This document shows positions 1 to 64,000 of a stretch of DNA of 64,000 nt, piece by piece (positions within the stretch are counted from its first letter, which is position 1; the number at the start of each line of letters is the position of its first letter). The position numbers were made by a program, and so were the translations under genes. The DNA lies in NCBI GenBank assembly GCA_038734275.1, contig JAVYOO010000003.1, positions 1-64,000 of the forward strand, written 5' to 3'. Source of the DNA: Archaeoglobaceae archaeon. GTDB taxonomy: Archaea; Halobacteriota; Archaeoglobi; Archaeoglobales; Archaeoglobaceae. The notes beneath the pieces were generated by a model. The model had not been told where the DNA came from. It worked only from the letters and a program-made list of their open reading frames with translations, and made no database searches.

Positions 1-2
1 AA

Positions 3-188
3 AAAATTCTTTTTGCTTATTTATCAGCAATTACCGCGATTAGCTTTGCATTGCTTTTACTTTTCGAGTTTCGCTTTTTCTACAGGCTTTTAATCGGAAT
101 TGTAAGTCTTACAGCTCTTACAGAGCTTTTATATAGACCTTTAAAACTCAAAAAAATCTTGGTTGCGGAAGGTGGTAGATATGAATGA
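3..188 (+). CDS. C-terminal end of a membrane protein (partial, runs off the left edge)
   Basis: An open frame enters from the left edge and stops at TGA 186-188. It encodes about 61 residues with two hydrophobic stretches separated by a short FEFRFFYR basic/aromatic hinge, followed by a charged tail (RPLKLKKILVAEGGRYE). This looks like the cytoplasmic end of a polytopic membrane protein. The stop overlaps the next gene by 8 nt, so the two are probably co-transcribed and translationally coupled. The family cannot be named from this fragment. The coding call rests on frame openness, composition and the overlap. Confidence 0.55.
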   Translation, partial: KILFAYLSAITAISFALLLLFEFRFFYRLLIGIVSLTALTELLYRPLKLKKILVAEGGRYE

Positions 189-426
189 ATTGCTATCGCT
201 CTTCTTCATATTAGCGGGTATCGGCATTACACTGATCACACTAAAATGGTGGAAAACGCTTGGAGCACCAAATTTGCTCATTGGCTTATTCATTTTTTTG
301 AACGGAATTTTACTCTTCGCCTCAATAAAGGGATACGAAGTTTCGATATTTCAGGGGTTACTCGGATGGGCATTCCTTCTTTTGGCAATACTCTTGCTAA
401 TTCTAAGGTTGAGGAAAAGGTGCTGA
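181..426 (+). CDS. Small membrane protein, three predicted TM segments
   Basis: This 81-aa protein starts at ATG 181. A purine-rich GGAAGGTGG lies just upstream, inside the end of the preceding gene, and favours this start over the in-frame TTG at 163. Almost the whole protein is three hydrophobic helices (about residues 3-20, 28-44 and 52-72) ending in RLRKRC, so the C-terminus is probably cytoplasmic. It overlaps the upstream partial membrane protein by 8 nt and is likely its operon partner. No family is recognised. Confidence 0.6.
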   Translation: MNELLSLFFILAGIGITLITLKWWKTLGAPNLLIGLFIFLNGILLFASIKGYEVSIFQGLLGWAFLLLAILLLILRLRKRC

Positions 427-531
427 GGGGGTTTGCAGGAACAAAACCATATTCAAGTAAATCCAAGCGCATCTTCAGTTGAGCTCTAATTGGATTAAAT
501 TTCTACCTTTATTTCCCTGAAACTCTTCTTT

Positions 532-550
532 TAGTTTAAAATTTAAGCTA
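532..550. promoter_or_regulatory. Imperfect A/T palindrome at the end of the Lrp-type gene
   Basis: TAGTTTAAAATTTAAGCTA has 9-nt arms with one mismatch around a central A and includes the stop codon of the regulator gene. It resembles the two 18-nt sites at 1130-1147 and 1402-1419. It may be an operator-like sequence or a 3' end structure; the sequence alone does not decide. Confidence 0.3.
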
Positions 551-1111
551 AAGTCTTCCCCTGTAGAAAGAAGTTGCAGGACATCCTAAGCATTTCTCAG
601 CATTGTATCTGCTACAACTTCCACAGTCTACACCGCACGGAGCAGGATCGATTTTCTCTGCAACGACTTTAAGATCTAAAAAAGGATCATATTGAATCTC
701 TCTTATCGGATAAACCTCATACCTTCTTATTCCGGGTTGTGCCCTTAAGGAGCATTTTTCGAGAGTGATACTTTCAAGCGAGTGCAAATCTTCAGCCCAA
801 ACAAGTGCAAATAGATTGTAGCCACCAATGGTCACAAAGAATTTGATTATTCTCGGGCACTTTTCAAACCTTCTAAGTAAATTTTGGAGTGCCTCCGAGC
901 TTTCTACTTCCATTGCCAATAGTGCAAGGATGATTCCAAGCTTTTCGACATTGAGCAAAGCAGTTGATTTGATTTTATTCTCTCTCTCAAGCCGATCTAT
1001 CCTCTTTTTCGCACCCATTGCGGAGATTCCAACTTCTTTTCCGATCTCAGAAAGATTTGGACGTTTTGCCCTCTGGAGCATTGAAATGATCTTCCTGTCT
1101 TTTTTGTCCAT
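548..1111 (-). CDS. Lrp/AsnC-type regulator with C-terminal cysteine cluster
   Basis: This 187-aa protein starts at ATG 1111. The N-terminus is an Lrp-like HTH (KDRKIISML, then LSEIGKEVGIS and GAKKRIDRL, residues 4-45). The middle (about 55-150) fits a RAM-like ligand-binding fold. The tail, absent from ordinary Lrp proteins, has five cysteines at 159, 163, 166, 174 and 177 (PCGVDCGSCS and KCLGCPA), suggesting a metal or Fe-S site and hence redox or metal sensing (inference). It is transcribed away from the AhpD-like/TauE pair. Related A/T palindromes lie upstream of both transcription units, fitting autoregulation and control of the neighbour. The ligand is unknown. Confidence 0.75.
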   Translation of the reverse strand: MDKKDRKIISMLQRAKRPNLSEIGKEVGISAMGAKKRIDRLERENKIKSTALLNVEKLGIILALLAMEVESSEALQNLLRRFEKCPRIIKFFVTIGGYNLFALVWAEDLHSLESITLEKCSLRAQPGIRRYEVYPIREIQYDPFLDLKVVAEKIDPAPCGVDCGSCSRYNAEKCLGCPATSFYRGRL

Positions 1112-1129
1112 CAACTGCCCTAATTTTTT

Positions 1130-1147
1130 GAGTTTAAAAATTTAACC
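1130..1147. promoter_or_regulatory. Candidate operator upstream of the Lrp-type gene
   Basis: GAGTTTAAAAATTTAACC lies about 20 nt upstream of the regulator start. It matches the site at 1402-1419 in 14 of 18 positions, including the GAGTTTAA and AACC ends. Autoregulatory sites of this kind are common for Lrp-family proteins; binding here is inferred. Confidence 0.4.
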
Positions 1148-1401
1148 AACAAAACAAGATCAATTTAGATTTTAAATTCTCCATGAAATTTACTGCTTGC
1201 GAAGCAGAGTTAGATTTTTAGCTCTTCAAGGCTTTTTCTGAAAATGCCAAACTATGGCCAGCATCCGTTGAGACCGCAACCCGGAGTTTCAGCGATTCAC
1301 TCAATTTTTGGTCTTTTTCGCAAAATCAATGAAAATTGCGAGATCTAAAAAATATCCCCTGCTCTACATTTTTATAGGCTCTCTCTTGGCATTAGCGACT
1401 T

Positions 1402-1419
1402 GAGTTTAATTTTTAAACC
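1402..1419. promoter_or_regulatory. Candidate operator upstream of the AhpD-like/TauE operon
   Basis: GAGTTTAATTTTTAAACC is an imperfect inverted repeat immediately upstream of the TATA-like element at 1425-1431. Its position fits an activator or upstream regulatory site for the 1454 gene. It is the partner of the site at 1130-1147. Confidence 0.4.
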
Positions 1420-1453
1420 AAAGGTTTATATCTCGATTAAGTTATAAACCGCC

Positions 1454-1804
1454 ATGGAAGAGATTCTTAAGAAAATGGAAGAGATGATCGGCGAAAAGCC
1501 GATGCCACAAGTTCTGTTTTCCAAGATCTGCCCTGAATGGATTCCAAGGCAAATAGAGGAAAGAAAGTTTGTAATGGATCTTCCAGAAATTCCAGAGAAA
1601 TACAAACATCTTATAATGATTGCGGTCTCTGCTGCTTTACAGTGTGAAATGTGCACTGAGGTGTTTGTTAAGATTGCAAAAAGAAGAGGAGTCAGCGATA
1701 GAGAAATTGCGGAGGCAATTCTTACAGCGAGGTTTGCAATGGCTTCTACGATTTTTGCAACAGCTACAAATGCTTTAAAATGGCTTGTGGGTGAGGATAA
1801 ATGA
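1454..1804 (+). CDS. AhpD/carboxymuconolactone-decarboxylase-like protein
   Basis: This 116-aa all-helical protein resembles the CMD/AhpD family: the central helix carries CEMC (Cys64, Cys67), followed by a segment resembling the second AhpD helix (REIAEAILTARFAMAS). In AhpD the CxxC pair is redox active and is followed by a histidine four residues after the second Cys; here that position is Phe, so proton relay may differ. The stop overlaps the next gene by 4 nt (ATGA), so the TauE-like transporter is co-translated. The Cys-cluster regulator upstream suggests a redox or sulfur-linked role (inference). Confidence 0.8.
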   Translation: MEEILKKMEEMIGEKPMPQVLFSKICPEWIPRQIEERKFVMDLPEIPEKYKHLIMIAVSAALQCEMCTEVFVKIAKRRGVSDREIAEAILTARFAMASTIFATATNALKWLVGEDK

Positions 1805-2586
1805 TCGACGCCTTAACTGCATTATCGCTCTTCATCACTGGCCTCATAGCGGGAACCCTTGGCGGTTTGCTCGGCATAGGTGGTTGCGTTATAATGCTAC
1901 CCTCGCTTAGCTTCATATTCAATTATCCCTTGCCAGTGGCAATTGGAACGACGATCACCGCTGTGATTTTGACCGCAAGCTCGGGAGCGATTGGGCATTT
2001 AAGAATGAAAAATGTTGACTTCGCAACTGCGAAGATCGTTGCAGTTAGTGGAGCAATCGGCGCCATGGTTGGTTCGCTGATCTTCTTCTACATCGCAAGC
2101 GAAGTCTGGCTTCTGAACTTAATTTTGGGCTTTGCTTTCCTATACGTGGCTTTAAGAATGGTCTATGAGGGGATAATAAAGAGAAAGATGCCTGAAAGGA
2201 CTGGTAACACCGTTCCTGGAAGCAAAGCTTCAAAGGGCACAATTGGGTTCTTTATAGGCATAATCACTGGAATCGTAGGGCTTGGTGGTGGATACGCTCT
2301 CGTTCCTTCGTTTATCTATTTGCTCGGCTCCGCGGTTAAAATCGCGGTTGGAACTTCGCTGGCTTCATTCATAAGCATGGCGGTTGTTAGCGGAGCTTTC
2401 AAGCTTTATCAGGGTCTCGTGGATGTGGTTGCTGCATTAAGCATCGGCATCGGGGCGGTCATTGGTGCTCAGATTGGAGCAAGACTCGTCAAATTTGTCC
2501 CTTCATGGACTATAAAAGCACTCTTTGGCTTCGTTTTTCTTTACGTTTCGCTACGCTTCATATGGCAAGGTTTGGGAGCGACATAG
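1801..2586 (+). CDS. TauE/SafE-family membrane transporter
   Basis: This 261-aa protein has about eight TM helices arranged as two similar halves. Each half has the glycine-rich TauE motif (GTLGGLLGIGGCVIMLP near residues 19-35 and IVGLGGGYALVPS near 155-168). The family (DUF81) exports or imports organosulfonates, sulfite and related anions. Coupling to an AhpD-like redox protein and a Cys-rich regulator makes a sulfur compound plausible, but the substrate is not visible. Its start is fixed by the ATGA overlap with the upstream gene. Confidence 0.85.
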   Translation: MIDALTALSLFITGLIAGTLGGLLGIGGCVIMLPSLSFIFNYPLPVAIGTTITAVILTASSGAIGHLRMKNVDFATAKIVAVSGAIGAMVGSLIFFYIASEVWLLNLILGFAFLYVALRMVYEGIIKRKMPERTGNTVPGSKASKGTIGFFIGIITGIVGLGGGYALVPSFIYLLGSAVKIAVGTSLASFISMAVVSGAFKLYQGLVDVVAALSIGIGAVIGAQIGARLVKFVPSWTIKALFGFVFLYVSLRFIWQGLGAT

Positions 2587-2813
2587 GGCTAAAATTTAAT
2601 TTTATTTTTGTTTTGATTCGAATCTGTTAGTAGCCATGCGAGTTCGACAACTTGCTTTTGGAATATTTGAGCTAAACGCTGGCGAATATTCGTAGCAAAG
2701 CATGAGTCCAAAACAATGCTTCTTGAAGCCCTAATTGAAATAAATTGAACAAATGAAATCGTCTTCGAAAGAATTCGCTTTTAACATAAACTCAGAAAAA
2801 TACTTTTTAAAAA

Positions 2814-4609
<1,796 letters not shown>

Positions 4610-4636
4610 GAAAAAAATCGTTAGGCAGGGTTAATA

Positions 4637-6436
4637 TTAATTGCTAAAGTTTGCAGTGCTGAGCAGAGTGCTATCAACACCTTCAACAATTGGTGCTTTG
4701 GTTAGCACTTCTCCTTTAAGCAAATATTTGATTTCAACTTCTTCGTTGGGGTTTAGGGATAGATTCCACGTGATCGTTGAATATCTGCCTTCAGAGATTT
4801 TTGCATTCTCTGCCCTGACTTCTCCAGAACACGTCTCGACTATTTTAATTTCTCTCTTTGCCTTGGTAAAATTATAGACGATCAGTTTAACTTCTTTCAT
4901 CCCATCTCTCTCGTTTATGTGCCTTTCCACATGCAAATAGCCCATTATTCTTGCAACTATTCTGTCCACTTCCACAGGATCTTTTTCAAGGACTTCGCAA
5001 ACCTTTTTGGCTATCAGAGGCAGGATCTTTGCTATAACTTCCTCTTTTTTCTTTTTAGCCTCTTGTTTCCCTTTTCTGTCAATGTATTCCTTTAGTTTCC
5101 TTCCAACCTCTTGAAGAGCGAGCCTTGCTTCTTCCATGATCTCCGGAATTGGAGAGATCGCCTCCTTCGACTCAGAAGTGTATGGGATATTCGTCGAAGC
5201 AAGATGGATCAAGATCACCGCATTTCCATATGGAAGCTCTTCTTTCGTCTGTTCAAGTCCATAGTTTTTCCAGTTGATGGTTTCGACAACTTTTGTAAGA
5301 GCACAACCTCCTTGCTGATAAAGAAGCGGTATTTTGTTTGCAAATCTAAGAAGTATAACTTTTTCGGTTTTTATTTCACCACCGTAGGCAATCGCAGCCT
5401 CAACGAGAAATGGATGTCCCGAGTAAACTTTCGGCTTTCTCGTGACAGCATAAACGAATTCCGGAGAATACTCGGAGATCAGGCTACGCATTAAAAGCTC
5501 TTCGCCGATTGGCGAAAGGCAGTCAACTGGTGGCGGAAGGAGTTCAACGTTTTTGAAAGCTTCAAGCAACCTAACAGCTTCTTCTCTTCCAAGTTTTTTT
5601 GGATCCTCCTCCCCCGAAAAATTTGCTTTTGCTAAAATCTCGTCTGCAATCTTATCTCCGACTCTAACAAACTCCTCTTTAAGGAATTTTCTCAGCGTAG
5701 GAGTGTTTGTGAATTTCAGCATGTTCATCAGCTTTCCAAGCTCAATACCATGCGGATGGGGTTTTATTGACTTTGCTGGTTTTGGCATCTCGTTGGAGGA
5801 CCTTTTGAATTCGTAAATGGCTCCATCAGGATCAACGAAGGTAATTTTTGCATGCGGATTCACAACTGAAGTCTCTTTTAGGTATTCGAAAACGCTCTGC
5901 TTTCGGTCTTTTACGTAGCTACCCGCTATTTCGAATTCTACTCTCGTGCCATGGGGCAGATACCAGTCCTCTTCACCTTCACTTTCGATGATTGGTTCGT
6001 TCTTCTTCGTATCTATGTATAATGCGATCTTGTATGCCTTCTCTGCTCCAATGGGCTTTGTAACTATCACAGCAGGCTTTCCAGTTGTTAGCTGTGCATA
6101 AAGCACTGCTGCAGAAATTCCTATGCCCTGCTGACCTCTGCTTTGCCTTATCTCATGAAATCTCGAGCCGTATAGCAATTTTCCAAATGCCCTTGCTACA
6201 AGTTCTTTCTTTATTCCTGGTCCGTTATCTTCCACAACCACCCTAAAATTTTCCCCAGCTTTCGAAATTCTTACGAATATGTCCGGTAGAATTCCCGCAT
6301 CCTCGCAGGCGTCAAGAGAGTTGTCCACAGCCTCCTTCACTACAGTTATAAGAGCTCTTGCGGGATTTGTGTAGCCAAGAATGTGTTTATTTTTCTCAAA
6401 AAATTCTGCTATGCTTATTTCTTTCAATTCACTCAT
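4637..6436 (-). CDS. top6B: Type 2 DNA topoisomerase VI subunit B
   Basis: This 599-aa GHKL ATPase subunit works with Top6A (not in the window) to relax and decatenate DNA. Visible are the ATP-lid motifs: EAVDNSLDACEDAGI (N box), DNGPGI (G1) and the glycine-rich SRGQQGIGISAAVLYAQLT (G2). A helix-two-turn-helix region and a transducer domain with its conserved lysine loop follow. The C-terminal 70-100 residues form the Ig-like domain. Length matches archaeal Top6B. The start ATG overlaps the stop of the small Lrp-like gene upstream by 4 nt. Confidence 0.95.
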   Translation of the reverse strand: MSELKEISIAEFFEKNKHILGYTNPARALITVVKEAVDNSLDACEDAGILPDIFVRISKAGENFRVVVEDNGPGIKKELVARAFGKLLYGSRFHEIRQSRGQQGIGISAAVLYAQLTTGKPAVIVTKPIGAEKAYKIALYIDTKKNEPIIESEGEEDWYLPHGTRVEFEIAGSYVKDRKQSVFEYLKETSVVNPHAKITFVDPDGAIYEFKRSSNEMPKPAKSIKPHPHGIELGKLMNMLKFTNTPTLRKFLKEEFVRVGDKIADEILAKANFSGEEDPKKLGREEAVRLLEAFKNVELLPPPVDCLSPIGEELLMRSLISEYSPEFVYAVTRKPKVYSGHPFLVEAAIAYGGEIKTEKVILLRFANKIPLLYQQGGCALTKVVETINWKNYGLEQTKEELPYGNAVILIHLASTNIPYTSESKEAISPIPEIMEEARLALQEVGRKLKEYIDRKGKQEAKKKKEEVIAKILPLIAKKVCEVLEKDPVEVDRIVARIMGYLHVERHINERDGMKEVKLIVYNFTKAKREIKIVETCSGEVRAENAKISEGRYSTITWNLSLNPNEEVEIKYLLKGEVLTKAPIVEGVDSTLLSTANFSN

Positions 6437-6663
6437 ATTTCAGCGCCAACAACTGTCTGAGTTTTCGTGACCCCATTAATTTTCCTGATCTCGTCCACGG
6501 TCTTGTTCAGCTCGGAAAGGCTGTCTGCGTGGATTATGACGACAAAATCAAACTCGCCAAAGACGTGGTAGACATCTTTTACCTTTTTTATATCCTTAAT
6601 TTTCACGTATACTTCCTTTTCTTTCCCCGCAACAACGTTTACAAGGGTAACTCCGACAACCAT
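6433..6663 (-). CDS. Stand-alone Lrp/AsnC effector-binding (RAM) domain protein
   Basis: This 76-aa protein is a complete RAM domain without an HTH. It has VGVTLVNVVAGKEKEV, then VYHVFGEFDFVVII (the conserved GEFD/G-x-D turn), and a final helix-strand with VTKTQTVV. Stand-alone RAM proteins form dimers or octamers that bind amino acids and can co-assemble with full-length Lrp regulators; the ligand is unknown. It precedes top6B with a 4-nt overlap, so the two are one operon, but no functional link is known. Confidence 0.85.
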   Translation of the reverse strand: MVVGVTLVNVVAGKEKEVYVKIKDIKKVKDVYHVFGEFDFVVIIHADSLSELNKTVDEIRKINGVTKTQTVVGAEI

Positions 6664-6714
6664 AATTTCAGGACGATTTGAAACTTTTAATACTTTCGTC
6701 GTCGATTGAGCTCA

Positions 6715-7230
6715 TCAATCTTCTCCAAAACCAAGCTCTCTTTTAATTTGCTCGTAAAACTGGGCAAGGAATTCATGTCTTCTTTTAGCAAGACTTTTTG
6801 CGGTGTCGGTGTAGAGCAAATCTTTAAGCTTTAAAAGCTTCTCTTCGAAATGTCTGAGCGTTTCCTGAACCCCTCGCCCTTTCTCGCCTGCAACCATAAA
6901 AGCCCTTGCAACTCCAATTGCACCAATTGCATCGAGCTTATCTGCATCGCTTAAAACCTTTGCTTCGAGAGTTTTAGGCTCAATTCCTGCGGAAAATGAA
7001 TGTGATTCAATTGCATGAGCCACCGCCTCAACAAAATCATCACTGTAGCCTTGAACTTTTAGAATTTTTCTTGCAAGCTTTGCAGACTCGATTGCGTGGT
7101 TTTCTTTGTCTCTTGCAGAGTCATGAAGTTCGGCAGCTTTTAGAACTATTTCAAGATTTGCCCCTTCTCTTATTGCTATGAATTTTGCAAGTTTAACCAC
7201 TCTTTGCACATGATCTTCACCATGTGCCAC
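6715..7230 (-). CDS. HD-domain phosphohydrolase
   Basis: This 171-aa HD-superfamily enzyme has the metal ligands visible: H in AHGEDHVQRVVKLA (residues 3-16), the HD doublet in AAELHDSARDK (about 33), H in AVAHAIESH (about 65-72) and D in VLSDADKLDAIGA (about 90-100). It is most like the YedJ/uncharacterised HD group acting on phosphate esters. The start is GTG 7230, nearer the first HD motif than in many relatives. The frame is open a little further back, but without an ATG, GTG or TTG codon before an AT-rich promoter-like stretch. Substrate unknown. Confidence 0.8.
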   Translation of the reverse strand: MAHGEDHVQRVVKLAKFIAIREGANLEIVLKAAELHDSARDKENHAIESAKLARKILKVQGYSDDFVEAVAHAIESHSFSAGIEPKTLEAKVLSDADKLDAIGAIGVARAFMVAGEKGRGVQETLRHFEEKLLKLKDLLYTDTAKSLAKRRHEFLAQFYEQIKRELGFGED

Positions 7231-7308
7231 AGTTTTTGTTGTCTTTGGTATTATAATATTTACCTTACCTTTTTAATAAGCTAAGGATAAGGCAAATACA
7301 ACAAAAAT

Positions 7309-8448
7309 CTAAAAGTGTTTTATAAAACACTCTTTTCCATCATCAAACCTAATTTCGCCCAGCTCAACAAGATCGAAGTCTGAGAAGGCGGACTCAATGA
7401 GCAGTTTATCGTTTACAGCCTTGAGCAAACCCATTCCAAGGTATTTTTTGCCTTTGTAAAGTCCAACGATTATGTTTTTAAACTCGGCTTCAGAGAAAAT
7501 GAAGACATCATCGACTTCGTAAAGCTCTTTTAGTTCTCTGAGAATTGTGTGATCTGGATAGCAGTTTTCTTTGGTGCAAATCGCAAGAAATTCGTCTCCA
7601 AGCTTTGCAAAAGATAACTTGACACCAAGAACGGTTTCAACAAATTCTGATACGTCTTTACCTCTTAGAATGTCAGGTTTGAGCATAACATTCTCTCTTT
7701 TTACTTCCACTACTATCGCATTCCTCAGGAATTTCTTATAGCTCTCGCATCTTGCCTTTGCTCTTTCAATTTTGTCTCTTTTCATGACAAAGCTGTTCTC
7801 GACTTCGAAAACTTCCCAATCATCGAATATCTTACCTTCAAACGATACAACAAGATCGGGCTCAATGATCTCGAGCTTTGCAAGCTTGTATTCTCTCGCT
7901 CTTCTGCCTTTTACCCAGCCAGTTGTGTCAACGATTTTTCTGCCTTCAAGTTTCTTTAGCTCTTTCCAGAGCCTCGCTACTCCACGCAAACACTTTAACT
8001 CTCTGCCTTGCGGAGTAATGCTACCTACGAAGAACCCGTTAAGCATTTGGACTTGCGAAAGGTTAACCACGTCGCACGCAAATCCATAGCCCATTGCTCC
8101 CGCATGAGCTACGTCTGCCTGCCCGATGTCAAGATCAAGCACGTAAGCTCCGCCAACTTTGTTCGCCAAATAAGTTGCAAGAGTGCTTTTTCCGCTGTCA
8201 ACTCCGCCGTAAAGAAAAACCGTCTCCCAGTCTTTCTTTGCAAGTTTTTCCCAGCTTTCGGGAATTGTGGACTCATTCAAGAGCTTGTAGTCTCCATTCA
8301 ACTCAATTTTGCATTCCTCAAGGCAGTAAATCGGGACAAATTTTTCACTCTCGAAACTCTTTATCTTATTGGACCCAATAACTTCCGCATTGCCTTCTAT
8401 TGCCACTTTTCCCTTTGCGAGAACTGTGCAACCCTTTGGAGCGATCAT
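7309..8448 (-). CDS. Clp1/Grc3-type RNA 5'-hydroxyl kinase
   Basis: This 379-aa protein has an N-terminal beta domain, a P-loop (FLYGGVDSGKSTLATYL, about residues 78-95) and the Clp1-family motif DLDIGQADVAHAGAMGYGF, with a following GSITPQG loop. Archaeal homologues phosphorylate 5'-OH ends of RNA and are candidates for tRNA splicing and RNA repair. The C-terminal 110 residues form a family-specific domain. It ends next to the HD hydrolase on the same strand with a 78-nt gap. Its start faces the defence-island helicase; the intervening 99 nt hold both promoters. Confidence 0.85.
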   Translation of the reverse strand: MIAPKGCTVLAKGKVAIEGNAEVIGSNKIKSFESEKFVPIYCLEECKIELNGDYKLLNESTIPESWEKLAKKDWETVFLYGGVDSGKSTLATYLANKVGGAYVLDLDIGQADVAHAGAMGYGFACDVVNLSQVQMLNGFFVGSITPQGRELKCLRGVARLWKELKKLEGRKIVDTTGWVKGRRAREYKLAKLEIIEPDLVVSFEGKIFDDWEVFEVENSFVMKRDKIERAKARCESYKKFLRNAIVVEVKRENVMLKPDILRGKDVSEFVETVLGVKLSFAKLGDEFLAICTKENCYPDHTILRELKELYEVDDVFIFSEAEFKNIIVGLYKGKKYLGMGLLKAVNDKLLIESAFSDFDLVELGEIRFDDGKECFIKHF

Positions 8449-8547
8449 TTTTCAAAGCTTTTGAGTAGTGTTCAAAAAATTTTCTTCGATCTGTCAAAGT
8501 GAATGGACAAATAGCAAAGTTTTAATTTTATCTGACTTAATAAAAAT

Positions 8548-11500
8548 ATGGAGCTCAGAGAGGGCAGTATAATCAGTGGCCCTTTTTGGGGCGAGGCTGT
8601 GAGGGTTGAGAAGGTTGAGCCAATTGGGGATCGTATTAGGATCGTAGGTTACACGATCAATTCAAAGCAGTTCGTCGATCGTATTCTTAAAAAGGAAGAT
8701 CTGGAAAGGGTTAAGATTCTGAAGCCAGGATTAGATTTTTCTGCAAATTCCGAGAATGCTTTCTATTTCCTCGAGGCGATAAGGTTTAGAAATGCATCGC
8801 TTTTCGATCCACTGCTTGCCGTCAACGTTTCGAAAATAGATCCGCTACCATTTCAAATCGAAGCTGTGTATGGCTACATCTTAAAACAACCAAGAATTAG
8901 ATTTTTGCTCGCTGACGATCCGGGAGCGGGGAAGACGATAATGGCGGGGCTCGTTATAAAGGAAATGAAGTTACGAGGACTTGCGAAAAGAACTTTGATC
9001 GTTGTTCCGGGGCATTTGAAGGATCAGTGGAGAAGGGAGCTGAATGAGAAATTCAAGGAAAGCTTTGTTGTTCTCGACAGAAACACGTTCAACGCTCACT
9101 ATGGCGAGAATCCTTGGGAGAAGAACGATCAAATCATAACTTCGATAGATTTTGCAAAGCAAGACGACATATTAGCCTCGCTTTCATCCGTGCACTGGGA
9201 TCTTGTAATTGTAGACGAGGCACACAAAATGGCTGCTTACAAATATGGCGAAAAAGTTTCAAGGACCCAGCGATACAGGCTTGGAGAAGTTCTTTCGAGG
9301 AATTCCACTCATCTACTATTCCTAACCGCAACCCCGCACAAGGGAGATCCTGAGAACTTCAGATTGTTTTTGGATTTGCTTATTCCTGGCTTCTTTGCAA
9401 CGCAGGAAATGGTTCAGGAATCGCTTGCTAATAAAGACAATCCACTTTTTATAAGAAGGCTGAAGGAAGATCTTAAGGACTTCGAAGGAAAACCAATCTT
9501 TACAAGGAGATTTCCGAAGACGATCAAGTTCTGGTTGTCCGAGGAGGAAAAGGAGCTTTACAACGAAGTCTCAAGATACGTGGTTGAGCAATACAACAAG
9601 GCTTTGCAAAGTGAGAAGAAGAGAAATGTGGCATTTGCTTTGCTGATTTTGCAAAGAAGAATGGCATCAAGCACCTTCGCATTACTCAGATCGCTCGAGA
9701 GAAGAAAGGAAAGACTTGAAAAGATATTAAAGGGAGAGGAGAAAAGAAGAGAGCCCATAGAATTTGAAATTGAAGAAATTGAGGAAGAGGAAGAGAGCGA
9801 GAGGTGGAAAAGAGAAGAAGAATGGGAAGCTATAACTGTTGCGAAGGATTTTGAGGAGCTTAAGCGAGAAATAAGGAGAATTGAGGAACTGATTGAGAAG
9901 GCGAAAAGAATCGTGAATAGCGACGAAGAAGTTAAGCTGAAAGAGCTTAAAAAGGCAATTGAGGAGGGATTTGCGAAGATAAAAGAAATCGAAGGCAATC
10001 CAAAGATTTTGATTTTTACAGAGTCGAGGGATACGCTCGAATACCTTGTAAAGAAGATCAGAAGCTGGGGATACAAGGTTAACTTCATACACGGCGGAAT
10101 GAGCATCGATGAAAGGATTAGGGCTGAGAAGGTTTTTAAGGATGAAACGGAAATAATGGTTGCGACTGAGGCTGCGGGGGAGGGAATAAATCTACAGTTC
10201 TGTCACATAATGATAAACTACGACATCCCATGGAATCCAAACCGTCTCGAGCAGAGAATGGGGAGAATTCACAGATATGGACAGCTAAAGGACGTCTACA
10301 TCTTCAACCTCGTCGCTGTGGATACAAGAGAGGGAAAAGTTTTAGCAAAACTACTTGAAAAACTTGAAGAGATAAGGGAGAAGCTTGGAAGCGATAAAGT
10401 TTTTGACATAATTGGCGAAATCTTTGAAGGCAAGGATTTGTATACGCTGATCGTTGAAGCTGTGACGAATGCTAAAACGCTTGACGAAATTCTGAGTGAA
10501 CTCGATATAAAGCCCGATGAGGAGTATATCTCAAGGATAAAGCAGATCCTCGGCGAGAGTTTGGCAACAAAGTTTATCGACTATACGAGGATAAGGGAAA
10601 TGACTGAAAAAGCAAGGGAATACAGGCTGATCCCTGAATACGTTGAGGAGTTCTTTGTGAGAGCCTTTACGAAGGCTGGTGGAAAAGTGAGGCGAAAAGA
10701 TGGCTTCATTGAAATTGATTCTATTCCTCCAGAGCTCAGGGATATAGCTGAAAGCGTGGAGTTTAAGAACAGGTATGGCATTCTAATGAGGAGGTATCCA
10801 AAGGCTACATTTGACAAGGAAGTTGCTTTTAAGAATCCGGATGCTGAATTCATCTCTTTTGGGCATCCGTTGTTTGAGGCGTTGCTTGAATGGGTGATCA
10901 GAAAGCATGGCGAGGAAGTGAAGAGAGGAGCGGTTTTCAAGGATCCTTCTGGAAGGCTAAATGGCTTCATTCACTTCTACATTGGCGAGGTTCTCGATGG
11001 AAAGGGAGAAATTGCTGGGAGGATGATAATTGCGATCTACGAAGGAGAAAGGATTGAGGAGATAAATCCCGCGATTATCTGGGATTTAAAGCCTGAAAGC
11101 GGAAATTTTGAGGCATTGAAAGATGAAAAGAAGCTATTGCCATATGTTTTGGACGTTCTCGAAAAATACAAGGCAGAGATTTCGATGGAAAGGGAAAGAC
11201 AGGCGGAAGTAAAGAAAAAGTATGGTCTGAAATCACTCGATTATTTGATTGGACAGCTTGACGTTGAGCTTTCTGAGCTATACGAGAGGCAGGCAAGAGG
11301 AGAAAAGGTTGATTTGCCGATAAGGAACAAGGAAGAACAGAAAAGAAGATATGAGGAGGCAATAAAAAAACTTGCTGATGAAATAGAGCTCGAAAGGAAT
11401 TTGTCGATAAGAACTCCTGAACTTCTGACAGTTATAAGGGTTTTGCCAGAGAAAAGTGAAGTTGTTGCGAGTGAAGAGGTTGAGAGAATTGGTATGGAAA

Positions 11501-11853
11501 TTGCGATGGAATTTGAAAGAAGGAGTGGCAGGGAGCCGGAAGATGTCTCAGCTTTGAATCTTGGCTTCGATATAAGGTCTAAGGGAGCGGATGAAATAAG
11601 ATACATTGAAGTCAAGGCAAGGGCTGATGAGGGCGATGTAGCATTGACTCCGAACGAATGGTTCAAGGCTAAGAGGTTTGGCAACGATTACTGGCTCTAC
11701 ATCGTCGCCAACGCATTAACAGCTCCTAAGCTTTACCTGATAAGGAATCCTGCGGAAAACCTGAAAGTTCAGGAAGTCGTGGGCATAGTTAGATTCATAG
11801 TTCCGAAGGAGCAGTGGAAGTCCGCGGGGATGCTTGGATTTTCTGAAAGATGA
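8548..11853 (+). CDS. SNF2-family helicase with C-terminal DUF3883-like domain (defence type)
   Basis: This 1101-aa protein has Walker A DDPGAGKT (residues 123-130), DEAH box VDEAH (about 223), the SNF2 motif LTATPHKG (about 260), a long charged coiled-coil insert (about 385-475), helicase motif V/VI ATEAAGEGINLQ and RLEQRMGRIHRYGQ, and a C-terminal domain with RYIEVKARA and NEWFKAKRFGNDYWLYIV. The last is typical of DUF3883, which has a restriction-endonuclease-like fold. Such helicases translocate on DNA and recur in anti-phage gene clusters (DISARM-like and DUF1156/DUF499 neighbourhoods). It heads the row helicase, DUF1156 methylase, DUF499 ATPase, all on the plus strand. The IEVKAR motif could be a nuclease active site, but this is unproven. 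Confidence 0.85.
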   Translation: MELREGSIISGPFWGEAVRVEKVEPIGDRIRIVGYTINSKQFVDRILKKEDLERVKILKPGLDFSANSENAFYFLEAIRFRNASLFDPLLAVNVSKIDPLPFQIEAVYGYILKQPRIRFLLADDPGAGKTIMAGLVIKEMKLRGLAKRTLIVVPGHLKDQWRRELNEKFKESFVVLDRNTFNAHYGENPWEKNDQIITSIDFAKQDDILASLSSVHWDLVIVDEAHKMAAYKYGEKVSRTQRYRLGEVLSRNSTHLLFLTATPHKGDPENFRLFLDLLIPGFFATQEMVQESLANKDNPLFIRRLKEDLKDFEGKPIFTRRFPKTIKFWLSEEEKELYNEVSRYVVEQYNKALQSEKKRNVAFALLILQRRMASSTFALLRSLERRKERLEKILKGEEKRREPIEFEIEEIEEEEESERWKREEEWEAITVAKDFEELKREIRRIEELIEKAKRIVNSDEEVKLKELKKAIEEGFAKIKEIEGNPKILIFTESRDTLEYLVKKIRSWGYKVNFIHGGMSIDERIRAEKVFKDETEIMVATEAAGEGINLQFCHIMINYDIPWNPNRLEQRMGRIHRYGQLKDVYIFNLVAVDTREGKVLAKLLEKLEEIREKLGSDKVFDIIGEIFEGKDLYTLIVEAVTNAKTLDEILSELDIKPDEEYISRIKQILGESLATKFIDYTRIREMTEKAREYRLIPEYVEEFFVRAFTKAGGKVRRKDGFIEIDSIPPELRDIAESVEFKNRYGILMRRYPKATFDKEVAFKNPDAEFISFGHPLFEALLEWVIRKHGEEVKRGAVFKDPSGRLNGFIHFYIGEVLDGKGEIAGRMIIAIYEGERIEEINPAIIWDLKPESGNFEALKDEKKLLPYVLDVLEKYKAEISMERERQAEVKKKYGLKSLDYLIGQLDVELSELYERQARGEKVDLPIRNKEEQKRRYEEAIKKLADEIELERNLSIRTPELLTVIRVLPEKSEVVASEEVERIGMEIAMEFERRSGREPEDVSALNLGFDIRSKGADEIRYIEVKARADEGDVALTPNEWFKAKRFGNDYWLYIVANALTAPKLYLIRNPAENLKVQEVVGIVRFIVPKEQWKSAGMLGFSER

Positions 11854-11912
11854 AATCTCAAAAAACAGCTTTTCACAGAAAATTTTTTTAAGAATCCAAG
11901 TAAAGATTGGTC

Positions 11913-12089
11913 ATGGCTTTCAGTATGGGGATCAGGGGCAAGGTTTGCAACGTTGGCTATCGCTTGTTTTTACTTAAAGAAGCTGACTCGCTTTTAATTC
12001 CATGCTTTAATGCAAGAAATGAAAAAGAACAGGTTGAGCAATTTCTTGAATTTGTGAAAAGCAAAAAGCCTGAAGAAGGGATTTTATGA
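11913..12089 (+). CDS. Shortened acylphosphatase-like protein (degenerate paralogue)
   Basis: This 58-aa protein starts at ATG 11913 (a TTG lies 6 nt upstream). GIRGKVCNVGYRLFLLKEADSL matches the acylphosphatase signature with its phosphate-binding Arg (VGYR). It is a close paralogue of the 25750 gene but lacks about 15 residues in the middle (the KIDGKEALIVLIDG segment containing two core strands) and the whole coiled-coil C-terminus. It is therefore unlikely to fold as an acylphosphatase. Its stop overlaps the methylase start (ATGA, 12086-12089), so it may serve mainly as a translational lead-in. It could also be a decaying insertion. Confidence 0.6.
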   Translation: MAFSMGIRGKVCNVGYRLFLLKEADSLLIPCFNARNEKEQVEQFLEFVKSKKPEEGIL

Positions 12090-13534
12090 GGGCATTCATT
12101 GAGGAGAGTTTTCCAATAAAAGAAGTGAGCGAGATCTCAAGGAAGGAGAAGAACATTCGCCATGGGCATATCTCGACTTTGCACATCTGGTGGGCAAGGC
12201 GACCTCTGGCAGCTTCAAGGGCGACGAGTTATGCGGCGCTGATTCCTGCGGTTGGAGACGTTGAAGAGTGGGAGAAGAGAAAGCAGTTCATTATAGAGCT
12301 TGCGAAGTGGGAGAACTCTCTGAATAAGCATATAATTGAGAAGGCGAGAAAAGACATAGTTGAGGCAAATGGAAAGGCTCCGAAAGTCTTAGATGCTTTT
12401 GCTGGTGGTGGTTCGATTCCGCTTGAAGCTTTGAGGCTTGGGTGCGAGGTTTTTGCAGTGGAATACAATCCAGTTGCGGTGTTGATTCTTAAGTGCACTC
12501 TTGAGTATCCGCAGAAGTTTGGGAAAAAGCTCGTTGATGAAGTCAAGAAATGGGGAGAATGGGTTCTTGAAGAGGCGAGAAAGGAGCTGAAGGATTTTTA
12601 TCCTGAAGATGAGCTTGAAAGCAACGCTTTGTCGCTTGAAATGGAGAACAAAAAGGAAAAGATGGCTCCAGTTGGCTACATATGGGCGAGAACGATTCCA
12701 TGCCAGAATCCTTCTTGCAACGCGGAGATTCCTTTAATGCGTCAATTCTGGCTTGCAAAGAAGGATAAGAAGAAAATTGCCTTAATGCCCTTCGTTGAAG
12801 GCGGAGAAGTGAAGTTCAAGATCGTTGGCGATGGCTACGAAGAGATGCCTGCAAATTTCAATCCGGAGAAAGGGACTGTTGCGAGAGCGGTTGCGAATTG
12901 CTTGGTTTGCGGTTCAACTGTTGACGACAAAACAGTCAGAAAGCTTTTCCAGCAGGGAAAAAGCGGGCAGAGAATGATAGCGGTTGTGCTTAACAGCAAA
13001 AAAGGAAAAATTTACAGGATTGCAACACAAAAAGACATCGATGCCTACAGAAAAGCGGAAGAATACCTCAAGGAGAAGAGGGCAAAGCTCATGGAGGAAT
13101 GGGGAATAGACCCCGTGCCTGATGAACCTATGCCACCAAAGGAAACCTTGGGTTTTCGCGTTCAAAGATATGGTATTCTAAAATGGGGAGACCTTTTCAA
13201 CTCACGCCAGAAGCTTGCTTTGATAACCTTTGCTGAGAAGGTCAGAAATGCTTACAGCAAAATGATTGCTGAAGGCATGGATGAGGAGTTTGCTAAAGCT
13301 GTCGTGAGTTATTTAGCTCTTGCTGTGGATATGGTTGTAGCTTCCTGTAATACTTTGGGCAGGTGGGAAACTACAAGGGAGTTAATTGCAGATGTTTTCT
13401 CGCGTCAAGCGCTCCCGATGATCTGGGATTTTGTTGAACCCAATCCCTTTAGCGGTGGATCAGGAAGTTTAGAGAGGATACATGATTACTATTACACCAA
13501 AATTCTCGAGCACCTTACAAGCATAAACCCGTAA
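12086..13534 (+). CDS. DUF1156 DNA methylase, N-terminal half (SAM-binding)
   Basis: This 482-aa segment has the DUF1156 N-terminus (FIEESFPIKEVSEIS and the STLHIWWARRPLAASRA stretch, residues 5-47). Methyltransferase motif I follows: VLDAFAGGGSIPLEAL (101-116) with acidic AVEYNP (124-129). Two CxxxxC/CxxC pairs (Cys206/211 and Cys272/275) suggest a zinc ribbon insert. It ends shortly after the conserved NPFSGGSGS region and lacks the catalytic DPPY motif, which is encoded 2.4 kb downstream at 15976. Full-length family members join both parts in one polypeptide; 482 plus 415 residues roughly equals a complete protein. Alone it should bind SAM but not methylate DNA. Confidence 0.85.
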   Translation: MRAFIEESFPIKEVSEISRKEKNIRHGHISTLHIWWARRPLAASRATSYAALIPAVGDVEEWEKRKQFIIELAKWENSLNKHIIEKARKDIVEANGKAPKVLDAFAGGGSIPLEALRLGCEVFAVEYNPVAVLILKCTLEYPQKFGKKLVDEVKKWGEWVLEEARKELKDFYPEDELESNALSLEMENKKEKMAPVGYIWARTIPCQNPSCNAEIPLMRQFWLAKKDKKKIALMPFVEGGEVKFKIVGDGYEEMPANFNPEKGTVARAVANCLVCGSTVDDKTVRKLFQQGKSGQRMIAVVLNSKKGKIYRIATQKDIDAYRKAEEYLKEKRAKLMEEWGIDPVPDEPMPPKETLGFRVQRYGILKWGDLFNSRQKLALITFAEKVRNAYSKMIAEGMDEEFAKAVVSYLALAVDMVVASCNTLGRWETTRELIADVFSRQALPMIWDFVEPNPFSGGSGSLERIHDYYYTKILEHLTSINP

Positions 13535-13622
13535 AGGATTGAAAAATCTCAAAACGATTTTATAAAATTTATTGTTATTTTTAGCAGAGCCAAAGTTCGT
13601 GCAAAAATCTCGATATAAATTT

Positions 13623-13988
13623 TCAGCAAGTATCAATTTCGAGCCTTTTTAGGCAAAAGTCAAAGGTGATGCGGAAGTTTGAAAGGAACTCCAAGCCAAG
13701 AATGACCTCGCCAATTTCGGAAGTTTCAATAAATCCGTCGACTCGATAATCGTTTACAATTACAAAGCCATAAGTGCCTTTCGTCTTTAAAATCCTTCCA
13801 TCGGGCATTAGAAGTGTTCTTTCGCTCATCGAGAGCTTTGAGAACTCGAGTTCGGTGAAGATGTCTTCGGGGAGCATTAAAAAACCCTCATAGCCAGTGT
13901 CAATTATTGCGACCACTTCTCCACTTTCGGGATACCTTTTGCCTGTAAATGCATTCTCGACTTTTATCCCCAAGACAGGGAAACTCAA
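13623..13988 (-). CDS. Clan AA retropepsin-like aspartic protease (AF_0612-type)
   Basis: This 121-aa protein contains VVAIIDTGYEGFLMLPEDIF (residues 26-45). Its Asp-Thr-Gly is the catalytic motif of single-lobe aspartic proteases that act as dimers. VILGLEFLSNFRITFDF near the C-terminus is the conserved LG..FL..F signature of this archaeal/bacterial group. It likely starts at TTG 13988, because the frame is open upstream only to the TGA that ends the ribbon-helix-helix gene, five codons away and in the same frame. The pair sits between the methylase halves on the opposite strand. Proteolysis of a partner or antitoxin is speculative. Confidence 0.75.
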   Translation of the reverse strand: MSFPVLGIKVENAFTGKRYPESGEVVAIIDTGYEGFLMLPEDIFTELEFSKLSMSERTLLMPDGRILKTKGTYGFVIVNDYRVDGFIETSEIGEVILGLEFLSNFRITFDFCLKRLEIDTC

Positions 13989-14003
13989 CGAGTGGAAAGA
14001 ACT

Positions 14004-14321
14004 TCATAGTTTTTTGAGTCTAACTCCAAACCTCGCCTCCTGTTTGAAATCTGAGCGCAAAATTCTAAGACCTCTAAAATCGAGACCCTTCTCTTTCAGC
14101 GTTTTAACGAGCTCCTCAAGACTTTTAGCTTCCGCAACCTTCTCTTCGCCCTTAAAGGCAAAGTATATTTTGTCTTCTCTCTTTAGCTCCTGAATGTAAT
14201 TTTTGACTGCAATTTCGACAAATTTAGAGATTTCTCCTTTCTCCTTTCCAAACTTATCTCTCAAAAGCTTTCTTAGCTCTTTTTCAGTCTCATCGTCAAG
14301 CACTATCGTCAACACGCCCAT
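14004..14321 (-). CDS. Ribbon-helix-helix-type small regulator / antitoxin-like protein
   Basis: In this 105-aa protein the first about 45 residues (LTIVLDDETEKELRKLLRDKFG, then SKFVEIAVKNYI) have the strand-helix-helix pattern of CopG/Arc-type DNA-binding antitoxins. The remaining charged part (VAEAKSLEELVKTLKEKGLDF) may bind a partner. It is the first gene of a two-gene unit with the retropepsin-like protein and is separated from it by one TGA codon in the same reading frame. A regulator or antitoxin role is inferred from fold and size. Confidence 0.65.
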   Translation of the reverse strand: MGVLTIVLDDETEKELRKLLRDKFGKEKGEISKFVEIAVKNYIQELKREDKIYFAFKGEEKVAEAKSLEELVKTLKEKGLDFRGLRILRSDFKQEARFGVRLKKL

Positions 14322-14398
14322 AATTAAAGTTTACTTAAGTATTATTTAAATCTACTGAATCCCAGAAAAATTCTTAAAGATTGAATCTGAGTTAGTTT

Positions 14399-14650
14399 AT
14401 GGAAGCGAGAGTCCGGGTAACAAAGAAAAGGACGATCTATTTGCCAAAAGAGATAACAGAAAAGCTCGGAATAGAGGAGGGGAGCTGGCTAAGGCTGAGG
14501 GTTGAGAAGGGAAAGCTTGTTGCAGAAATTATTGAAAGTCCTTTTGCTCTTGGTTTGAAGGGAAAGAAGTTTGCTGAAACTACATTCGAGGAATTTGAAA
14601 GAGAATCGGAGAAGTTCCAGGAGGAGATCTTTGGTGAAAATTCTTCTTGA
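14399..14650 (+). CDS. AbrB/SpoVT-type antitoxin (VapB-like)
   Basis: This 83-aa protein has an N-terminal swapped-hairpin AbrB domain (RVRVTKKRTIYLPKEITEKLGIEEGSWLRLRVEKGKLV, residues 3-41) and an acidic C-terminal tail (TTFEEFERESEKFQEEIF) suited to cover a toxin. It overlaps the following PIN-domain gene by 17 nt; the toxin ribosome-binding site GGAGGAG is inside its last codons. That is the typical antitoxin-first, toxin-second arrangement. Confidence 0.85.
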   Translation: MEARVRVTKKRTIYLPKEITEKLGIEEGSWLRLRVEKGKLVAEIIESPFALGLKGKKFAETTFEEFERESEKFQEEIFGENSS

Positions 14651-15089
14651 TTCCACTTACCTTCTGCCTGCTGTTGGAGTTTCTGTTAGTAATTCAGAAA
14701 AAATTCTTGAGACCCTTGAATGGCTGAGAAAATCGAAAAAGGCTGAGTTTTACTATTCTGAATTCAGCATCCTCGAAATAATTGCAAAAGTAGCAAAGAT
14801 GAATTACGATGAAGAAGTCGTTGCTCTGGGTTTGCAATCCATTTTTGAAAATCTTAAAGAAGCTAAGGCGGGCATTAAAGCTTATTTAATGGCTTTGAAG
14901 CTAAAAAGTGAGTTCAGAGATTTCATTGACCTGCTTTTGCTTCTCACAGCGGATGAAAACGGAATTAAACTGCTTACAAGAGACAGGGAGCTCAAGGAAT
15001 TTGCCGAAAAACTTGGAAAAGGCAATGTAGTTCTAAGCGAGGAGGAAATTTGCGGAGAGAGCAAAAAAATTCAACCTAACTGGCATTAA
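14634..15089 (+). CDS. PIN-domain toxin (VapC-like ribonuclease)
   Basis: This 151-aa protein starts at GTG 14634 (VKILLDSTYLLPAVGV), preceded by GGAGGAG at about 8-14 nt. PIN-domain acidic residues are visible: Asp in LLDSTYLLP, Glu in EFSILEIIAKVAK, Asp in RDFIDLLLLLTA and Asp in KLLTRDREL. VapC proteins are Mg-dependent endoribonucleases that cut tRNA or rRNA when freed from the antitoxin. It pairs with the AbrB-type protein upstream. All four acidic positions appear intact, so the toxin may be active. Confidence 0.8.
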   Translation: MKILLDSTYLLPAVGVSVSNSEKILETLEWLRKSKKAEFYYSEFSILEIIAKVAKMNYDEEVVALGLQSIFENLKEAKAGIKAYLMALKLKSEFRDFIDLLLLLTADENGIKLLTRDRELKEFAEKLGKGNVVLSEEEICGESKKIQPNWH

Positions 15090-15207
15090 AGCGAAGTTAA
15101 TAAGGAATTTGCGACTTTAGAGCTTTTGAGAAGTAAAAGCCACTATTTTGAGCCTCTGAACAGCTTAATTACAGAAAATTGTCGAACCTATAAGCCCCTA
15201 TGAGTTT

Positions 15208-15540
15208 TCAGCCAATTTCGAGTTTTATCGAAGGATAGCTTTTCTGGACAGCAAGAAAATGCTTATCCCCTGTTTTCAGGGTTAGATTGTTGTTTAGAGC
15301 AACAGCTGCAATGATCAGGTCAGAAGCAGGAATGGGACTACCGTTTTCTACCATCTTTTGCGAGATTTCAAGAGCGAGCGCGTAATCCTTGAGCGAGGGG
15401 ACAATGATGCTCAGATCAAGCATAACCCCCTTTGGAAATTCGATCAGATTGATTATAGTAGTGAAACCTTTTAGTTTTCTACCCTCTTTCATTGCTTTTA
15501 TCATTTCGTTCGTGTCGTAAAGGATCGCATCCTCTCCCAT
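15208..15540 (-). CDS. vapC: PIN-domain toxin VapC
   Basis: This 110-aa short PIN protein begins MGEDAILYDTNEMIKAM, carrying the first acidic residue in YDTN. It continues with TTIINLIEFPKG (Glu) and IPASDLIIAAVALNNNLTLKTGDKHF (two Asp), giving the four-acid ribonuclease site. The N-terminus is compact. The first 40 nt overlap the end of the vapB reading frame, an unusually long overlap that implies coupled translation. VapC would inhibit translation by RNA cleavage if released. Confidence 0.8.
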   Translation of the reverse strand: MGEDAILYDTNEMIKAMKEGRKLKGFTTIINLIEFPKGVMLDLSIIVPSLKDYALALEISQKMVENGSPIPASDLIIAAVALNNNLTLKTGDKHFLAVQKSYPSIKLEIG

Positions 15541-15779
15541 TCTAACACCCTTGACTTCTCATAGTATTCTTCGTATTTCTCAAGCCCCGTTTTTTCAACC
15601 GCATCCCTGAATTCTTTTCCGAGCATTCTCGTTATTTCTTCCCCTGAAATCGTCCCCTTTTCGAGTTTTTCAAGGTATTCGATTATCGCCCTCCTTGCAA
15701 CCTCGCTCCATTTCACTTCTCTGAACTTTTTCATCCTCTCATAAACTTCGGGCGGGATGGACAAAGTGATGTTTGGCAT
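15501..15779 (-). CDS. vapB: VapB-type ribbon-helix-helix antitoxin
   Basis: This 92-aa protein starts at ATG 15779 (MPNITLSIPPEVYERMKKF). The N-terminal strand and SEVARRAIIEYLEKL helix form a CopG-like DNA-binding domain. The C-terminal acidic/aromatic tail (GLEKYEEYYEKSRVLEWERM) resembles antitoxin regions that wrap VapC. Its promoter region (15780-15856) is shared with the divergent transcript for the second methylase half and contains two TGTG/CACA inverted repeats, so it may repress both directions. Confidence 0.8.
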   Translation of the reverse strand: MPNITLSIPPEVYERMKKFREVKWSEVARRAIIEYLEKLEKGTISGEEITRMLGKEFRDAVEKTGLEKYEEYYEKSRVLEWERMRSFTTRTK

Positions 15780-15786
15780 AATATTT

Positions 15787-15824
15787 GTGTGAATCCACAT
15801 ATTTAAGTTTTAACACATCATGTG
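15787..15824. promoter_or_regulatory. Paired TGTG/CACA palindromes in the divergent vapB / methylase-half promoter
   Basis: GTGTGAATCCACAT (15787-15800) has TGTG and CACA half-sites. CACATCATGTG (15814-15824) is a perfect 11-nt palindrome around C. Both lie between vapB and the small ORF leading into the second methylase half. Such repeats are typical operators of ribbon-helix-helix antitoxins. A TATA-like AGTTTAAAAC (about 15831-15840) follows, about 20 nt before the ATG at 15857. Confidence 0.5.
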
Positions 15825-15856
15825 GGAATAAGTTTAAAACGCAAAGCGATATTAAC

Positions 15857-15979
15857 ATGCTAAGCGATTCCAACTTGATGTTAAATCAGGTGGTAATCGT
15901 TGAAAAGATCAGGGCAAATCTTAATGGAGCTTTTCAAGCCGGATTTGTGGAAATAAAACGGGAGGTTGAAAGATCATGA
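15857..15979 (+). CDS. Small 40-aa ORF leading into the second methylase half
   Basis: ATG 15857 lies about 20 nt downstream of a TATA-like element, so the message would be leaderless or nearly so. The product (starting MLSDSNLMLNQVVIV, ending EIKREVERS) matches no family I know. Its stop overlaps the next start as ATGA (15976-15979). It may exist to drive translation of the orphaned methylase half by coupling. A GGGAGG sequence near its end could serve as the ribosome-binding site for 15976. Confidence 0.45.
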   Translation: MLSDSNLMLNQVVIVEKIRANLNGAFQAGFVEIKREVERS

Positions 15980-17223
15980 AGGCGATAAGAATTCCGAGCG
16001 TGCTTCAGGCTTCCGCAACCGAGTTACCTTTTCCTGACGACTACTTTGATGCAGTCTTTACGGATCCGCCATACTACGACAACGTTCCATATTCGTATCT
16101 CTCGGATTTCTTTTACGTTTGGCTAAAAAGAACGATTGGAGACCTTTATCCAGAGCTTTTTGCAACTCCTTTAACTCCGAAGTCGAAAGAAATCGTTGCC
16201 TACTCTCATCAGGGTGGTTACGAAGAGGGAAAGAAGTTCTTTGAAGATATGCTCAAAAAAGCGTTTAAAGAGATTTCAAGGGTTCTAAAACCAAACGGAA
16301 TAGCGGTGATCGTTTACACTCATAAATCCACAGCCGGCTGGGAGACTCTGATAAATTCACTGCTCGATTCAGATCTCGTTCCCACAGCGACTTGGCCAAT
16401 CGATACAGAAATGCAAGCGAGACTTATTGCAAGAGAATCTGCAGCTCTCGCATCTTCTATCTACTTCGTCTGCAGGAAAATGAAAAGGGAAGAAGTTGGA
16501 TGGTTGAGCGAAGTTAAGGAAGAACTGAACAAAAGATTGCCAAAAAAGCTCGAAGAGCTTTGGAAGGAAGGAATAAGCGGATCTGACTTCTTTATTTCTG
16601 CTATTGGCTCATCAATAGAGGTTTTTGGAAAATATCGCAAGATCATGGACTACGAAGGAAATGAAGTCTCAGCGGGGAAGATGATTGAGATCGTGCGGGA
16701 AATCGTTACGGATTATGTGTTTAGACAAATTATACATAATGGAATCGCAGGAGAGCTTTCATCGCTCACGAGGTTCTATCTTCTTTATCGCTGGAGCTTT
16801 GGTGAAGCTAAAATTCACTTTGACGATGCGAGGAAGCTTGCTCAGAGTGTAGGAGTAGATCTTGAAAGGGAATGGAACAGGGGATTTATAAAGAAAGAAA
16901 AGGAATTTATAAGAGTTCTTGGGCCACAGGATAGGAAGATTGACGAAATAAGGAGTAATGAGCTCATAGATGTTCTTCACAAAGTCCTTTTGCTCTGGAA
17001 AACTGGAAGAAAGGATGAGATGAAGGAGGTGCTTAGCGAGAGCGGATATGGGCTAAAGGAAGCTTTTTATCGGGTTGCTCAGGCAATAAGTGAAATTTTG
17101 CCACTGGAAAGTGCAGAGAAAAAGCTTCTCGATGGATTTCTGAGCGGTAAAGAGAGGCTGATAAGTGACATGAAGGAGAAAGCCGGGGATGTGAAAACAA
17201 GGCAGAAGAAGCTATTTGAATGA
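15976..17223 (+). CDS. DUF1156 DNA methylase, C-terminal half (catalytic DPPY)
   Basis: This 415-aa segment opens within the family-conserved stretch ASATELPFPDDYFDAVFTDPPYYDNVPYSYLSDFFYVWLKR. The catalytic motif IV DPPY is at residues 30-33. SHQGGYEEGKKFFEDM and VLKPNGIAVIVYTHKSTAGWETL follow, as in full-length DUF1156 adenine-type methylases. It has no motif I, which is in the 12086-13534 gene. The downstream part (about 180-415) is the helical specificity-type region. It now starts behind its own promoter and a 40-codon leader ORF. The protein could complement the N-half in trans or be a relic; both frames are intact, which favours retained function. Confidence 0.85.
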   Translation: MKAIRIPSVLQASATELPFPDDYFDAVFTDPPYYDNVPYSYLSDFFYVWLKRTIGDLYPELFATPLTPKSKEIVAYSHQGGYEEGKKFFEDMLKKAFKEISRVLKPNGIAVIVYTHKSTAGWETLINSLLDSDLVPTATWPIDTEMQARLIARESAALASSIYFVCRKMKREEVGWLSEVKEELNKRLPKKLEELWKEGISGSDFFISAIGSSIEVFGKYRKIMDYEGNEVSAGKMIEIVREIVTDYVFRQIIHNGIAGELSSLTRFYLLYRWSFGEAKIHFDDARKLAQSVGVDLEREWNRGFIKKEKEFIRVLGPQDRKIDEIRSNELIDVLHKVLLLWKTGRKDEMKEVLSESGYGLKEAFYRVAQAISEILPLESAEKKLLDGFLSGKERLISDMKEKAGDVKTRQKKLFE

Positions 17224-17280
17224 AAACTTTATAAAGTAGGAAATTAAAAATTTTTGATCCAGGGAGGGAAGGTGAAGCTC

Positions 17281-19791
17281 ATGAAACCCTTCACGCAGAT
17301 TGTAAGACCTCATGATGACATTCTTGAAGGAAGGCTTACAATGGATGTTTTTGCAGCAGATCTCTGGCAGGTTGCATTTGGTAACGCTCCGCCAGAGTAT
17401 CGAAATCCTGAACTTTTCTTCAGGAAAACTTATCTAACAAAAGGGCTTAAGAATCTGATAGAAGTTGCTAAAAACAGGCTTCTTGGCAAAACAGGGGATG
17501 CGGTTGTTCAGCTTCAAACTCCTTTTGGCGGAGGAAAAACACATGCTCTTATAGCTTTATATCACAGGGCAAGGGAGTGGAATGCAAAAGTTCTGGTATT
17601 TGATGGAACCGCGCTTAGCGCTGAAGTTAGACTTTGGGAAGAATTTGAAAGGCAGTTAACTGGAAAGATCGATATAGCAAGAGGAGAAGCACCACCGGGC
17701 AAGGAAAAGCTGATAAAACTCATTTCCGAAAACTCACCACTGTTAATCCTTATGGATGAAGTGCTGCAATACATAACAAAAGCATCCGCTATTAAAGTGG
17801 GAGATTCAAATCTTGGAGCTCAAACACTTGCCTTTTTGCAAGAGCTGATGTCTGCAGTTGCAAGCGTAGGTAATGCGATGCTTGTGATAACTTTGCCATC
17901 AAGCGTTCTTGAGCACTACGATGAAAATGCGGAAAGGGCTTTCCAACAGCTACAGAAAATCGCAGGAAGGATGGAAAAGATCTACAATCCGGTTGAAGAC
18001 GACGAAATCGAGCAGGTTGTTAGAGCAAGACTATTCAGCTGGGTTGATGAAAAAGAAGTCGGAATTGCTGTAGAGGAGTTCATAGACTACGCAAAGAGGG
18101 AAAATTTGCTCACAAACGACGAGATTTCAGCTTACAGGGAAAGATTTTTGAAAAGCTTTCCATTCAAACCCGAAGTAATAGACGTTCTTTACAAAAGATG
18201 GGGCTCATTTCCAACCTTTCAGAGGACAAGAGGAGTTTTAAGGCTGTTGTCGCTTGTGATCCATAACCTTGTTGACAAAAATGTTCCCTTCATTCGTCTT
18301 GCGGATTTCGATCTAAACAACAACGAAGTAAGGAGGGAGCTGATCAAGCATATAGGACAAGAGTGGGACAGTGTAGTTGCTCAGGACATAACTTCAAACG
18401 ATTCAGGATCAAAAAAAGTCGATAAGAGCCTTGGAGCTTCTTACTCGGCTTACAGACTTGGAACTGCGGTTGCAACAACGATATTCATGACCTCATTTTC
18501 TGGAAGAGGTGAAAAAGGAGTTAATGTTCGTGAAATAAAGCTGAGTGTCTGCTATCCTGAGTTTCCAAGCAACGTGGTGGACACCGTAATAAATGGTATT
18601 AGAGAAAAGCTGTTCTATTTGTCCGATGAGGGCTTTTACTTCACTAACCAGCCAAACCTGAATCGCATAATCGTAACGAGAGAAGAAAATGTCACTGAAG
18701 AGAAGATCTATGAAGAAGAGCTCAAAATCTTAAAAGATGCTCTAAAAAAGGCAAGCAGGTTCAAAATTATAATCCATCCTAAATCTTCCCGCGATATTCC
18801 CGATACTGAGGATCTCAAGCTTGTAATCCTAAAGGAAGAAAAACCCGAGCAAGAGTTTGTGGAAAGAAATGGTGAGACTCCGAGAGTTTACAGGAACACT
18901 CTTATATTCCTTTGCAGAGATAAAGGCTACGAAGAGCATTTTTCAAGATTTTTGAGGACTTTAATTGCTCTAAGGTCTTTGAAGGATGATAGAATGCTAA
19001 GGCTTACAGATTCGCAGAGAAAAGTTTTACAGGAGAAGCTGAAGGATTTCGAGAACAGAATTTATGAGGAACTAAGGCGGTTGTATAGGCGTTTGTATCT
19101 GCCAAAGAAGGATGGATTCAGGGAGATAGATCTCGGAATACCGTCATACGGCGAGAAGGAACTTGAAAGCGAAATCTTTGAGAGGTTGAAGGGGGAAGGA
19201 GAGATCATCGAGAAAATCTCAGCAAAGCTTTTGAAGGACAGATTTCTTAGGGGAGATTATCTTGAAATTTCAAAGCTTTACAGAGCGTTTCTTACGACAC
19301 CAGGAGAGCTCAGGATTTTAACGAAAGAAGGATTCATCGAAGGTGTCAAAGAGGGCGTTAAAGCGGGGCTTTTTGGCTTTGGCTATCTAACGGGCGAAAA
19401 GCTTGAGTTCGTAGCGATTAAGAAGGAGCCGAAGGTGGAGCTGAGAGAAGAGGAGATTATAATTAAGCCCGAGCTCTTTGTTGAACAAAAGGAACAAAAG
19501 ATAACAGAAAAGCCTAGGGAAGAGAAAGAAAAAGAAGAGAGGGAACCTGTTAAGAAAGAAATCCGTGAAGAAACAATAAAATCCATTGAATACAGATTAA
19601 AAGTCCCTCCAACGAAGATTTCCGATGTGGTAAAGCTCGTATACTTTCTGAAGGGAAAATTCAGTTCTTTTGAGATTGAAGTTTCGCTCAAAGCAAGCGA
19701 TGGCGAGTTGAGCAAATCCGAGCTTGAAGATAAGGTTAAGGAAGCTTTAAGGCAGTCAGGAATAGCAGTAGAGGAGGAAAAGGCTGAATGA
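17281..19791 (+). CDS. DUF499 family ATPase (defence-associated)
   Basis: This 836-aa protein starts at ATG 17281 behind GGGAGGGAAGGTG; an in-frame TTG 27 nt upstream is less likely. Walker A is QTPFGGGKTHAL (GGGKT at 83-87) and Walker B is LLILMDEVLQYI (about 157-168). Then follow a helical AAA+-like lid, RTRGVLRLLSL (sensor/arginine region, about 310) and a highly charged KEEREPVKKE linker before a C-terminal alpha/beta domain. DUF499 proteins repeatedly occur next to DUF1156 methylases and SNF2 helicases in defence islands and are presumed motor or sensor ATPases. It closes the island. Confidence 0.85.
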   Translation: MKPFTQIVRPHDDILEGRLTMDVFAADLWQVAFGNAPPEYRNPELFFRKTYLTKGLKNLIEVAKNRLLGKTGDAVVQLQTPFGGGKTHALIALYHRAREWNAKVLVFDGTALSAEVRLWEEFERQLTGKIDIARGEAPPGKEKLIKLISENSPLLILMDEVLQYITKASAIKVGDSNLGAQTLAFLQELMSAVASVGNAMLVITLPSSVLEHYDENAERAFQQLQKIAGRMEKIYNPVEDDEIEQVVRARLFSWVDEKEVGIAVEEFIDYAKRENLLTNDEISAYRERFLKSFPFKPEVIDVLYKRWGSFPTFQRTRGVLRLLSLVIHNLVDKNVPFIRLADFDLNNNEVRRELIKHIGQEWDSVVAQDITSNDSGSKKVDKSLGASYSAYRLGTAVATTIFMTSFSGRGEKGVNVREIKLSVCYPEFPSNVVDTVINGIREKLFYLSDEGFYFTNQPNLNRIIVTREENVTEEKIYEEELKILKDALKKASRFKIIIHPKSSRDIPDTEDLKLVILKEEKPEQEFVERNGETPRVYRNTLIFLCRDKGYEEHFSRFLRTLIALRSLKDDRMLRLTDSQRKVLQEKLKDFENRIYEELRRLYRRLYLPKKDGFREIDLGIPSYGEKELESEIFERLKGEGEIIEKISAKLLKDRFLRGDYLEISKLYRAFLTTPGELRILTKEGFIEGVKEGVKAGLFGFGYLTGEKLEFVAIKKEPKVELREEEIIIKPELFVEQKEQKITEKPREEKEKEEREPVKKEIREETIKSIEYRLKVPPTKISDVVKLVYFLKGKFSSFEIEVSLKASDGELSKSELEDKVKEALRQSGIAVEEEKAE

Positions 19792-19858
19792 ACTCTATAA
19801 GCTTAAAAGCAGAAATAATTGGCAACTTTTTTAAACAAGGGCTGATGCGATTTCTGGA

Positions 19859-21193
19859 GTGAAGGAAAGAGAAGGGATTGAGATTCTCACTGCAAGCCCA
19901 AGAAGGGCTTTGCTTAAGCTTTCCGCACCGATGATAGTCAACAACGTAGTTTTCACACTTTACAACATCGCAGACGGGATCTGGGTTGCGGGACTTGGAG
20001 CGAATGCGCTTGCAGCCCTCGGGATCTTTTTCCCACTTTTCATGATCTTTATTGCCCTATCTTTCGGGTTAAGCGTCGCTTCAAGTTCTGCTATTTCAAG
20101 AAAAATCGGCGCTCAGGATCTACAGGGGGCAAGAATGGTTGCAATGCACGCATTTGCAATGGCTGTATTCGTCTCAGTGTTGATAATGAGCCTAATCTTC
20201 AATCTTGAATCTGCTCTAAGAATTCTTGGAGCGGAAGAAGAGGTTCTGAGGCTATCGATTGAATACGGAAGCATAATGGTTCTCGGTTCCTTTTTGCTTG
20301 TTTTCAACAGCGTAAGCGCTGGCTTGCTTAATGGCGAGGGGAATGCAAAAAGGGCAATGATTGCAAATGTCATGGGTTCAACGCTGAACATAGTTCTCGA
20401 TCCAGTTCTCATCTACGTTCTTTCGCTTGGAGTTGCTGGCGCTGCGTATGCAAGCGTCATCTCGCTCTTCGTTTCCTCGCTTGTATTCATTTACTGGTTT
20501 TACAATGGTAAGAGCCATATTAAACCCTCTTTTGGTAGATGGAACTGGAAGATGGCTTTTGATTTGTTCAGAGTTGGAATTCCCGCGTCGATTGGCATGA
20601 TTGTAATGTCAGCGTCGCTCATTTTCATAAATCGGATAATTCTTGCAACTGGAGGCGAAGAAGGGATTGCGATCTACACCGCTGTCTGGAGACTCATGCA
20701 GATCGGTTTTATTCCTCTTTTTGGAATCTCTGGCGCCCTAACAGCGGTTTCAGGTGCTTCTTATGGAGCAAGGAATGCGATAAATCTCAGAAAAGCCTAT
20801 TACTATGCCTTGAAGCTCACTATAAGGATAAACACCTTAATACTTGCATTCCTGTTACTCTTCGCTCCGCAAATTTCCTACGTTTTTGCCTATACTGAAG
20901 AGAGCCTTTTGATCTACGATGGTCTTGTGAGTTCGCTGAGAATTTTAGCCTTCATACTTCTCTTCGCTCCGATTGGCATCGCAACAAGCTCGACTTTTCA
21001 GGGAATGGGCAAGGGAGAGAAAGCTTTAGCTTTAACACTTCTTAGGGTCTCAATTCAGGTTTTATTGGCTTATTTTCTTGCCTTGGAGTTTGGAATCGGA
21101 TTCGAGGGAGTTTTGCTTGGCGTAGTGTTTGGAGATGCTATATCAGCTATTTTTGCCTTCTCGTGGATTAGGGTTGAGATGTCGAAAGTTTGA
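19859..21193 (+). CDS. MATE-family multidrug/Na+ antiporter
   Basis: This 444-aa protein has twelve predicted TM helices in two homologous halves. It starts at GTG 19859. The first helix carries LSAPMIVNNVVFTLYNIADGIWVAGLGANALAALG (typical MATE N-terminus), with ISRKIGAQ in the loop after TM2. The second half begins near LFRVGIPASIGMIVMSAS, with SGASYGARN in the matching position. MATE transporters export cationic compounds using Na+ or H+ gradients. It follows the defence island by 67 nt, but nothing links them functionally. Confidence 0.9.
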   Translation: MKEREGIEILTASPRRALLKLSAPMIVNNVVFTLYNIADGIWVAGLGANALAALGIFFPLFMIFIALSFGLSVASSSAISRKIGAQDLQGARMVAMHAFAMAVFVSVLIMSLIFNLESALRILGAEEEVLRLSIEYGSIMVLGSFLLVFNSVSAGLLNGEGNAKRAMIANVMGSTLNIVLDPVLIYVLSLGVAGAAYASVISLFVSSLVFIYWFYNGKSHIKPSFGRWNWKMAFDLFRVGIPASIGMIVMSASLIFINRIILATGGEEGIAIYTAVWRLMQIGFIPLFGISGALTAVSGASYGARNAINLRKAYYYALKLTIRINTLILAFLLLFAPQISYVFAYTEESLLIYDGLVSSLRILAFILLFAPIGIATSSTFQGMGKGEKALALTLLRVSIQVLLAYFLALEFGIGFEGVLLGVVFGDAISAIFAFSWIRVEMSKV

Positions 21194-21195
21194 AC

Positions 21196-22116
21196 TTACT
21201 CAGGACTTTCGACTTCTTTTATGATGAGCCCCATAACGTTTGGCTTCGCATCGAGAACCTTCGTAAAGTTCTTGTCCCCCATTATGGCGATGCTGAAACC
21301 ATCTTCGAAGTTCTCGAAGTAGTAATACTCGAAGTCCTTTTCAGTCTCGTTAATCTCGGTAAAGAAGTAGTTCTGGGTGAAGTGCGCTCCCCAGACCTTC
21401 TCGTATTGCTGTGATGTGAAGTTATATCTGAAGCCCTGGAAGAAGAAGTCTACAATGCTCTCGTTTGTCTGATTCATCCTGAAAATCTGTCCAGCAAGGT
21501 CTCCATGGGTGAAGAATGCAAAGGCATAGGTCTCGTTGAGCTTTGAGAGGTAATTGCTGATTCCAGTTTTATTGCCTGTTGTGGCATTTTCTGCTATTTC
21601 TGCTACGAGAGAATAATGCCCAACTATAAGTGGCGAGATTTCAGTGATAATAGCCACACCGAATTTTGAAACCTGCATTTTATAATTCCCGATGGTGTAT
21701 TCACCCGAACTTGCAAAATAAACCTTTGAGGTATTCTCATCAATAAAATAAACTGGATAACCACCATAGCTTGCATAAACGAATTCCTTTATTGGATGCG
21801 TGAACTGAACTATACTGCTGTGAAGGTAACCAGTGCTGAGGGCATCACTTGCACCCATCTCAGTGAAATTAACAAGCGGATCATTTTTTCCAAGCTTCTT
21901 CATGAGATTGTTTAACTCGGTAAGATTGAAGTAGTAAAAAAGCCCCCCTTCAGGGGCGAAATCAGCCCATTCCCTAAAATCCGCCATATAAAGCTTGACT
22001 TCTCTTTTTTCAACCTTTGAACCGCCAGACATGTATGCGAAAACAGAGCCGAGCATGATGAATGCGAGTATTAACGCAAGGATCCTTGCAGATCTCTTCT
22101 CAAGTTTTCGAGCCAT
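21196..22116 (-). CDS. Membrane-anchored extracellular protein of unknown function
   Basis: This 306-aa protein has a basic N-terminus (ARKLEKRSARI) and one TM/signal-anchor helix (about residues 11-30), then a long polar ectodomain rich in aromatic residues. It has many N-x-S/T sequons (for example NLT, NTS, NAT, NKT, NET, NQT, NFT, NES), suggesting an N-glycosylated cell-surface protein. No catalytic motif is recognised. It converges with the MATE gene, the two stops lying 2 nt apart. Possibly an Archaeoglobales-specific family. Confidence 0.7.
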   Translation of the reverse strand: MARKLEKRSARILALILAFIMLGSVFAYMSGGSKVEKREVKLYMADFREWADFAPEGGLFYYFNLTELNNLMKKLGKNDPLVNFTEMGASDALSTGYLHSSIVQFTHPIKEFVYASYGGYPVYFIDENTSKVYFASSGEYTIGNYKMQVSKFGVAIITEISPLIVGHYSLVAEIAENATTGNKTGISNYLSKLNETYAFAFFTHGDLAGQIFRMNQTNESIVDFFFQGFRYNFTSQQYEKVWGAHFTQNYFFTEINETEKDFEYYYFENFEDGFSIAIMGDKNFTKVLDAKPNVMGLIIKEVESPE

Positions 22117-22256
22117 GAGTGGAGTTTAAGGGCGGAATATAAAATTTGTTCGGACATAGCTTAACTTCTTTAGAACTCCTTTTTTGCTTTAAATCGTCTC
22201 CCTAAGATCCCGTAAAATCAAAAATCTTTATAAGTTGAAAGTCCATGCTTACTTAA

Positions 22257-22330
22257 GCCGGGGTAGCCTAGCTGGTTGGGGCGACAGACTCATAATCTGT
22301 AGGTCGCGGGTTCGAATCCCGCCCCCGGCA
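22257..22330 (+). tRNA. tRNA-Met (CAT), elongator type
   Basis: This 74-nt cloverleaf has acceptor GCCGGGG/CCCCGGC, D-loop TAGCCTAGCTGGTTGGGGC, anticodon CAT at 22291-22293 and T-loop GTTCGAATC. CCA is not encoded and no intron is seen. G1-C72 pairing argues for elongator rather than initiator tRNA. A CAT anticodon could also be the Ile2 tRNA modified at C34, which sequence alone does not fully exclude. A TATA-like CTTTATAAG lies about 25-30 nt upstream. Confidence 0.93.
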
Positions 22331-22380
22331 TATTTTCGAAGGTTAGATGCACGGAAGCAAAGTTTAACGTTTTAAATACT

Positions 22381-22569
22381 CGAAAAGAAATTGTAAAAAG
22401 TGTGGACATGAACTGGAGTTAGGAAATAAGGGAGTTCATAATGCAGAGAATAAACGAATTTGAAAGAGAAAAGAGCATAAAGGAGGCAATGGAGATTTTG
22501 AGCAACAGAAAAGGAGTTGAGCGGGGCTTTTCTGCATCTTCTGTGAGGGAAGATCGTGACCGTTCTTGA
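22381..22569 (+). pseudogene. vapB: Decayed vapB antitoxin with in-frame TAG
   Basis: The translation reads VDMNWS, then a TAG stop, then EIREFIMQRINEFEREKSIK and on through GVERGFSASSVREDRDRS to TGA 22569. This is the ordinary VapB pattern (VNWSEEIREFIE, then a helix, then a REDRDR end) with Glu replaced by a stop at 22420-22422. The ribbon-helix-helix strand before it is not preserved behind a start codon. Only the piece from ATG 22441 (42 codons) could be translated, and it lacks the DNA-binding part. Confidence 0.65.
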
Positions 22570-22705
22570 CGCTTCAGCACTTGCAATGATTCTGCTGAAA
22601 GAAGGAGGATGGGAAAAGATTGAGCTTTCCGTAAAGACTGCAATTCCGGAGCTTGCAGTCATTGAAGCTGATCGTCAAAGGCATAAAGGTTCTGAATTCG
22701 AGTGA
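22556..22705 (+). pseudogene. vapC: Truncated vapC (PIN) remnant
   Basis: GTG 22556 overlaps the end of the vapB remnant by 14 nt, the normal vapBC arrangement. VTVLDASALAMILLKEGGW is the PIN N-terminus with the first catalytic Asp, and AIPELAVIEA the second region. The frame then degenerates (DRQRHKGSEFE) and stops after 49 codons, about a third of a VapC, lacking the C-terminal acidic residues. It cannot be an active ribonuclease. Confidence 0.7.
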
Positions 22706-22855
22706 TTAGCTTTTCAGGAATGGAACCCTAAAATACGTAATTTTCTCACCTATAGCACTTTTTTAAGAGATCTGAACGATCTACCCGCGGAGAAATGCTG
22801 ATTAGAAAGGATAATTTCGGGATTAGGTTTATCTTCCCATGGGTTAAGTTTACTC

Positions 22856-23065
22856 ATGAAGAAAATGCTTGTTTGCCCGATATGTAATTCCAACGAAATC
22901 GATCTCGACACTGGAGGCTACACTGGAAAATACCGCTGTAGGAAATGCGGTTATATTGGAAGTTTTATCCTTGAAATGACCGAGGGCGAATACAGAGAGA
23001 TGCTGGAAGAAAAAAAGTTGGAGAAAGATGAGGAGAAAACAAAAAAGAAAGATTTTGGTAGATAA
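22856..23065 (+). CDS. Small zinc-ribbon protein
   Basis: This 69-aa protein has two zinc knuckles: CPICNSNEID (Cys7, Cys10) and CRKCGYIGS (Cys28, Cys31). They are joined by a TGGYTGKYR turn, then a charged lysine/glutamate tail. This compact ribbon is widespread in archaea as a single-domain protein, probably binding nucleic acid or a transcription/RNA partner. A TATA-like element is not obvious. It converges with marC. Confidence 0.75.
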   Translation: MKKMLVCPICNSNEIDLDTGGYTGKYRCRKCGYIGSFILEMTEGEYREMLEEKKLEKDEEKTKKKDFGR

Positions 23066-23078
23066 GTTCTGTTCACCC

Positions 23079-23684
23079 TTAAATAAGACCCCAAGAACTC
23101 ATCCAGCCCGTGAAACCACCATAGAGAAGCTGAGCTGCGAATGCGGCGATTATTATTGTCATAAATCTACTTATTGCTCTTATTCCGTTTATTCCAAGGA
23201 TTTTTATCAGAAGTTCTGAGTATCTAAGCAGTAAATAAGCCAGCAAAACAACGATAAAGACGCTTATAATCAGAGAGAGCATCGAAACTGTTTTTGATAG
23301 CACGATAATAGTTGTCATCGTTCCCGGGCCTAAGAGAAGCGGTGTTGCAATCGGCACAATTGCAATCTCTTGTTCGCTCTCTACAGCTTTGGTTCTTGGC
23401 AATCCACTGAGCATATCTATTGCAATTACCATTAAAAGAATTCCACCACCGATTTGCAGGCTAAAAATGCTGACTCTGAAGAAATCGAGAATCAGGCTTC
23501 CACCAATGGCAAGAACGATCGCAAGCATTAAAACTGTCAACATAGATCTTCTAACGATCTGGTGCCTTTTTGCGGGGTTCATACCTTCGGTTAGTGATAG
23601 AAAAGTCGGAATTACGCCTACTGGGTTCAGAACCGCAAAGATCTGACCAGTAATCGAAACAATCTGAATCAGCATCGCATCCAT
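23079..23684 (-). CDS. MarC-family integral membrane protein
   Basis: This 201-aa protein has six predicted TM helices. NPVGVIPTFLSLTEGM (residues 19-34) is the first MarC signature, and the second half contains IAIVPIATPLLLGPGTMTTIIVLS with the mirror-image PLLxGPG motif. The family was once thought to be antibiotic-resistance related, but its function is unsettled (amino-acid export is proposed for some members). It is monocistronic, downstream of nothing on its strand. Confidence 0.9.
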   Translation of the reverse strand: MDAMLIQIVSITGQIFAVLNPVGVIPTFLSLTEGMNPAKRHQIVRRSMLTVLMLAIVLAIGGSLILDFFRVSIFSLQIGGGILLMVIAIDMLSGLPRTKAVESEQEIAIVPIATPLLLGPGTMTTIIVLSKTVSMLSLIISVFIVVLLAYLLLRYSELLIKILGINGIRAISRFMTIIIAAFAAQLLYGGFTGWMSSWGLI

Positions 23685-23860
23685 ATCTCTCGTTGCTGGT
23701 ATAGAGTAGCTTTATAAATTCTTTTTTGAGCTTTAGGATAAACTTTGAGCCTAAGCAAGTAATGAACTAAATTCCAAATGCCAAAAGTTTTTTGGCAATT
23801 ATCTCTGCCACAGTTCCTACACTAACGGAAAGTTTAATTAGCAAATAGCCAAGTTTCGGC

Positions 23861-24751
23861 ATGAGGCATTTGATCTCCATTGCAGATCTGAGCAAAGAGG
23901 AAATTCTTGAATTGCTGAAGCTTGCAGTGAAGCTAAAGAATGATCGAAAGAAGGGGATTTTTGATGAGAAGCTGAAGAACAAGACTCTTGCAATGCTCTT
24001 TGAGTTGCCATCAACGAGGACAAGGATCTCTTTTGAGGTTGCAATGCTCGAACTTGGCGGAAATGCGCTTTATTTGAACTGGAATGATCTACAGCTTGGC
24101 AGAGGGGAGCCGATAAAGGACACTGCAAGGGTTATGAGCAGATATGTCCACGGGATCATGATCAGGGCAAGAAGGCATGAAACAATTGTTGAATTGGCTA
24201 AATTCTCTTCTATACCCGTAATAAACGGTTTGAGCAATTTGGAGCATCCTTGTCAAGTTCTTGCTGATTTGCTAACGATTTATGAGCATAAAGGTCTGAA
24301 CGCAAAGATCACTTGGCTCGGAGATGGAAACAACGTCTGCAACTCTTTGATTCTGCTTTCAGCAATTCTTGGGCTTGAAATGGTCGTAGCATGTCCAAAG
24401 GGCTATGAACCCGCGTTGCTCTCTAAAGCGCTGGAAATCGGCGGTAAAGTGAGGATCGAGAGAGATCCCAAAAAGGCTGTTGAGAATGCTGATGTCCTTT
24501 ACACTGACGTATGGGTTTCAATGGGGCAGGAAGCGGAGAAGGAGAAGAGACTTAAGGATTTCAGGGGCTACGAAATCTCGATGGAGATCGTTAAATTAGC
24601 AAATGATCCCATAATTATGCACTGCATGCCCGTGCACAGAGGAGAAGAGATCATGGATGAAGTCATAGAAAGCAAAAATTCAGTGATCTACGAACAAGCT
24701 GAGAACAGATTGCATATGCAAAAGGCGATATTGCTGAAGTTTTTGAGCTAA
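23861..24751 (+). CDS. argF: Ornithine carbamoyltransferase
   Basis: This 296-aa enzyme makes citrulline from ornithine and carbamoyl phosphate in arginine synthesis. The carbamoyl-phosphate loop STRTR is at about residues 49-53 and the second phosphate site HPCQ at about 128-131. The ornithine site contains SMGQE, and the catalytic HCMPVHRGEEI is near 252-262. Length fits anabolic OTCases. It sits alone, with the next 700 nt decayed sequence, so it appears to be a single-gene transcript. Confidence 0.95.
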   Translation: MRHLISIADLSKEEILELLKLAVKLKNDRKKGIFDEKLKNKTLAMLFELPSTRTRISFEVAMLELGGNALYLNWNDLQLGRGEPIKDTARVMSRYVHGIMIRARRHETIVELAKFSSIPVINGLSNLEHPCQVLADLLTIYEHKGLNAKITWLGDGNNVCNSLILLSAILGLEMVVACPKGYEPALLSKALEIGGKVRIERDPKKAVENADVLYTDVWVSMGQEAEKEKRLKDFRGYEISMEIVKLANDPIIMHCMPVHRGEEIMDEVIESKNSVIYEQAENRLHMQKAILLKFLS

Positions 24752-25250
24752 ATAATTCGTTTATTTTTGGATTAATCTATTGTGTGTCGTAGTTAAAATC
24801 TCGTCTCATTTTTGCTTTCAATCTATACTCGTAGACTTTCAAGTTTTATCTCAAGCAGCTCTTTTATCTTCCTGTCGCTTTTTACAGGCAAAAGATCTTC
24901 TGTGAAGTATTTGAGAACTGGAACACTTTCTACGCTTTTCGATCTAAAAGCTCCAGAATTGCTGATATTGACCCTTTAGGCATCGACTTTATCTCCTCCT
25001 CGCCCAGGGATATCAGCGCAAATTCACTTTCGTCACAGTAATCCCTTAGATTGCTTTGAGAGCGAAACTTAGAGGATTGGGACCTAGCATTTCAGACTAT
25101 TCTGGATAACTTAAAAGAATCTTTAACCAAGCCTATGTTACAATGCTGTTAGGAAAAGGTAGAGTAAGCTTGAATAGCAAGGGCTCCTTAGAAGCGAACC
25201 TATTAGAGGATTTAGGAACGATTGGGTTAATTCTAAAGGCGAGGTTAAAT
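24752..25250. other. Region without intact genes
   Basis: Apart from the frameshifted remnant at 24823-25056, I see only a 46-codon plus-strand open frame (25143-25283). It lacks a recognisable family or clear ribosome-binding site. The stretch reads as decayed coding DNA rather than a regulatory region. Confidence 0.4.
24823..25056 (-). pseudogene. Frameshifted coding remnant, family unknown
   Basis: On the minus strand one frame reads LRDYCDESEFALISLGEEEI then PKGSISAILELLDRKA and stops. A neighbouring frame continues with VESVPVLKYFTEDLLPVKSD and KIKELLEIKLESLRV to a TAG at 24823. Both pieces have protein-like composition and abut at about 24930-24945, so they look like one gene broken by a small indel. 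There is no start codon in good context upstream. I do not recognise the family. Confidence 0.4.
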
Positions 25251-25436
25251 TCAGAAGGCAAACCTTCTGGTGGCGCAATATAAAGGCCATTGAAAGATCG
25301 GATCCGGCATCATCTTTATAGCTTCACGGCTCCACCGAACCAAAACCATACACCCTCCAGCAAGTTGATGATCCTCGAATAGAGCAACCAGTCCAGCTCT
25401 ATATCTCAGGGCTTCTCGAAGAAAAGATTCTGTCTA
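25251..25436 (-). pseudogene. Open-frame remnant downstream of the 25439 ORF
   Basis: Minus-strand frame with LREALRYRAGLVALFEDHQL, then GGCMVLVRWSREAIKMM, ending at TGA 25251. It has no start codon of its own and begins right after the stop of the 91-aa ORF in another frame. The two may be one gene split by a frameshift near 25437. No family is recognised. Confidence 0.3.
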
Positions 25437-25438
25437 CC

Positions 25439-25714
25439 TTACAAGCCCTCTGGGAAGAGATACCGGAACGACCTTTCTCTTACATATTCATTTATACGAT
25501 TGTATATAAGACCCATGTCTTTACACCTGAAAGCCTTGTCTTTTACTACAAGTAGGAAGCCAGAGCTTGACAGAAACCGGAAAAGGACTTTCCTTTGTGG
25601 ACTCAGTTCAACAAAGATCCTTGGCTTGTGAAGTTCTGTTATGAAGAAAGCGAACGGAATACGTTTAACCATAAGATCGGTTCCATGATCTTCACGGGTA
25701 ATTAAAATATTCAT
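25439..25714 (-). CDS. Hypothetical protein, possibly the N-terminal part of a broken gene
   Basis: This 91-aa ORF starts at ATG 25714 (MNILITREDHGTDLMVK) and ends LFPEGL. Basic and aromatic residues are frequent and no transmembrane helix or known motif is seen. The protein-like frame just downstream (25251-25436) suggests truncation by frameshift. Start and coding status are uncertain. The start lies 36 nt from the divergent acylphosphatase-like gene, so an intact promoter is possible. Confidence 0.35.
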   Translation of the reverse strand: MNILITREDHGTDLMVKRIPFAFFITELHKPRIFVELSPQRKVLFRFLSSSGFLLVVKDKAFRCKDMGLIYNRINEYVRERSFRYLFPEGL

Positions 25715-25749
25715 GGAAAGAGTTTTAAAGACTTATAAAAAATTCTTTT

Positions 25750-26364
25750 ATGGCGATCAGGATCACAATCAGGGGCAGGGTTCACGACGTTGGCTATCGC
25801 CTGTTTCTTCTTGAAGAAGCCGATTCGCTTTTCATCCCATGCTTCGATGTAAGAAATGTTAAAATCGATGGGAAAGAAGCTTTAATCGTTCTCATTGACG
25901 GCGAAAAGGAGCAGCTGGAGCAGTTCGTTGAATTCGTGAAAAGCAATAAACCAGAAATGGCTGTGGTAGAGGAGATAAGCGTTGAGGAGTTCAAAGGCAG
26001 AGTTAGAGACATTGAGAAGTGCAGAGCGAGCTTCAACACTTCGCAGCTTTCGAAGATTGTCCAGGTTGGAGTTAAGATGCTTGAAAGGCAGGATTTGATG
26101 CTGCAAAAACAGGACGAGACGATTAAGAAAATAGAGGAAGTTGGAAAGAAAGTTGATCAGACAAGAGAGGAACTCGGAAGGAAAATAGAGGAAGTGGGAA
26201 GGAAAGTGGATCAGACAAGGGAGGAACTCGGAAAGAAGCTCGATGAGACGAATGAGAAGCTTGAAATACTGAGATCTGATTTCAGGGATTATCTGGAAAC
26301 AAACCTTAAGGAAATAAATTCGAGGATTTCAAGAATTGAGGATGCTTTGAGAAGGCCGGAATAA
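25750..26364 (+). CDS. Acylphosphatase-like domain fused to coiled-coil repeats
   Basis: In this 204-aa protein residues 1-85 resemble acylphosphatase: IRGRVHDVGYRLFLL with the phosphate-binding Arg, and GEKEQLEQFVEFVKSNKPEMAVVEEI corresponding to the second helix and strand. The conserved substrate Asn region is altered, so catalysis is uncertain. The second half is a heptad coiled coil with three near-identical 14-18-residue repeats (IEEVGKKVDQTREELG, IEEVGRKVDQTREELG, LDETNEKLEILRSDF). The shortened copy at 11913 is a paralogue. Function unknown; oligomerisation through the coiled coil is likely. Confidence 0.7.
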   Translation: MAIRITIRGRVHDVGYRLFLLEEADSLFIPCFDVRNVKIDGKEALIVLIDGEKEQLEQFVEFVKSNKPEMAVVEEISVEEFKGRVRDIEKCRASFNTSQLSKIVQVGVKMLERQDLMLQKQDETIKKIEEVGKKVDQTREELGRKIEEVGRKVDQTREELGKKLDETNEKLEILRSDFRDYLETNLKEINSRISRIEDALRRPE

Positions 26365-26413
26365 TGTAGTTTTTAACGTTTGTCGTTCGAAAATATCGGA
26401 ATGCCACGAATCA

Positions 26414-26486
26414 TGGACCGGTGGGGATTTGAACCCCAGGCCTCCGCCATGCCAAGACGGCGCTCTACCAGCTGAGCTACCGGCCC
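26414..26486 (-). tRNA. tRNA-Ala (GGC)
   Basis: This 73-nt minus-strand cloverleaf has acceptor GGGCCGG/CCGGTCC, D-arm GCTCAGCTGGTAGAGC, anticodon stem CCGTC/GGCGG with loop TTGGCAT (anticodon GGC), and T-loop GTTCAAATC. No CCA is encoded and no intron is seen. The third acceptor position pairs G-U, the usual alanine identity region. Confidence 0.93.
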
Positions 26487-26751
26487 GACATGCTGTCTTG
26501 CTGTCTTGGGGTTAAAAATACTTTCGAGTTTAGCAGTTTAGCAATTCGACATTCTTAAACTCAGTATCATTTTTAGTATCTAAAAACCAGGATTTGGGTT
26601 TTAGAGTATTAAATAAACTCTATTTCAGGTGTTCGCTCGAGCCTCATCCTTTTTGTCCCGTATGCAATCATAGAAGATCAAATCACTTAGATAAGTAATC
26701 GTTCTTTTTAGCAAAATTTTTTACTCTTGAGTTACCAAGAAGTTAGTCTTT

Positions 26752-28246
26752 ATGAAAGCGAGGGAGAAACTATTCATCATCGCGATTCCAGTCGCTCTGT
26801 TGTTGTTTCTGGTTCTGAGCTATTCCACAATTTCAATAGAGAGATTCAACGGAAAATCTTGCAAAAATTTATGCAAAAGAAAAAATAGAAATTTTAAATA
26901 AAATTCTTGACATGGACTGGGCTTTTTGGGACGATACGTATGAATTCATTAAGAGCAAAGATCAAGAGTATATAATCTCCAACCTTGGTGAAAGCGGTTT
27001 TAGAAACTCGAGAATAAATCTAATGGTCTTTTTCGATGATAATGGAAGTGTTGTTTATTCAAAGTTCTACGATGCAAACTGGGAAGAAAAGGAAATTCCT
27101 CGATTGTTTTTTAGCCGTGAATTGATAAACAAAACGGGTTTTTTAGAATTTGATGGCAGTATCGTTGCCATATCCTCGAAACCAATTTTAAAGAGCGACT
27201 TAAGTGGAGAACCAAGAGGCTATCTTTTAGTGGGTAGAATATTTGACGAAAAATGGATGAGCGAAATCGGAGGAGTTCTTAATGCACGAGTCCTTATCGG
27301 GCAAAATATTCCCGAAAGCTATGGAAAGGTTATCACTGCAAAATTTACACTTAGAGATATACTCGGAAGAGAGATAGATCTCGAAATCGAAACACTAAAT
27401 CCATACTACTCGGCTCATATTCAAAACATCCTTCTTTTTATTTTCTCCTTCTCTGTTATTACTTTCTCTTTTTATCTAATCGCAATCTTTGCTGTGGACA
27501 GATCTCTGATATCGAGAATTTTAAAACTCGATAAATTTGTTAGCAGTGCCAAACCAGGAGATAAGATTGAGTTGAAAGGGGTTGAAGAACTGGAAAATCT
27601 TGCTGAAAGTATAACCTCTATGCTACAGAGAGTTGCAAAGGATGAGGAAGAGATCAGATTCTTACTCAGGATTCTGAGGCACGATCTCGCAAACATTCTT
27701 ACAACTTTGAGTATGCATATTGACGCTTGCAAAACCGAGATGAGCTTGGAGAACCTCGAAAGAGCAGAAAAACAGCTTGATAGAGCGATGGATATTATTA
27801 GTATTATAAAAAAGCTTGAAGGCGGAGAATTGAAGGCGATGCGCATCGGAGAGGTTATCGAAAAATTACGGGACAAATTCCCGATCCAGATTGAAACAAG
27901 GGGTGATGCTGAAGTATTAGCTGATGAGGGCATCTATGTGGTTTTTAGCAATTTGATTGAGAATGCGATAAGACATGGAAAAGCCAGCAAAGTTGTTGTA
28001 GAGGTTTTAAAAAATGATGAAATCTTAATAGAGGTTTGCGACAACGGTAAAGGTTTTTCGAAGACTGTAAGAGAGAAGGTATTCAAGGAAATTTACACAG
28101 AAGGAGGTTCGGGGGTTGGACTATTCATAGTGAAAAAACTCGTGGAAAAGTATCGTGGCAGAGTTGAACTTATCGATTCAGATACGATAGCAATGAGATT
28201 TCCTAACCCTAAAGTAGCAGTGGACTCACGAAACACAAAAGCCTGA
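26752..28246 (+). pseudogene. CHASE4 sensor histidine kinase with apparent N-terminal frameshift
   Basis: ATG 26752 opens a frame encoding a signal-anchor helix (FIIAIPVALLLFLVLSY) then ISIERFNGK, but it stops at 26899-26901. One base out of frame, the sequence continues ENLAKIYAKEKIEILNKILDMDWAFWDDTYEFI, the start of a CHASE4 domain (signature WDDTYEF), and stays open to 28246. The second part has CHASE4, a second TM helix (LLFIFSFSVITFSFYLIAIF), a HAMP-like linker, phosphoacceptor ILRHDLANIL and an ATPase domain (NLIENAIRHG, DNGKGF, GGSGVGLFIVKKL). Removing one G near 26855 would join the parts. Without that the kinase could only start internally at ATG 26912, without its first membrane helix. 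Confidence 0.75.
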
Positions 28247-28294
28247 AATTTCATTTTTCACTAAGTTTTTAATCTGAGAGCTGAATGCAATTCT

Positions 28295-28537
28295 ATGATT
28301 GCTGACGTTTACATCGAGCTGAAAGAAGGTGTTGCAGATCCAGAAGGCGAATCAACTCTCAAAGCTTTGCGATTGCTCGGATTTAAGAGGGTTAAAAAGG
28401 TTTCAACCGTAAAGGTGTTTCGAATAGAGATCGATGCAAAAAATAAGGAAGAAGCTGAAAAGGAAATAAGAGAAATGTGCGAAAAGCTCCTTGCAAATCC
28501 CGTAATCCAGAAGTTCAGGATTAACTGGATCGGGTGA
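28295..28537 (+). CDS. purS: Phosphoribosylformylglycinamidine synthase subunit PurS
   Basis: This 80-aa protein ([18 protein letters not shown], then [23 protein letters not shown]) is the small dimeric PurS subunit. It joins PurL and PurQ to make FGAM in purine synthesis and helps channel ammonia. It is directly followed by purL (4-nt gap), so the operon assignment is solid. PurQ is not in the window. Confidence 0.95.
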
Positions 28538-28541
28538 TTTG

Positions 28542-30836
28542 ATGTTTAAAAAAGTCGATGTTCCATTTGAGCTTTACGAGGTTGAATTAATCAAGGCAAA
28601 GGATGAAGAGCTTGTTGAGATAAGCGAAAAGATGGGTTTAGGGCTGAATCTGGAGGAAATGAAGCTCATCAGAGAATACTTTAAAAGAAAGGGCAGAAAT
28701 CCTTATGATATCGAATTGCAATCTCTTGGGCAGGCATGGAGTGAGCATTGCTGTTATAAAAGCTCAAAGTATTTCCTGAAGCAGTTTTTGGTCGACGATT
28801 ACTCACGTTATCCATACGTGATTTCTGCAATCAAGGAAGATGCGGGAGTTGTTGAATTCGACGAAGAGTATGCCTATGTGATAAAGATCGAAAGTCATAA
28901 TCATCCCTCAGCTATAGAGCCATATGGAGGTGCTGCTACTGGGATTGGTGGTATAATTAGAGATGTTCTTTGTATGGGTGCACAGCCAATAGCCTTGATT
29001 GATCCGCTGTTCTTTGCTAATCTCGATACACCATACGAGAAACTGCCCAAAGGTGTAAGACACCCACAGTATCTGCTCAGCGGGGTTGTTTCTGGTATAA
29101 GGGATTACGGAAACCGGGTTGGCATTCCCACGGTTTCAGGAATGGTTTTCTTTGATGAGGCATATTTAACCAACTGCATCGTAAATGTGGGCTGTGTTGG
29201 CATTGCTAAAAAGGACAAAATTGTTCCAAGCAAAGCGGGAAATGTTGGAGATCTTTTTGTTCTTGTTGGTGGAAAAACAGGTAGAGATGGAATCCATGGC
29301 GTCACCTTTGCCTCAGCAGAGCTTAGCGAAGAAAGCGAGGAGGAAAGAAGTGCGGTTCAGCTTGGTAATCCGATAATTAAAGAGCCTTTGATCCATGCCT
29401 GTCTCGAAGTCGTTGAGAAGGGGCTTATAACTGGGCTGAAGGATCTTGGTGGCGGAGGATTGAGTTGTGTAGTCGGAGAAATGGCTTTTTCAGCTGGATT
29501 CGGTGCAGAGATCCATCTTGATAAGGTTCCGCTTAAAGAAGAGGGCATGGCTCCTTGGGAAATATGGGTTTCTGAAAGCCAAGAAAGAATGATGCTCACG
29601 GTAAAACCAGAGAAGGTCGATGAAGTGCTCTACGTATTTCAGAAGTGGGATCTACCTGCATCGGTCATAGGAAAAACTACTGAAGATAAAATGCTTCGCA
29701 TATTCTACAAGGGTTACAAGATCTACGAGATGGAGATCGAATTCATCGTAGGGGCTGTGGAGTATTGCAGAACTCACACTGCAAAGCCTATGCCAAAGAT
29801 CGAGCCAGAAATTCCTGAACCAAGGGACTATCGTAGTGTTTTTATAAAAATGCTCTCACATCCGAATGTAGCGTGCAAGGACTGGATTATAAGGCAATAC
29901 GATCACGAAGTTCGGGCTTGCACAGTGCTTAAGCCTTTGCAGGGCAGAGTTAACTTTGAAACCCATGGAGATGCTGCAGTCATGAAGCCAACGAAGTCGA
30001 ACCGCGGCCTCTCGATTGCGGTAGCGATAAACCCATGGCTGACAAAAGCAGATCCTTACTGGGGCACAGCGAGTGCATTTGACGAGCTCATAAGAAACCT
30101 TGTTGCAGTAAATTCAAAACCGCACAGCTACGTTGATTGTCTGAACTTTGGAAACCCAGAAAAGCCAGACAGGATGTGGGAATTTGTTGAGAGCGTCAAA
30201 GCCTTGGGATGGATGGCAAAGAATTTTGGATTGCCATGCGTTAGCGGAAATGTGAGTTTTTACAACGAAACCAAGTTTTCAGCAATTCCTCCTACTCCAA
30301 CGCTTTTAGGTGTGGGAATAGTTGATGACATTAGAAAGGTTAAGGATAGCTTCTTCAAGGGTGGAGCGGTTGTTCTTGTGGGTGAAACAAAGAAAGAGTT
30401 TGGAGGAAGCCTTTATTCAAAAGTTATGGGATTCGAGAGCTACAATGTTCCGAAAACTTCACCTGAGAGCTTGAAAGCTTACTCAAACGCTCTGCTCGAC
30501 TCCTTCAATAAATTCGACGTTAAAGCCTGCCATGATGTTTCTGAAGGAGGAATTGCGGTTGCTATTGCAGAGATGAGCTTTGGACTGGGGATCGGATTTA
30601 AAGCCATCAGGAAACTAAACTTCATTGAGCTTTTCTCGGAGTCAAACACGAGATGGCTTGTTGAGATCGACGAAAAAGATCTGGAAAGCTATCTTGATTT
30701 TCTAAGGGGTAAAGGGCTTAAAGCAGAGCACTTGGGCTACAGTGAAGGGAATAAGCTTGACTTTGGAAGCTTTTCGTGCGATCTGGATGACGCTGAGAAA
30801 GTTTGGAGAACTGGAATGGTTAGATTTCTCGTCTGA
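28542..30836 (+). CDS. purL: Phosphoribosylformylglycinamidine synthase subunit PurL
   Basis: This 764-aa small-type PurL starts at ATG 28542 with GGTGAT just upstream; the TTG at 28539 is less likely. The signatures [10 protein letters not shown] (near 70), [35 protein letters not shown] and [16 protein letters not shown] mark the two AIRS-like halves with their ATP sites. It catalyses the ATP-dependent amidation of FGAR to FGAM using ammonia from PurQ. It forms an operon with purS. The downstream DUF401 gene lies 8 nt away and may be co-transcribed. Confidence 0.95.
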
Positions 30837-30844
30837 TTTTTTGG

Positions 30845-31981
30845 ATGCTAATCACACTCTTATTCTCGGTTTTAATAGCCTTGATTCTTGCGAGAAAACT
30901 TGGAATAGGTTCTGCATTGTTAGTTGCTTCGCTTTTTCTTGGCTTCTCGACTGTTGGGTTATCGATAGACCTGTTTCAGAGTTACTTTCAGCTCCAAAGC
31001 TTTGAAGTCCTGATTTTGCTAATCCTAACATACTTTTTGGCTCAATCGATGGATCATTTTGGCTTTCTGGAGAGATTATCTAACTCATTCAGCTCCTCTT
31101 TCGGTGCCCTGAGCTTGGCTTTGATCCCTCTTATCGTGGGACTGATTCCTATGCCCGCTGGAGCTCTTGTCTCAGCAACGATGCTTTTACCGATGCTAAA
31201 AAGTGATAAAATTTCTGCAGAAAGGCTCACAGTTATCAATTACTGGTTTAGGCACGTCTGGACTACTATATGGCCACTGTATCCATCAGTCATTATAACA
31301 TTGGCAGTTTTGGGAAAGGATTACGGCTACTATGCTTCTATTGTTTTTCCAATCTCTCTTTTTTCGTTTTTTGCGGGATTTATACTTTTAAACGGGCTCA
31401 AAGTTTCATTCAAACCGAAAAATTTGAGAGACGGTATTTTAGCGCTATACCCAATTCTGACCCTAATAGCGATTTATTTAGCCACGAGAAATCTTATTCT
31501 CGGAGTTGCATTGGCAATTGCACTGCTTTTACTCGATAAAAGACCAGATTTTTCGGATCTAAAAATGTTCGTTGCCAAAGCACTCGATCTGAGACTCATA
31601 ATCCTTGTTTTTGCGGTTATGGGATACAAAAACATAATAGAAATTAGCAATCTCGCCCAGCAGATCTCCAATGAGTTGTCGAATTTACCAACTCCCATAA
31701 TCCTGTTCTTGTTGGCTTTTCTCGTGGGCTTTTCAACTGGCATAGAGCTAAGTTATTCTTCGATTGTTTTGCCAGTTTTTCTTGGATCAGTTGGAGAGCC
31801 GAGCAATCTAATGCTTTTAGTTCTTGGCGGATTCGTAGGTGTTATACTTTCGCCTTTTCATCTCTGCTTTGCCCTTACGGTTCAATTTTTTAAAGCTGAC
31901 ATGTATAAGTGTTACTTGATATTACTAAAACCAGTTATAGTGCTAATTTTGGGAATCTTAGCCATTTTAGCGCTCCAATAG
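30845..31981 (+). CDS. DUF401-family membrane transporter
   Basis: This 378-aa protein has about ten hydrophobic helices. LIPLIVGLIPMPAGALVSATMLLPM (about residues 95-119) and FLVGFSTGIELSYSSIVLPVF in the second half are the paired motifs expected of this ion-transporter-like family; they resemble the re-entrant loops of anion/gluconate-type carriers. Substrate is unknown. It sits 8 nt after purL, close enough for co-transcription. Confidence 0.8.
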   Translation: MLITLLFSVLIALILARKLGIGSALLVASLFLGFSTVGLSIDLFQSYFQLQSFEVLILLILTYFLAQSMDHFGFLERLSNSFSSSFGALSLALIPLIVGLIPMPAGALVSATMLLPMLKSDKISAERLTVINYWFRHVWTTIWPLYPSVIITLAVLGKDYGYYASIVFPISLFSFFAGFILLNGLKVSFKPKNLRDGILALYPILTLIAIYLATRNLILGVALAIALLLLDKRPDFSDLKMFVAKALDLRLIILVFAVMGYKNIIEISNLAQQISNELSNLPTPIILFLLAFLVGFSTGIELSYSSIVLPVFLGSVGEPSNLMLLVLGGFVGVILSPFHLCFALTVQFFKADMYKCYLILLKPVIVLILGILAILALQ

Positions 31982-32048
31982 CTCGAATTAATAGTTTAGA
32001 TTCCTTTGTTCGGCTTAAAAAGCTTTTTAAAAACTTATCAAACGATAG

Positions 32049-32061
32049 TTTTATATATTAA
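32049..32061 (+). promoter_or_regulatory. TATA box of the UPF0058 gene
   Basis: TTTTATATATTAA-like sequence centred about 24 nt before ATG 32078, the distance expected for an archaeal TATA box with a leaderless transcript. Nothing similar lies closer to the alternative upstream start, which supports ATG 32078. Confidence 0.5.
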
Positions 32062-32077
32062 AAATAGACATCACAAT

Positions 32078-32350
32078 ATGTCCGGGCAATTTGGAAAGGA
32101 AGAGATTGTGCATCTCCATCTTCTTCTGTTTCAGATAAAAAAGTTTTTCGAGTCGGTTGGCATCGAAAACGAGTATTTCCACGAATACGATTCGATGAAA
32201 ATCCTGCCCGTGCAGATTTTCAGGCAGAAGGTTGAGCATAGAGATGCCATAATGAAGCTCTGCTATGGCATAATGAAAGCTATTGGCAGAGAAGAAGAAC
32301 TTGAAAGAGTTTGTCAGGCGGTTAAGGGAATTGCGATTGCAGAACATTAG
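32078..32350 (+). CDS. UPF0058 family protein
   Basis: This 90-aa helical protein (MSGQFGKEEIVHLHLLLFQI, then FFESVGI, YDSMKILPVQIFRQKVEHRDAI) belongs to the archaeal UPF0058 family; histidines in the first helix and the EHRDA motif suggest metal binding. The start at 32078 gives the conserved N-terminus and sits behind a good TATA box. Its last 4 nt overlap the convergent helicase gene. Function unknown. Confidence 0.85.
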   Translation: MSGQFGKEEIVHLHLLLFQIKKFFESVGIENEYFHEYDSMKILPVQIFRQKVEHRDAIMKLCYGIMKAIGREEELERVCQAVKGIAIAEH

Positions 32351-34623
32351 GGGAAGTAGCGAAAATCCGCAGATTCCATATATTTTTTCCAGTTTGTTTC
32401 CCTTCTCTCTCCGCTGAGTATAAGCTTGATCGCCTCTTTAGCACCATTTTTGTTCAAAGGCTTGTTGTTATTACCGCACTGGTAGCTATAGGTGCATCTT
32501 GGGCATCCATCAACACGTTTGCACTCACAATTCTCGAGAATCTGAAGTGCAATCTCAAAACCCCTTTTAAGCTTTCTGAATAGGAGTTTGCTCAGTCCAT
32601 TGCCTCCAATGGTGGCATCATAGACAAAAATATCCCCTTCTGGAGTTGAAATGCCACCCATTTCTCTGCTACCGCCTCCCGTTAAAGCGTTGCTTGACTC
32701 AATGAGCACGTGCTCAAGAGCATGAAAGCTCCCCGCGAAGAAATCTTCTTGCTCTTCGAATTCCGGGAAGGGACATGAAAAGACGAAACCTTTCGTCCTA
32801 TAGGAATACTCCACCGGCTCATCAAGGTAATAAACGCTCTTTTTCTCTTTGAACAGATCACGCTTTATGTATCCGTAAACAGAGATCGTTACTTCAAGTG
32901 TCGTATAGATAGCGTTTACAGGCTCTTTTATGCTTTCTTCGATCTGAATAATTCTCGGAATCGAGTTGTAAAGTGGATCCGTTATTTCTTCGCCTTCAGC
33001 AGGCTCAAGCTCAGCGTAAAGCTCTGCCAAGTTCAGAGACTTTGATCTATACTTTCTGCCATCGTGGATTATGAGTGCATTTGGATAAAGTTCTTTGATC
33101 GCTATTGGCAAAACCCTCTCGCCAAGATCTTTGCCCTCGCAGATCATCTTCACCCTATCGCCAATTCCACGCATTGAAAAACTTCGAATGAAGCTATGAC
33201 CTTTTTCTGTTACCGAAAGATAATTTCCAAGCTTAACATAGCCTTCAGAGATCAGATATTTCAATAGGGTTTGATCGATCTCTTCAGCTTTAGTTGGCTT
33301 CTCTACGATCATCGAGAGAGTCTGAAACTTCATAACCTCCTCGTTCTTCTTCTCAACGTAGCCATTTGCCTCATTTAGGAAGTAGTCCTTAGGATTACTT
33401 TTGTAAAAACTCGAAATCGGATCATCTGAGCGTAGCAAAAGCACTCCGATGCTTTCCTGCCCCCTTCTCCCCGCCCTACCAATTCTCTGCAAAAATTGAG
33501 CATAAGGGACGAGTTCTGAAAGCACAATATCGACATCTCCAATGTCTATGCCAAGCTCAAGCGTTGGCGTTGCAACAACCACCTTTAGCTTCCCATCCCT
33601 AAAATCTTTCTCGACATTGTCTCGGGCATCTTTCGTTAAACCACTTTTATGAACCGCTGAGTTGATTCCCGCTTTTCTCAGCATCCAGTTTATTGTCTCC
33701 ACAGTCTTGTAGCTGTTTCCAAAGATCAAAATCTTCTTATGAGGATAAGAACGAACTATATCGAGAATTGCGGAATATACGCTACCGCATTCCCGCATTA
33801 TGAAGTTCAATGGAGTTTTTCTGTGCTCTCCATGAACATGAATGAATTCCCTCTCAAAAAGCTCTTCTGCAAATTCTTTTGCATTGGAAAGCGTTGCAGA
33901 AGCGCAGGCAATCTGAAAATCTGCAAATCTTGACAGCCTTTTAATCAAATAATGCATGTTTGAGCCAAAAAAGCCTGTGTAGACGTGAAGCTCGTCAACC
34001 GCAACGAATACAATTTGCCTTGCAAAGGAGCGAAATGCGGGAGTGTTGCGGAGATGAAAATCAACCATGTCAGGATTTGTAAGCACGATGTCAGCTGAAC
34101 CGCTGAGAACCGCTCTTCTCTCTTCTGGAGTTGAGTCTCCGTCGAATCGCACAGCCTTCAGTCCAACGCTTTCTGCGTAGTGTTTTATCTTCAGCTCCTG
34201 ATCCCTGGCAAGGGCTTTTGTAGGATAAAAGACCATTGCCTTGCCTTCAGAAACTCTTTCAAGCATCGGAATCGTGAAGGCTTCAGTTTTTCCGAAACCA
34301 GTTGGAGCGGTGATTACGACATTTTTACCATTTCTGAGCAGTTCTATAGCTTTTTTCTGGAAAGGATAAAGCTTTTCAATTCCCCTGCTCTTGAGTGCTT
34401 TCTGCAATGCTATCGGTAAAAACTCAATGGGTTCAGTTGGGACTTCGTCGAATGGCTGGAAAACATCGTAAAAAACGATCGGATCATTGCAATCAAAAAT
34501 TGGCTTCAAAAATTCCTTATAATTCCTCTTCAGCAATTCCAGATTTCTGTCCCTCACCGTGCCTCCGCAAATACACCTCTTCTTGAGCCTCTTGCACTTG
34601 GGACAGAAAAGATCTTCGAGCAC
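32347..34623 (-). CDS. MrfA/Hrq1-type DNA repair helicase with DUF1998 zinc domain
   Basis: This 758-aa superfamily 2 helicase begins with a CPKCKRLKKRCICGG zinc motif, then ITAPTGFGKTEAF (Walker A, about 88-100), AVDELHVYTGFFGSNM (DEVH-like box), CASATL, and the second RecA domain with RIGRAGRRG (motif VI). The C-terminus carries CECKRVDGCPRCTYSYQCGN, the four-cysteine MrfA/Hrq1 zinc site within the DUF1998 region. Homologues unwind 3' to 5' and act in mitomycin-type crosslink repair. Not adjacent to the defence island although DUF1998 proteins also occur in DISARM; the standalone context and MZB site favour repair. Confidence 0.9.
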   Translation of the reverse strand: MLEDLFCPKCKRLKKRCICGGTVRDRNLELLKRNYKEFLKPIFDCNDPIVFYDVFQPFDEVPTEPIEFLPIALQKALKSRGIEKLYPFQKKAIELLRNGKNVVITAPTGFGKTEAFTIPMLERVSEGKAMVFYPTKALARDQELKIKHYAESVGLKAVRFDGDSTPEERRAVLSGSADIVLTNPDMVDFHLRNTPAFRSFARQIVFVAVDELHVYTGFFGSNMHYLIKRLSRFADFQIACASATLSNAKEFAEELFEREFIHVHGEHRKTPLNFIMRECGSVYSAILDIVRSYPHKKILIFGNSYKTVETINWMLRKAGINSAVHKSGLTKDARDNVEKDFRDGKLKVVVATPTLELGIDIGDVDIVLSELVPYAQFLQRIGRAGRRGQESIGVLLLRSDDPISSFYKSNPKDYFLNEANGYVEKKNEEVMKFQTLSMIVEKPTKAEEIDQTLLKYLISEGYVKLGNYLSVTEKGHSFIRSFSMRGIGDRVKMICEGKDLGERVLPIAIKELYPNALIIHDGRKYRSKSLNLAELYAELEPAEGEEITDPLYNSIPRIIQIEESIKEPVNAIYTTLEVTISVYGYIKRDLFKEKKSVYYLDEPVEYSYRTKGFVFSCPFPEFEEQEDFFAGSFHALEHVLIESSNALTGGGSREMGGISTPEGDIFVYDATIGGNGLSKLLFRKLKRGFEIALQILENCECKRVDGCPRCTYSYQCGNNNKPLNKNGAKEAIKLILSGERRETNWKKYMESADFRYFP

Positions 34624-34706
34624 GAAGTTTTTCGGTTATGAGTGGTAATAAAGTCTTTCACGTAACTTTTTTAAGTCATATGGCGTGCCCCTTCTGAGGA
34701 GAGATC

Positions 34707-35960
34707 ATGAAATGTTCGGATATACTCAAGTTAGCAAGTAAATCAAAACTTCTCGACGATCCTTACGTTTCGAAAATATGGAAGCTAATAGATGACACTT
34801 CTCTGTTTAAAAAATCCCCAGACGCACTTCTTGAGCTTCGAAGAAAATTACTTCGAGAATGCTTAGACTTCTTTAGTAGGCATAGCGATTACTATGCCCA
34901 GCTTTTTGAACGCCTCGATCTAAATCCAAAGAATGCTGAATTTCAAGATTTAGCTAAACTTGCGGTTCCTTCAGACATCCTCCGTGGAGAGGGACAAAAG
35001 CAATTCCTGATCAAAGACGTCGAGAGCGGGGGCAAATACTTCTTCTCGAGTGGCACCACCAAAAGCAACCCAGTTAAGATCTACAGAAGCCCATTGGATT
35101 TGGCTATAATGATAAAAGCCAACACGGATCTTTTTGAGTATGTATATGGAGATGTTTTGGAAGAAGGAAAGGGTGTAGCATTATTTCTTGCTTCTCCAGA
35201 GCTTAGAGATAGGCTCAGCTTTGTCGCTTTCGTCGATTTGACTCTCGAAAACAAGAAAATACCGCTTTTTTACGGAATGAAATTGATCGATGGAAGCGAA
35301 AGTGCATGGCAGAAGCTCGAACCAGATAGGGAAAATATATTGAAATTCTTAAAAAGCAAAGAAGAGCCAAAATTGTTTTTCACAGCCCCAGCAGGAGTTT
35401 ACCTCCTCTCTCAGAGATTCCAAAACATGGGAGTTCTCCGCAGAATTGTTTATAAGCTTTTATCTGGTGCACCACCCGCCAATCTTGGAAAGGGCGGAGT
35501 GATTGTCACGGGCGGTGGATCTAAGGGCTATGAACTACCTCCTTATGGAGAAATAGTGGAAGTTTCAAGAAAATTCTTCAAAGCCAAAGATAGAGATGGA
35601 AAGGATGTGCCAACCCCGTTCATGGATGTATTGGGCATGACGGAGACTTTAACCGCTTTGATAGACAGATTCGGATATATGGACAAAGTTCCTCACCCTC
35701 TCTCGCAAGTATTCTTGCTCGACCCGAAAACTTACGATTACATGGAAGAGGATAGAAAAGAGGGCATTTTGGGAATATTCAATCCATTTGTAACTTCTTG
35801 GCTTGAGGTATTTTATCCAGGAGATATAATGAGGACACATGATTCGAATTGCTACTATGGCAAGGAATTTGTTTACGTAAGAAGACTAACGGTTGAGGAA
35901 GGCTGGAGTTTGCAGAGAGCATGTGGCGGAACACTGGAAGAGATGATGAAGAGGGAGTAA
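34707..35960 (+). CDS. LuxE-like acyl-protein synthetase
   Basis: This 417-aa protein belongs to the LuxE branch of the adenylate-forming superfamily: the FFSSGTTKSNPVKIYRS loop (about residues 110-127) is the ATP-phosphate-binding motif, and GKGGVIVTGGGSKGYELPP and DVLGMTETLTALID are later motifs. LuxE activates a fatty acid as acyl-AMP and passes it to its own cysteine and then to LuxC. It is followed after 1 nt by a LuxC-like reductase and then an SDR. No luciferase (LuxA/B) genes are near, so the output is probably an aldehyde or alcohol for another purpose. Confidence 0.85.
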   Translation: MKCSDILKLASKSKLLDDPYVSKIWKLIDDTSLFKKSPDALLELRRKLLRECLDFFSRHSDYYAQLFERLDLNPKNAEFQDLAKLAVPSDILRGEGQKQFLIKDVESGGKYFFSSGTTKSNPVKIYRSPLDLAIMIKANTDLFEYVYGDVLEEGKGVALFLASPELRDRLSFVAFVDLTLENKKIPLFYGMKLIDGSESAWQKLEPDRENILKFLKSKEEPKLFFTAPAGVYLLSQRFQNMGVLRRIVYKLLSGAPPANLGKGGVIVTGGGSKGYELPPYGEIVEVSRKFFKAKDRDGKDVPTPFMDVLGMTETLTALIDRFGYMDKVPHPLSQVFLLDPKTYDYMEEDRKEGILGIFNPFVTSWLEVFYPGDIMRTHDSNCYYGKEFVYVRRLTVEEGWSLQRACGGTLEEMMKRE

Positions 35961-35961
35961 A

Positions 35962-37398
35962 ATGTTGAAGCCACTTGTTCCAGAGAATTCTGATTTTATA
36001 GAGAAAGAGGTAAATGGAGCAAAGACATTGGAAGTAAGCAAAAAAGCTCTGCAAAGTTTGATTTCTGGGAGCGGGAAAATCCAAAATTTGCTATCCAGAA
36101 CTCCAATAGAGGATAGGCTTAGAACGATTTCTGAGTTGGGAAAAATTTGGCTTGAAAAACTTGAGCAAGGCTCTTTGAAACCTCTGATAAGCAGAACTTC
36201 CGCTCTAACGGGATACAGCGAGAAAATGGTGGAATTTGAGTTCTCCTTAATTCCCTCAGTTTTTGATTATAAGGCGCTAAAAAAGAATATTGAAGCATCT
36301 TTTGGCACCGAATTAAAGGCTCTTGAATCCTTTTTTCAAATAGAAGATGGGGAATACATTCGATATTTACCAAAAGGACCAGTCTTTATAATTGGATCTG
36401 GAAACTCCTCGATTCCCGCCTTAATACCCACAGTGATTTCCCTTCTAACGGGTAATTTTACAATCCTGAAACCGTCGGTTGTTAACTATGAAGTGATTTT
36501 CTCCGTTTTTTCCTATTTGAAAGAATTAGAGACAGAATTTGCAAGCAAAATGCTCCAAGCATTTGTTTTGAGCTATTTCACGCACAACAGCGAGTCTTTG
36601 AATTATCTCCTAACTGAGGCTAAGTTAGGAGTGGTTAACTTTTGGGGCGCGGGGGAGGCGAGAGACCAGATCTGTCAGCTTGTAGCAAAAAATCCAAATC
36701 GTCCAGAGATTCTCATAAACGGTCCATTGACGGGAGTTGCTGTGATTGATGAAGACAACTTCAATGAAAAAACTGCAGAAGCTTTGGCTAAAAATGTGGT
36801 GTTATACGATCAGCAACTTTGCAGTTCTCCAACAGTTGCTTTTCTTGTAGGAAAATACGAAAATGCAAAAGACTTTTTAAGGCTTCTGGCTAAAAATCTC
36901 GACAGAATCGGCATGGAGTTGCCTATGAAGGCAAGTGACTCATATATCTACCTGCTTCAAAAAGTAAAAAGGGCGTTAATTTTCAAGGGGGCATTTTTGG
37001 AATCTTCAAAAACCCCAGAAAACCCTTGGACTGTAGTTTTATCAAAGAAAACGAGTCTTTTTGAAGATCACTTCGATTTATATCCGGAATTCTCTATATT
37101 TGTGCGTAGAAGATTCATTGAAATGGTCCTTCTTGACGATTATTTCGAAATTGTGGAATGGGTGAGGAAAATACCAAAACTTCGATCCTACAGTGGCGTT
37201 GATGGAGTCCAGACAGTTGGTATTGCGGTTAAACCTGAAGTTAAAAATTCCCTATTAGAGGAGCTTGCAAGCTCGGTTCATCGAATAGTTCCAATAGAGG
37301 ACATGTTCATGAGAAGTCCATTAGAGCCATACGATGGTATTCTATTTCCCCGAGCCTTTACAAAGCCTGTTTATTATAGAGAAAAGACAATGGTGTAG
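35962..37398 (+). CDS. LuxC-like acyl-CoA/acyl-enzyme reductase
   Basis: This 478-aa member of the aldehyde-dehydrogenase superfamily (LuxC group) has YLPKGPVFIIGSGNSSIPALIP (NADPH-site region, about 135-156), FTILKPS and the active-site cysteine in LYDQQLCSSPT (Cys287). LuxC reduces an activated acyl group to aldehyde with NADPH. It is encoded immediately after the LuxE-like protein (1-nt gap), matching the fatty-acid reductase complex. Archaeal membrane lipids contain no fatty acyl chains, so the acyl donor is an open question (exogenous fatty acids or branched acyl-CoA). Confidence 0.85.
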   Translation: MLKPLVPENSDFIEKEVNGAKTLEVSKKALQSLISGSGKIQNLLSRTPIEDRLRTISELGKIWLEKLEQGSLKPLISRTSALTGYSEKMVEFEFSLIPSVFDYKALKKNIEASFGTELKALESFFQIEDGEYIRYLPKGPVFIIGSGNSSIPALIPTVISLLTGNFTILKPSVVNYEVIFSVFSYLKELETEFASKMLQAFVLSYFTHNSESLNYLLTEAKLGVVNFWGAGEARDQICQLVAKNPNRPEILINGPLTGVAVIDEDNFNEKTAEALAKNVVLYDQQLCSSPTVAFLVGKYENAKDFLRLLAKNLDRIGMELPMKASDSYIYLLQKVKRALIFKGAFLESSKTPENPWTVVLSKKTSLFEDHFDLYPEFSIFVRRRFIEMVLLDDYFEIVEWVRKIPKLRSYSGVDGVQTVGIAVKPEVKNSLLEELASSVHRIVPIEDMFMRSPLEPYDGILFPRAFTKPVYYREKTMV

Positions 37399-37402
37399 CT
37401 TT

Positions 37403-38392
37403 ATGGAGAAAATTCTCGTTACTGGGGCTTCTGGATTTCTTGGTGGACATCTAACGAGAAAATTGGCTGATGAAGGATACAATGTTTTTGCCATGGTTCG
37501 AAAAACCAGCGATACGTCGCGACTTGAGGGAATTGATAAGAGATATGCGGATTTGTTGGACTACGAATCTCTGAAAGAAGCTACCAAAGGCGTCGATATA
37601 GTAATTCATCTTGGAGCATACTACACCTTCTATGGCAAAAAGGAGCTTTACCAGAAGATAAACGTTGAGGGGACGAAGAATTTGCTTGAAGCGGTGCTAA
37701 AAAATGGAGTTAAACGCTTTATTTACTGTAGCACTACCGAAGTCATAGGACCCGTAAAAAATCCTCCAGCAGATGAGAGCATGCCACCCAATCCAGAATA
37801 CGAATATGGGAAGTCAAAGCTAAAAGCAGAGCAACTTGTGAGGAGTTATGCAAGCAAGGGCATTGAGTTTACAATTCTAAGACCTTCTGGAATATATGGT
37901 CCATACAATGTCGATGACGTTTCCTACTGGTTCATAACATCGTTTGCAAAAAATTCTCTCGCAACAAAGTTCATCGTCTCGAGCGGTGAGAATTTAATTC
38001 AGTTTGTTCATGTTTCCGATGTCGTAAATGGCTTCCTATTAGCAATTGAAAAACAAAATTCGGTAAATCAGACTTATATTATAAGCGAGGATAAAGCTTA
38101 CACCTACAACCAAGTTTACAGGATCCTTGCAGAAATTTTAGGAAGAGAGGCACCGAAATTCCATATACCAGTTTTTATGGCGAAGGCTATGATCTTCCCA
38201 GTCGAATTGGCAAACAGAATTCTTGGAAGAGAGAACTTCATGTGGCATGTAAAAACTGTGGATTCCATAACCAAAGATAGAGCTTACTCGATAGAGAAGG
38301 CAAAAAGAGAGCTTGGATACAGACCAAAATACGATTTAAAGACTGGATTGAAAGAGACTGTTGATTGGTATAGGGAGAATGGTTTTATTTAG
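37403..38392 (+). CDS. Extended SDR: NAD-dependent epimerase/dehydratase or 3-beta-HSD-like oxidoreductase
   Basis: This 329-aa protein starts at ATG 37403. The Rossmann motif GASGFLGGHL is at residues 8-17 and the catalytic YEYGKSKLKAEQ (YxxxK) near 134-144, with STTEVIG before it. The pattern is closest to sugar epimerases and 3-beta-hydroxysteroid-dehydrogenase/OleD-like reductases. It is the third gene of the LuxE-LuxC operon (4-nt spacing), so it may act on the aldehyde or on a condensed acyl product. Substrate not determinable. Confidence 0.8.
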   Translation: MEKILVTGASGFLGGHLTRKLADEGYNVFAMVRKTSDTSRLEGIDKRYADLLDYESLKEATKGVDIVIHLGAYYTFYGKKELYQKINVEGTKNLLEAVLKNGVKRFIYCSTTEVIGPVKNPPADESMPPNPEYEYGKSKLKAEQLVRSYASKGIEFTILRPSGIYGPYNVDDVSYWFITSFAKNSLATKFIVSSGENLIQFVHVSDVVNGFLLAIEKQNSVNQTYIISEDKAYTYNQVYRILAEILGREAPKFHIPVFMAKAMIFPVELANRILGRENFMWHVKTVDSITKDRAYSIEKAKRELGYRPKYDLKTGLKETVDWYRENGFI

Positions 38393-38461
38393 TTCTCAAG
38401 AAAATCACCACGATTTTGGTTAGTAGTAGACTCTTGCCAAAGTTCCAAAAAATCAAATAAG

Positions 38462-38534
38462 TAGCCCCGGCCGGATTCGAACCGGCGTCGCGGAATCCAG
38501 AGTCCCGCAGGATTGACCGCTACCCCACGGGGCT
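38462..38534 (-). tRNA. tRNA-Gln (CTG)
   Basis: This 73-nt minus-strand cloverleaf has acceptor AGCCCCG/CGGGGCT with discriminator A, anticodon stem CGGGA/TTCCG around loop CTCTGGA (anticodon CTG), and T-loop GTTCGAATC. A1-U72 is usual for archaeal tRNA-Gln. No CCA is encoded and no intron is seen. Confidence 0.93.
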
Positions 38535-38577
38535 TCAAAAGTCTTTGGACTTTCGATTTATCAAAGTTTTGGTTTGC

Positions 38578-39939
38578 TTATTTTTCAACCGCCCTTAGCC
38601 TTATAACAAAAACTGTTCCTTTTGGCTTATTATCTTCAACCTTGATCTCTCCAGAATATCTTTCAACAAGTCTCTTGACTATGTAAAGCCCCAAGCCTGT
38701 GGAGGCTTTTTCACCATAGGTAAAGCCCTCTTCAAAAATTCGAGGCTTGACTTCATCTGGAATACCCTTGCCAAAGTCTGCAATTCTGATCTCAGCGTAA
38801 GTTCCAGACTTCTTTATTTTCACTTCCACTCGCTCTGTCTCAGCATGCTGAACCGCATTCTGGAAAATGTTCTCGAATATCACTCTAAGACCATCATCTG
38901 CGACGACTTCACAGTCCCCTTCAATGCTGATCGGAATGCCAAAACCTTTCGCCACTTCTTCAGCCACGCTTTTAACGCTCATTATCTTGAGTTCTCCCAA
39001 TTTAACGACTTCTTCAAAGTTTTTAAGGTTCTTTACGATATTAACCGCCCTTTCGATCTGTGATCTTACATTATGGCAGAACGTCTCTTCTCCCGTGTCT
39101 TTGTAAATTTCCATGTATGTAAGAGCGGTCGTGAGAGCATTCAGCGTGTCATGGCGAAGAATTCTATTTATGAGCGAGATCATTCTTGAAAGCTCTTCGT
39201 TTCTCTTTCTCTCTTCTTCAAGTTGTGTAACGTCTGCAAATGCTACAATTCCGAATCTTTTTCCTTGCCAGATATCCGAGACTCCAAAGGCTTTTAGTAT
39301 TCGGTAACTTCCATCTTTTCGCTTCACTCTGAGCAAATATGGCTCGACTGGCTCTCCAGATAGCCTTTTTCTCATTACTTCTCTCATCTTTTCCTTTTCT
39401 TCTTCATCAAAGAGCTCCCAGAAAATTCCGCGCAAAAGTTCATCCTTCGTGTAGCCTGTTGCTTCTTCCACAGCTTTGTTAACGTAAACAAATTTTCCTT
39501 CGGTGTAAACGATACAAGGCACAGGTGTTAGATCGACAAGCTTTCTGAACCATTCAAGGTTCTCTTCCGCAGTAGCCCCTCTTTCCTGAAGTTTACCAAC
39601 GAATTTAATTCCTCCAGCAAATAGCAGTATTAAGCCAGATGCCTTAAGAATGCCCTCAACGAAAGTTCCAAAAAATTCTGGATCAAGAATGAACTCATCA
39701 AGCAAGTCGATGCCAAGTGCAAGAGTGAAAATCCCCCAGCCAAGAATTAATGGCTTGAAATTCCGAATTAAGAAAAGCAGAAAAAGTGCGAGTATGAACA
39801 GAAGCCCCTCAATAAAGACATCTTCAACATCAAAATTCATGTTGGGGCGTGAAAAGTATATAAAAGCCCAAATCCCTAAAATAGCAATCCATAGTCCAAT
39901 TAGCGTGATGAGGATATTATTATCGGTTTTATTTTGCAT
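38578..39939 (-). CDS. Membrane PAS-domain histidine kinase
   Basis: This 453-aa protein starts at ATG 39939 (a TTG precedes it). Four hydrophobic helices (about residues 10-115) form the sensor membrane domain. A PAS domain follows (FRKLVDLTPVPCIVYTEGKFVYVNKAVEEATGY, about 140-255), then the phosphoacceptor helix INRILRHDTLNALTTAL (His about 271) and an ATPase domain with FENIFQNAVQHA, ADFGKGIPD and ASTGLGLYIVKRL. No response regulator is adjacent. Archaeoglobales carry many such orphan kinases. Confidence 0.85.
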   Translation of the reverse strand: MQNKTDNNILITLIGLWIAILGIWAFIYFSRPNMNFDVEDVFIEGLLFILALFLLFLIRNFKPLILGWGIFTLALGIDLLDEFILDPEFFGTFVEGILKASGLILLFAGGIKFVGKLQERGATAEENLEWFRKLVDLTPVPCIVYTEGKFVYVNKAVEEATGYTKDELLRGIFWELFDEEEKEKMREVMRKRLSGEPVEPYLLRVKRKDGSYRILKAFGVSDIWQGKRFGIVAFADVTQLEEERKRNEELSRMISLINRILRHDTLNALTTALTYMEIYKDTGEETFCHNVRSQIERAVNIVKNLKNFEEVVKLGELKIMSVKSVAEEVAKGFGIPISIEGDCEVVADDGLRVIFENIFQNAVQHAETERVEVKIKKSGTYAEIRIADFGKGIPDEVKPRIFEEGFTYGEKASTGLGLYIVKRLVERYSGEIKVEDNKPKGTVFVIRLRAVEK

Positions 39940-39972
39940 CAAATTATCCCTATTTTGAGCATATATATCTTC

Positions 39973-41055
39973 TTATTTTTCCGACTCCAAAACATCGATC
40001 ACGTCGAGTTTTTCAACAAAAGCCTTGAAATTCTTTGACAGGCTTGGCTCAGTCCTGCCAGAATCTCCGCTTACGAGCTCCTTTATATAAAGTCCTGCCT
40101 CAGCTTCGAATTTTAGAACTGCAATTTTGCCAAAATGGGCTAAAATTTCAGCCTTATAAAGCCTTCTGATTCTTAGTTTGTCCGCTCTTCTATGAAGAAC
40201 TCTCTCTGGAGTTTTTTGCCTTATTTCACCAATAAGCTCATTAAGTGCTCTCTCAAGCTCTTCTTTGCTCACTTCTCTATCAAAAACGACTTTTGCTCTA
40301 TAGACTTTCCTAAATCTTTCTTCCTTAACTCTTTCAACGTCTTCAGAATTTGCATAGCTCAATTGCTTAACTCCAACCTTTCCTTTTGAGAACTCGTTTA
40401 TTCTTCTCTCCAGCTCGCTCAAATCAACCCTTCTCTTCTTTGGTTCGATGATCTCAAGAACAAAAGGTCTTCCATTGCCAAGCATTCTTGCGTCCACGTC
40501 TTCTCTGCCAGATCCATGAAGAACCGCATCTCTTGCATCGAAGAGCTCAATTGCGGGAGTTGAAATTAATTCTTCAACGGAATAAAGATATCTTTTGCCT
40601 GTATAATTGCAGATCTCGCATCCCACGCCTTTGCATTTTCCACAAAGCCATCTTGTCTGAGAAATGTTTCTTATCCTCTTTATATATCTCCCGTAAATAT
40701 ATATTGGCTTAATATTTATTTGAAAGCTTAAATCTTCTGGATTGAAAATTATAAGAACGTCAGGATCAATAGAGAGCCTTTTACCAGTTATCGACTTTAG
40801 TTTTGACTGCAGTTCATTCTTTATCTCCGATTTGAGGTCGTAATCAATTCCTATAAGCTCAAAAAATTCCTGCAAAGCTCTAAAGCTACCTTCACTCCTT
40901 ATACCGACTTGAAAGCTTTCAAACTCGAAATCAAGCTTTTTTGAGATCTCCTCTGAGATATCGTCGATTTTCTCAAAAATACCACCACAAAATGAACAGC
41001 TTTCGCTTCCTGCTGGAAAAATTTTTAGCCTTTCGGCGCATCTTTTGCAGATCAT
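39973..41055 (-). CDS. pus10: tRNA pseudouridine synthase Pus10 (Psi54/Psi55)
   Basis: This 360-aa protein has an N-terminal zinc site made of CKRC and CSFC. A second CGKCKGVGCEICNYTG motif precedes the catalytic domain, and HGSGREDVDARMLGNGRPFVLEI contains the catalytic Asp. This arrangement is specific to Pus10, which makes pseudouridine 54 and 55 in the T-loop of archaeal tRNAs. The central THUMP-like region spans about 60-150. It is divergent from sir2, with 49 nt between the starts. Confidence 0.93.
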   Translation of the reverse strand: MICKRCAERLKIFPAGSESCSFCGGIFEKIDDISEEISKKLDFEFESFQVGIRSEGSFRALQEFFELIGIDYDLKSEIKNELQSKLKSITGKRLSIDPDVLIIFNPEDLSFQINIKPIYIYGRYIKRIRNISQTRWLCGKCKGVGCEICNYTGKRYLYSVEELISTPAIELFDARDAVLHGSGREDVDARMLGNGRPFVLEIIEPKKRRVDLSELERRINEFSKGKVGVKQLSYANSEDVERVKEERFRKVYRAKVVFDREVSKEELERALNELIGEIRQKTPERVLHRRADKLRIRRLYKAEILAHFGKIAVLKFEAEAGLYIKELVSGDSGRTEPSLSKNFKAFVEKLDVIDVLESEK

Positions 41056-41104
41056 TATGTCTACTATGCGTTAAAGTAATAAATTTGATCTTCGAGAAGT
41101 AAAT

Positions 41105-41881
41105 ATGGATCTGATAAAGAGAGCCGCAGAAGATCTTGTCAATGCTAAATATGCTATTGCATTCACCGGAGCTGGGATATCGACTGAGAGCGGTATTCCT
41201 GACTTCAGAGGACCTTCTGGGATCTGGACAAGAGATCCTGAGGCGGAAAGGAGATCCTATGAGATCTTTGGCAAATTTCTGAGAAGCCCAAAGGAATACT
41301 GGGATGAAGCTCTCAGATCTCCTTTTTACAGCATTCTCGAAAAAGCCCAGCCAAATCCCGCTCATTACGCCTTGGCTGAACTCGAAGAAATGGGGCTAAT
41401 TAAGGCTGTGATAACGCAGAATATCGATGGGCTTCACCAGAAGGCAGGAAGCAAAAAAGTTTTAGAATTCCATGGTAGCATTTCAAAGTTGAGATGCATT
41501 TACTGTGGTTGTAGATTTCCAAGAGAAGAATTTTCAAAAGATCTCGAAGATAGAAGAATCCCGATGTGCAAAGAATGCGGAAGCCCGCTAAAAATGGACG
41601 TCGTTTACTTCACTGAGCCAATTCCAAGAGATGTTTACGAGCTTAGCTTTGAAGAAGCGATGAAATGCGATTTAATGCTCGTCTGCGGAACTTCTGCGGT
41701 CGTTTATCCCGCTGCAGAGCTTCCGCGGGTTGCTAAAAGGCATGGAGCAAAGGTTATAGAAGTGAACTTCGAAGAAACACCGCTCACTCACGAAGGTGTT
41801 TCGGACTATATCATAAAAGGAAAAGTTGGAGAAATTTTGCCGAAAATCGTTGAAGAGGTGAAAAAACTACGAAAGATTTAA
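41105..41881 (+). CDS. cobB: Sir2-family NAD-dependent protein deacylase
   Basis: This 258-aa sirtuin has the NAD site GAGISTESGIPDFRG (about residues 21-35), TQNIDGLHQKAG (about 103-114), the catalytic His in LEFHGS, two zinc knuckles (CIYCG and CKECG), and LMLVCGTSAVVYPAAELP. It removes acetyl groups from lysines such as those of the chromatin protein Alba. Its start is close to the divergent pus10 start. The following small gene begins only 62 nt later and may be co-transcribed. Confidence 0.93.
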   Translation: MDLIKRAAEDLVNAKYAIAFTGAGISTESGIPDFRGPSGIWTRDPEAERRSYEIFGKFLRSPKEYWDEALRSPFYSILEKAQPNPAHYALAELEEMGLIKAVITQNIDGLHQKAGSKKVLEFHGSISKLRCIYCGCRFPREEFSKDLEDRRIPMCKECGSPLKMDVVYFTEPIPRDVYELSFEEAMKCDLMLVCGTSAVVYPAAELPRVAKRHGAKVIEVNFEETPLTHEGVSDYIIKGKVGEILPKIVEEVKKLRKI

Positions 41882-41943
41882 TCTTAAAGCTATACGATTT
41901 AGCAAATTCGAAAAAATGGAAGCCTTGGGAGCTTCAAAGTGTT

Positions 41944-42198
41944 TTGAGAAGAGAATTTGAAGGGGTTGTTGCGGTTGGCGACGATCTGTCGTTCACACTA
42001 AAACTGGATTTTAAGATTCCAACCAAAGACCTTGAAAAATTGGGCGGGCAAAAGTGTAAGATCTATCCATTTAAGAATGCCTATAGGTTCAAGAATGGCT
42101 CCATCGCTTTTGATGGCAATTTTATAAGGATTAGCAGAAATTTTCGACGTGAAGAGTTGGAGAAAATTCTCTGCTTTTTATTCAATGGGATATTATGA
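41944..42198 (+). CDS. Small protein of unknown function
   Basis: The 84-aa ORF begins at TTG 41944 (MRREFEGVVAVGDDLSF). The frame is open back through protein-like sequence (KLYDLANSKKWKPWELQSV) to near 41863, but contains no ATG, GTG or TTG earlier, so the true start is uncertain. It has a beta-rich first part and an RRNF-type basic end (RISRNFRREELEKIL). Its end overlaps the DHPS-related gene by 4 nt, implying co-translation. No family is recognised. Confidence 0.5.
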   Translation: MRREFEGVVAVGDDLSFTLKLDFKIPTKDLEKLGGQKCKIYPFKNAYRFKNGSIAFDGNFIRISRNFRREELEKILCFLFNGIL

Positions 42199-43616
42199 AT
42201 GTGCTTGTTGTTACTGGAAAACTTGCTGAAAGCCTCGTTCGCAGTTCTTCGCCAAATACTGATGTTTACATTTGCGACATAGACGTTGCAGCATTCATAA
42301 CCCCAGAGCTACTTGAAAAGGCACCACTTGAGGGCTACGATCTTGTTTTAGTTCCTGGACTGACTGCAGACTGCAACTGGGCGGAATTTGAGCGTAGAAA
42401 AGGCGTTAAAGTTCGTCTTGGTCCCCTGCATGCATACGATCTGCGAGAGGTGGTGAATTACGTTGATAAAATCGAGTTCTCGCATAAAATTCCCGCCTGC
42501 AGACTAATTGAGGGCAAGAGGGCTGAAGAAGCAATCAAGGCGGTTGATGAGCTCGAAAAAGATCATACTTTCAAAATAGGTAATGTGAAGATTGGTGGAA
42601 ACAGCAGAATGAAGATCGTTGCTGAGATCCACAGGCTGAAACTTGAAGATCTCAGGGAGAGAATTGATTACTACGTTGAAAGTGGTGCAGACATCGTGGA
42701 TCTCGGAATTCCAATTGTATTTGAGAGTGAACTTGTAAGCAAGGCAATCAAGATTGCAGTGGATCATTCAAAAGTGCCGATAAGCGTTGACACCTTTAGC
42801 CCCAAAGCCATTGAGATCGCGGTGAAGCATGGAGTCGACATGATCATGAGTCTTTCGAGCTCCAATACTGAAATACTTGACTTGATTGAAGATCAGGCGG
42901 TTGTAGTTGCTGAGAGGGATCTTGAGAAACTCTTTAGACTAATTGAGCTTGCAAGAGCAAAGACTGAAAAGGTGATCGCTGATCCGATACTCGATCCTCC
43001 ACTTAAGGTTGCAGAGTCTATAGAAAGGTATTTGGAGTTTAGAAAACTCGACAAAGCAACTCCACTGCTCTTTGGTGTTGGCAATGTTACAGAGCTCAGT
43101 GATGCGGACAGCGTTGGTATTAACGCTTTGCTTGCCTTCATTGCAGAAGAGATCGGTTGTAATCTGCTCTTCACAACAGAAGCGAGCCCAAAGACTACTG
43201 GAAGCGTTAAAGAGCTTAAGAGAGCGAGCTATTTGGCAAAGATTGCAAAAATAAGAAGTTCTCCACCAAAAGACGCTGGAATTTCGATGCTTGTTTTGAA
43301 AGAAAAAGTGAAGTATGAGACTGCCGAAAAGTCAAAAGAATTCCTTGAAGCAAAGAAAAGCGATGAGTTCATTCGAGATCCATGCGGGGACTTTATAATC
43401 TTCATCGCAGACGGGAAGATCTTTTGCAAGCACGAAAAGGCGATAATTGCTGGAAAAACTGCCAAAGAAATACTCGACACAGTTTTAAAGCTTGGTCTGG
43501 TTTCAAGGCTTGACCACGCTGGCTATCTGGGCAGAGAGCTCATGAAGGCTGAAATCGCTTTGAGACTTGGAAAGAACTACATTCAAGATCGTGAGCTGAA
43601 CTTTGGATTTCTATAG
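42195..43616 (+). CDS. Dihydropteroate-synthase-related protein (archaeal)
   Basis: This 473-aa protein contains a TIM-barrel DHPS-like core: YYVESGADIVDLGIPIV, VPISVDTFSPKAIEIAVKHG, DMIMSLSS, VIADPILDPP and LLFGVGNVTELSDAD correspond to the pterin-binding loops. It has an N-terminal Rossmann-like extension (about 1-130) and a C-terminal domain, the layout of the archaeal DHPS-related family found in organisms with tetrahydromethanopterin. It may act in pterin synthesis or as a corrinoid/pterin methyltransferase-like protein; the reaction is not proven. Confidence 0.8.
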   Translation: MNVLVVTGKLAESLVRSSSPNTDVYICDIDVAAFITPELLEKAPLEGYDLVLVPGLTADCNWAEFERRKGVKVRLGPLHAYDLREVVNYVDKIEFSHKIPACRLIEGKRAEEAIKAVDELEKDHTFKIGNVKIGGNSRMKIVAEIHRLKLEDLRERIDYYVESGADIVDLGIPIVFESELVSKAIKIAVDHSKVPISVDTFSPKAIEIAVKHGVDMIMSLSSSNTEILDLIEDQAVVVAERDLEKLFRLIELARAKTEKVIADPILDPPLKVAESIERYLEFRKLDKATPLLFGVGNVTELSDADSVGINALLAFIAEEIGCNLLFTTEASPKTTGSVKELKRASYLAKIAKIRSSPPKDAGISMLVLKEKVKYETAEKSKEFLEAKKSDEFIRDPCGDFIIFIADGKIFCKHEKAIIAGKTAKEILDTVLKLGLVSRLDHAGYLGRELMKAEIALRLGKNYIQDRELNFGFL

Positions 43617-44558
43617 GCTTTTGTAAATCTCATTAAGCTTTAGCAGAACATTTTTAGCCAGCTCGATTTCAATCAAATCGACGAACTCTCTGTTTGTGTG
43701 ACAATCCTTTAGTTCTCCAGGTCCCCAGACAACGACATCGAACTTCTTGGCAAGATTTATGGCATCAGTCCATGATGGCATAACGCTGAATTCTGGCTTT
43801 AAACCAGAAAGCTCCATCGCTTTAGCCAAAAGTTCTACGACTTTTCCGCTGTAAAAACCCTCTGCAGACTCGAGAATTTTTAATTCTGCATCAACTTTTT
43901 TTAGTTCCTCAAGAGCTTCATTTAGTTCTCCGGGTTCAAGCAGAAAGTCAAGCCTCATGAAGCAATGCTCTGGAATGACATATTCCCAGCTTCCACCGTC
44001 TATTTTCAAAATGCTCACTCTGAACTTTTCAGAAAGCTTTTGATAAGCATTGAGAGCCCTATGAATTGCATTAACACCGCTTTCTGGCATTGAAGCGTGG
44101 CAGGGATAGCCCTTGAAAGTCAGGTCTGCTTCTATGCATCCAAGGTGTTTTTTCGCTATCTTGAGGCTGGTGGGTTCCATAACTACTGCAAACTTTCCAC
44201 GATTCCAGAGCTCGATAAAAGCCTTTGAGCCGCTTCCGTTAACCTCTTCATCGCAGAAAAATGCAAGCGTAAAGTCTACACCTTTCGAAGCTGCTTGAAG
44301 CATTGCGGAAATGCTCGCCTTCGCATCAGCGACGCCAGTCCCATAGGCTTTTATTCCGTCAGTTCTGAATTCAGATTTAATGCTTACAGTGTCCAAATGG
44401 GTCGCCACAATCAGATCGCTTTTTGGGTTTGCCACAATGAAAAGCTCGTGCTCGAAAATCTCATAACCGTGTTCTTCAAGAAAATCCCTCACAAAGTTCT
44501 TGAGCTCTTTTTCATGTCCGCTAACCGATTGAATCTCTACAAGCTTTTTCAGCAACAC
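43611..44558 (-). CDS. M20-family zinc peptidase / deacylase (ArgE/LysK-like)
   Basis: This 315-aa protein starts at GTG 44558 or TTG 44555. The M20 metal ligands are visible: THLDTV (His, Asp), GTGVADAKASISAML (second Asp), FFCDEEVNGSGSKAF (Glu pair) and the terminal CHTNREFV His. Members deacylate acetylornithine or LysW-linked lysine/ornithine. Together with argF elsewhere in the window an arginine or lysine role is plausible, but specificity cannot be read from motifs. It converges with the DHPS-related gene with a 6-nt overlap. Confidence 0.8.
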   Translation of the reverse strand: MLLKKLVEIQSVSGHEKELKNFVRDFLEEHGYEIFEHELFIVANPKSDLIVATHLDTVSIKSEFRTDGIKAYGTGVADAKASISAMLQAASKGVDFTLAFFCDEEVNGSGSKAFIELWNRGKFAVVMEPTSLKIAKKHLGCIEADLTFKGYPCHASMPESGVNAIHRALNAYQKLSEKFRVSILKIDGGSWEYVIPEHCFMRLDFLLEPGELNEALEELKKVDAELKILESAEGFYSGKVVELLAKAMELSGLKPEFSVMPSWTDAINLAKKFDVVVWGPGELKDCHTNREFVDLIEIELAKNVLLKLNEIYKSL

Positions 44559-44598
44559 TCAAAAGAGTTTAAAAACAGAAATTAAAGCTTTACTGTTG

Positions 44599-45057
44599 GT
44601 GGAAATAAGGCGAGTTACCAAAGAAGATCTTGAGAGTTTTGTGAAGGTATACACCGAAAGCTACCGTGGACTGGAAAGATACGCTTACAAAAGCAGGAAA
44701 ATCATTAAGGGCTACTTCAAATGGCTCTTTGCAAGAGACCATGGTGGATTCATGGTTGCTGAAATAGACGGAAAAGCGGTTGGCTTCGTCGCATGCGATA
44801 CAAACTGGATAAGCATCTTTGAGCTTAAGAGAGTGGGCGAGATTCATGAAATCTTTGTTCTGCCTGAATACAGACGTTTGGGAATAGGCTCAAAGCTTCT
44901 CAGTTCTGCTTTAAGCTACGCAATTGAGCGTGGAAGAAGCTTAGCAGAGTTATGGGTTGGCGAAACGAATTACGAGGCTAAAAAGTTCTACATTGGCAAG
45001 GATTTTAAAGAAGCGGGAAAACTCGGAAAATGGGTTAGGATGGTCAAAGAACTGTAA
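44599..45057 (+). CDS. GNAT-family N-acetyltransferase
   Basis: This 152-aa protein starts at GTG 44599; TTG 44596 is the other option. GNAT motif A is visible as EIFVLPEYRRLGIGSKLLSSAL (acetyl-CoA pyrophosphate loop R-x-x-G-x-G), preceded by the GFVACDTNWISIFEL strand and followed by ELWVGETNYEAKKFY (motif B). Similar archaeal proteins acetylate protein N-termini or amino acids. Substrate unknown. It is divergent from the M20 peptidase with only 40 nt between the starts. Confidence 0.85.
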   Translation: MEIRRVTKEDLESFVKVYTESYRGLERYAYKSRKIIKGYFKWLFARDHGGFMVAEIDGKAVGFVACDTNWISIFELKRVGEIHEIFVLPEYRRLGIGSKLLSSALSYAIERGRSLAELWVGETNYEAKKFYIGKDFKEAGKLGKWVRMVKEL

Positions 45058-45118
45058 AATACCTTGATAGGCTTTTTGACCAGTTTAAGAAAGTATTTTT
45101 ATATCAGATTATATCGCC

Positions 45119-45973
45119 ATGGTTGTGGAAGCTACACAAGAATATCTAAAGAAGGATGATAAAAGAGTATACTTTCAAAGTGAAGATGGACGAATTGTAA
45201 TTCTGAACGACGATTTCCTTACAACTGCTTTGATTCCATCAAACTCTGTTGATCTCATTGTTACTTCTCCTCCCTATAACGTCGATATCCATTACGACTC
45301 CTTTAAAGACAACATTCCATACGAAAATTACCTTGAGTTCACGGAGAAGTGGCTGAGAAAAGCTTTGGACTTAATAAAACCAGACGGAAGAATGTGCCTG
45401 AACATACCGCTCGACAAAAGTAAAGGTCGTGAGGAGGAGGGATTTCAGAGCGTTTACGCTGACATCTTGGAAATTGCAAAAAAAGTAGGTTGGAAATACT
45501 TCAGCACGATAATATGGAATGAAAGCAACATATCGCGAAGAACCGCATGGGGTTCTTGGCTTAGTGCAAGCGCTCCTTACGTTATAGCTCCAGTGGAAGT
45601 CATAGTTTTGCTTTATAAAGAAAAATGGAAAAAAGCAAAACAAGGAAAATCCGATGTAAGCAGAGAGGAATTCATAGAATGGACAAATGGTCTGTGGAGC
45701 TTTCCGGGGGAGAATAGAAAGAGGATTGGACATCCGGCTCCATTCCCGCTCGAGCTCCCCATGAGATGCATCAAACTTTTCAGCTTTGTTGACGACGTTG
45801 TGCTTGATCCATTTTTGGGTAGTGGAACTACACTGATAGCCTGTGCCCTAACAAATCGCATTGGCATTGGAGTTGAAATCGACAGAAAATACTGTGAGAT
45901 TGCCAAAAAAAGATTGATAAGCGAAGGAAGAATCCACCAGAAAAAATTGATAGAGACTCAATTGGAAGAATAG
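45119..45973 (+). CDS. Type II DNA methyltransferase (beta class)
   Basis: This 284-aa enzyme has catalytic motif IV TSPPYN (residues 49-54) near the N-terminus and SAM motif I DPFLGSGTTLIACALTNRIGIGVEID near the C-terminus, which is beta-class order. SPPY is more usual in N4-cytosine than N6-adenine enzymes. It is followed after 2 nt by a broken restriction-endonuclease frame related to BsaWI-type enzymes, so the pair likely recognises a CCGG-containing site (inference). It lies behind a TATA-like TTTTTATAT at about 45096-45104. Confidence 0.88.
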   Translation: MVVEATQEYLKKDDKRVYFQSEDGRIVILNDDFLTTALIPSNSVDLIVTSPPYNVDIHYDSFKDNIPYENYLEFTEKWLRKALDLIKPDGRMCLNIPLDKSKGREEEGFQSVYADILEIAKKVGWKYFSTIIWNESNISRRTAWGSWLSASAPYVIAPVEVIVLLYKEKWKKAKQGKSDVSREEFIEWTNGLWSFPGENRKRIGHPAPFPLELPMRCIKLFSFVDDVVLDPFLGSGTTLIACALTNRIGIGVEIDRKYCEIAKKRLISEGRIHQKKLIETQLEE

Positions 45974-45975
45974 AT

Positions 45976-46700
45976 ATGAGACGTGGGTTTAAGTGTAAAG
46001 AAGAAATTCTGAAAGTTTTGATTGAGGAATACAATAAGATTGTTGTGAGGGAGTTTTTTGGGGACTATTTAACTGCTGTTCAGAAATTTGACGATATTAC
46101 CGAGAAAGAATTGCGTAGATATCTCAATCCGTTCTACAATACTTCCAGGAGTTTAGACCAAGCATGGAAAACCTGCAAAGGAACGCTTTACGAATATGCG
46201 GTATTTAATGTTTGAATCAGGTAATACAAAATGATACTAATCTTAGAGATAGGTTTGAAATTGCAACCGGGGATGAAGCTCTTGCTCAATATAGAGAGCA
46301 AATAGCGATTAAGAACTGGAACGAAATTTTGCCTGATGCTGATATACTTGTTCTGAGAAAGGAGACCAAACGGGTCAAAGCAATTATTTCCTGCAAAACA
46401 AGTTTAAGGGAGAGACTTACAGAAACAGCCTTTTGGAAGCGAGAACTCGAAAAATCTGATAGAACCGAAAATACGAAAATAATATTTATAACTCCTGATA
46501 AGGATGAAGAACTCAAAACTGAAACGAATCGGTATATTTTGCTCCATGTAATCGACTGCACTTTTATAACTGATCCCCAAAAGTTCAATGCATTAATCAA
46601 ACACTACAAGAAAAAATACGGACTTAGAGAGGATTTTTCAAAATTAACTTCGAAAATTAAATCTATTGACAAAATTAAAGAGTTTTTAGAAACTCTCTAA
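45976..46700 (+). pseudogene. BsaWI-like type II restriction endonuclease, frame broken at 46209-46214
   Basis: The first frame (45976-46215, 79 aa) reads FKCKEEILKVLIEEYNK to LYEYAVFNV and stops at TGA. The second (46212-46700, 162 aa from TTG) continues NQVIQNDTNLRDRFEIATG and carries PDADILVL then AIISCKTSLRERLTETAFWK, a PD-(D/E)XK catalytic core (Lys62 of the second frame). One additional T in the GTTT run would give AAT GTT TTG AAT and a single about 241-residue enzyme. As read, the nuclease is split. It might still be made by coupled re-initiation at TTG 46212 or by slippage. Linkage to the methylase supports the R-M assignment. Confidence 0.75.
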
Positions 46701-46714
46701 AATATGCTGAGATT

Positions 46715-47824
46715 TTAAAGCAAAGCTGAAAAGTCTTTCCCCCTGTCTTCCAATAGTTGCTGAATGTAGGTTCTGTGATCTGGAATATCTGGCTTTTCTT
46801 CTCTTAAAACGAGCTCTATAGCCTCAACTGGGCAAGTTGGAACGCAAACCCCGCAACCAAGGCATTTCTCAGCATCGATGCTCGCAGGTTCTCGATTTAT
46901 CTTAACCCTGACCGCCTTCATCGGACAGCGGAGCATGCAAATACCGCAAGCAAGACATTTGCCAAGATCGACGCTTGCAATGTAGCTTGAATGTGCTATA
47001 GTTTTTGGATGCTTCGCTTCATGCACCGCTCTAAAGAAGGCACAGCAATCGCTACAGCAGTTGCAGATCGTGCTTATTGGTCCCTGGCTTCTCTCAGTGG
47101 TGTGCACAAGCCCCTCGCGGTTCGCATGCTTTAAAATTGCAATTGCCTCATCTGCGGTTATTTTCCTCGCGTAGCCATGTTCGACCATGTATTTTGCAAG
47201 TGAGCCAAAATGAAGGCAGTTCTCCAAGGAATGCCTGCAACCCTCGCCATGGAACTTTGAGATGATTCTGCACGCACAATAGCCAACCGCATGGTAGTCA
47301 CGATCTTTTACAAGCCTTACTGCATCTTCATAAGGCAAAATCTCAGTTTTCTCGGAAATCGTGTCTCTCTCAGGCAAGGCTCTCATTACCGCATGATTTC
47401 TATCACCGAGCTCATGTAAAAATCCTTCTCTATGGTATTTCCAGAAAAGCGGAGCAAGTTTTCTTTGCATCTCTTCATTTCTTGGCCCAGGCAAAAATTG
47501 CATCTCAAAAAGTCCTACAACAGTTGGGAAGAGCCTATACTCCACTCTGCCTTTCCTTTCGCCTTTCCATACCGTGCCTTTTTTCGCCATCTCGTTCAGA
47601 ATTCTTTCGATGTAATCCAAACTCTTCCCTGTTTTTTCAGCAAGCTGTTCAGCAGTGAATGGAATAAATGGCATTTGCAAAGCAATCTTTGCTTCTTCTT
47701 CGCTGAACAGAACGCTCAAAATCTCTTTTTCAACTCCACTTACAGTTTTAGGCATCCCCACCGGAGCTTTGTCAAGCTTTTCCCTGAGTTTTTCGTAAAT
47801 CTCCAAATGGTGCGAGTGATGCAT
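46715..47824 (-). CDS. HTH and double [4Fe-4S] ferredoxin-domain protein
   Basis: This 369-aa protein starts at ATG 47824 behind GAGGTGAG; an upstream in-frame start is less likely. An N-terminal winged-helix-like segment (FTAEQLAEKTGKSLDYIERILNEMAKKGTV, about residues 57-86) is followed by a Cys-rich middle (YCACRI, GCRHSLENC, ICNCCSDCC). The C-terminus has two classic ferredoxin motifs (CLACGICMLRCP and CLGCGVCVPTCP). Such proteins are seen in anaerobes as electron-transfer or redox-sensing proteins; the partner is unknown. It diverges from an ArsR-type regulator whose operator-like palindrome lies between them. Confidence 0.75.
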   Translation of the reverse strand: MHHSHHLEIYEKLREKLDKAPVGMPKTVSGVEKEILSVLFSEEEAKIALQMPFIPFTAEQLAEKTGKSLDYIERILNEMAKKGTVWKGERKGRVEYRLFPTVVGLFEMQFLPGPRNEEMQRKLAPLFWKYHREGFLHELGDRNHAVMRALPERDTISEKTEILPYEDAVRLVKDRDYHAVGYCACRIISKFHGEGCRHSLENCLHFGSLAKYMVEHGYARKITADEAIAILKHANREGLVHTTERSQGPISTICNCCSDCCAFFRAVHEAKHPKTIAHSSYIASVDLGKCLACGICMLRCPMKAVRVKINREPASIDAEKCLGCGVCVPTCPVEAIELVLREEKPDIPDHRTYIQQLLEDRGKDFSALL

Positions 47825-47890
47825 TTTCTCACCTCGAAGCAATTTGATTGGATATTATATAGATTTATCGCATTTGCTATAGTTTTATAT

Positions 47891-47904
47891 AGTCGTAAAC
47901 GACT
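47891..47904. promoter_or_regulatory. Perfect palindrome AGTCGTAAACGACT, likely operator
   Basis: 6-nt perfect arms (AGTCGT/ACGACT) around AA, sitting between a TATA-like TTTTATATA (47883-47891) and ATG 47911. It is well placed to block transcription of the ArsR-type gene, so autorepression is likely. It may also act on the divergent ferredoxin gene 67 nt away. Confidence 0.6.
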
Positions 47905-47910
47905 GGAGTT

Positions 47911-48657
47911 ATGAAGAGCATCCTTGAGTATAAGATCGAAGAAATTGCGAAAAAGCTTGATGAGATACTTAAAGCCGTAAACTTACTTCAAGATGCAATT
48001 TTGCAGTTAAACGCAGTTATTGAAGCAACAAGCATGAAGATGAATGAAAGAGAGCTTATATACAGTGTTACAGCTGAAATAAACGAAAAACTCGACAAAT
48101 TCAAAGCTGAAAGCTCGAAGGGTTGCAATTTAAAGGAGATCTGCACCAAAAGGATGGAAAAAGTCTCCTTCAGAATTCTGCAAATAATAGCGAAGAATGG
48201 AGTTGAAGACGGGCTCAAGGAGATTAGAAAACAGCTTCAAGCTGTTGAAAAATACAGAGAGGTTTGCAAGGATGAGAGCTGTATGGAAAATGCGATAGAA
48301 GTTTTCAAAGCTCTTGAAAGAATTCTTGAAAGATCCATGAAAGAGAGAGAAGCGTTGAATTTGAGAAAGGAAATAATTCAGAAATTAGACCCTTCGTTGC
48401 TTAGTGAAGGGCTTGCAGAAAAGCTATCTTCGGTTTCAAACCCTCTCAGGATTCGAATCCTTAAGGCTTTGGCGAAAGGTAAAAAGAGCTACGCTGAATT
48501 GGAACGCATAACATCCATTAAGGGCGGACACTTGCAATTTCATCTTCGAACCCTGATTAAAGCGGGCTACGTTGCTAAGGAGGAGCCAGAGGGAAAATAC
48601 ATGCTTACAAATGATGGTCTGAAGACTCTTAAAGTTTTATGCCAGTTGGAAGAGTAA
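47911..48657 (+). CDS. ArsR-like winged-helix regulator with N-terminal coiled coil
   Basis: This 248-aa protein has residues 1-70 forming heptad coiled coil (IEEIAKKLDEILKAVNLLQDAIL). A middle helical region has cysteines (CNLKEICTKRM, CKDESCMENAI). The C-terminal winged helix (SNPLRIRILKALAKGKKSYAELERIT, HLQFHLRTLIKAGYVAKE) is typical of ArsR-type archaeal regulators. The cysteines could sense metal or redox state. Its promoter has a perfect palindrome and it is divergent from the ferredoxin/HTH gene, a likely target. Confidence 0.75.
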   Translation: MKSILEYKIEEIAKKLDEILKAVNLLQDAILQLNAVIEATSMKMNERELIYSVTAEINEKLDKFKAESSKGCNLKEICTKRMEKVSFRILQIIAKNGVEDGLKEIRKQLQAVEKYREVCKDESCMENAIEVFKALERILERSMKEREALNLRKEIIQKLDPSLLSEGLAEKLSSVSNPLRIRILKALAKGKKSYAELERITSIKGGHLQFHLRTLIKAGYVAKEEPEGKYMLTNDGLKTLKVLCQLEE

Positions 48658-48792
48658 TTAGAATCATCTAAAAAGCAAAATGAAGTTTCTTAAAGTTTTG
48701 TAAAACTTCGGAAGATTTTAAATAGAACTCAATCCACTTGATTGAAAAGTTTCCTTATATTTAAAGAAGTCGACTCAATGTTGGTGATAAAG

Positions 48793-49776
48793 ATGAGGGC
48801 GGGATGGCTCATAATGAGTTTGGTGTTGCTCGCTATGTTGATCTCGGCGGCGGGATTGGCGGTAGCGACGCCTCCAAATAAGGGAATGGATGGTAAACCA
48901 CTGACTGACAAAGCTCCAGATTGGAGAGAGAGAATATTCAATGAGAACAAGGAAAGAATGATGAACTGGGTTCAGAACTGCGAGAAATGGATAGAGAGAA
49001 TGCGAGAAAAAGTGAACGCATCGAATCTCGGTGAGGAATCGAAGCTCAGAATTCAAGATCGAATAAGAAATTTAGATCAGAAAATGGAGCAGATAAGAAT
49101 TCAGATCTCGAATGCAAAGGACTACGATGAGCTCAGGGGTGCGATGAAGGAAACCGGGAAGTTATGGATCAACATGTCCAAGGAAATGAGACTTATTGCT
49201 TATGAGCATGCGATATCACAGATGGAGAATGTGATCGCAAAGCTTGAAGAGCTTGCGGATCGATTTGAAAGCTATGGACTCGATACGACTCAGTTAAGAA
49301 ATGCCATAAATGATGCAAATTCAACGCTTGCAATGATCGAGGAAAAGCTTGCCAACGGCGAGGACGTCTTCAAAGACTTGAAAGAACTGAAGAAGAAGAT
49401 CGATCTTGCATTTAACGAAGCTAAGAAGCTTGCAAAAGAATACAAGCCAAAGCCAACCAATGGGTTTGTGAATGCGAACGTTAACGGGACATTTACTCTT
49501 AGTGGGAACCTGAATGCACTGATCAAGGGAAGCGGAAATGTTAGCGTAAATCCTGAAAGTGCGGTTAGTCAGGCAAATGGCACAACCGTTGCAATTGTAG
49601 TCAGAGGAAATGCAGAAGTTCAAGGCGAGGGAAGCTTCAAGATCATAGCACACGGCAACGGAACTCTCATTATGGATGGAAACGGAAGCTACGCATACAA
49701 GAAGTGCGTTAACGATAAGTTCACGACTGGGAGCTTTAACGATAGCGTAACGATAGAATTCGGGTGCACGACATGA
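48793..49776 (+). CDS. Secreted coiled-coil protein with beta-rich C-terminus
   Basis: This 327-aa protein starts at ATG 48793 (RAGWLIMSLVLLAMLISAAGLAVATPPNKG) behind GGTGATAAAG; other in-frame ATGs at 48742 and 48778 are less well placed. A signal peptide with an AVA-type cleavage site precedes a long helical region (about 60-220, charged heptads such as LDQKMEQIRIQISNAKDYDELRGA, shortened here). A glycine/asparagine-rich beta domain with several N-x-S/T sequons follows (NVNGTF, GSGNVSVN, GNGTLIM). It is probably cell-surface. It overlaps the lipoprotein gene by 4 nt. Function unknown. Confidence 0.65.
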   Translation: MRAGWLIMSLVLLAMLISAAGLAVATPPNKGMDGKPLTDKAPDWRERIFNENKERMMNWVQNCEKWIERMREKVNASNLGEESKLRIQDRIRNLDQKMEQIRIQISNAKDYDELRGAMKETGKLWINMSKEMRLIAYEHAISQMENVIAKLEELADRFESYGLDTTQLRNAINDANSTLAMIEEKLANGEDVFKDLKELKKKIDLAFNEAKKLAKEYKPKPTNGFVNANVNGTFTLSGNLNALIKGSGNVSVNPESAVSQANGTTVAIVVRGNAEVQGEGSFKIIAHGNGTLIMDGNGSYAYKKCVNDKFTTGSFNDSVTIEFGCTT

Positions 49777-50042
49777 AATTACTCCCAATTTTTTTGCTCT
49801 TTTGCTTTCTTTTAATGGGCTGTTCCGCTCCTGAGCAGAGCACTGAGACACCCAAAACAACCCCACTTCAGACTCCAATCCCCGAAACCCAGACTCAAAC
49901 TCCTGCTATCCCAAGCCAGACCACACCAATTTCTGGTAGCACGGAAGATCTCGGGATCAATGACATTGAAGAAGACCTGAAAGAGATGGAAGATATCCTC
50001 TCAGAGCTTGAAAGCCTTGAAAACATGAGTTTTGAGATCTAA
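49773..50042 (+). CDS. Small lipoprotein
   Basis: This 89-aa protein has a hydrophobic leader (LLPIFLLFCFLLMGC) ending in lipobox LMGC (Cys at residue 17), a Pro/Thr-rich linker (TPIPETQTQTPA) and an acidic helical tail (IEEDLKEMEDILSELESL). Its start ATG overlaps the stop of the secreted coiled-coil protein (ATGA). The two surface proteins may interact through acidic and coiled-coil regions (inference). Family unknown. Confidence 0.65.
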   Translation: MKLLPIFLLFCFLLMGCSAPEQSTETPKTTPLQTPIPETQTQTPAIPSQTTPISGSTEDLGINDIEEDLKEMEDILSELESLENMSFEI

Positions 50043-50091
50043 TCTTTTGTTTTTTAGAAACAAATTTAAAAATCGGTGAGCGATTCGATTT

Positions 50092-50565
50092 ATGGACTTC
50101 ATTGAGATCTGTTCAAAATGCGGGGGGAAATGCTGTTTCGAAGCAAAACCGCCGATCTCGAATAAAAGGCTTAAAATTCTGCTTGAAAATGGAATAAGCT
50201 CTGATTTTGTAGAATTTGGTAAATACAAACATTTAAAGCTGAAAAATGACGGTTATTGTGTTTTCTTCGATAACGGGAAGTGCAAAATTCACGGAATTAA
50301 GCCTGAAACATGCGTCGCTGGTCCAATAACTTTTGACATTAGAGAAGGAAAGCTCGAACTCTACATAAAAAAAGAGACCATTTGCCCACTCGTAAAATTC
50401 CTGAAAGAGAATGAGGACGTTTTAAAGGAGCACATGAACATAGCCCTTGAGAAAATACTCGATTTGATAAGGGAACTTGAAAAGGGAGAGCTTGAAGAGA
50501 TCCTGAAAATTGAAGAGCCGGAGACAGAAAAAATATTTGAGGTTAATTTGAAAGAGCTTCGATGA
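50092..50565 (+). CDS. YkgJ-family cysteine cluster protein
   Basis: This 157-aa protein has the family motif CSKCGGKCC at residues 7-15, then YCVFFDNGKCKIHGIKPETCVAGP, which together provide the cysteines for a zinc or Fe-S cluster. The C-terminus is helical (DLIRELEKGELEEIL). Members have no settled function. Its last 23 nt overlap the convergent ATP-grasp gene. Confidence 0.85.
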   Translation: MDFIEICSKCGGKCCFEAKPPISNKRLKILLENGISSDFVEFGKYKHLKLKNDGYCVFFDNGKCKIHGIKPETCVAGPITFDIREGKLELYIKKETICPLVKFLKENEDVLKEHMNIALEKILDLIRELEKGELEEILKIEEPETEKIFEVNLKELR

Positions 50566-51400
50566 TCTTTTCGTAAAGCTCAGGGTTCTTGGTATCTTCA
50601 CAACCGTGCATGATCGTTGGATTGTCGTTCACTTCGATCACGTAGTATTTGCCATTGAACTCCTTAATATCTATGCCATAAAGACCGTCGCCAATGCATT
50701 TGGCAGAGTCTTCAGCGAGTTTCCTTAGTTTTCTTGGGATATTATCGAGCTTTATCGCAATAACATCTCCCCAGACTTTCTTGTTGCCAACGTAATCCCT
50801 GATTCTCCAGCCACCCTTTGGAATGAGGTATTTGCAAGAGTAAATCGCCTCGCCCCCAAGAACTCCAATACGCCAGTCAAAGGGAGTTGGCATGAACTCC
50901 TGAAGCAGAACCGCTTTGCTTCTGCGCATGAAGCGTCTTACAATAGTTGATAGTTCTGAAAAGTTGTTTGCCTTCTCGACGTATAGCGAAAACCTCGAAT
51001 TCGGGCTCTTTACGACAAGCGGATATCCGAGTTCTTCCGCAGTGTATTCAAGCTCGTCGAGACTGTAAACTATTCTCGTTTCTGGCATTGGGATATTTGC
51101 CTTTTTGAGCTTGTAATAAACTGCAATCTTGTTTGAGCAAATTCTGATGCTTTCCGAGTCATCTATCACTCTTTTTTCCATCTCTTCTGCAAGTCTTGAG
51201 ACTGTATAAGCTGTAAAGAGCGGATCAGTTGTAGCTCTGATGAAGACTGAGTCAAATCTATCTATCCTTTCCAGAATCTCCTTTCCAAGTAATTCAAAAT
51301 CGTGACCCATTTTTTTTGCAGTCTCAGAGAAAATCTGCAGTGCTTGGACTTCTTGCTTTTGCGTAAAGTTATAACTTTCTACAAAGCATGCAATTCTCAT
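50543..51400 (-). CDS. RimK-like ATP-grasp ligase
   Basis: This 285-aa ATP-grasp protein has the central core of the RimK/glutamate-ligase group: SKAVLLQEFMPTPFDWRIGVLGGEAIY, AKCIGDGLYGIDIKEFNGKYYVIEVNDNPTI (Mg/ATP ligands E and N near the end) and the glycine-containing loop VVKSPNSRFSLYVEK. It would join a carboxylate to an amine by acyl-phosphate chemistry. Its start lies 32 nt inside the RLAN-domain gene upstream. In many bacteria the two domains are fused in one chain. Confidence 0.85.
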   Translation of the reverse strand: MRIACFVESYNFTQKQEVQALQIFSETAKKMGHDFELLGKEILERIDRFDSVFIRATTDPLFTAYTVSRLAEEMEKRVIDDSESIRICSNKIAVYYKLKKANIPMPETRIVYSLDELEYTAEELGYPLVVKSPNSRFSLYVEKANNFSELSTIVRRFMRRSKAVLLQEFMPTPFDWRIGVLGGEAIYSCKYLIPKGGWRIRDYVGNKKVWGDVIAIKLDNIPRKLRKLAEDSAKCIGDGLYGIDIKEFNGKYYVIEVNDNPTIMHGCEDTKNPELYEKIIEALSN

Positions 51401-52007
51401 TCAACACCTCTTTCAAAAAGTTAAAGTCGATTTCATTTTTCATTATAGGCATAAAATAGAATGGTCGGATTTTATTTCCAATTCTCTCAACAAGCACTTT
51501 CCCCAGCGGAACTCCAAAAACTTCGAAAATTCTTCGGAAAACCCAGTTATCATACCCCTTGGTTCTACCCATATAGAATTCGAATTCCTCCACATTTCCT
51601 TTAGCACGAACTTGAACAACTGGGTAATGGTAATCCATACTAAGGCTCCTGAAGTATTTGACGTACTGACTTTCGCTCCTGATAATCTTTGCAGAGTTTC
51701 TCGAGAAGGGGTTGAGTGGAACGAGAACACATCTTTCCGGGTTTGGATCTCTGAGTGCAAAAACCTCTGGAGTTTCAATACCTGCCTTTTTTAATCTCTC
51801 AACAAAAACTGGAGCTCTGTAGATGTCCAAAGCGTTTTTAACGCTTGGATAAACAACGCAACCATTCTCTTCGGCATGCAGAGAAACATAATACCCTTTT
51901 GAAAGATATCGGTAATCTCCAAGCAGATTTAAAACCGTATCCCTGACGCTCTTTCTAAGAAAATCGTCTGGCGGTTCTTGATCTTCACCTTCCCCAACTA
52001 CTATCAT
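51369..52007 (-). CDS. RLAN-domain protein (RimK-like ATP-grasp N-terminal domain, stand-alone)
   Basis: This 212-aa protein (VVGEGEDQEPPDDFLRKSV at the start, YLSKGYYVSLHAEENGCVVYPS, VQVRAKGNVEEFEFYMGRT) matches the domain found in front of RimK-type ATP-grasps, here on its own chain. It overlaps the ATP-grasp gene by 32 nt in another frame, so the pair is translated together and probably forms a complex. It likely recognises the substrate. Substrate unknown. Confidence 0.75.
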   Translation of the reverse strand: MIVVGEGEDQEPPDDFLRKSVRDTVLNLLGDYRYLSKGYYVSLHAEENGCVVYPSVKNALDIYRAPVFVERLKKAGIETPEVFALRDPNPERCVLVPLNPFSRNSAKIIRSESQYVKYFRSLSMDYHYPVVQVRAKGNVEEFEFYMGRTKGYDNWVFRRIFEVFGVPLGKVLVERIGNKIRPFYFMPIMKNEIDFNFLKEVLNENCMLCRKL

Positions 52008-52109
52008 CTAAGAAAAAGTAAATCCCAAAAGATATAAGCTTTTCTGCCCGATTAGGGATAAGTTCGACACAAAATATAGAAAAATAATATATTTCATATT
52101 GTAAAATTT

Positions 52110-52484
52110 TTAAAGCTTTTTGACTCTTTCGAGAATGCTCACGAGCTTTTCAAGTGATTCTGAAAGAGCTTTTACGTCTCCTGCGGAGTTTGCCTGCAGA
52201 ATCAAATCGCAAACTTTGCTAATTGCGGATTCAAGTTTGGTGAAAATTAATCCTGATTTCTCATCAAGAATTTTCCTCTCTCCTTTCTCAATGATTTCAC
52301 CAGAAGTCTCCTCTTTTTTCTCTATTTTTACTTCTCTCTCACAATTTGGACAAAATATTTTATTTTCTGCCTCAAAAAGTGGGAACTTACATTCGGGGCA
52401 GTAGTAGGATAACATCTTTGCTCCCTTGCGTAAGAGCTGAGCCGCGTCAATTATGCTCTCATCCGAAATTTTTTTATTACTCAC
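52110..52484 (-). CDS. Sjogren's/scleroderma autoantigen-1 (p27)-type zinc-ribbon protein
   Basis: In this 124-aa protein the N-terminal helix (AAQLLRKGAKMLSYYCPECKFPLFEAENKIFCPNC, shortened here to its key residues: CPEC and CPNC) is the archaeal SSSCA1/Auto_anti-p27 signature: one helix ending in a zinc ribbon. The rest is charged helix (FTKLESAISKVCDLILQANS). It faces the UPF0147 gene, with about 50 nt between the starts. Function unknown; a role in archaeal RNA or translation is sometimes suggested for the family, but I see no direct evidence here. Confidence 0.75.
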   Translation of the reverse strand: MSNKKISDESIIDAAQLLRKGAKMLSYYCPECKFPLFEAENKIFCPNCEREVKIEKKEETSGEIIEKGERKILDEKSGLIFTKLESAISKVCDLILQANSAGDVKALSESLEKLVSILERVKKL

Positions 52485-52537
52485 GATATTCAGTGTCCCA
52501 GAGAATATTAAAAAGTTGCCATTCTGAGGTGATGGGG

Positions 52538-52792
52538 ATGGCGAAAAAGGTGCCTGAGAGTGTTTTAGATACGTTAGACAGACTTATACAGGACGATACT
52601 GTCCCGAGAAGTGTCAGGAGAGTTGCAAGTGAAATTAAGGAAAAACTGCTCTCCAGCAAAAAAGTCTCGGTGGAAGCTGCCTCGGCAATAACGGTCTTGG
52701 AAGACATATCTTCGGATCCAAATATTCCAATGCACGTTAGAACAATGATCTGGAACCTTGCGAGCCAGTTAGAGAGGATTTCTGTTGAGTGA
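52538..52792 (+). CDS. UPF0147 family protein
   Basis: This 84-aa helical archaeal protein (MAKKVPESVLDTLDRLIQD, then VPRSVRRVASEIKEKL, EDISSDPNIPMHVRTMIW) has two helix-hairpin repeats of the UPF0147 family. Start ATG 52538 is chosen because GAGGTG lies 7 nt upstream and the MAKKVPES start is conserved; ATG 52532 is possible. It overlaps the next gene by 8 nt. Confidence 0.8.
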   Translation: MAKKVPESVLDTLDRLIQDDTVPRSVRRVASEIKEKLLSSKKVSVEAASAITVLEDISSDPNIPMHVRTMIWNLASQLERISVE

Positions 52793-53348
52793 GCTTAGAA
52801 AAGAGCTCCTCAGAAAATCAATCCATTTTTCCGGGCTTATATACATACCCGCATATCTTTTTCTTGGCAAAGAGCTTTTAATCTTGTCCTTGATTTTCGT
52901 AATAGCGATCCTTTTACCGATTGAATTCCTCAGGCTTAAGAGGGGCTACTTTCGCTTTTTAGCGCGAGAATATGAAAAAAAGAAGCTCGGTGCTTACATG
53001 TATTTTCTTATTGCAATTTTGACTGTTACAGCTCTCTTTCCGAAAGATTCCTGTTTTGTGGCTCTTATCACCGCAATTGTGGGAGATGGGACTGCGGGGA
53101 TAGCAAGAAAAATTTCTGGAAAAGACAATTTTGCAAGCTTGACGATGTTTTTATCCTCAACAATCGCTTTAGCTCTTCTGGAATTGCTTCAAATTTCTGC
53201 ATTAATTGCGGTTCTTTGCGGGACTGTGGTTGAGAGAATTAGAAAAATTAACGGAATTTACCTTCAGGACAATTTTTCCGTCCCGCTTTTGACAGCCATC
53301 GCTGATCATTCAGTAAAGTATATCTTGTCCTCGCAGTTGAAATTTTAG
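52785..53348 (+). CDS. Dolichol/phytol kinase-family (SEC59/DGK1/VTE5) membrane protein
   Basis: This 187-aa protein starts at TTG 52785 inside the end of the UPF0147 gene. It begins LRKELLRKSIHFSGL, and LITAIVGDGTAGIARKISGK is the family's CTP/phosphate-binding motif (GDG), set among six hydrophobic helices. Members phosphorylate dolichol, phytol or diacylglycerol using CTP. A polyprenol or lipid kinase role in archaeal membrane or glycan synthesis is plausible. It is followed by IMPase after 1 nt. Confidence 0.75.
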   Translation: MSELRKELLRKSIHFSGLIYIPAYLFLGKELLILSLIFVIAILLPIEFLRLKRGYFRFLAREYEKKKLGAYMYFLIAILTVTALFPKDSCFVALITAIVGDGTAGIARKISGKDNFASLTMFLSSTIALALLELLQISALIAVLCGTVVERIRKINGIYLQDNFSVPLLTAIADHSVKYILSSQLKF

Positions 53349-53349
53349 C

Positions 53350-54099
53350 ATGGACGAAAAGCTCGCACTTAGTCTTTCAAGAGAGGTTGCAAAGAATGTC
53401 CTCAAAGCTATTAACAGCATTCCCGCAGGAAGAAGAGGAGAATTTTATGAGATTGGTAAAAGCGGGGTAACAAAGCTTGTTGATAAGGTTGCCGAAAATG
53501 CAGCTTTGGAAGTTCTAAAAAAAGAAAAGCTTAGAATTTTAAGCGAAGAATGCGGATATGTTGGTGAAGGGGACGTTTTTGTAGCTCTTGATCCTCTTGA
53601 CGGAACTTTTAATGCAGTTCGCGGGATTCCAATTTATTCGGTAAGTTTATGCTTCTCTGATTCGGAAAAATTTGGCGATTCTTTCTTTGGCTATGTTTTC
53701 AATCTATGCAGTTGCGATGAATATTATGCTGACTCGAAGGCTTACAAAAACGAAAAGGAGATAAAGGTAGGAGAGAAGGAGAAATTAGAAGAGCTGAATG
53801 CAATCGTCTATTACCCAGATCGCATGTTGCCATTTAAGAGGATAAGAGCCCTTGGCAGTGCAGCACTTGAAACCTGCTTTGTTGCTGAGGGTATTTTCGA
53901 CTGCTTCATAGATCTGAGGGGAATGTTGAGGATCTTTGACATCGCTGGTGGGGTATATATTCTTGAAAAGGCTGGAGGAATTGCTGTAGATGAGAAGGGC
54001 AATTCATTGGAGAAAAAGAAGTTTGAAATCGCGGAGAGAGTAAATGTTATTGCCACGAACAAAAAGCTGTATAGGCAATTGCTGGAGCTGGTTGTATGA
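53350..54099 (+). CDS. suhB: Inositol-monophosphatase / fructose-1,6-bisphosphatase family phosphatase
   Basis: This 249-aa lithium-sensitive-type phosphatase has EECGYVG (Mg Glu), the core DPLDGTFNAVRGIP (Asp-Pro-Leu-Asp-Gly-Thr, about residues 78-91) and a C-terminal FDIAGGVYILEKAGG motif. Archaeal members hydrolyse myo-inositol-1-phosphate and also fructose-1,6-bisphosphate. They can contribute to di-myo-inositol-phosphate or gluconeogenesis. The stop overlaps nadK by 4 nt. Confidence 0.9.
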   Translation: MDEKLALSLSREVAKNVLKAINSIPAGRRGEFYEIGKSGVTKLVDKVAENAALEVLKKEKLRILSEECGYVGEGDVFVALDPLDGTFNAVRGIPIYSVSLCFSDSEKFGDSFFGYVFNLCSCDEYYADSKAYKNEKEIKVGEKEKLEELNAIVYYPDRMLPFKRIRALGSAALETCFVAEGIFDCFIDLRGMLRIFDIAGGVYILEKAGGIAVDEKGNSLEKKKFEIAERVNVIATNKKLYRQLLELVV

Positions 54100-54848
54100 A
54101 GTCCGCAATAGTTTACAAGTCACCCGAAATCCTTGAAAAGGTTGAAAAGGTCATTTTGGAGCTTGGTCACGAAGTTAAAAGCTTTTCAAAGCCCTCAAAA
54201 TCGCTTGAGAACTTTGACTTCATAGTCAGCATAGGTGGTGATGGCACAATTCTCTCAATTCTTCAAGAAGTCAGGAAATGCCCTCCAATCTTTGGCATAA
54301 ATTCTGGGAGAATTGGGTTCTTGACACACTCAAATTCGGCGGACTTTGAAGAAAAGCTTAGAAATGCACTTGTAAAATTCGAGACTGAGAAGTTTGACAG
54401 AATAAAATGCTCCTGCGATAATGGGGAATGCTTAGCTTTAAATGAAATTGCCTTTCTTGGCAAAGAAAGGGCAAAGCTTACAGAATTCTCGATTAAGATT
54501 GATTCCGTTGAGGTTGACAGGCTCAGATGTGATGGAATAATAGTGGCAACGCAAATAGGCTCAACCGCTTACTCATTCTCCGCTGGCGGTCCTGTTGTGG
54601 AACCTTATCACAGCTCGATGCTCATAGTGCCCATTGCTCCCTTCAGATTTGGCTGGAAGCCAGTAGTGATTAAAATTGATAGGGTTGTTGAGCTTGAAGC
54701 CAAAGCAGGCGGAATTGCGGTTGTTGATGGAAAAAGAACTTTTGAGACGAGCAGAATTGTTGTGACGAAATCGGAATTTCCTGCGGTTTTCTTTAAACGT
54801 GTAGACAGAATTAAGCATCTTTTCTATATTATGAAGAAAATAGAATAA
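54096..54848 (+). CDS. nadK: NAD kinase
   Basis: This 250-aa protein has the diacylglycerol-kinase-like motif SIGGDGTILSIL (about residues 47-58). It is followed by FGINSGRIGFLTHS, ALNEIAFLGKE and the NAD-binding GSTAYSFSAGGPVV. It phosphorylates NAD to NADP. The ATGA overlap with the IMPase gene implies co-translation; in some archaea the two activities are fused in one protein, so the linkage is meaningful. Confidence 0.92.
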   Translation: MKSAIVYKSPEILEKVEKVILELGHEVKSFSKPSKSLENFDFIVSIGGDGTILSILQEVRKCPPIFGINSGRIGFLTHSNSADFEEKLRNALVKFETEKFDRIKCSCDNGECLALNEIAFLGKERAKLTEFSIKIDSVEVDRLRCDGIIVATQIGSTAYSFSAGGPVVEPYHSSMLIVPIAPFRFGWKPVVIKIDRVVELEAKAGGIAVVDGKRTFETSRIVVTKSEFPAVFFKRVDRIKHLFYIMKKIE

Positions 54849-54877
54849 GATTTAATATCTCTTGCAGACTATTTTTA

Positions 54878-55093
54878 GCCCCCGAACGGGGAAGAGGCGG
54901 AGGAAGCGGAGCTTGCGATGAAGCCTTTCTGCGAGCTCGGGGGAACATGCCATGTTGATAGGTCCCCTGAAGAGCGAGCAAAAATGCTTGCAATGATTCT
55001 GGGGCAACCCGAACATGGGACAGCCCTCGGGGGGTCAAACGTCATGAGCGAGCGTTTGCTTGCGGTGAATGACGGTGTTACTCCCGAGGCACA
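54878..55093 (+). ncRNA. Triple-hairpin H/ACA pseudouridylation guide RNA (predicted)
   Basis: A G+C-rich segment in an A+T-rich genome folds into three hairpins of the same design. Lower stems are CCCCCGA/TCGGGGG (54879-54885/54937-54943), CCATGTT/AACATGG (54950-54956/55012-55018) and CCTCGGG/CCCGAGG (55025-55031/55083-55089). Each is followed one nt later by ACA (54945, 55020, 55091). The apical stems (GCTTGC/GCGAGC type) each carry a consensus kink-turn: a 3-nt bulge then GA, opposite GA (for example GGT-GA at 55064-55068 against GA at 55046-55047), the L7Ae site of archaeal H/ACA RNAs. In hairpin 3 the pocket (GGGTCA 55032-55037, GTTACT 55077-55082) lies exactly 14 nt before ACA and can pair with AGUAAC-UA-UGACUC of 23S helix 69. 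A T-run follows. It resembles the three-stem Afu-4 RNA described in Archaeoglobus. Confidence 0.8.
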
Positions 55094-55803
55094 TTTTCTT
55101 TAAAGCTTCTGTAAATCTCAACAGCCTTCTTCCATTCTTCTTCGCTTAGCAAGGGGTCTCTGGCTCCATTTAGCAAAAAGGCTTCAGTTCTCTCAACGCA
55201 GGTTCCACAGCTCAAGCATGGTCGGGCTTCGCCACGATAACAGCTCCAAGTGAGCTCATACGGCACTCCAAGCTTTAAACCCAGTGCTACGATTTCAGCT
55301 TTACTCATGTCAATAAAAGGTGCTCTGAGCTCAACTTCGTTCCATAGATTGCCCAGATAGATTGCGGTGTCCATCGCCTTTACAAATTCTTTTCTGCAGT
55401 CAGGATAAACGCTGTAATCGCTCTTGTGTGCAGCATAGTGAACTTCTTTTGCTCCAATTTTAACAGCGTAGCCAACCGCTATGGAAAGCAGAATCATATT
55501 TCTGTTTGGCACAATTGTTGCTCTCTGCCTTTCTTCAGTGTAAAACCCTTCAGGAACTCTGCTATCGCCAGTTATGGCCCCCAAGGATATTAATTCGTGT
55601 ATCGAAGTTATGTCAACTATTCGATGCTCAAAATTCTTCACCAATCTTGCCCTCTCAGTAAGCTTTTTAGCGAATTCAACTTCTTTTGAATGCCTCTGAC
55701 CGTAGATAAATGTAAGGGCGGAAAGCTCATAGCCTTTGCTGAGTAGGTAATAAAGAAGCGTTGAGGAATCCACGCCACCGCTGAAAATTAGCACCGCCTT
55801 CAT
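55078..55803 (-). CDS. queC: 7-cyano-7-deazaguanine synthase QueC
   Basis: This 241-aa enzyme has the PP-loop SGGVDSSTLLYYL (residues 8-20) and a C-terminal zinc site (CYRGEARPCLSCGTC, four cysteines near 208-222). It converts 7-carboxy-7-deazaguanine to preQ0, the base used for archaeosine and queuosine. Together with the Tgt at 2814 it belongs to the 7-deazaguanine tRNA-modification pathway, though in separate operons. Its last codons (NVPRE-stop) are antisense to the 3' end of the H/ACA RNA, 55078-55093. Confidence 0.93.
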   Translation of the reverse strand: MKAVLIFSGGVDSSTLLYYLLSKGYELSALTFIYGQRHSKEVEFAKKLTERARLVKNFEHRIVDITSIHELISLGAITGDSRVPEGFYTEERQRATIVPNRNMILLSIAVGYAVKIGAKEVHYAAHKSDYSVYPDCRKEFVKAMDTAIYLGNLWNEVELRAPFIDMSKAEIVALGLKLGVPYELTWSCYRGEARPCLSCGTCVERTEAFLLNGARDPLLSEEEWKKAVEIYRSFKENVPRE

Positions 55804-55821
55804 AAGAACAGACTGGCAACT

Positions 55822-56508
55822 TTAGAATATATCTCTATCTACGATTTCGTAATCCTTAACGATTGCCACTCCGCTACTTCCTTGCCAGAACTTCTCAAGT
55901 CTCTTTAAAACAAGTCTCTTCTTAAACAAAGGAGCATTTAACACAAGAGATTCGTATTCTCCGCCTTCTCCCGCCAAATTCACACCATATCTTTTGCTCA
56001 CCTTTTTCAAGTCTCCAATTAGCCTCTCATCAATTCTTCTGCCCAAAAAACTCTCGTCAAGACCCATTGCAGATACGCTGACGATTATGGCTTCAAAATT
56101 CGTAGCGATTTCATTCAAAATCTTTTCAGGCTCTTCCCCCCAGAGTGGAGCAAAAAGTCTTAGCCCAAGATTTTTGCATATTTTTTCAACCCGCATGTAT
56201 TGATATTTCGAGGCGATTGCTCCAACGCAAATCCCGTCGATTTTCAAATCCGATAGTCCCTTTTCAAGCTCAGAGACTTCTTTTTCTTCCTCTCCAGAAA
56301 CAAATATTTTTTCCAGCGGTAAATCGAGGCATTTTGCTATCGCTTCAAGCATGTGCAGGTTTACTGTGTGGAACATGAAAGACTCTGGATTCTTTGGATA
56401 TGCTCCTACGAGAACAACGTCTTTATGGCTCACAACTCCGCTTTTCACAATTCTATGCAAAGCAAGAATCGAATCCTTGCCTCCAGAAGTGAGAACTGCG
56501 ATTTTCAT
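55822..56508 (-). CDS. Diphthine-ammonia ligase family ATP pyrophosphatase (Dph6-type)
   Basis: This 228-aa protein has the PP-loop SGGKDSILALHRI (residues 8-20), VGAIASKYQYMRVEKICKNLGLRLFAPLW (shortened here to the core QYMRVEKICKNLG) and AGEGGEYESLVLNAPLF, the hallmarks of the Dph6/MJ0570 group. That group makes diphthamide on elongation factor 2 by amidating diphthine. It lies between queC and the alanine dehydrogenase gene on the same strand, overlapping the latter by 4 nt. Confidence 0.85.
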   Translation of the reverse strand: MKIAVLTSGGKDSILALHRIVKSGVVSHKDVVLVGAYPKNPESFMFHTVNLHMLEAIAKCLDLPLEKIFVSGEEEKEVSELEKGLSDLKIDGICVGAIASKYQYMRVEKICKNLGLRLFAPLWGEEPEKILNEIATNFEAIIVSVSAMGLDESFLGRRIDERLIGDLKKVSKRYGVNLAGEGGEYESLVLNAPLFKKRLVLKRLEKFWQGSSGVAIVKDYEIVDRDIF

Positions 56509-57473
56509 TCTAAATCAATAAGTCTTATTCTCTTTCCAGCATTTCTCTCAACAGCTTTCTCGTAAACAAGCTTTGCTACAGCGATATCTTGAATTGCAAG
56601 CCCGGTTGAGTCGAAAATCGTTATCTCTTTGCCCTCTCTACCCTTCTTTAATCCCGCAACGACTTCGCCGAGAGTTGCATGAATGTCCTTCTCGGAGATT
56701 ATGCCCTTAGAAACCGCAACGTTCACTTCCCCACCATGTAAAGCCTGATGCATATCATCAACAACTATTTTAGCCCTTAACAAGAGCTCTATTTCAAGTT
56801 CCTGCTTTCCTGGAGCATCTGCACCAATTGCATTTATATGCGTTCCCTTCTTTATCCACTCATCTCTCACTACGGGCTTTGTTGCGGGGGTTGTTGTTAT
56901 GAGAACGTCACAATCGCAGACCTCTTTTGCTTCTTTCAGCTCGCAGTTCACTCCTTGCGACTCACAGAACTTTTTAAAATTCTCCTCAGCTCTCTTGCTC
57001 ACATCAAAAGCCTTTACGAGCTCAATCTTGCATAGTTCTTTGATTGCAAGCAGTTGATAGCGAGCCTGTTTTCCACAGCCTATAAATCCGAAAACTCTAC
57101 TGTCTTTTCTTGCGAGATGCTTCACCGCCACTCCTCCAGCTGCGCCAGTTCGCAATGAAGTCAAAAAGGTCGCATCCATAACAGCTAAAGGAAATCCGTT
57201 TGAGGGATTGTTCAAAATCAGCACAGCCATAACGGAAGGCAAACCCTTTTCGGGATTTTTTGGATGCGAGTTAACCCATTTAACGCCAGCGTAACCCATG
57301 AGATAGGCGGGCATAGCCCTCAAGTCGCCATGCTCAAATGTGAGGTAAACCTTTGGGGGCATGAGAGCTTTTGATAATGAATATTCTCTGAATGCATTTT
57401 CAACCACATTAATCGCTTCTTTCATCGTTATAAGCTTCTTTACTTCCTCAGCGGATAGAATTAAAGTCTCCAT
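56505..57473 (-). CDS. ala: Alanine dehydrogenase (ornithine cyclodeaminase/mu-crystallin family)
   Basis: This 322-aa protein starts at ATG 57473 (METLILSAEEVKKLI). Conserved segments are GDLRAMPAYLMGYAGVKWVN (substrate/lysine site), SLRTGAAGGVAVKHLARKDS, Rossmann FGFIGCGKQARYQL and HINAIGADAPGKQELE. The sequence pattern is very like the Archaeoglobus fulgidus NAD-dependent alanine dehydrogenase of this family, which interconverts alanine and pyruvate. The 4-nt overlap with the Dph6-type gene suggests one transcript. Confidence 0.88.
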   Translation of the reverse strand: METLILSAEEVKKLITMKEAINVVENAFREYSLSKALMPPKVYLTFEHGDLRAMPAYLMGYAGVKWVNSHPKNPEKGLPSVMAVLILNNPSNGFPLAVMDATFLTSLRTGAAGGVAVKHLARKDSRVFGFIGCGKQARYQLLAIKELCKIELVKAFDVSKRAEENFKKFCESQGVNCELKEAKEVCDCDVLITTTPATKPVVRDEWIKKGTHINAIGADAPGKQELEIELLLRAKIVVDDMHQALHGGEVNVAVSKGIISEKDIHATLGEVVAGLKKGREGKEITIFDSTGLAIQDIAVAKLVYEKAVERNAGKRIRLIDLE

Positions 57474-57522
57474 AACTAAACACAAGGATGGAGATATTTA
57501 AATCTTCAGAATTATTATCGTC

Positions 57523-57954
57523 ATGCAACTCAGGGAACTCGACTTCAAGACGATAAGAGAAGAATGGATGCATATACATCTCGAAGATGGGACTCTTATC
57601 AGATTCAAGTCAGTCTTAACGAGAGTTTTCGACACAGGGCAAAGAGATCCTGTTGGAGAACCAATTTACAGAATTGACAGCCAGAATGTAGTTGTCGCAA
57701 AGGCTCCAGACGAGCTTAAGGGCACTCCATCAGAATTTGTCCCTCCAATTCAGGAAATTGCAAAGAAGAGAAGGCCGACCGCAGTTAAGATCAGAGCAAT
57801 CGTTGGAGATGACTGGAACGAGTATGAGCTCGAAGACGGTAGCAGAATAAAGATAAAGACGATTGTTACCAAAGTTCTCAGGCTTGATGGGTTCTATGAT
57901 GCTTACGGAAATCCGGTCTACATAATTCAATCGCAGATGGTCGTTGCTACCTAA
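57523..57954 (+). CDS. Conserved archaeal protein with internal duplication
   Basis: This 143-aa protein is two copies of a about 50-residue beta unit: EEWMHIHLEDGTLIRFKSVL with TRVFDTG and GEPIYRIDSQNVVV (residues about 11-65), and DWNEYELEDGSRIKIKTIV with TKVLRLDG and GNPVYIIQSQMVVA (about 92-142). The halves are joined by a Pro-rich linker. Duplication is direct from sequence. The fold may be a small beta-barrel; no function is known. It is transcribed opposite to TrmI and overlaps its end by 4 nt. Confidence 0.75.
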   Translation: MQLRELDFKTIREEWMHIHLEDGTLIRFKSVLTRVFDTGQRDPVGEPIYRIDSQNVVVAKAPDELKGTPSEFVPPIQEIAKKRRPTAVKIRAIVGDDWNEYELEDGSRIKIKTIVTKVLRLDGFYDAYGNPVYIIQSQMVVAT

Positions 57955-58691
57955 TATTTTCTTCCGATCACAATGTAGCCAGTATGCCAGACTCCAGTGG
58001 AGGTTCTTGTGCCAACTCTCTTTATATCTAAGTCTACGCGAAGAATTTCGAATGCCTCAAGTTCTTTGAATTCGTTTTTGCTCATCACTTCGTAAACCTC
58101 TCGAGCGGGCTCAATGTAGGGATTGTAAACCGCGAGATGACCACCAACCTTCAGAATTTGCCTTGCCTTCGGAATAAATGCGACATCGTCTTTCATGTCC
58201 AAAACAACGAGATCAAACTCCTTTTTGAAGCCATCTGCAACCATTAAAGCGTCGCCAATTATCTGGTGCACGTTTTTAAGTCCGGCAAGCTTGAAGTTCT
58301 TTCTCGCAATCCTTGCAAAGTCCTCTCTCTTCTCAACGGTAACGACTTCTCCGAATTTGTTAAAGTAAGCAAGATAAGCTGCGAGCATTCCGCTTCCTGT
58401 TCCAGCGTCGAAGATGAGCGAATCTGGAGAAAGCCCAGTGTAGGCAATTATGGCTCCAATGTCCTTTGGCATCAAGGGCGTTGCTCCCCGCTTGAAGTGT
58501 CTGAAAAAGTCTGAAAGATTGAATGGCACGATTCTGTATTCAACACCGAGGTGGGTCTTTATTGTATCCCCAAAAGATTTATCCTTCAATTCGCTGAGCT
58601 CTATGACCCCGTGGTGGGTGTGTAGCTTTCCTTCGAACTTCTCAACGAGAAAGCTATTCTTTCCCCTTGAAAGAACGACTGGTGGCTTCAT
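57951..58691 (-). CDS. trmI: tRNA (adenine-N1)-methyltransferase TrmI
   Basis: This 246-aa protein has an N-terminal beta domain, SAM motif DAGTGSGMLAAYLAYF (about residues 102-117), GEVVTVEKRE and DLVVLDMKD (motif IV). The layout is that of archaeal TrmI, which makes m1A57/58 in tRNA T-loops. It starts 1 nt after the stop of the aNAC gene on the same strand, so the pair is an operon. Confidence 0.9.
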   Translation of the reverse strand: MKPPVVLSRGKNSFLVEKFEGKLHTHHGVIELSELKDKSFGDTIKTHLGVEYRIVPFNLSDFFRHFKRGATPLMPKDIGAIIAYTGLSPDSLIFDAGTGSGMLAAYLAYFNKFGEVVTVEKREDFARIARKNFKLAGLKNVHQIIGDALMVADGFKKEFDLVVLDMKDDVAFIPKARQILKVGGHLAVYNPYIEPAREVYEVMSKNEFKELEAFEILRVDLDIKRVGTRTSTGVWHTGYIVIGRKY

Positions 58692-59024
58692 TTACTTTGC
58701 CTGCAGTTTTAGCAAAGCCTCAGCAATGTCTCCGTTCGCTTCGATTAAAGCTTTCCTTGCTGTCTCGGCATCAACATTTGCCTGTTCCATCACGAGCTTA
58801 ACGTCTTCCTCGCTGATCTCTGGAGCAATCTTAACAACCTCGTATTGCCCAGCGACCTGAAAAGTCTCCATTCCCTTTGCTGAGATCTTTGTCACACTTG
58901 GATTTCTAAAGATTAGCTCCTCTGTGCTTGTTTTAATTATCACTTCCTTTGCGTCGAGTTCTTCCATTTCTATGCCCATTTGCTTCATCATCTTCTTCAT
59001 CTGCTTTGCGTTTATCGGAAGCAT
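58692..59024 (-). CDS. nac: Archaeal nascent polypeptide-associated complex protein
   Basis: This 110-aa protein has an N-terminal basic segment (NAKQMKKMMKQMG), a NAC beta domain (AKEVIIKTSTEELIF and VTKISAKGMETFQVAGQ) and a C-terminal UBA domain (ISEEDVKLVMEQANVDAETARKAL). The homodimeric archaeal NAC binds ribosomes near the exit tunnel and nascent chains. It precedes trmI with no gap. Confidence 0.93.
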   Translation of the reverse strand: MLPINAKQMKKMMKQMGIEMEELDAKEVIIKTSTEELIFRNPSVTKISAKGMETFQVAGQYEVVKIAPEISEEDVKLVMEQANVDAETARKALIEANGDIAEALLKLQAK

Positions 59025-59081
59025 GAAGTTAGCTTTGCGGAGAAGTTAAAATACTTTGCATGGTTGAGCGGTGATCTATGG

Positions 59082-59171
59082 TTAAGCCCCCTTACCTTTA
59101 ATCTTCTCTCTGACCGCTTCGAACCTCCTTATAAGATCTTCATCGAGCGTCTCGCCAAAATTTTGAGTCAT
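59082..59171 (-). pseudogene. Small ribbon-helix-helix-like fragment
   Basis: ATG 59171 opens a 29-codon frame (MTQNFGETLDEDLIRRFEAV then REKIKGKGA) resembling the N-terminus of archaeal RHH proteins that normally continue with a LGLKNDTEV-type turn and a second helix. Here it ends at TAA 59082. It is too short to fold as a full RHH dimer and is probably a remnant. Confidence 0.35.
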
Positions 59172-59189
59172 TTTAGCACATAAGCTTAG

Positions 59190-59282
59190 CTAATATTTTT
59201 TCGTAAAATCAACTTCTCCTTTCGCAATAAGCTCTTCCTCAAACTTCCCGAAGTCTATTTTGAGCTTATTATTTCGATTACA
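59190..59282 (-). pseudogene. Short coding-like remnant
   Basis: Minus-strand open frame NKLKIDFGKFEEELIAKGEVDF ending TKKY-stop (shortened). It has protein-like composition but no start codon, and lies 18 nt upstream of the RHH-like fragment on the same strand. It may be the tail of a preceding lost gene. Family unknown. Confidence 0.25.
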
Positions 59283-59367
59283 AACCCGAATATTTATAAA
59301 ATAGTCTGTCTTCTTTTTAAGAGACTGATAGCGAAAAATAAAAATACTCAGCTCAGACATAACTTAA

Positions 59368-59441
59368 GCCCGGGTAGCTCAGCTTGGGAGAGCGTGCGGC
59401 TGAAGACCGCATAGTCGCCGGTTCAAATCCGGCTCCGGGCA
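59368..59441 (+). tRNA. tRNA-Phe (GAA)
   Basis: This 74-nt cloverleaf has acceptor GCCCGGG with CTCCGGGC, D-loop AGCTCAGCTTGGGAGAGC, anticodon stem TGCGG/CCGCA with loop CTGAAGA (anticodon GAA) and T-loop GTTCAAATC. No CCA is encoded and no intron is seen. AT-rich sequence upstream (AAAAATAAAAATACT) probably includes its TATA box. Confidence 0.93.
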
Positions 59442-59810
<369 letters not shown>

Positions 59811-59887
59811 CCTGAAATTCGCATCTTTCTCAACTAATAAATGTTTCTCAGCGGGATACAATTTTAAAAATCGGCTGAAGATTAATC

Positions 59888-60247
59888 ATGGAGCATCTGC
59901 TTTTGGATCCATTCAGAAAATTGCTGGGCTGTGAAGTTGAGGAAATAAGAGACGGTTATGCGAGGGTTAGAGGTGTTGTAAGAGATGAGTTTCTGAATAT
60001 CCACGGTGTGGCTCATGGAGGTTTTATAATGGCTCTTGCAGATTTTGCCTTTGCAATTTCGGCAAACACAGACGCTAAAAGAGTGGCTGTGAAGATTTCG
60101 ATGAACTTCTACTCTCCTGCATATAAAGGAGATACGCTCGTAGCTGAGGCTGAGAAGGTTAGGGGGAAAAGACTAGGGTTTTATAGGCTGAAGGTTTTTA
60201 AAAATGGAGAACTCATTGCAGAGGGTTCAGCGATCGCCTATGGCTGA
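59888..60247 (+). CDS. PaaI-type hotdog-fold thioesterase
   Basis: This 119-aa protein shows the hotdog motif NIHGVAHGGFIMALADFAFAISAN (about residues 36-59, with the HG-x-x-H-GG core) followed by VAVKISMNFYSPAYKGDTLVAEAE, typical of PaaI-like acyl-CoA thioesterases. It may hydrolyse phenylacetyl- or other acyl-CoAs. Its 3' end overlaps the convergent rpoL gene by 10 nt. Confidence 0.88.
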   Translation: MEHLLLDPFRKLLGCEVEEIRDGYARVRGVVRDEFLNIHGVAHGGFIMALADFAFAISANTDAKRVAVKISMNFYSPAYKGDTLVAEAEKVRGKRLGFYRLKVFKNGELIAEGSAIAYG

Positions 60248-60501
60248 ATCTGCCTTAGGAGATCTTCACACACACCAATAATGTTTTCATTTGCCTTTTT
60301 TAGCACTTCAATCGGATTTGTTCCGTCAGTCCTTAGATACAGTTCCGGTTCCCCCACGAGCGGATGGGGAATGTTGTATCTTACGATCACGGTTCTCTTG
60401 TCTTGAGAAAGATAATGCTGTAGCAGGTTCAAGTAGGTGTGATCTTCTCCTCTAACGATTAGCTTAACGTAATTCTTCCCAAGTTCTACGATCTTCAACA
60501 T
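60238..60501 (-). CDS. rpoL: DNA-directed RNA polymerase subunit L
   Basis: This 87-aa protein starts at ATG 60501 (MLKIVELGKNYVKLIVRGED), whose first base overlaps the Csl4 stop (TGATG). It is an Rpb11-like alpha-type dimerisation subunit: HTYLNLLQHYLSQDKRTVIV and YNIPHPLVGEPELYLRT match RpoL, the partner of RpoD in the archaeal polymerase assembly platform. Confidence 0.93.
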   Translation of the reverse strand: MLKIVELGKNYVKLIVRGEDHTYLNLLQHYLSQDKRTVIVRYNIPHPLVGEPELYLRTDGTNPIEVLKKANENIIGVCEDLLRQIQP

Positions 60502-61043
60502 CACCACTCACCTTTCCCATAGGATTTTGAAACCTTCCTTTTTTCTTCCCTTCCACAATTTGGACATTTAAGCTTTCCTTCTTCAAAGACGAGATCGCTC
60601 TTACAATTACCGCAGTATGCTTTGAGAACTCCCATTTCTGGCTCCTTTATAGATATCTTTGGTGAGGTGTCAAGAACTCTGGCTTTTAAAATATCGAAGT
60701 AGCTTATCGCATTTCCAATATTGTCAATTTTTTCTCCCACGTTCGAGATGTGTAGCAAGGCAAGACCCGTATGAGCAAGTCCCCTATCTTCGCCATACTT
60801 CCTTGCAATTTCAACCATGGCAAAGTTGCTTCGTATATCCACAACTCTGCCAAGAACTATATCGCCTTTTTTAAGCTCTGGAATTCTTTTGAGGCTCTTG
60901 ATTTTAATAGTTTTGTCATCCTTTTCTAAAAGCCCTGCTACAGAAGCGAAAAGTTCTCCATTTTCCTCGTAAACTCCGTCACCTGCCTTAAATTCCTCAA
61001 CACTACCCAATTTATCTCCTGGAAACACGATCATTTCTCTCAA
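60501..61043 (-). CDS. csl4: Exosome RNA-binding subunit Csl4
   Basis: This 180-aa protein has an N-terminal domain (VFPGDKLGSVEEFKAGDGVYEE), S1 domain (KGDIVLGRVVDIRSNFAMVEI) and C-terminal zinc ribbon (CGNCKSDLVFEEGKLKCPNCG, two CxxC pairs; written here in full it marks residues 150-170). Csl4 caps the archaeal exosome and recruits DnaG. A second ATG (61034) is possible. It overlaps the METTL5-type gene by 32 nt. Confidence 0.92.
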   Translation of the reverse strand: MREMIVFPGDKLGSVEEFKAGDGVYEENGELFASVAGLLEKDDKTIKIKSLKRIPELKKGDIVLGRVVDIRSNFAMVEIARKYGEDRGLAHTGLALLHISNVGEKIDNIGNAISYFDILKARVLDTSPKISIKEPEMGVLKAYCGNCKSDLVFEEGKLKCPNCGREEKRKVSKSYGKGEW

Positions 61044-61620
61044 TCCTGAATACCTCTACGGGTATGAACTTAAATTCCTTTTCGTGGAATGAATAACTTT
61101 TGCGTAACGGGACCATAAATTTCCATACATGTGTGATCTTAAAACCGTTCTCTTCAGATCTTTTATTTACAAATATTTCGCTTCCAGCGGAGTGAATCGA
61201 GTAGATCACATTGGCTATCTCATATGCCTTCTCGAGAAAAACTCTATCAGCATGCTTTCGCTGAATACCGAAGGGTGGGTTCATTATAACCGTAATCCTG
61301 CTTTTAAGATTTAAATCTCGAACATCACAGGCAATAAAATCAACCTGCACACCAACTCTTTCAGCATTGGCTTTTGCAATTTTTAGAGCTTCCAGATCTA
61401 TCTCAACCCCAACCGCATAGGCCCCAAGTAAAGCAGAACCTATAGCAAGAATTCCGGTTCCACAACCGAGATCCACGACTTTGTCAAGATCTCCATGCAG
61501 TCTTGCATTTGTAAGAATAAAGGCCGCAAGGTTTGGAGGAGTCACATACTGCTCGAGCTGAATTTTTGGATTTTTAAATCCTTCAAGGTTTTCCAATAAA
61601 ATTTCCAGCTCTCTTTTCAA
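61012..61620 (-). CDS. METTL5-type RNA N6-adenine methyltransferase
   Basis: This 202-aa class I methyltransferase has the SAM motif VVDLGCGTGILAIGSALLGA (about residues 48-67), VGVEIDLEAL and the catalytic IMNPPFGIQRKHADRVFL with NPPF. This is the archaeal METTL5 pattern; the eukaryotic relative methylates 18S rRNA A1832 as m6A. It sits between the DHH protein and Csl4, overlapping both by a few nt, within an RNA-processing operon. Confidence 0.88.
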   Translation of the reverse strand: MKRELEILLENLEGFKNPKIQLEQYVTPPNLAAFILTNARLHGDLDKVVDLGCGTGILAIGSALLGAYAVGVEIDLEALKIAKANAERVGVQVDFIACDVRDLNLKSRITVIMNPPFGIQRKHADRVFLEKAYEIANVIYSIHSAGSEIFVNKRSEENGFKITHVWKFMVPLRKSYSFHEKEFKFIPVEVFRIERNDRVSRR

Positions 61621-63653
61621 CTTATCTCACCAATCTTACTCGCAAGTTTTGCAAGGACTTCCTTTCTCTTTCCTTCTACGAACTTTATTGAACCGACAAC
61701 AAGATGCCCTCCACCGTCAATGCAGGCGTTTATCTCTCTTTTTAGTTCTTCAACCAGTCTTGGAATATCCAGATTTACCCCTTCACTTCTGATAATCGCA
61801 AAATCTGGACCATAGCCAATTGTGACAATCCTCTTGTATTTAACCTTCAGGCGATCGTGAATTTCTCCGGTTAATTTCCCTGGAGGTGGAAAAGTGAACT
61901 TTTTCGAGTAATTTTCTACATCGAACGCAGCAAGAGCGACACCATTTGGCAATATTTGAACCTTTACATTTTCCAATGCTGTTTTCAATTGTTCTTCTAT
62001 CGCAGATTTTGCATAATTCGAAAGGACATAAACAAGTCTTTTTTGTCGATCCTTTCTACCAAATCCGAGTATTTCATGGACTATTGTGCTTGCGGATTTA
62101 AAGCGAAGGTAAAACCCTTCGAATTCCACTGCCAAGGCAAGATCTTTTAGTTCTTCTTTACTTAGATTTGAAAGCCTTATGTATTCCTCAACGTTTCCCT
62201 CTGCCCGATCTCCAACAACAGAGATCGCAGCGAGATGTGTCAGATCTAAGTCGGATATCATTCTTGCAATCTCCACGCAAAGGACTCCGGAGGTAATGTT
62301 GCTATCCCCACCAACTTTATAGGGATTTATGTGGTAGAGCAGATATTTATCAACACCCTCATCCGGAAAATGGTGATCTATTGTGATCACATCCGCACCA
62401 AAAAGGATGAATTGCTGAATTGCTGGCAGATCTTCATGCCCTGAGCCGTTGTCTACAAGCACAACGAGGGGAATTCTATCTCCATATCTTTCTGCATCTT
62501 CTAAACTTTCATCGAGATCTCTTACGAGATCCTCTAATTCATAAAAGGGAGCTCTCGAGACCCTTCTCTTTACAAGATAATACTTTGTCTCCTTGTCTCT
62601 ATAAATCTTTTCAACAAGCTCTTGGAGAGCAATTTCAAGGGCAACTCCTCCGCAGGTTCCATCTGCATCCCAATGGTGTCTTATTATTATAGGTCTCGAT
62701 TTATAAACAGCTTTTTTCAATTCTCTTGCAACCGCAATCATCTCATCTTTCAGTTTTTCGAGAACCTCGCTTTTTATCAGAAAACCTTTAAAATCTGGTT
62801 CGCAAGCTCTCTCAATTTCAGCTTCAATTCTCTTTCTAATCTCGTAAGCATCTTCGCCAAGAATTTTCTCAACCTCAAGCGCATCTATACCGTTTCTTCT
62901 AACAGTTCCAATGACCTCAATGGCTTCATCGACTTCAGCATCGAAGTCATCAAAAACTGTGCAGTTCACACTCCCGGTGCCATCGAGTATTGTGAAAACC
63001 TTGGCTATTGCTGTCTCCTTTGTGTGAGTAACGATACCACGAACTTTAACCATCCTTCCAAGGAATTTCGAAGCAGAAGATATCGGAATGACCTCGAGAT
63101 CTTTCGAGACTTCAACAACGGTGTAATTTTGAAGTTCAACTGGAGCTAAATCGATTTCTCCGCTAACAGTTATGTTTGTAATCTTCACGATTACTTCATC
63201 CCCTTCGCGAAGATTTTGCACCAATTTCTTTGGTATCAAACCTCTCAACCTTCTGTTAAGATTAACAAAGGCTCCAATATCTGTGATGGATGAAATCGAT
63301 CCGACATAAAACTTTCCAATTCTTAAATCTTCAATTCCACAGCTATTACCTATCTTAAATGCATGGGGTTTCTTCCTACACTCAAAACACAGCTCTTGAT
63401 CGGTCTCTCTACCGCAGATCTGACACCTCTTTACCTTTCCTGTTCCGTTGCAATTCTTGCAAACTTCCACAATCCTGCGTTTACCACTTCCACCACAAAC
63501 ACCACAAATTCCCTTCATGAACAACTTGAGCTGGTCTTCAGAAACGTTCACAGTCTTCAGATCGAAGCTTTTGGCCTTTCCTGTTCCGCTACAGGTTTCG
63601 CAGATTTTCTCTATCTCGTTGAACCCCTTTCCTCCGCACTTCTGACAATTCAT
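61617..63653 (-). CDS. DHH phosphoesterase (RecJ-like) with zinc-finger, S1 and OB domains
   Basis: This 678-aa protein has an N-terminal DnaJ-type zinc finger with four CxxCxGxG-like repeats (CQKCGGKGF, CETCSGTGK, CGVCGGSGK, CKNCNGTGK), a further CQICGRETDQELCFEC, an S1 domain (about 120-180) and an OB-fold (VRGIVTHTKETAIAKVFTIL, about 205). The DHH core contains HHWDADGTCGG, VVLVDNGSGHED and TIDHHFPDEG. Archaeal relatives include RecJ-like nucleases and GINS-associated proteins; S1 and OB domains favour RNA or ssDNA substrates. It overlaps the METTL5-type gene and cbiB by 4 nt each. Confidence 0.8.
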   Translation of the reverse strand: MNCQKCGGKGFNEIEKICETCSGTGKAKSFDLKTVNVSEDQLKLFMKGICGVCGGSGKRRIVEVCKNCNGTGKVKRCQICGRETDQELCFECRKKPHAFKIGNSCGIEDLRIGKFYVGSISSITDIGAFVNLNRRLRGLIPKKLVQNLREGDEVIVKITNITVSGEIDLAPVELQNYTVVEVSKDLEVIPISSASKFLGRMVKVRGIVTHTKETAIAKVFTILDGTGSVNCTVFDDFDAEVDEAIEVIGTVRRNGIDALEVEKILGEDAYEIRKRIEAEIERACEPDFKGFLIKSEVLEKLKDEMIAVARELKKAVYKSRPIIIRHHWDADGTCGGVALEIALQELVEKIYRDKETKYYLVKRRVSRAPFYELEDLVRDLDESLEDAERYGDRIPLVVLVDNGSGHEDLPAIQQFILFGADVITIDHHFPDEGVDKYLLYHINPYKVGGDSNITSGVLCVEIARMISDLDLTHLAAISVVGDRAEGNVEEYIRLSNLSKEELKDLALAVEFEGFYLRFKSASTIVHEILGFGRKDRQKRLVYVLSNYAKSAIEEQLKTALENVKVQILPNGVALAAFDVENYSKKFTFPPPGKLTGEIHDRLKVKYKRIVTIGYGPDFAIIRSEGVNLDIPRLVEELKREINACIDGGGHLVVGSIKFVEGKRKEVLAKLASKIGEIS

Positions 63654-64000
63654 AGGCCAAATGGGATTTGTGTTAATAAAAATATTCTGAGGGAGGAAAT
63701 TACAATTGCAAAGAGAATTGCCATTGCACTAAGTCTTTTGAAGATTTTTATGGCGGTAATAACGTCCTCATCCGTTGCATCTCTGCCAGGTAGAGTATAG
63801 TAGCCCGGCTTTTCAAGCTTGACTCCAAGAACGTAAGACATAGCTGTGATCGTGCAACCATTTAGTTTTACTTTATATTTAATACCGTATGAGAATGCCC
63901 CTCTTCTGAAAACTTCAAAAAAGATTAGAGCAATTCTTGCTGGGATAAAATTCGCCAGATCATCGAGTCGAGCAGCAAATTTCCCAAAGAACTCATATCT
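63650..64000 (-). CDS. cbiB: Cobalamin biosynthesis protein CbiB/CobD, C-terminal part (runs off the right edge)
   Basis: The frame is open from the window edge to 63650; an internal ATG at 63841 is not the start. Upstream codons read YEFFGKFAARLDDLANFIPA then RIALIFFEVFRR, and MSYVLGVKLEKPGYYTLPGR follows, with a final TM helix. DDxANFIPAR and GVxLEKPGxY are conserved in CbiB, which joins aminopropanol phosphate to adenosylcobyric acid. At least 116 residues are present; the N-terminal part lies outside. It overlaps the DHH gene by 4 nt. Confidence 0.85.
   Translation of the reverse strand, partial: RYEFFGKFAARLDDLANFIPARIALIFFEVFRRGAFSYGIKYKVKLNGCTITAMSYVLGVKLEKPGYYTLPGRDATDEDVITAIKIFKRLSAMAILFAIVISSLRIFLLTQIPFGL

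Follow-up and report, generated by a model that had tools for sequence, protein, structure and literature searches.

The Hma defence system, with its three components HmaA, HmaB and HmaC, is catalogued in PADLOC (PMC8565338), and has later been named the Type-1 BREX-related system (PMC12839542). In the available parts of these two papers, we find no mention of a split HmaB. Hma operons are known to host other genes, and a set of Hma-embedded candidates comes from the "guilt by embedding" work of Payne et al. 2024, as cited in PMC12988326 and PMC11411939. Methylases made of two chains occur naturally: M.AquI and M.EcoHK31I are two-polypeptide DNA methylases in which the chains need each other (PMC3404938). 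And PrrC is described as a toxin inserted in the EcoprrI hsd locus, physically associated with the restriction-modification (R-M) enzyme and silenced by it (PMC2610378).

Here we analyze a stretch of 64,000 nucleotides (the window) from a heat-loving Archaeoglobaceae archaeon. PADLOC finds three out of three Hma components in it (helicase, DUF1156 amino-methylase, and DUF499 ATPase), all on one strand in the order HmaA, HmaB, HmaC, with HmaB present as two genes (Table 1). The initial annotation missed that the genes flanking the split methylase are HmaA and HmaC, that is, a named defence system.

Table 1. Features of the split Hma locus, in window coordinates.
Feature	Position	Strand	Evidence
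HmaA: SNF2/RapA-like helicase, C-terminal NOV_C	8548-11853	+	PADLOC HmaA E 3.6e-206, best match; Pfam Helicase_C, SNF2, NOV_C
HmaB N-terminal half, 482 aa: DUF1156, SAM motif I, target-recognition region	12086-13534	+	PADLOC HmaB up to profile position 546-551/973
Retropepsin-like aspartic protease (DTG), pair 1; start codon uncertain	13623-13988	-	Motif and pairing; weak PADLOC "protease" E 3e-4; no Pfam match
RHH_6 ribbon-helix-helix protein, pair 1	14004-14321	-	Pfam RHH_6 E 2e-7
AbrB/MazE-type antitoxin, pair 2	14399-14650	+	Pfam MazE_antitoxin E 2e-6
PIN-domain toxin, GTG start, pair 2	14634-15089	+	Pfam PIN E 8e-9; weak PDC-M11A; four acidic residues by inspection
Short PIN-domain VapC-like toxin, pair 3	15208-15540	-	Pfam PIN E 0.002, below cut-off; acidic residues by inspection
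VapB-like RHH antitoxin, pair 3	15501-15800	-	Sequence similarity plus pairing; no Pfam match
TATA-like box TTTAAAA, 5' of leader and second half (putative promoter)	15833-15839	+	Sequence
40-codon leader ORF, stop overlaps second-half start (ATGA at 15976)	15857-15979	+	Sequence
HmaB C-terminal half, 415 aa: DPPY motif IV, remaining MTase fold, C-terminal part	15976-17223	+	PADLOC HmaB from profile position 571-572/973
HmaC: DUF499 AAA+ ATPase	17254-19791	+	PADLOC HmaC E 3.7e-124

We take the two genes as halves of one protein because both have HmaB as their best PADLOC match (9e-86 and 6e-52), and they match it at complementary positions of the profile. The first half has a DUF1156 domain (Pfam E 2e-22) and motif I as VLDAFAGGGS, and the second half has motif IV as TDPPYYDN. 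The initial annotation proposed a DUF1156 methylase in two open reading frames, one with motif I and the other with motif IV, which add up to a full-length protein. Both frames exist as claimed, their motifs are intact relative to homologues, and no residues are lost at the split (482+415=897 aa, compared to 899 aa for an intact Geoglobus homologue). The break sits in a coil that separates the DPPY strand from the part for target recognition. In the predicted structure of a fused HmaB (locus L088), it maps to residues ~489-495, a coil between a helix (474-488) and a strand (496-499) (block pLDDT 77-86). Searching this fused model against PDB structures returns general Rossmann methyltransferases only, none of them with E <0.001.

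The insert between the two halves is 2.4 kb long. The three toxin-antitoxin-like pairs reported there at first sight (RHH/retropepsin-like, AbrB/PIN, and VapB/VapC) were all recovered, the VapB-like and retropepsin proteins being named from motifs and pairing. Both members of the AbrB/PIN pair are above the Pfam cut-offs. The VapB/VapC pair rests on resemblance, because VapC is below its Pfam cut-off and VapB has no match. As for the second half having gained its own TATA-like box, a 40-codon ORF and an ATGA overlap, all three elements are present in the sequence, while their roles as promoter and leader are what we infer from it. If so, transcription of the second half would probably begin at a promoter of its own, and its translation would be coupled to that of the leader.

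How unusual is this arrangement? Homologues of HmaB are mostly fused, and not two genes everywhere without cassettes. In 12 further non-redundant loci, from archaea, Aquificota and other bacterial MAGs, the linker is split at the same place as in the window, with inserts larger than 250 bp. We found no frame-interrupting inserts of that size within HmaA (73 loci), HmaC (65), the second half of HmaB, B2 (113), or the first half, B1 (119). One in-frame enlargement of B1 was recognized as such in L154, and there is a similar gap in L156. Apparent inserts in the viral contigs L189, L193 and L194 are effects of aligning distant homologues and were left out of the count; L069, L135 and L142 are broken at other points of hmaB, and we recoded them accordingly. 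Many of the related loci are MAG contigs, some of them short.

A single ancestral split inherited by all these loci is rejected (single split clade, AU p 6e-86). The B2 tree needs 9 changes between the split and fused states and the B1 tree needs 6, and in each tree at least 4 are forced by well-supported branches. The split/fused state has therefore changed several times independently. We discarded the idea that the linker is pre-adapted through an internal start in fused hmaB: a Shine-Dalgarno sequence with an in-frame start appears in 2 of 59 linkers vs. 125 of 1415 background windows. A target-site duplication, as a mark of insertion, is seen in L090 alone (28 nt, with a chance maximum of 12), and in neither the window nor any other split locus.

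A second species (genome G009) has the same split island. Its copy and that of the window are 98.3% identical along 11,250 bp, and the shared stretch stops at the edges of HmaA and HmaC. The core gene for topoisomerase VI B is 69% identical between the two organisms, from which we conclude that the split island moved horizontally as a unit. The leader ORF has zero nucleotide differences between the two islands. A target-recognition segment of B1 (codons ~345-372) has been swapped as a block between alleles. Outside that segment, B1 has a dN/dS of 0.027 relative to G009, and B2 has 0.134. Since the split ancestor, B1 has accumulated 10 synonymous and 1 nonsynonymous changes outside the swapped segment (p 2e-6), and B2 has accumulated 19.5 and 9.5 (p 7.5e-7). 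For another pair of split loci, L084/L087 from Aquificaceae, dN/dS in B2 is 0.08. Both halves have thus been under purifying selection after the split, which fits the formation of a methylase and the upkeep of another role alike.

The explanation we hold with reasonable confidence is that the window carries a complete, horizontally moved Hma island in which HmaB would be a two-chain methylase, and its linker one extra operon junction for accessory modules. The DUF1156 helical part, motif I for SAM binding and the region for target recognition would come from chain 1, and the DPPY strand, the remaining Rossmann fold and the C-terminal domains from chain 2; the two chains would reassemble without a covalent link. 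The break is placed in a variable linker, the coil between the last target-recognition helix and the strands before motif IV, which tolerates interruption and would in that way serve the Hma operon as one more gap between genes. In different lineages it has repeatedly taken up accessory modules, most of them toxin-antitoxin pairs, three of which sit in the window. HmaB is probably a working enzyme and not a wreck, because the linker has been broken several times elsewhere and both halves look maintained by selection. Activity as two chains, use of the promoter, and any benefit from the cargo we infer.

Alternatively, the split may couple the methylase to its cargo, either with the pairs guarding HmaB in the manner of PrrC and EcoprrI, or with VapB controlling the second half via the divergent promoter region. 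We consider this unlikely, even if several observations point to it. The second half and the VapB-like gene point away from each other, with 175 bp between their starts; in the loci carrying MntA/HepT, the stop codon of the HEPN gene and the second-half start codon overlap; PrrC is kept silent by the R-M enzyme to which it is linked (PMC2610378); and genes embedded in Hma clusters have been reported as defences (cited in PMC12988326 and PMC11411939). But the cargo varies at almost every split locus (MntA/HepT, DarTG, ATPase pairs, coiled-coil genes), and at some loci it is a family of coiled-coil proteins or has an IS110-like transposase in it. Gaps with cargo also occur more often at the ordinary junctions, HmaA-HmaB and HmaB-HmaC, than at the hmaB linker, and no operator was identified. 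A promoter shared with vapB cannot explain the split in general, because the cargo of the other split loci is different and vapB is missing from their linkers; that it ties the second half to the antitoxin state in the window is a possibility with no support so far. Quite improbable to us is the related proposal of a dedicated docking site at the hmaB linker. Selection would then favour cargo inside the methylase because its expression or toxicity is coupled to methylase assembly, such that a toxin is freed when either chain is lost or inhibited.

The initial annotation left the choice between a two-chain enzyme and one disabled by the cassettes. Under disablement, the halves would be remnants and the island would be kept for HmaA, the toxin-antitoxin pairs and addiction, through which such pairs could indeed retain it. 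Decay is seen at several other split loci: in L064, L065, L071 and L211 the second half is truncated or frameshifted, and L021 has decayed, so that splitting may often precede loss. In the window, however, disablement is doubtful. Two genomes have both halves intact and under purifying selection since the split, the block exchange in B1 fits continued use, and L081, L082, L086, L087, L090 and L210 each have a complete second half. The window and most of its relatives are draft assemblies, but an assembly or binning artefact is hardly credible when a second genome has the same arrangement with different flanks, and a dozen other loci have the same break point with different inserts.

Evolution has thus repeatedly opened a multi-domain defence methylase at one linker, apparently without destroying it, and the resulting amino-methylases, split by nature, are available for biochemistry. 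Accessory defence genes, known to be embedded between Hma genes, are here also embedded inside one of them. For annotation pipelines, a split hmaB would look like two broken genes. Do the toxin-antitoxin pairs simply ride along in a site that tolerates them, or do they guard the methylase? If the docking-site proposal were true, the guard would be built into the split gene.

In comparison with the described Hma system, the window has the same three components in the same order (helicase, methylase, ATPase) on one strand, but its HmaB is two genes with cargo between them. Like the Hma-embedded candidates, which we know through the citing papers, it has accessory defence genes inside an Hma operon, and HEC-02-like proteins are also found in the L087 insert; the window cargo, however, lies within the coding region of hmaB. 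Hma operons with embedded genes are known, while embedding inside hmaB appears to be undescribed in the sources at hand. EcoprrI is likewise a restriction-modification locus with a toxin lodged in it, although no split of a methylase gene is reported there in the text consulted (PMC2610378), and a physical or silencing link between the window cargo and HmaB would be hypothetical. Finally, M.AquI and M.EcoHK31I each make one methylase from two genes, as HmaB would. Those are C5-cytosine methylases broken elsewhere, whereas HmaB is an amino-methylase (DPPY) with cargo between its halves.

Two methylase open reading frames, which the initial annotation had read as one enzyme halved by a toxin-antitoxin-like cluster, are present in the window sequence (contig 3, 1-64000, of a 1.73 Mb genome in 12 contigs), and a profile search identifies them as the halves of HmaB, B1 and B2. 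The annotation left the flanking genes, HmaA and HmaC, unnamed. These neighbors and the two halves make the locus an Hma defense system (PMC8565338; lately renamed Type-1 BREX-related, PMC12839542) with hmaB in two pieces. Named members of its family in public data are Archaeoglobales (Geoglobus, Archaeoglobus), which makes an Archaeoglobaceae source most likely. Contig 2 of the same genome has a second HmaB-like methylase at about 101100-103800 (L025), fused (878 aa), next to DUF499 and helicase genes, and only 31-36% identical to the window's HmaB halves.

Features of the split hmaB locus and related sequence in the window
Feature	Position	Remark
HmaA	8548-11853	
Short ORF	11907-12089	directly before hmaB
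B1 (HmaB N-terminal half)	12086-13534	482 aa
Exchanged B1 segment	13120-13200	~20 residues between DPVPDE and WGDLFNSRQ; block swap among near-identical B1 proteins
RHH/retropepsin-like pair	13623-14321	DTG protease
B2 (HmaB C-terminal half)	15976-17223	415 aa
HmaC	17254-19791	
Gene with acylphosphatase-like N-terminus	25750-26364	204 aa

Against the HmaB profile (973 positions), the B1 match ends at 546-551 and the B2 match begins at 571-572; together they have 897 residues, vs. 899 in an intact Geoglobus homolog. That homolog reads ...LFDRMLGVLPNLNPIKTSATVTQASATELPFPDNHFDAVFTDPPY... at the junction, where B1 ends ...ILEHLTSINP(stop) and B2 reads MKAIRIPSVLQASATELPFPDDYFDAVFTDPPY... In an AlphaFold2 model of a fused homolog (mean pLDDT 85), the break is predicted near residues 489-495, in the coil that joins helix 474-488 to strand 496-499, shortly before the motif IV strand (512-517). 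The sequence of this linker is highly variable across fused HmaB proteins.

We gathered 80 related loci from 85,000 species (one genome each), and searched further among 40 and 394 relatives, 55 family members, and 136 genomes from the phylum of an Aquificaceae locus. hmaB is a single frame in most related loci of these sets, not two genes everywhere. A split at the same linker occurs in the window, in a second genome of the genus (L018, in G009), in its family (L064, L065, and the decayed L021), in another archaeal family (L074), and in L081, L082, L086, L087, and L090, from MAGs named Aerophobetes, Deltaproteobacteria, Campylobacteraceae, Aquificaceae, and uncultured bacterium, names that may be wrong where contigs are short. 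It also occurs in L210 and L211, from the phylum of L087. Five other loci (L066, L067, L071, L084, L208) have one HmaB half adjoining foreign sequence, then a contig end. L209, also of the L087 phylum, has an Hma relic (~10821-12733) that lacks the N-terminal half of HmaB; its truncated HmaA leads into the C-terminal half.

The split state calls for 9 changes on the B2 tree and 6 on the B1 tree, with at least 4 forced by well-supported branches on each. Any such change may be a split or a re-fusion, and a split could have moved between lineages by recombination; thus the counts fix no exact number of origins. Placing all split rows in one clade is rejected (p-AU 6e-86).

Interrupting inserts >250 bp were found in the linker, and none was found within HmaA (73 loci), HmaC (65), B2 (113), or B1 (119). 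At residues 173-193 of B1 there are two gaps, 495 and 570 bp long, the L154 one within an open frame. Gaps >400 bp are found between HmaA and HmaB in 24/60 loci, in the linker in 11/86, and between HmaB and HmaC in 19/59. The linker therefore acts much as a third operon junction would, though one used less often than the other two.

The window's cargo is three toxin-antitoxin-like pairs; the RHH/retropepsin-like one is possibly such a pair with an unusual protease partner. Elsewhere, the commonest cargo is MntA/HepT-type nucleotidyltransferase and HEPN genes (L064, L065, L071, L074, L081, L086, L090; a relic in L082). Other cargo includes a DarT-DarG fusion, a MazE-type gene, and a HEC-02-like ATPase pair (L087); a large ATPase with partner, M48 peptidase, and IS110-like transposase (L065); HicA/HicB (L067); and coiled-coil genes in tandem (L210). 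A 28-bp exact direct repeat (encoding PTITQSSAT) flanks the MntA/HepT insert of L090 (~8360-9050) on both sides, the only sign of insertion mode at any locus. Upstream of successive cargo starts in L074 (790-1640, minus strand) lie three related stretches around CTGTGGAGGT, as though units of cargo had been joined in tandem at a repeated sequence.

The TTTAAAA box, 40-codon leader, and ATGA overlap reported upstream of B2 are all found in the window. The HEPN stop and the B2 start also share an ATGA overlap in several MntA/HepT loci, the same kind as between leader and B2. Control of B2 by VapB, proposed in the initial annotation, we treat as a hypothesis only. The short ORF before hmaB has ~80% DNA identity over 109 bp, via L018, to the 204-aa gene, and looks like a truncated copy of its N-terminus.

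G009 has this island too, cargo included, at 98.3% identity across 11,250 bp (window 8560 to 19794), whereas its flanks do not match the window's and the topoisomerase VI B genes are only 69% identical; the split island therefore moved as a unit, directly or via a common source. As the ancestor of the two copies was already split, their differences post-date the split, assuming no conversion from other copies. Outside codons 345-372, B1 has 10 synonymous and 1 nonsynonymous differences (omega 0.027, p 2e-6), B2 has 19.5 and 9.5 (omega 0.134, p 7.5e-7), and omega is ~0.10 for HmaA and HmaC. Single cargo genes have too few differences for a firm test (VapC p 0.0095, the rest >0.05), and the leader, with 0/123 nt differences, has few sites and is weak evidence. 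In Aquificaceae L084 and L087, B2 is separate and follows cargo that the two loci have in related form; B2 omega is 0.08. Against a general rule of kept function, B2 is broken in L064, L065, L071, and L211, and all of L021 is decayed.

B1 codons ~345-372 are wholly different, PPKETLGFRVQRYGILK in the window vs. VRVPVSFGVINVWVYGMNK in G009, and one residue differs in the remainder. The same few alternatives turn up again in distant lineages, across phyla. Going by sequence, this looks like the swap of a recognition module, the segment probably determining specificity, and such an exchange suggests that the methylase was in use.

Embedding of genes within Hma operons has been reported before, in work cited by two papers (PMC12988326, PMC11411939). 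We found no description of cargo within hmaB in the literature searched, which excluded the embedding preprint; cargo there may be new, and we are unsure of priority. Among known systems, there are two-chain C5 methylases (PMC3404938) and an hsd locus that carries an inserted toxin (PMC2610378).

Follow-up and report, generated by a model that had tools for sequence, protein, structure and literature searches.

Between a NAD kinase gene and the convergent gene queC, a 64,000 nt stretch of contig JAVYOO010000003.1 from an Archaeoglobaceae archaeon (assembly GCA_038734275.1; hereafter, the window) contains a short region that an initial annotation, made from the letters alone, had read as a box H/ACA guide RNA with three hairpins and an antisense overlap with queC. 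The locus raises the question of whether this region is a guide RNA gene in its own right and, if so, to what family it belongs, which ribosomal uridines its pockets address and whether its overlap with queC has any significance.

Architecture and family identity of the RNA

Sequence reading and folding revealed three H/ACA hairpins arranged head to tail and separated by 2-nt linkers (Table 1). In each of them, a lower stem of 7 bp leads to an internal pocket and then to a GA stem with a kink-turn on top, and an ACA lies 1 nt past the lower stem; as in box H/ACA RNAs, all three kink-turns are of the L7Ae type, with a 3-nt bulge plus GA/GA. In archaeal guides the lower stem is followed by an ANA box, and a distance of 14–15 nt from this box to the GA stem is productive (PMC4652768); the corresponding ACA-to-GA-stem spacing is 14, 15 and 14 nt in hairpins 1, 2 and 3, in agreement with this rule. 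Two of the hairpins are imperfect: in hairpin 1, the C-stem is interrupted by a single G-G mismatch and the tandem GA is flanked by an additional G-A, and in hairpin 3 the GA stem has an A-G mismatch close to its base. The folding energy of the RNA (−97.7 kcal/mol) was better than that of all 200 dinucleotide shuffles (−78.1 ± 4.3 kcal/mol; z −4.6). A geometric descriptor matched at three places in the 64-kb window, which are exactly these hairpins, with none on the other strand and a total of two matches in 12 windows of shuffled sequence; because the descriptor was built from these same hairpins, these figures are an estimate of rarity and not a blind test.

Table 1. Position of the RNA, its structural elements and its neighbors in the window.
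Feature	Position	Strand	Basis or detail
NAD kinase, upstream neighbor	54096..54848	+	Pfam PF20143/PF01513
TATA-like element TTTAATAT	54850..54857	+	−29 to −22 from RNA start
Whole HgcG/Afu-4 type H/ACA guide RNA	54879..55093	+	RF00064, 89 bits
Hairpin 1	54879..54947	+	lower stem 54879-54885/54937-54943
Hairpin 1 guides	5′ guide 54886-54891, 3′ guide 54931-54936	+	
Hairpin 1 kink-turn	GA 54900-54901, bulge GAU 54917-54919, GA 54920-54921	+	
Hairpin 1 ACA	54945-54947	+	
Hairpin 2	54950..55022	+	lower stem 54950-54956/55012-55018
Hairpin 2 guides	5′ guide 54957-54963 (or to 54964), 3′ guide 55005-55011	+	
Hairpin 2 kink-turn	GA 54972-54973, bulge AAU 54992-54994, GA 54995-54996	+	
Hairpin 2 ACA	55020-55022	+	
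Hairpin 3	55025..55093	+	lower stem 55025-55031/55083-55089
Hairpin 3 guides	5′ guide 55032-55037 (GGGUCA), 3′ guide 55077-55082 (GUUACU)	+	
Hairpin 3 kink-turn	GA 55046-55047, bulge GGU 55064-55066, GA 55067-55068	+	
Hairpin 3 ACA	55091-55093	+	
queC, convergent downstream neighbor	55078..55803	-	TIGR00364, 229 bits
T-rich run directly past the last ACA	55094..55101	+	sequence

When the window was scanned with 4227 Rfam families, the sole non-tRNA match above threshold was to HgcG (Pab40; RF00064), with 89 bits for a curated threshold of 77 (E = 1.4e-22) and along the complete model (1–276 of 276); the match spans positions 54822-55098, with the model taking in ~57 nt of upstream flank. The RNA is the Archaeoglobi orthologue of the known and experimentally studied HgcG/Pab40/Pf7/Afu-4 RNA, and not a new family. 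The HgcG/Pab40/Pf7 RNAs of Pyrococcus, like that of the window, have three hairpins. Likewise, Afu-4 of Archaeoglobus fulgidus (motifs Af4.1, Af4.2, and Af4.3), which we take to be locus L020 in our comparison, contains three hairpins in the same order and with nearly the same pockets; however, their stem sequences differ and hairpin 3 from the window establishes a longer pairing with helix 69. Hairpins 2 and 3 also correspond to HP1 (E. coli 2586) and HP2 (1915/1917) of Haloferax volcanii, whereas this haloarchaeal RNA lacks a counterpart of hairpin 1 and has a long spacer between hairpins (PMC2584109).

The family model identified one copy of the RNA in its own genome; within the family it matched 49 genomes out of 55, and within the class 53 out of 59, in most cases with a single match each, and all the named records carrying the hairpin-2 signature are from Archaeoglobi. 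Two relatives that are 98–99% complete (G051 and G007) yielded no match with either the family model or the hairpin-2 pattern, possibly from loss, divergence or an assembly gap, nor did this pattern bring out the RNA in genomes lacking a family-model match. Weaker second matches to RF00064 (21.7–33.7 bits) occur at G023:C1:686136-686339, G024:C214:4884-5053, G017:C18:94127-94304, G048:C11:17963-18182 and G025:C1:438959-439091, and are possibly other H/ACA guide RNAs. Additionally, the homolog from a relative of the same order (L053, from G055) bears a long insertion in the apical stem of hairpin 3.

Among 40 aligned orthologues the stems varied, while the pockets were nearly invariant (GGUC/CAACCC in hairpin 2 and GGUCA/GUUA in hairpin 3) and the kink-turn bases were mostly invariant or at least 90% conserved. 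In this alignment 90.2% of the cells were paired versus 37.7–49.4% with slid partners, a control biased in favor of the structure, which came from the window sequence itself; this bias does not explain the number of double-sided compensatory cells, 340 compared to 116 ± 10 in shuffles, and all five measures exceeded every shuffle. Both the covariance search and the search for compensatory changes in orthologous loci, proposed in the initial annotation, hence came out in favor of its reading as an H/ACA guide RNA, which is also backed by the promoter position and the target pairing described below. Every hairpin element that it described is present in the sequence, the fold and the descriptor matches, and the class was correctly assigned, although the RNA was not recognized as the already described HgcG family; the RNA starts at 54879, one base later than in its proposed span, 54878-55093.

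Predicted rRNA targets

We scored every U of the 23S and 16S rRNAs from this same genome for bipartite guide pairing, using 100 shuffled guides as a control. The three pockets show bipartite complementarity around an unpaired UN, which is strongest for hairpin 3 and, when each is considered by itself, weaker for hairpins 1 and 2. The best site for hairpin 3 was L1968 (E. coli 1915, in helix 69), with 10+9 positions and no shuffled guide out of 100 equaling it. Hairpin 1 was best at L2540 (P. abyssi L2588) in the 14-nt register, with a weaker second site at S1160 (A. fulgidus S1167); the 15-nt register, which we also tried, did not produce any target beating the shuffles. The best sites for hairpin 2 were L2599, in the A-loop, or L2630 (E. 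coli 2586), in the peptidyl transferase ring. With this genome alone, 6–8 of the 100 shuffled guides scored as well as hairpins 1 and 2, so that support for their targets comes from conservation and from the published orthologues. The top target across orthologues was L2540 for hairpin 1 and L1968 for hairpin 3, each in 30 of 40, and either L2630 (29 of 40) or L2599 (8 of 40) for hairpin 2, although the orthologues are related by descent and were scored against the rRNA from the window, so that the counts are supportive rather than independent tests.

Coordinates were anchored on helix 69, where A. fulgidus L1970 is L1968 here, which places L2599 at A. fulgidus L2601; for S1160 the numbering differs by 7, the A. 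fulgidus position being S1167, and the offset for P. abyssi was taken from L2016, which equates L2540 with L2588. The published targets of Afu-4 (S1167, L2601, and L1970) have exact counterparts here, and those of Pab40 stems I and III (Pab40.1 and Pab40.3; L2588 and L2016) likewise map onto sites found in our analysis. Another published proposal, L1364 for Af4.3, was judged unproductive in PMC4652768. In turn, L1932 is the site assigned to Pab40.2, whose 3′ guide is 23 nt long, whereas hairpin 2 from the window has an ordinary 7-nt guide; this site had no counterpart among the best matches listed for this hairpin in its own rRNA.

The invariant pocket bases of hairpin 2 fit L2630 better than L2599: the GUC (preceded by G in 38 of 40 orthologues) and AACCC complement the GACC and GGGUU around L2630, while the guide positions required solely for L2599 vary among orthologues. 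Together with the first rank of L2630 in most orthologues, this argues against the idea that L2599 is the only uridine modified by hairpin 2, as reported for its equivalent L2601 in A. fulgidus, to the exclusion of L2630. Nevertheless, L2599 corresponds exactly to the A-loop L2601 published as the target of Af4.2b (PMC4652768), obtained the best score for hairpin 2 in this genome (−19.5 versus −17.7 for L2630) and keeps a 10-layer GA stem, whereas pairing with L2630 takes a base otherwise closing this stem, a point against it by the 10-layer rule. For E. coli 2586, it has been reported that the haloarchaeal HP1, a homolog of stem II of Pf7, could guide this position, that Pf7 has three hairpins of which stems II and III match the Haloferax guides for 2586 and 1915/1917, and that Pab40 could fold in a way suited to 2586, although the modification was not found experimentally in P. 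abyssi (PMC2584109). Since such proposals exist for haloarchaea and Pab40, that of L2630 extends an existing idea to the Archaeoglobi. Overall, we regard an action restricted to L2599 as rather unlikely; from the pattern of conservation we tentatively suggest that hairpin 2 could be dual-purpose, with L2630 as its deeply conserved target, either alongside the A-loop site or in its place.

Gene boundaries and overlap with queC

The TATA-like element begins right after the stop codon of the NAD kinase gene, which occupies the same position in genera g1 and g2. In 49 orthologous upstream regions, numbered from the first base of the lower stem, the A+T content was 0.90–1.00 at −29 to −25, as compared to ~0.5–0.8 around it. 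These positions are the place of the archaeal TATA box; therefore, the conservation of this TATA-like position indicates that the RNA most likely has its own promoter. The T-rich run following the RNA is a possible transcription end, and the proportion of T is raised to ~0.5–0.65 at +2 to +5 in the orthologues. The window also contains, ~14 kb from the guide RNA, a gene for Pus10, the tRNA pseudouridine 54/55 synthase, which is a guide-independent pseudouridine enzyme (39973-41055, minus strand; TIGR01213, 388 bits).

The initial annotation also postulated a co-constraint between the guide pocket and the end of queC. The 16-nt antisense overlap is real, because the stop codon of queC occupies positions 55078-55080 and the 3′-most 16 nt of the RNA are 55078-55093; it covers only this stop and the last few codons, and this TAA stop is complementary to the UUA within the hairpin-3 guide's conserved GUUA. 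Besides the window genome, G050 and G053 show the overlap, and queC occupies the same position in the near-identical G052. Conversely, queC ends 64 nt beyond the RNA in G046, from the same genus, and yet the last 14 nt of its RNA (ACTCCCGAGGCACA) are identical to those from the window; moreover, the flank fetched for other genera did not show queC, and neither was it found beside the RNA in L020. We therefore rejected the co-constraint, because the overlap is limited to a few genomes of one genus and the RNA keeps the same end in its absence. For the same reasons, and given how little of queC is covered, it is highly improbable that the overlap seen in these close relatives is a functional antisense arrangement coupling both genes. 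The 3′ sequence of the RNA appears to be most simply explained by its rRNA target, with the end of queC being there by chance. For an RNA located between two convergent genes and overlapping one of them, it might be considered that the fold arose by chance, or that it is just the structured 3′ end of one of the neighboring messengers (NAD kinase or queC) and guides nothing, but this is already made very unlikely by the strong covariation across genera without queC in the flank and, with an own TATA-like position, the Rfam match and pockets matching known target sites, we give it practically no credence.

Proposed function and implications

We consider it nearly certain that this locus encodes, under a promoter of its own, an archaeal box H/ACA guide RNA with three hairpins, orthologous to HgcG/Pab40/Pf7/Afu-4. 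Profile searches showed that the genome encodes the partners of such RNAs, namely Cbf5 (527 bits), L7Ae (182 bits), Nop10 (88 bits) and, probably, Gar1, for which there is a candidate below the Pfam cut-off (25.4 bits, E 1.5e-5). In each hairpin, L7Ae would bind the kink-turn and Cbf5-Nop10-Gar1 the lower stem and ACA, and the pocket would hold a stretch of rRNA in which Cbf5 would convert one uridine to pseudouridine. The predicted targets are L1968 for hairpin 3, L2540 and, more weakly, S1160 for hairpin 1, and L2630 and/or L2599 for hairpin 2. Structure, family membership, conservation, promoter position, target pairing and the presence of partners are shown by this analysis, while we infer that in this organism the RNA is transcribed, assembles into an RNP and actually directs modification.

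These results fix the annotation of an RNA gene for an uncultured lineage of Archaeoglobaceae and provide a covariation-backed alignment for an RNA that would serve the intersubunit and peptidyl transfer regions of the ribosome. If hairpin 2 is indeed dual-purpose, and with hairpin 1 reading sites in both the 23S and 16S rRNAs, a single RNA would serve up to five sites within or close to the functional centers of the ribosome. The alignment also predicts a pseudouridine at the position equivalent to E. coli 2586 in Archaeoglobi, which would bear on the discrepancy between haloarchaea, where this position is modified, and P. abyssi, where the modification was not found.
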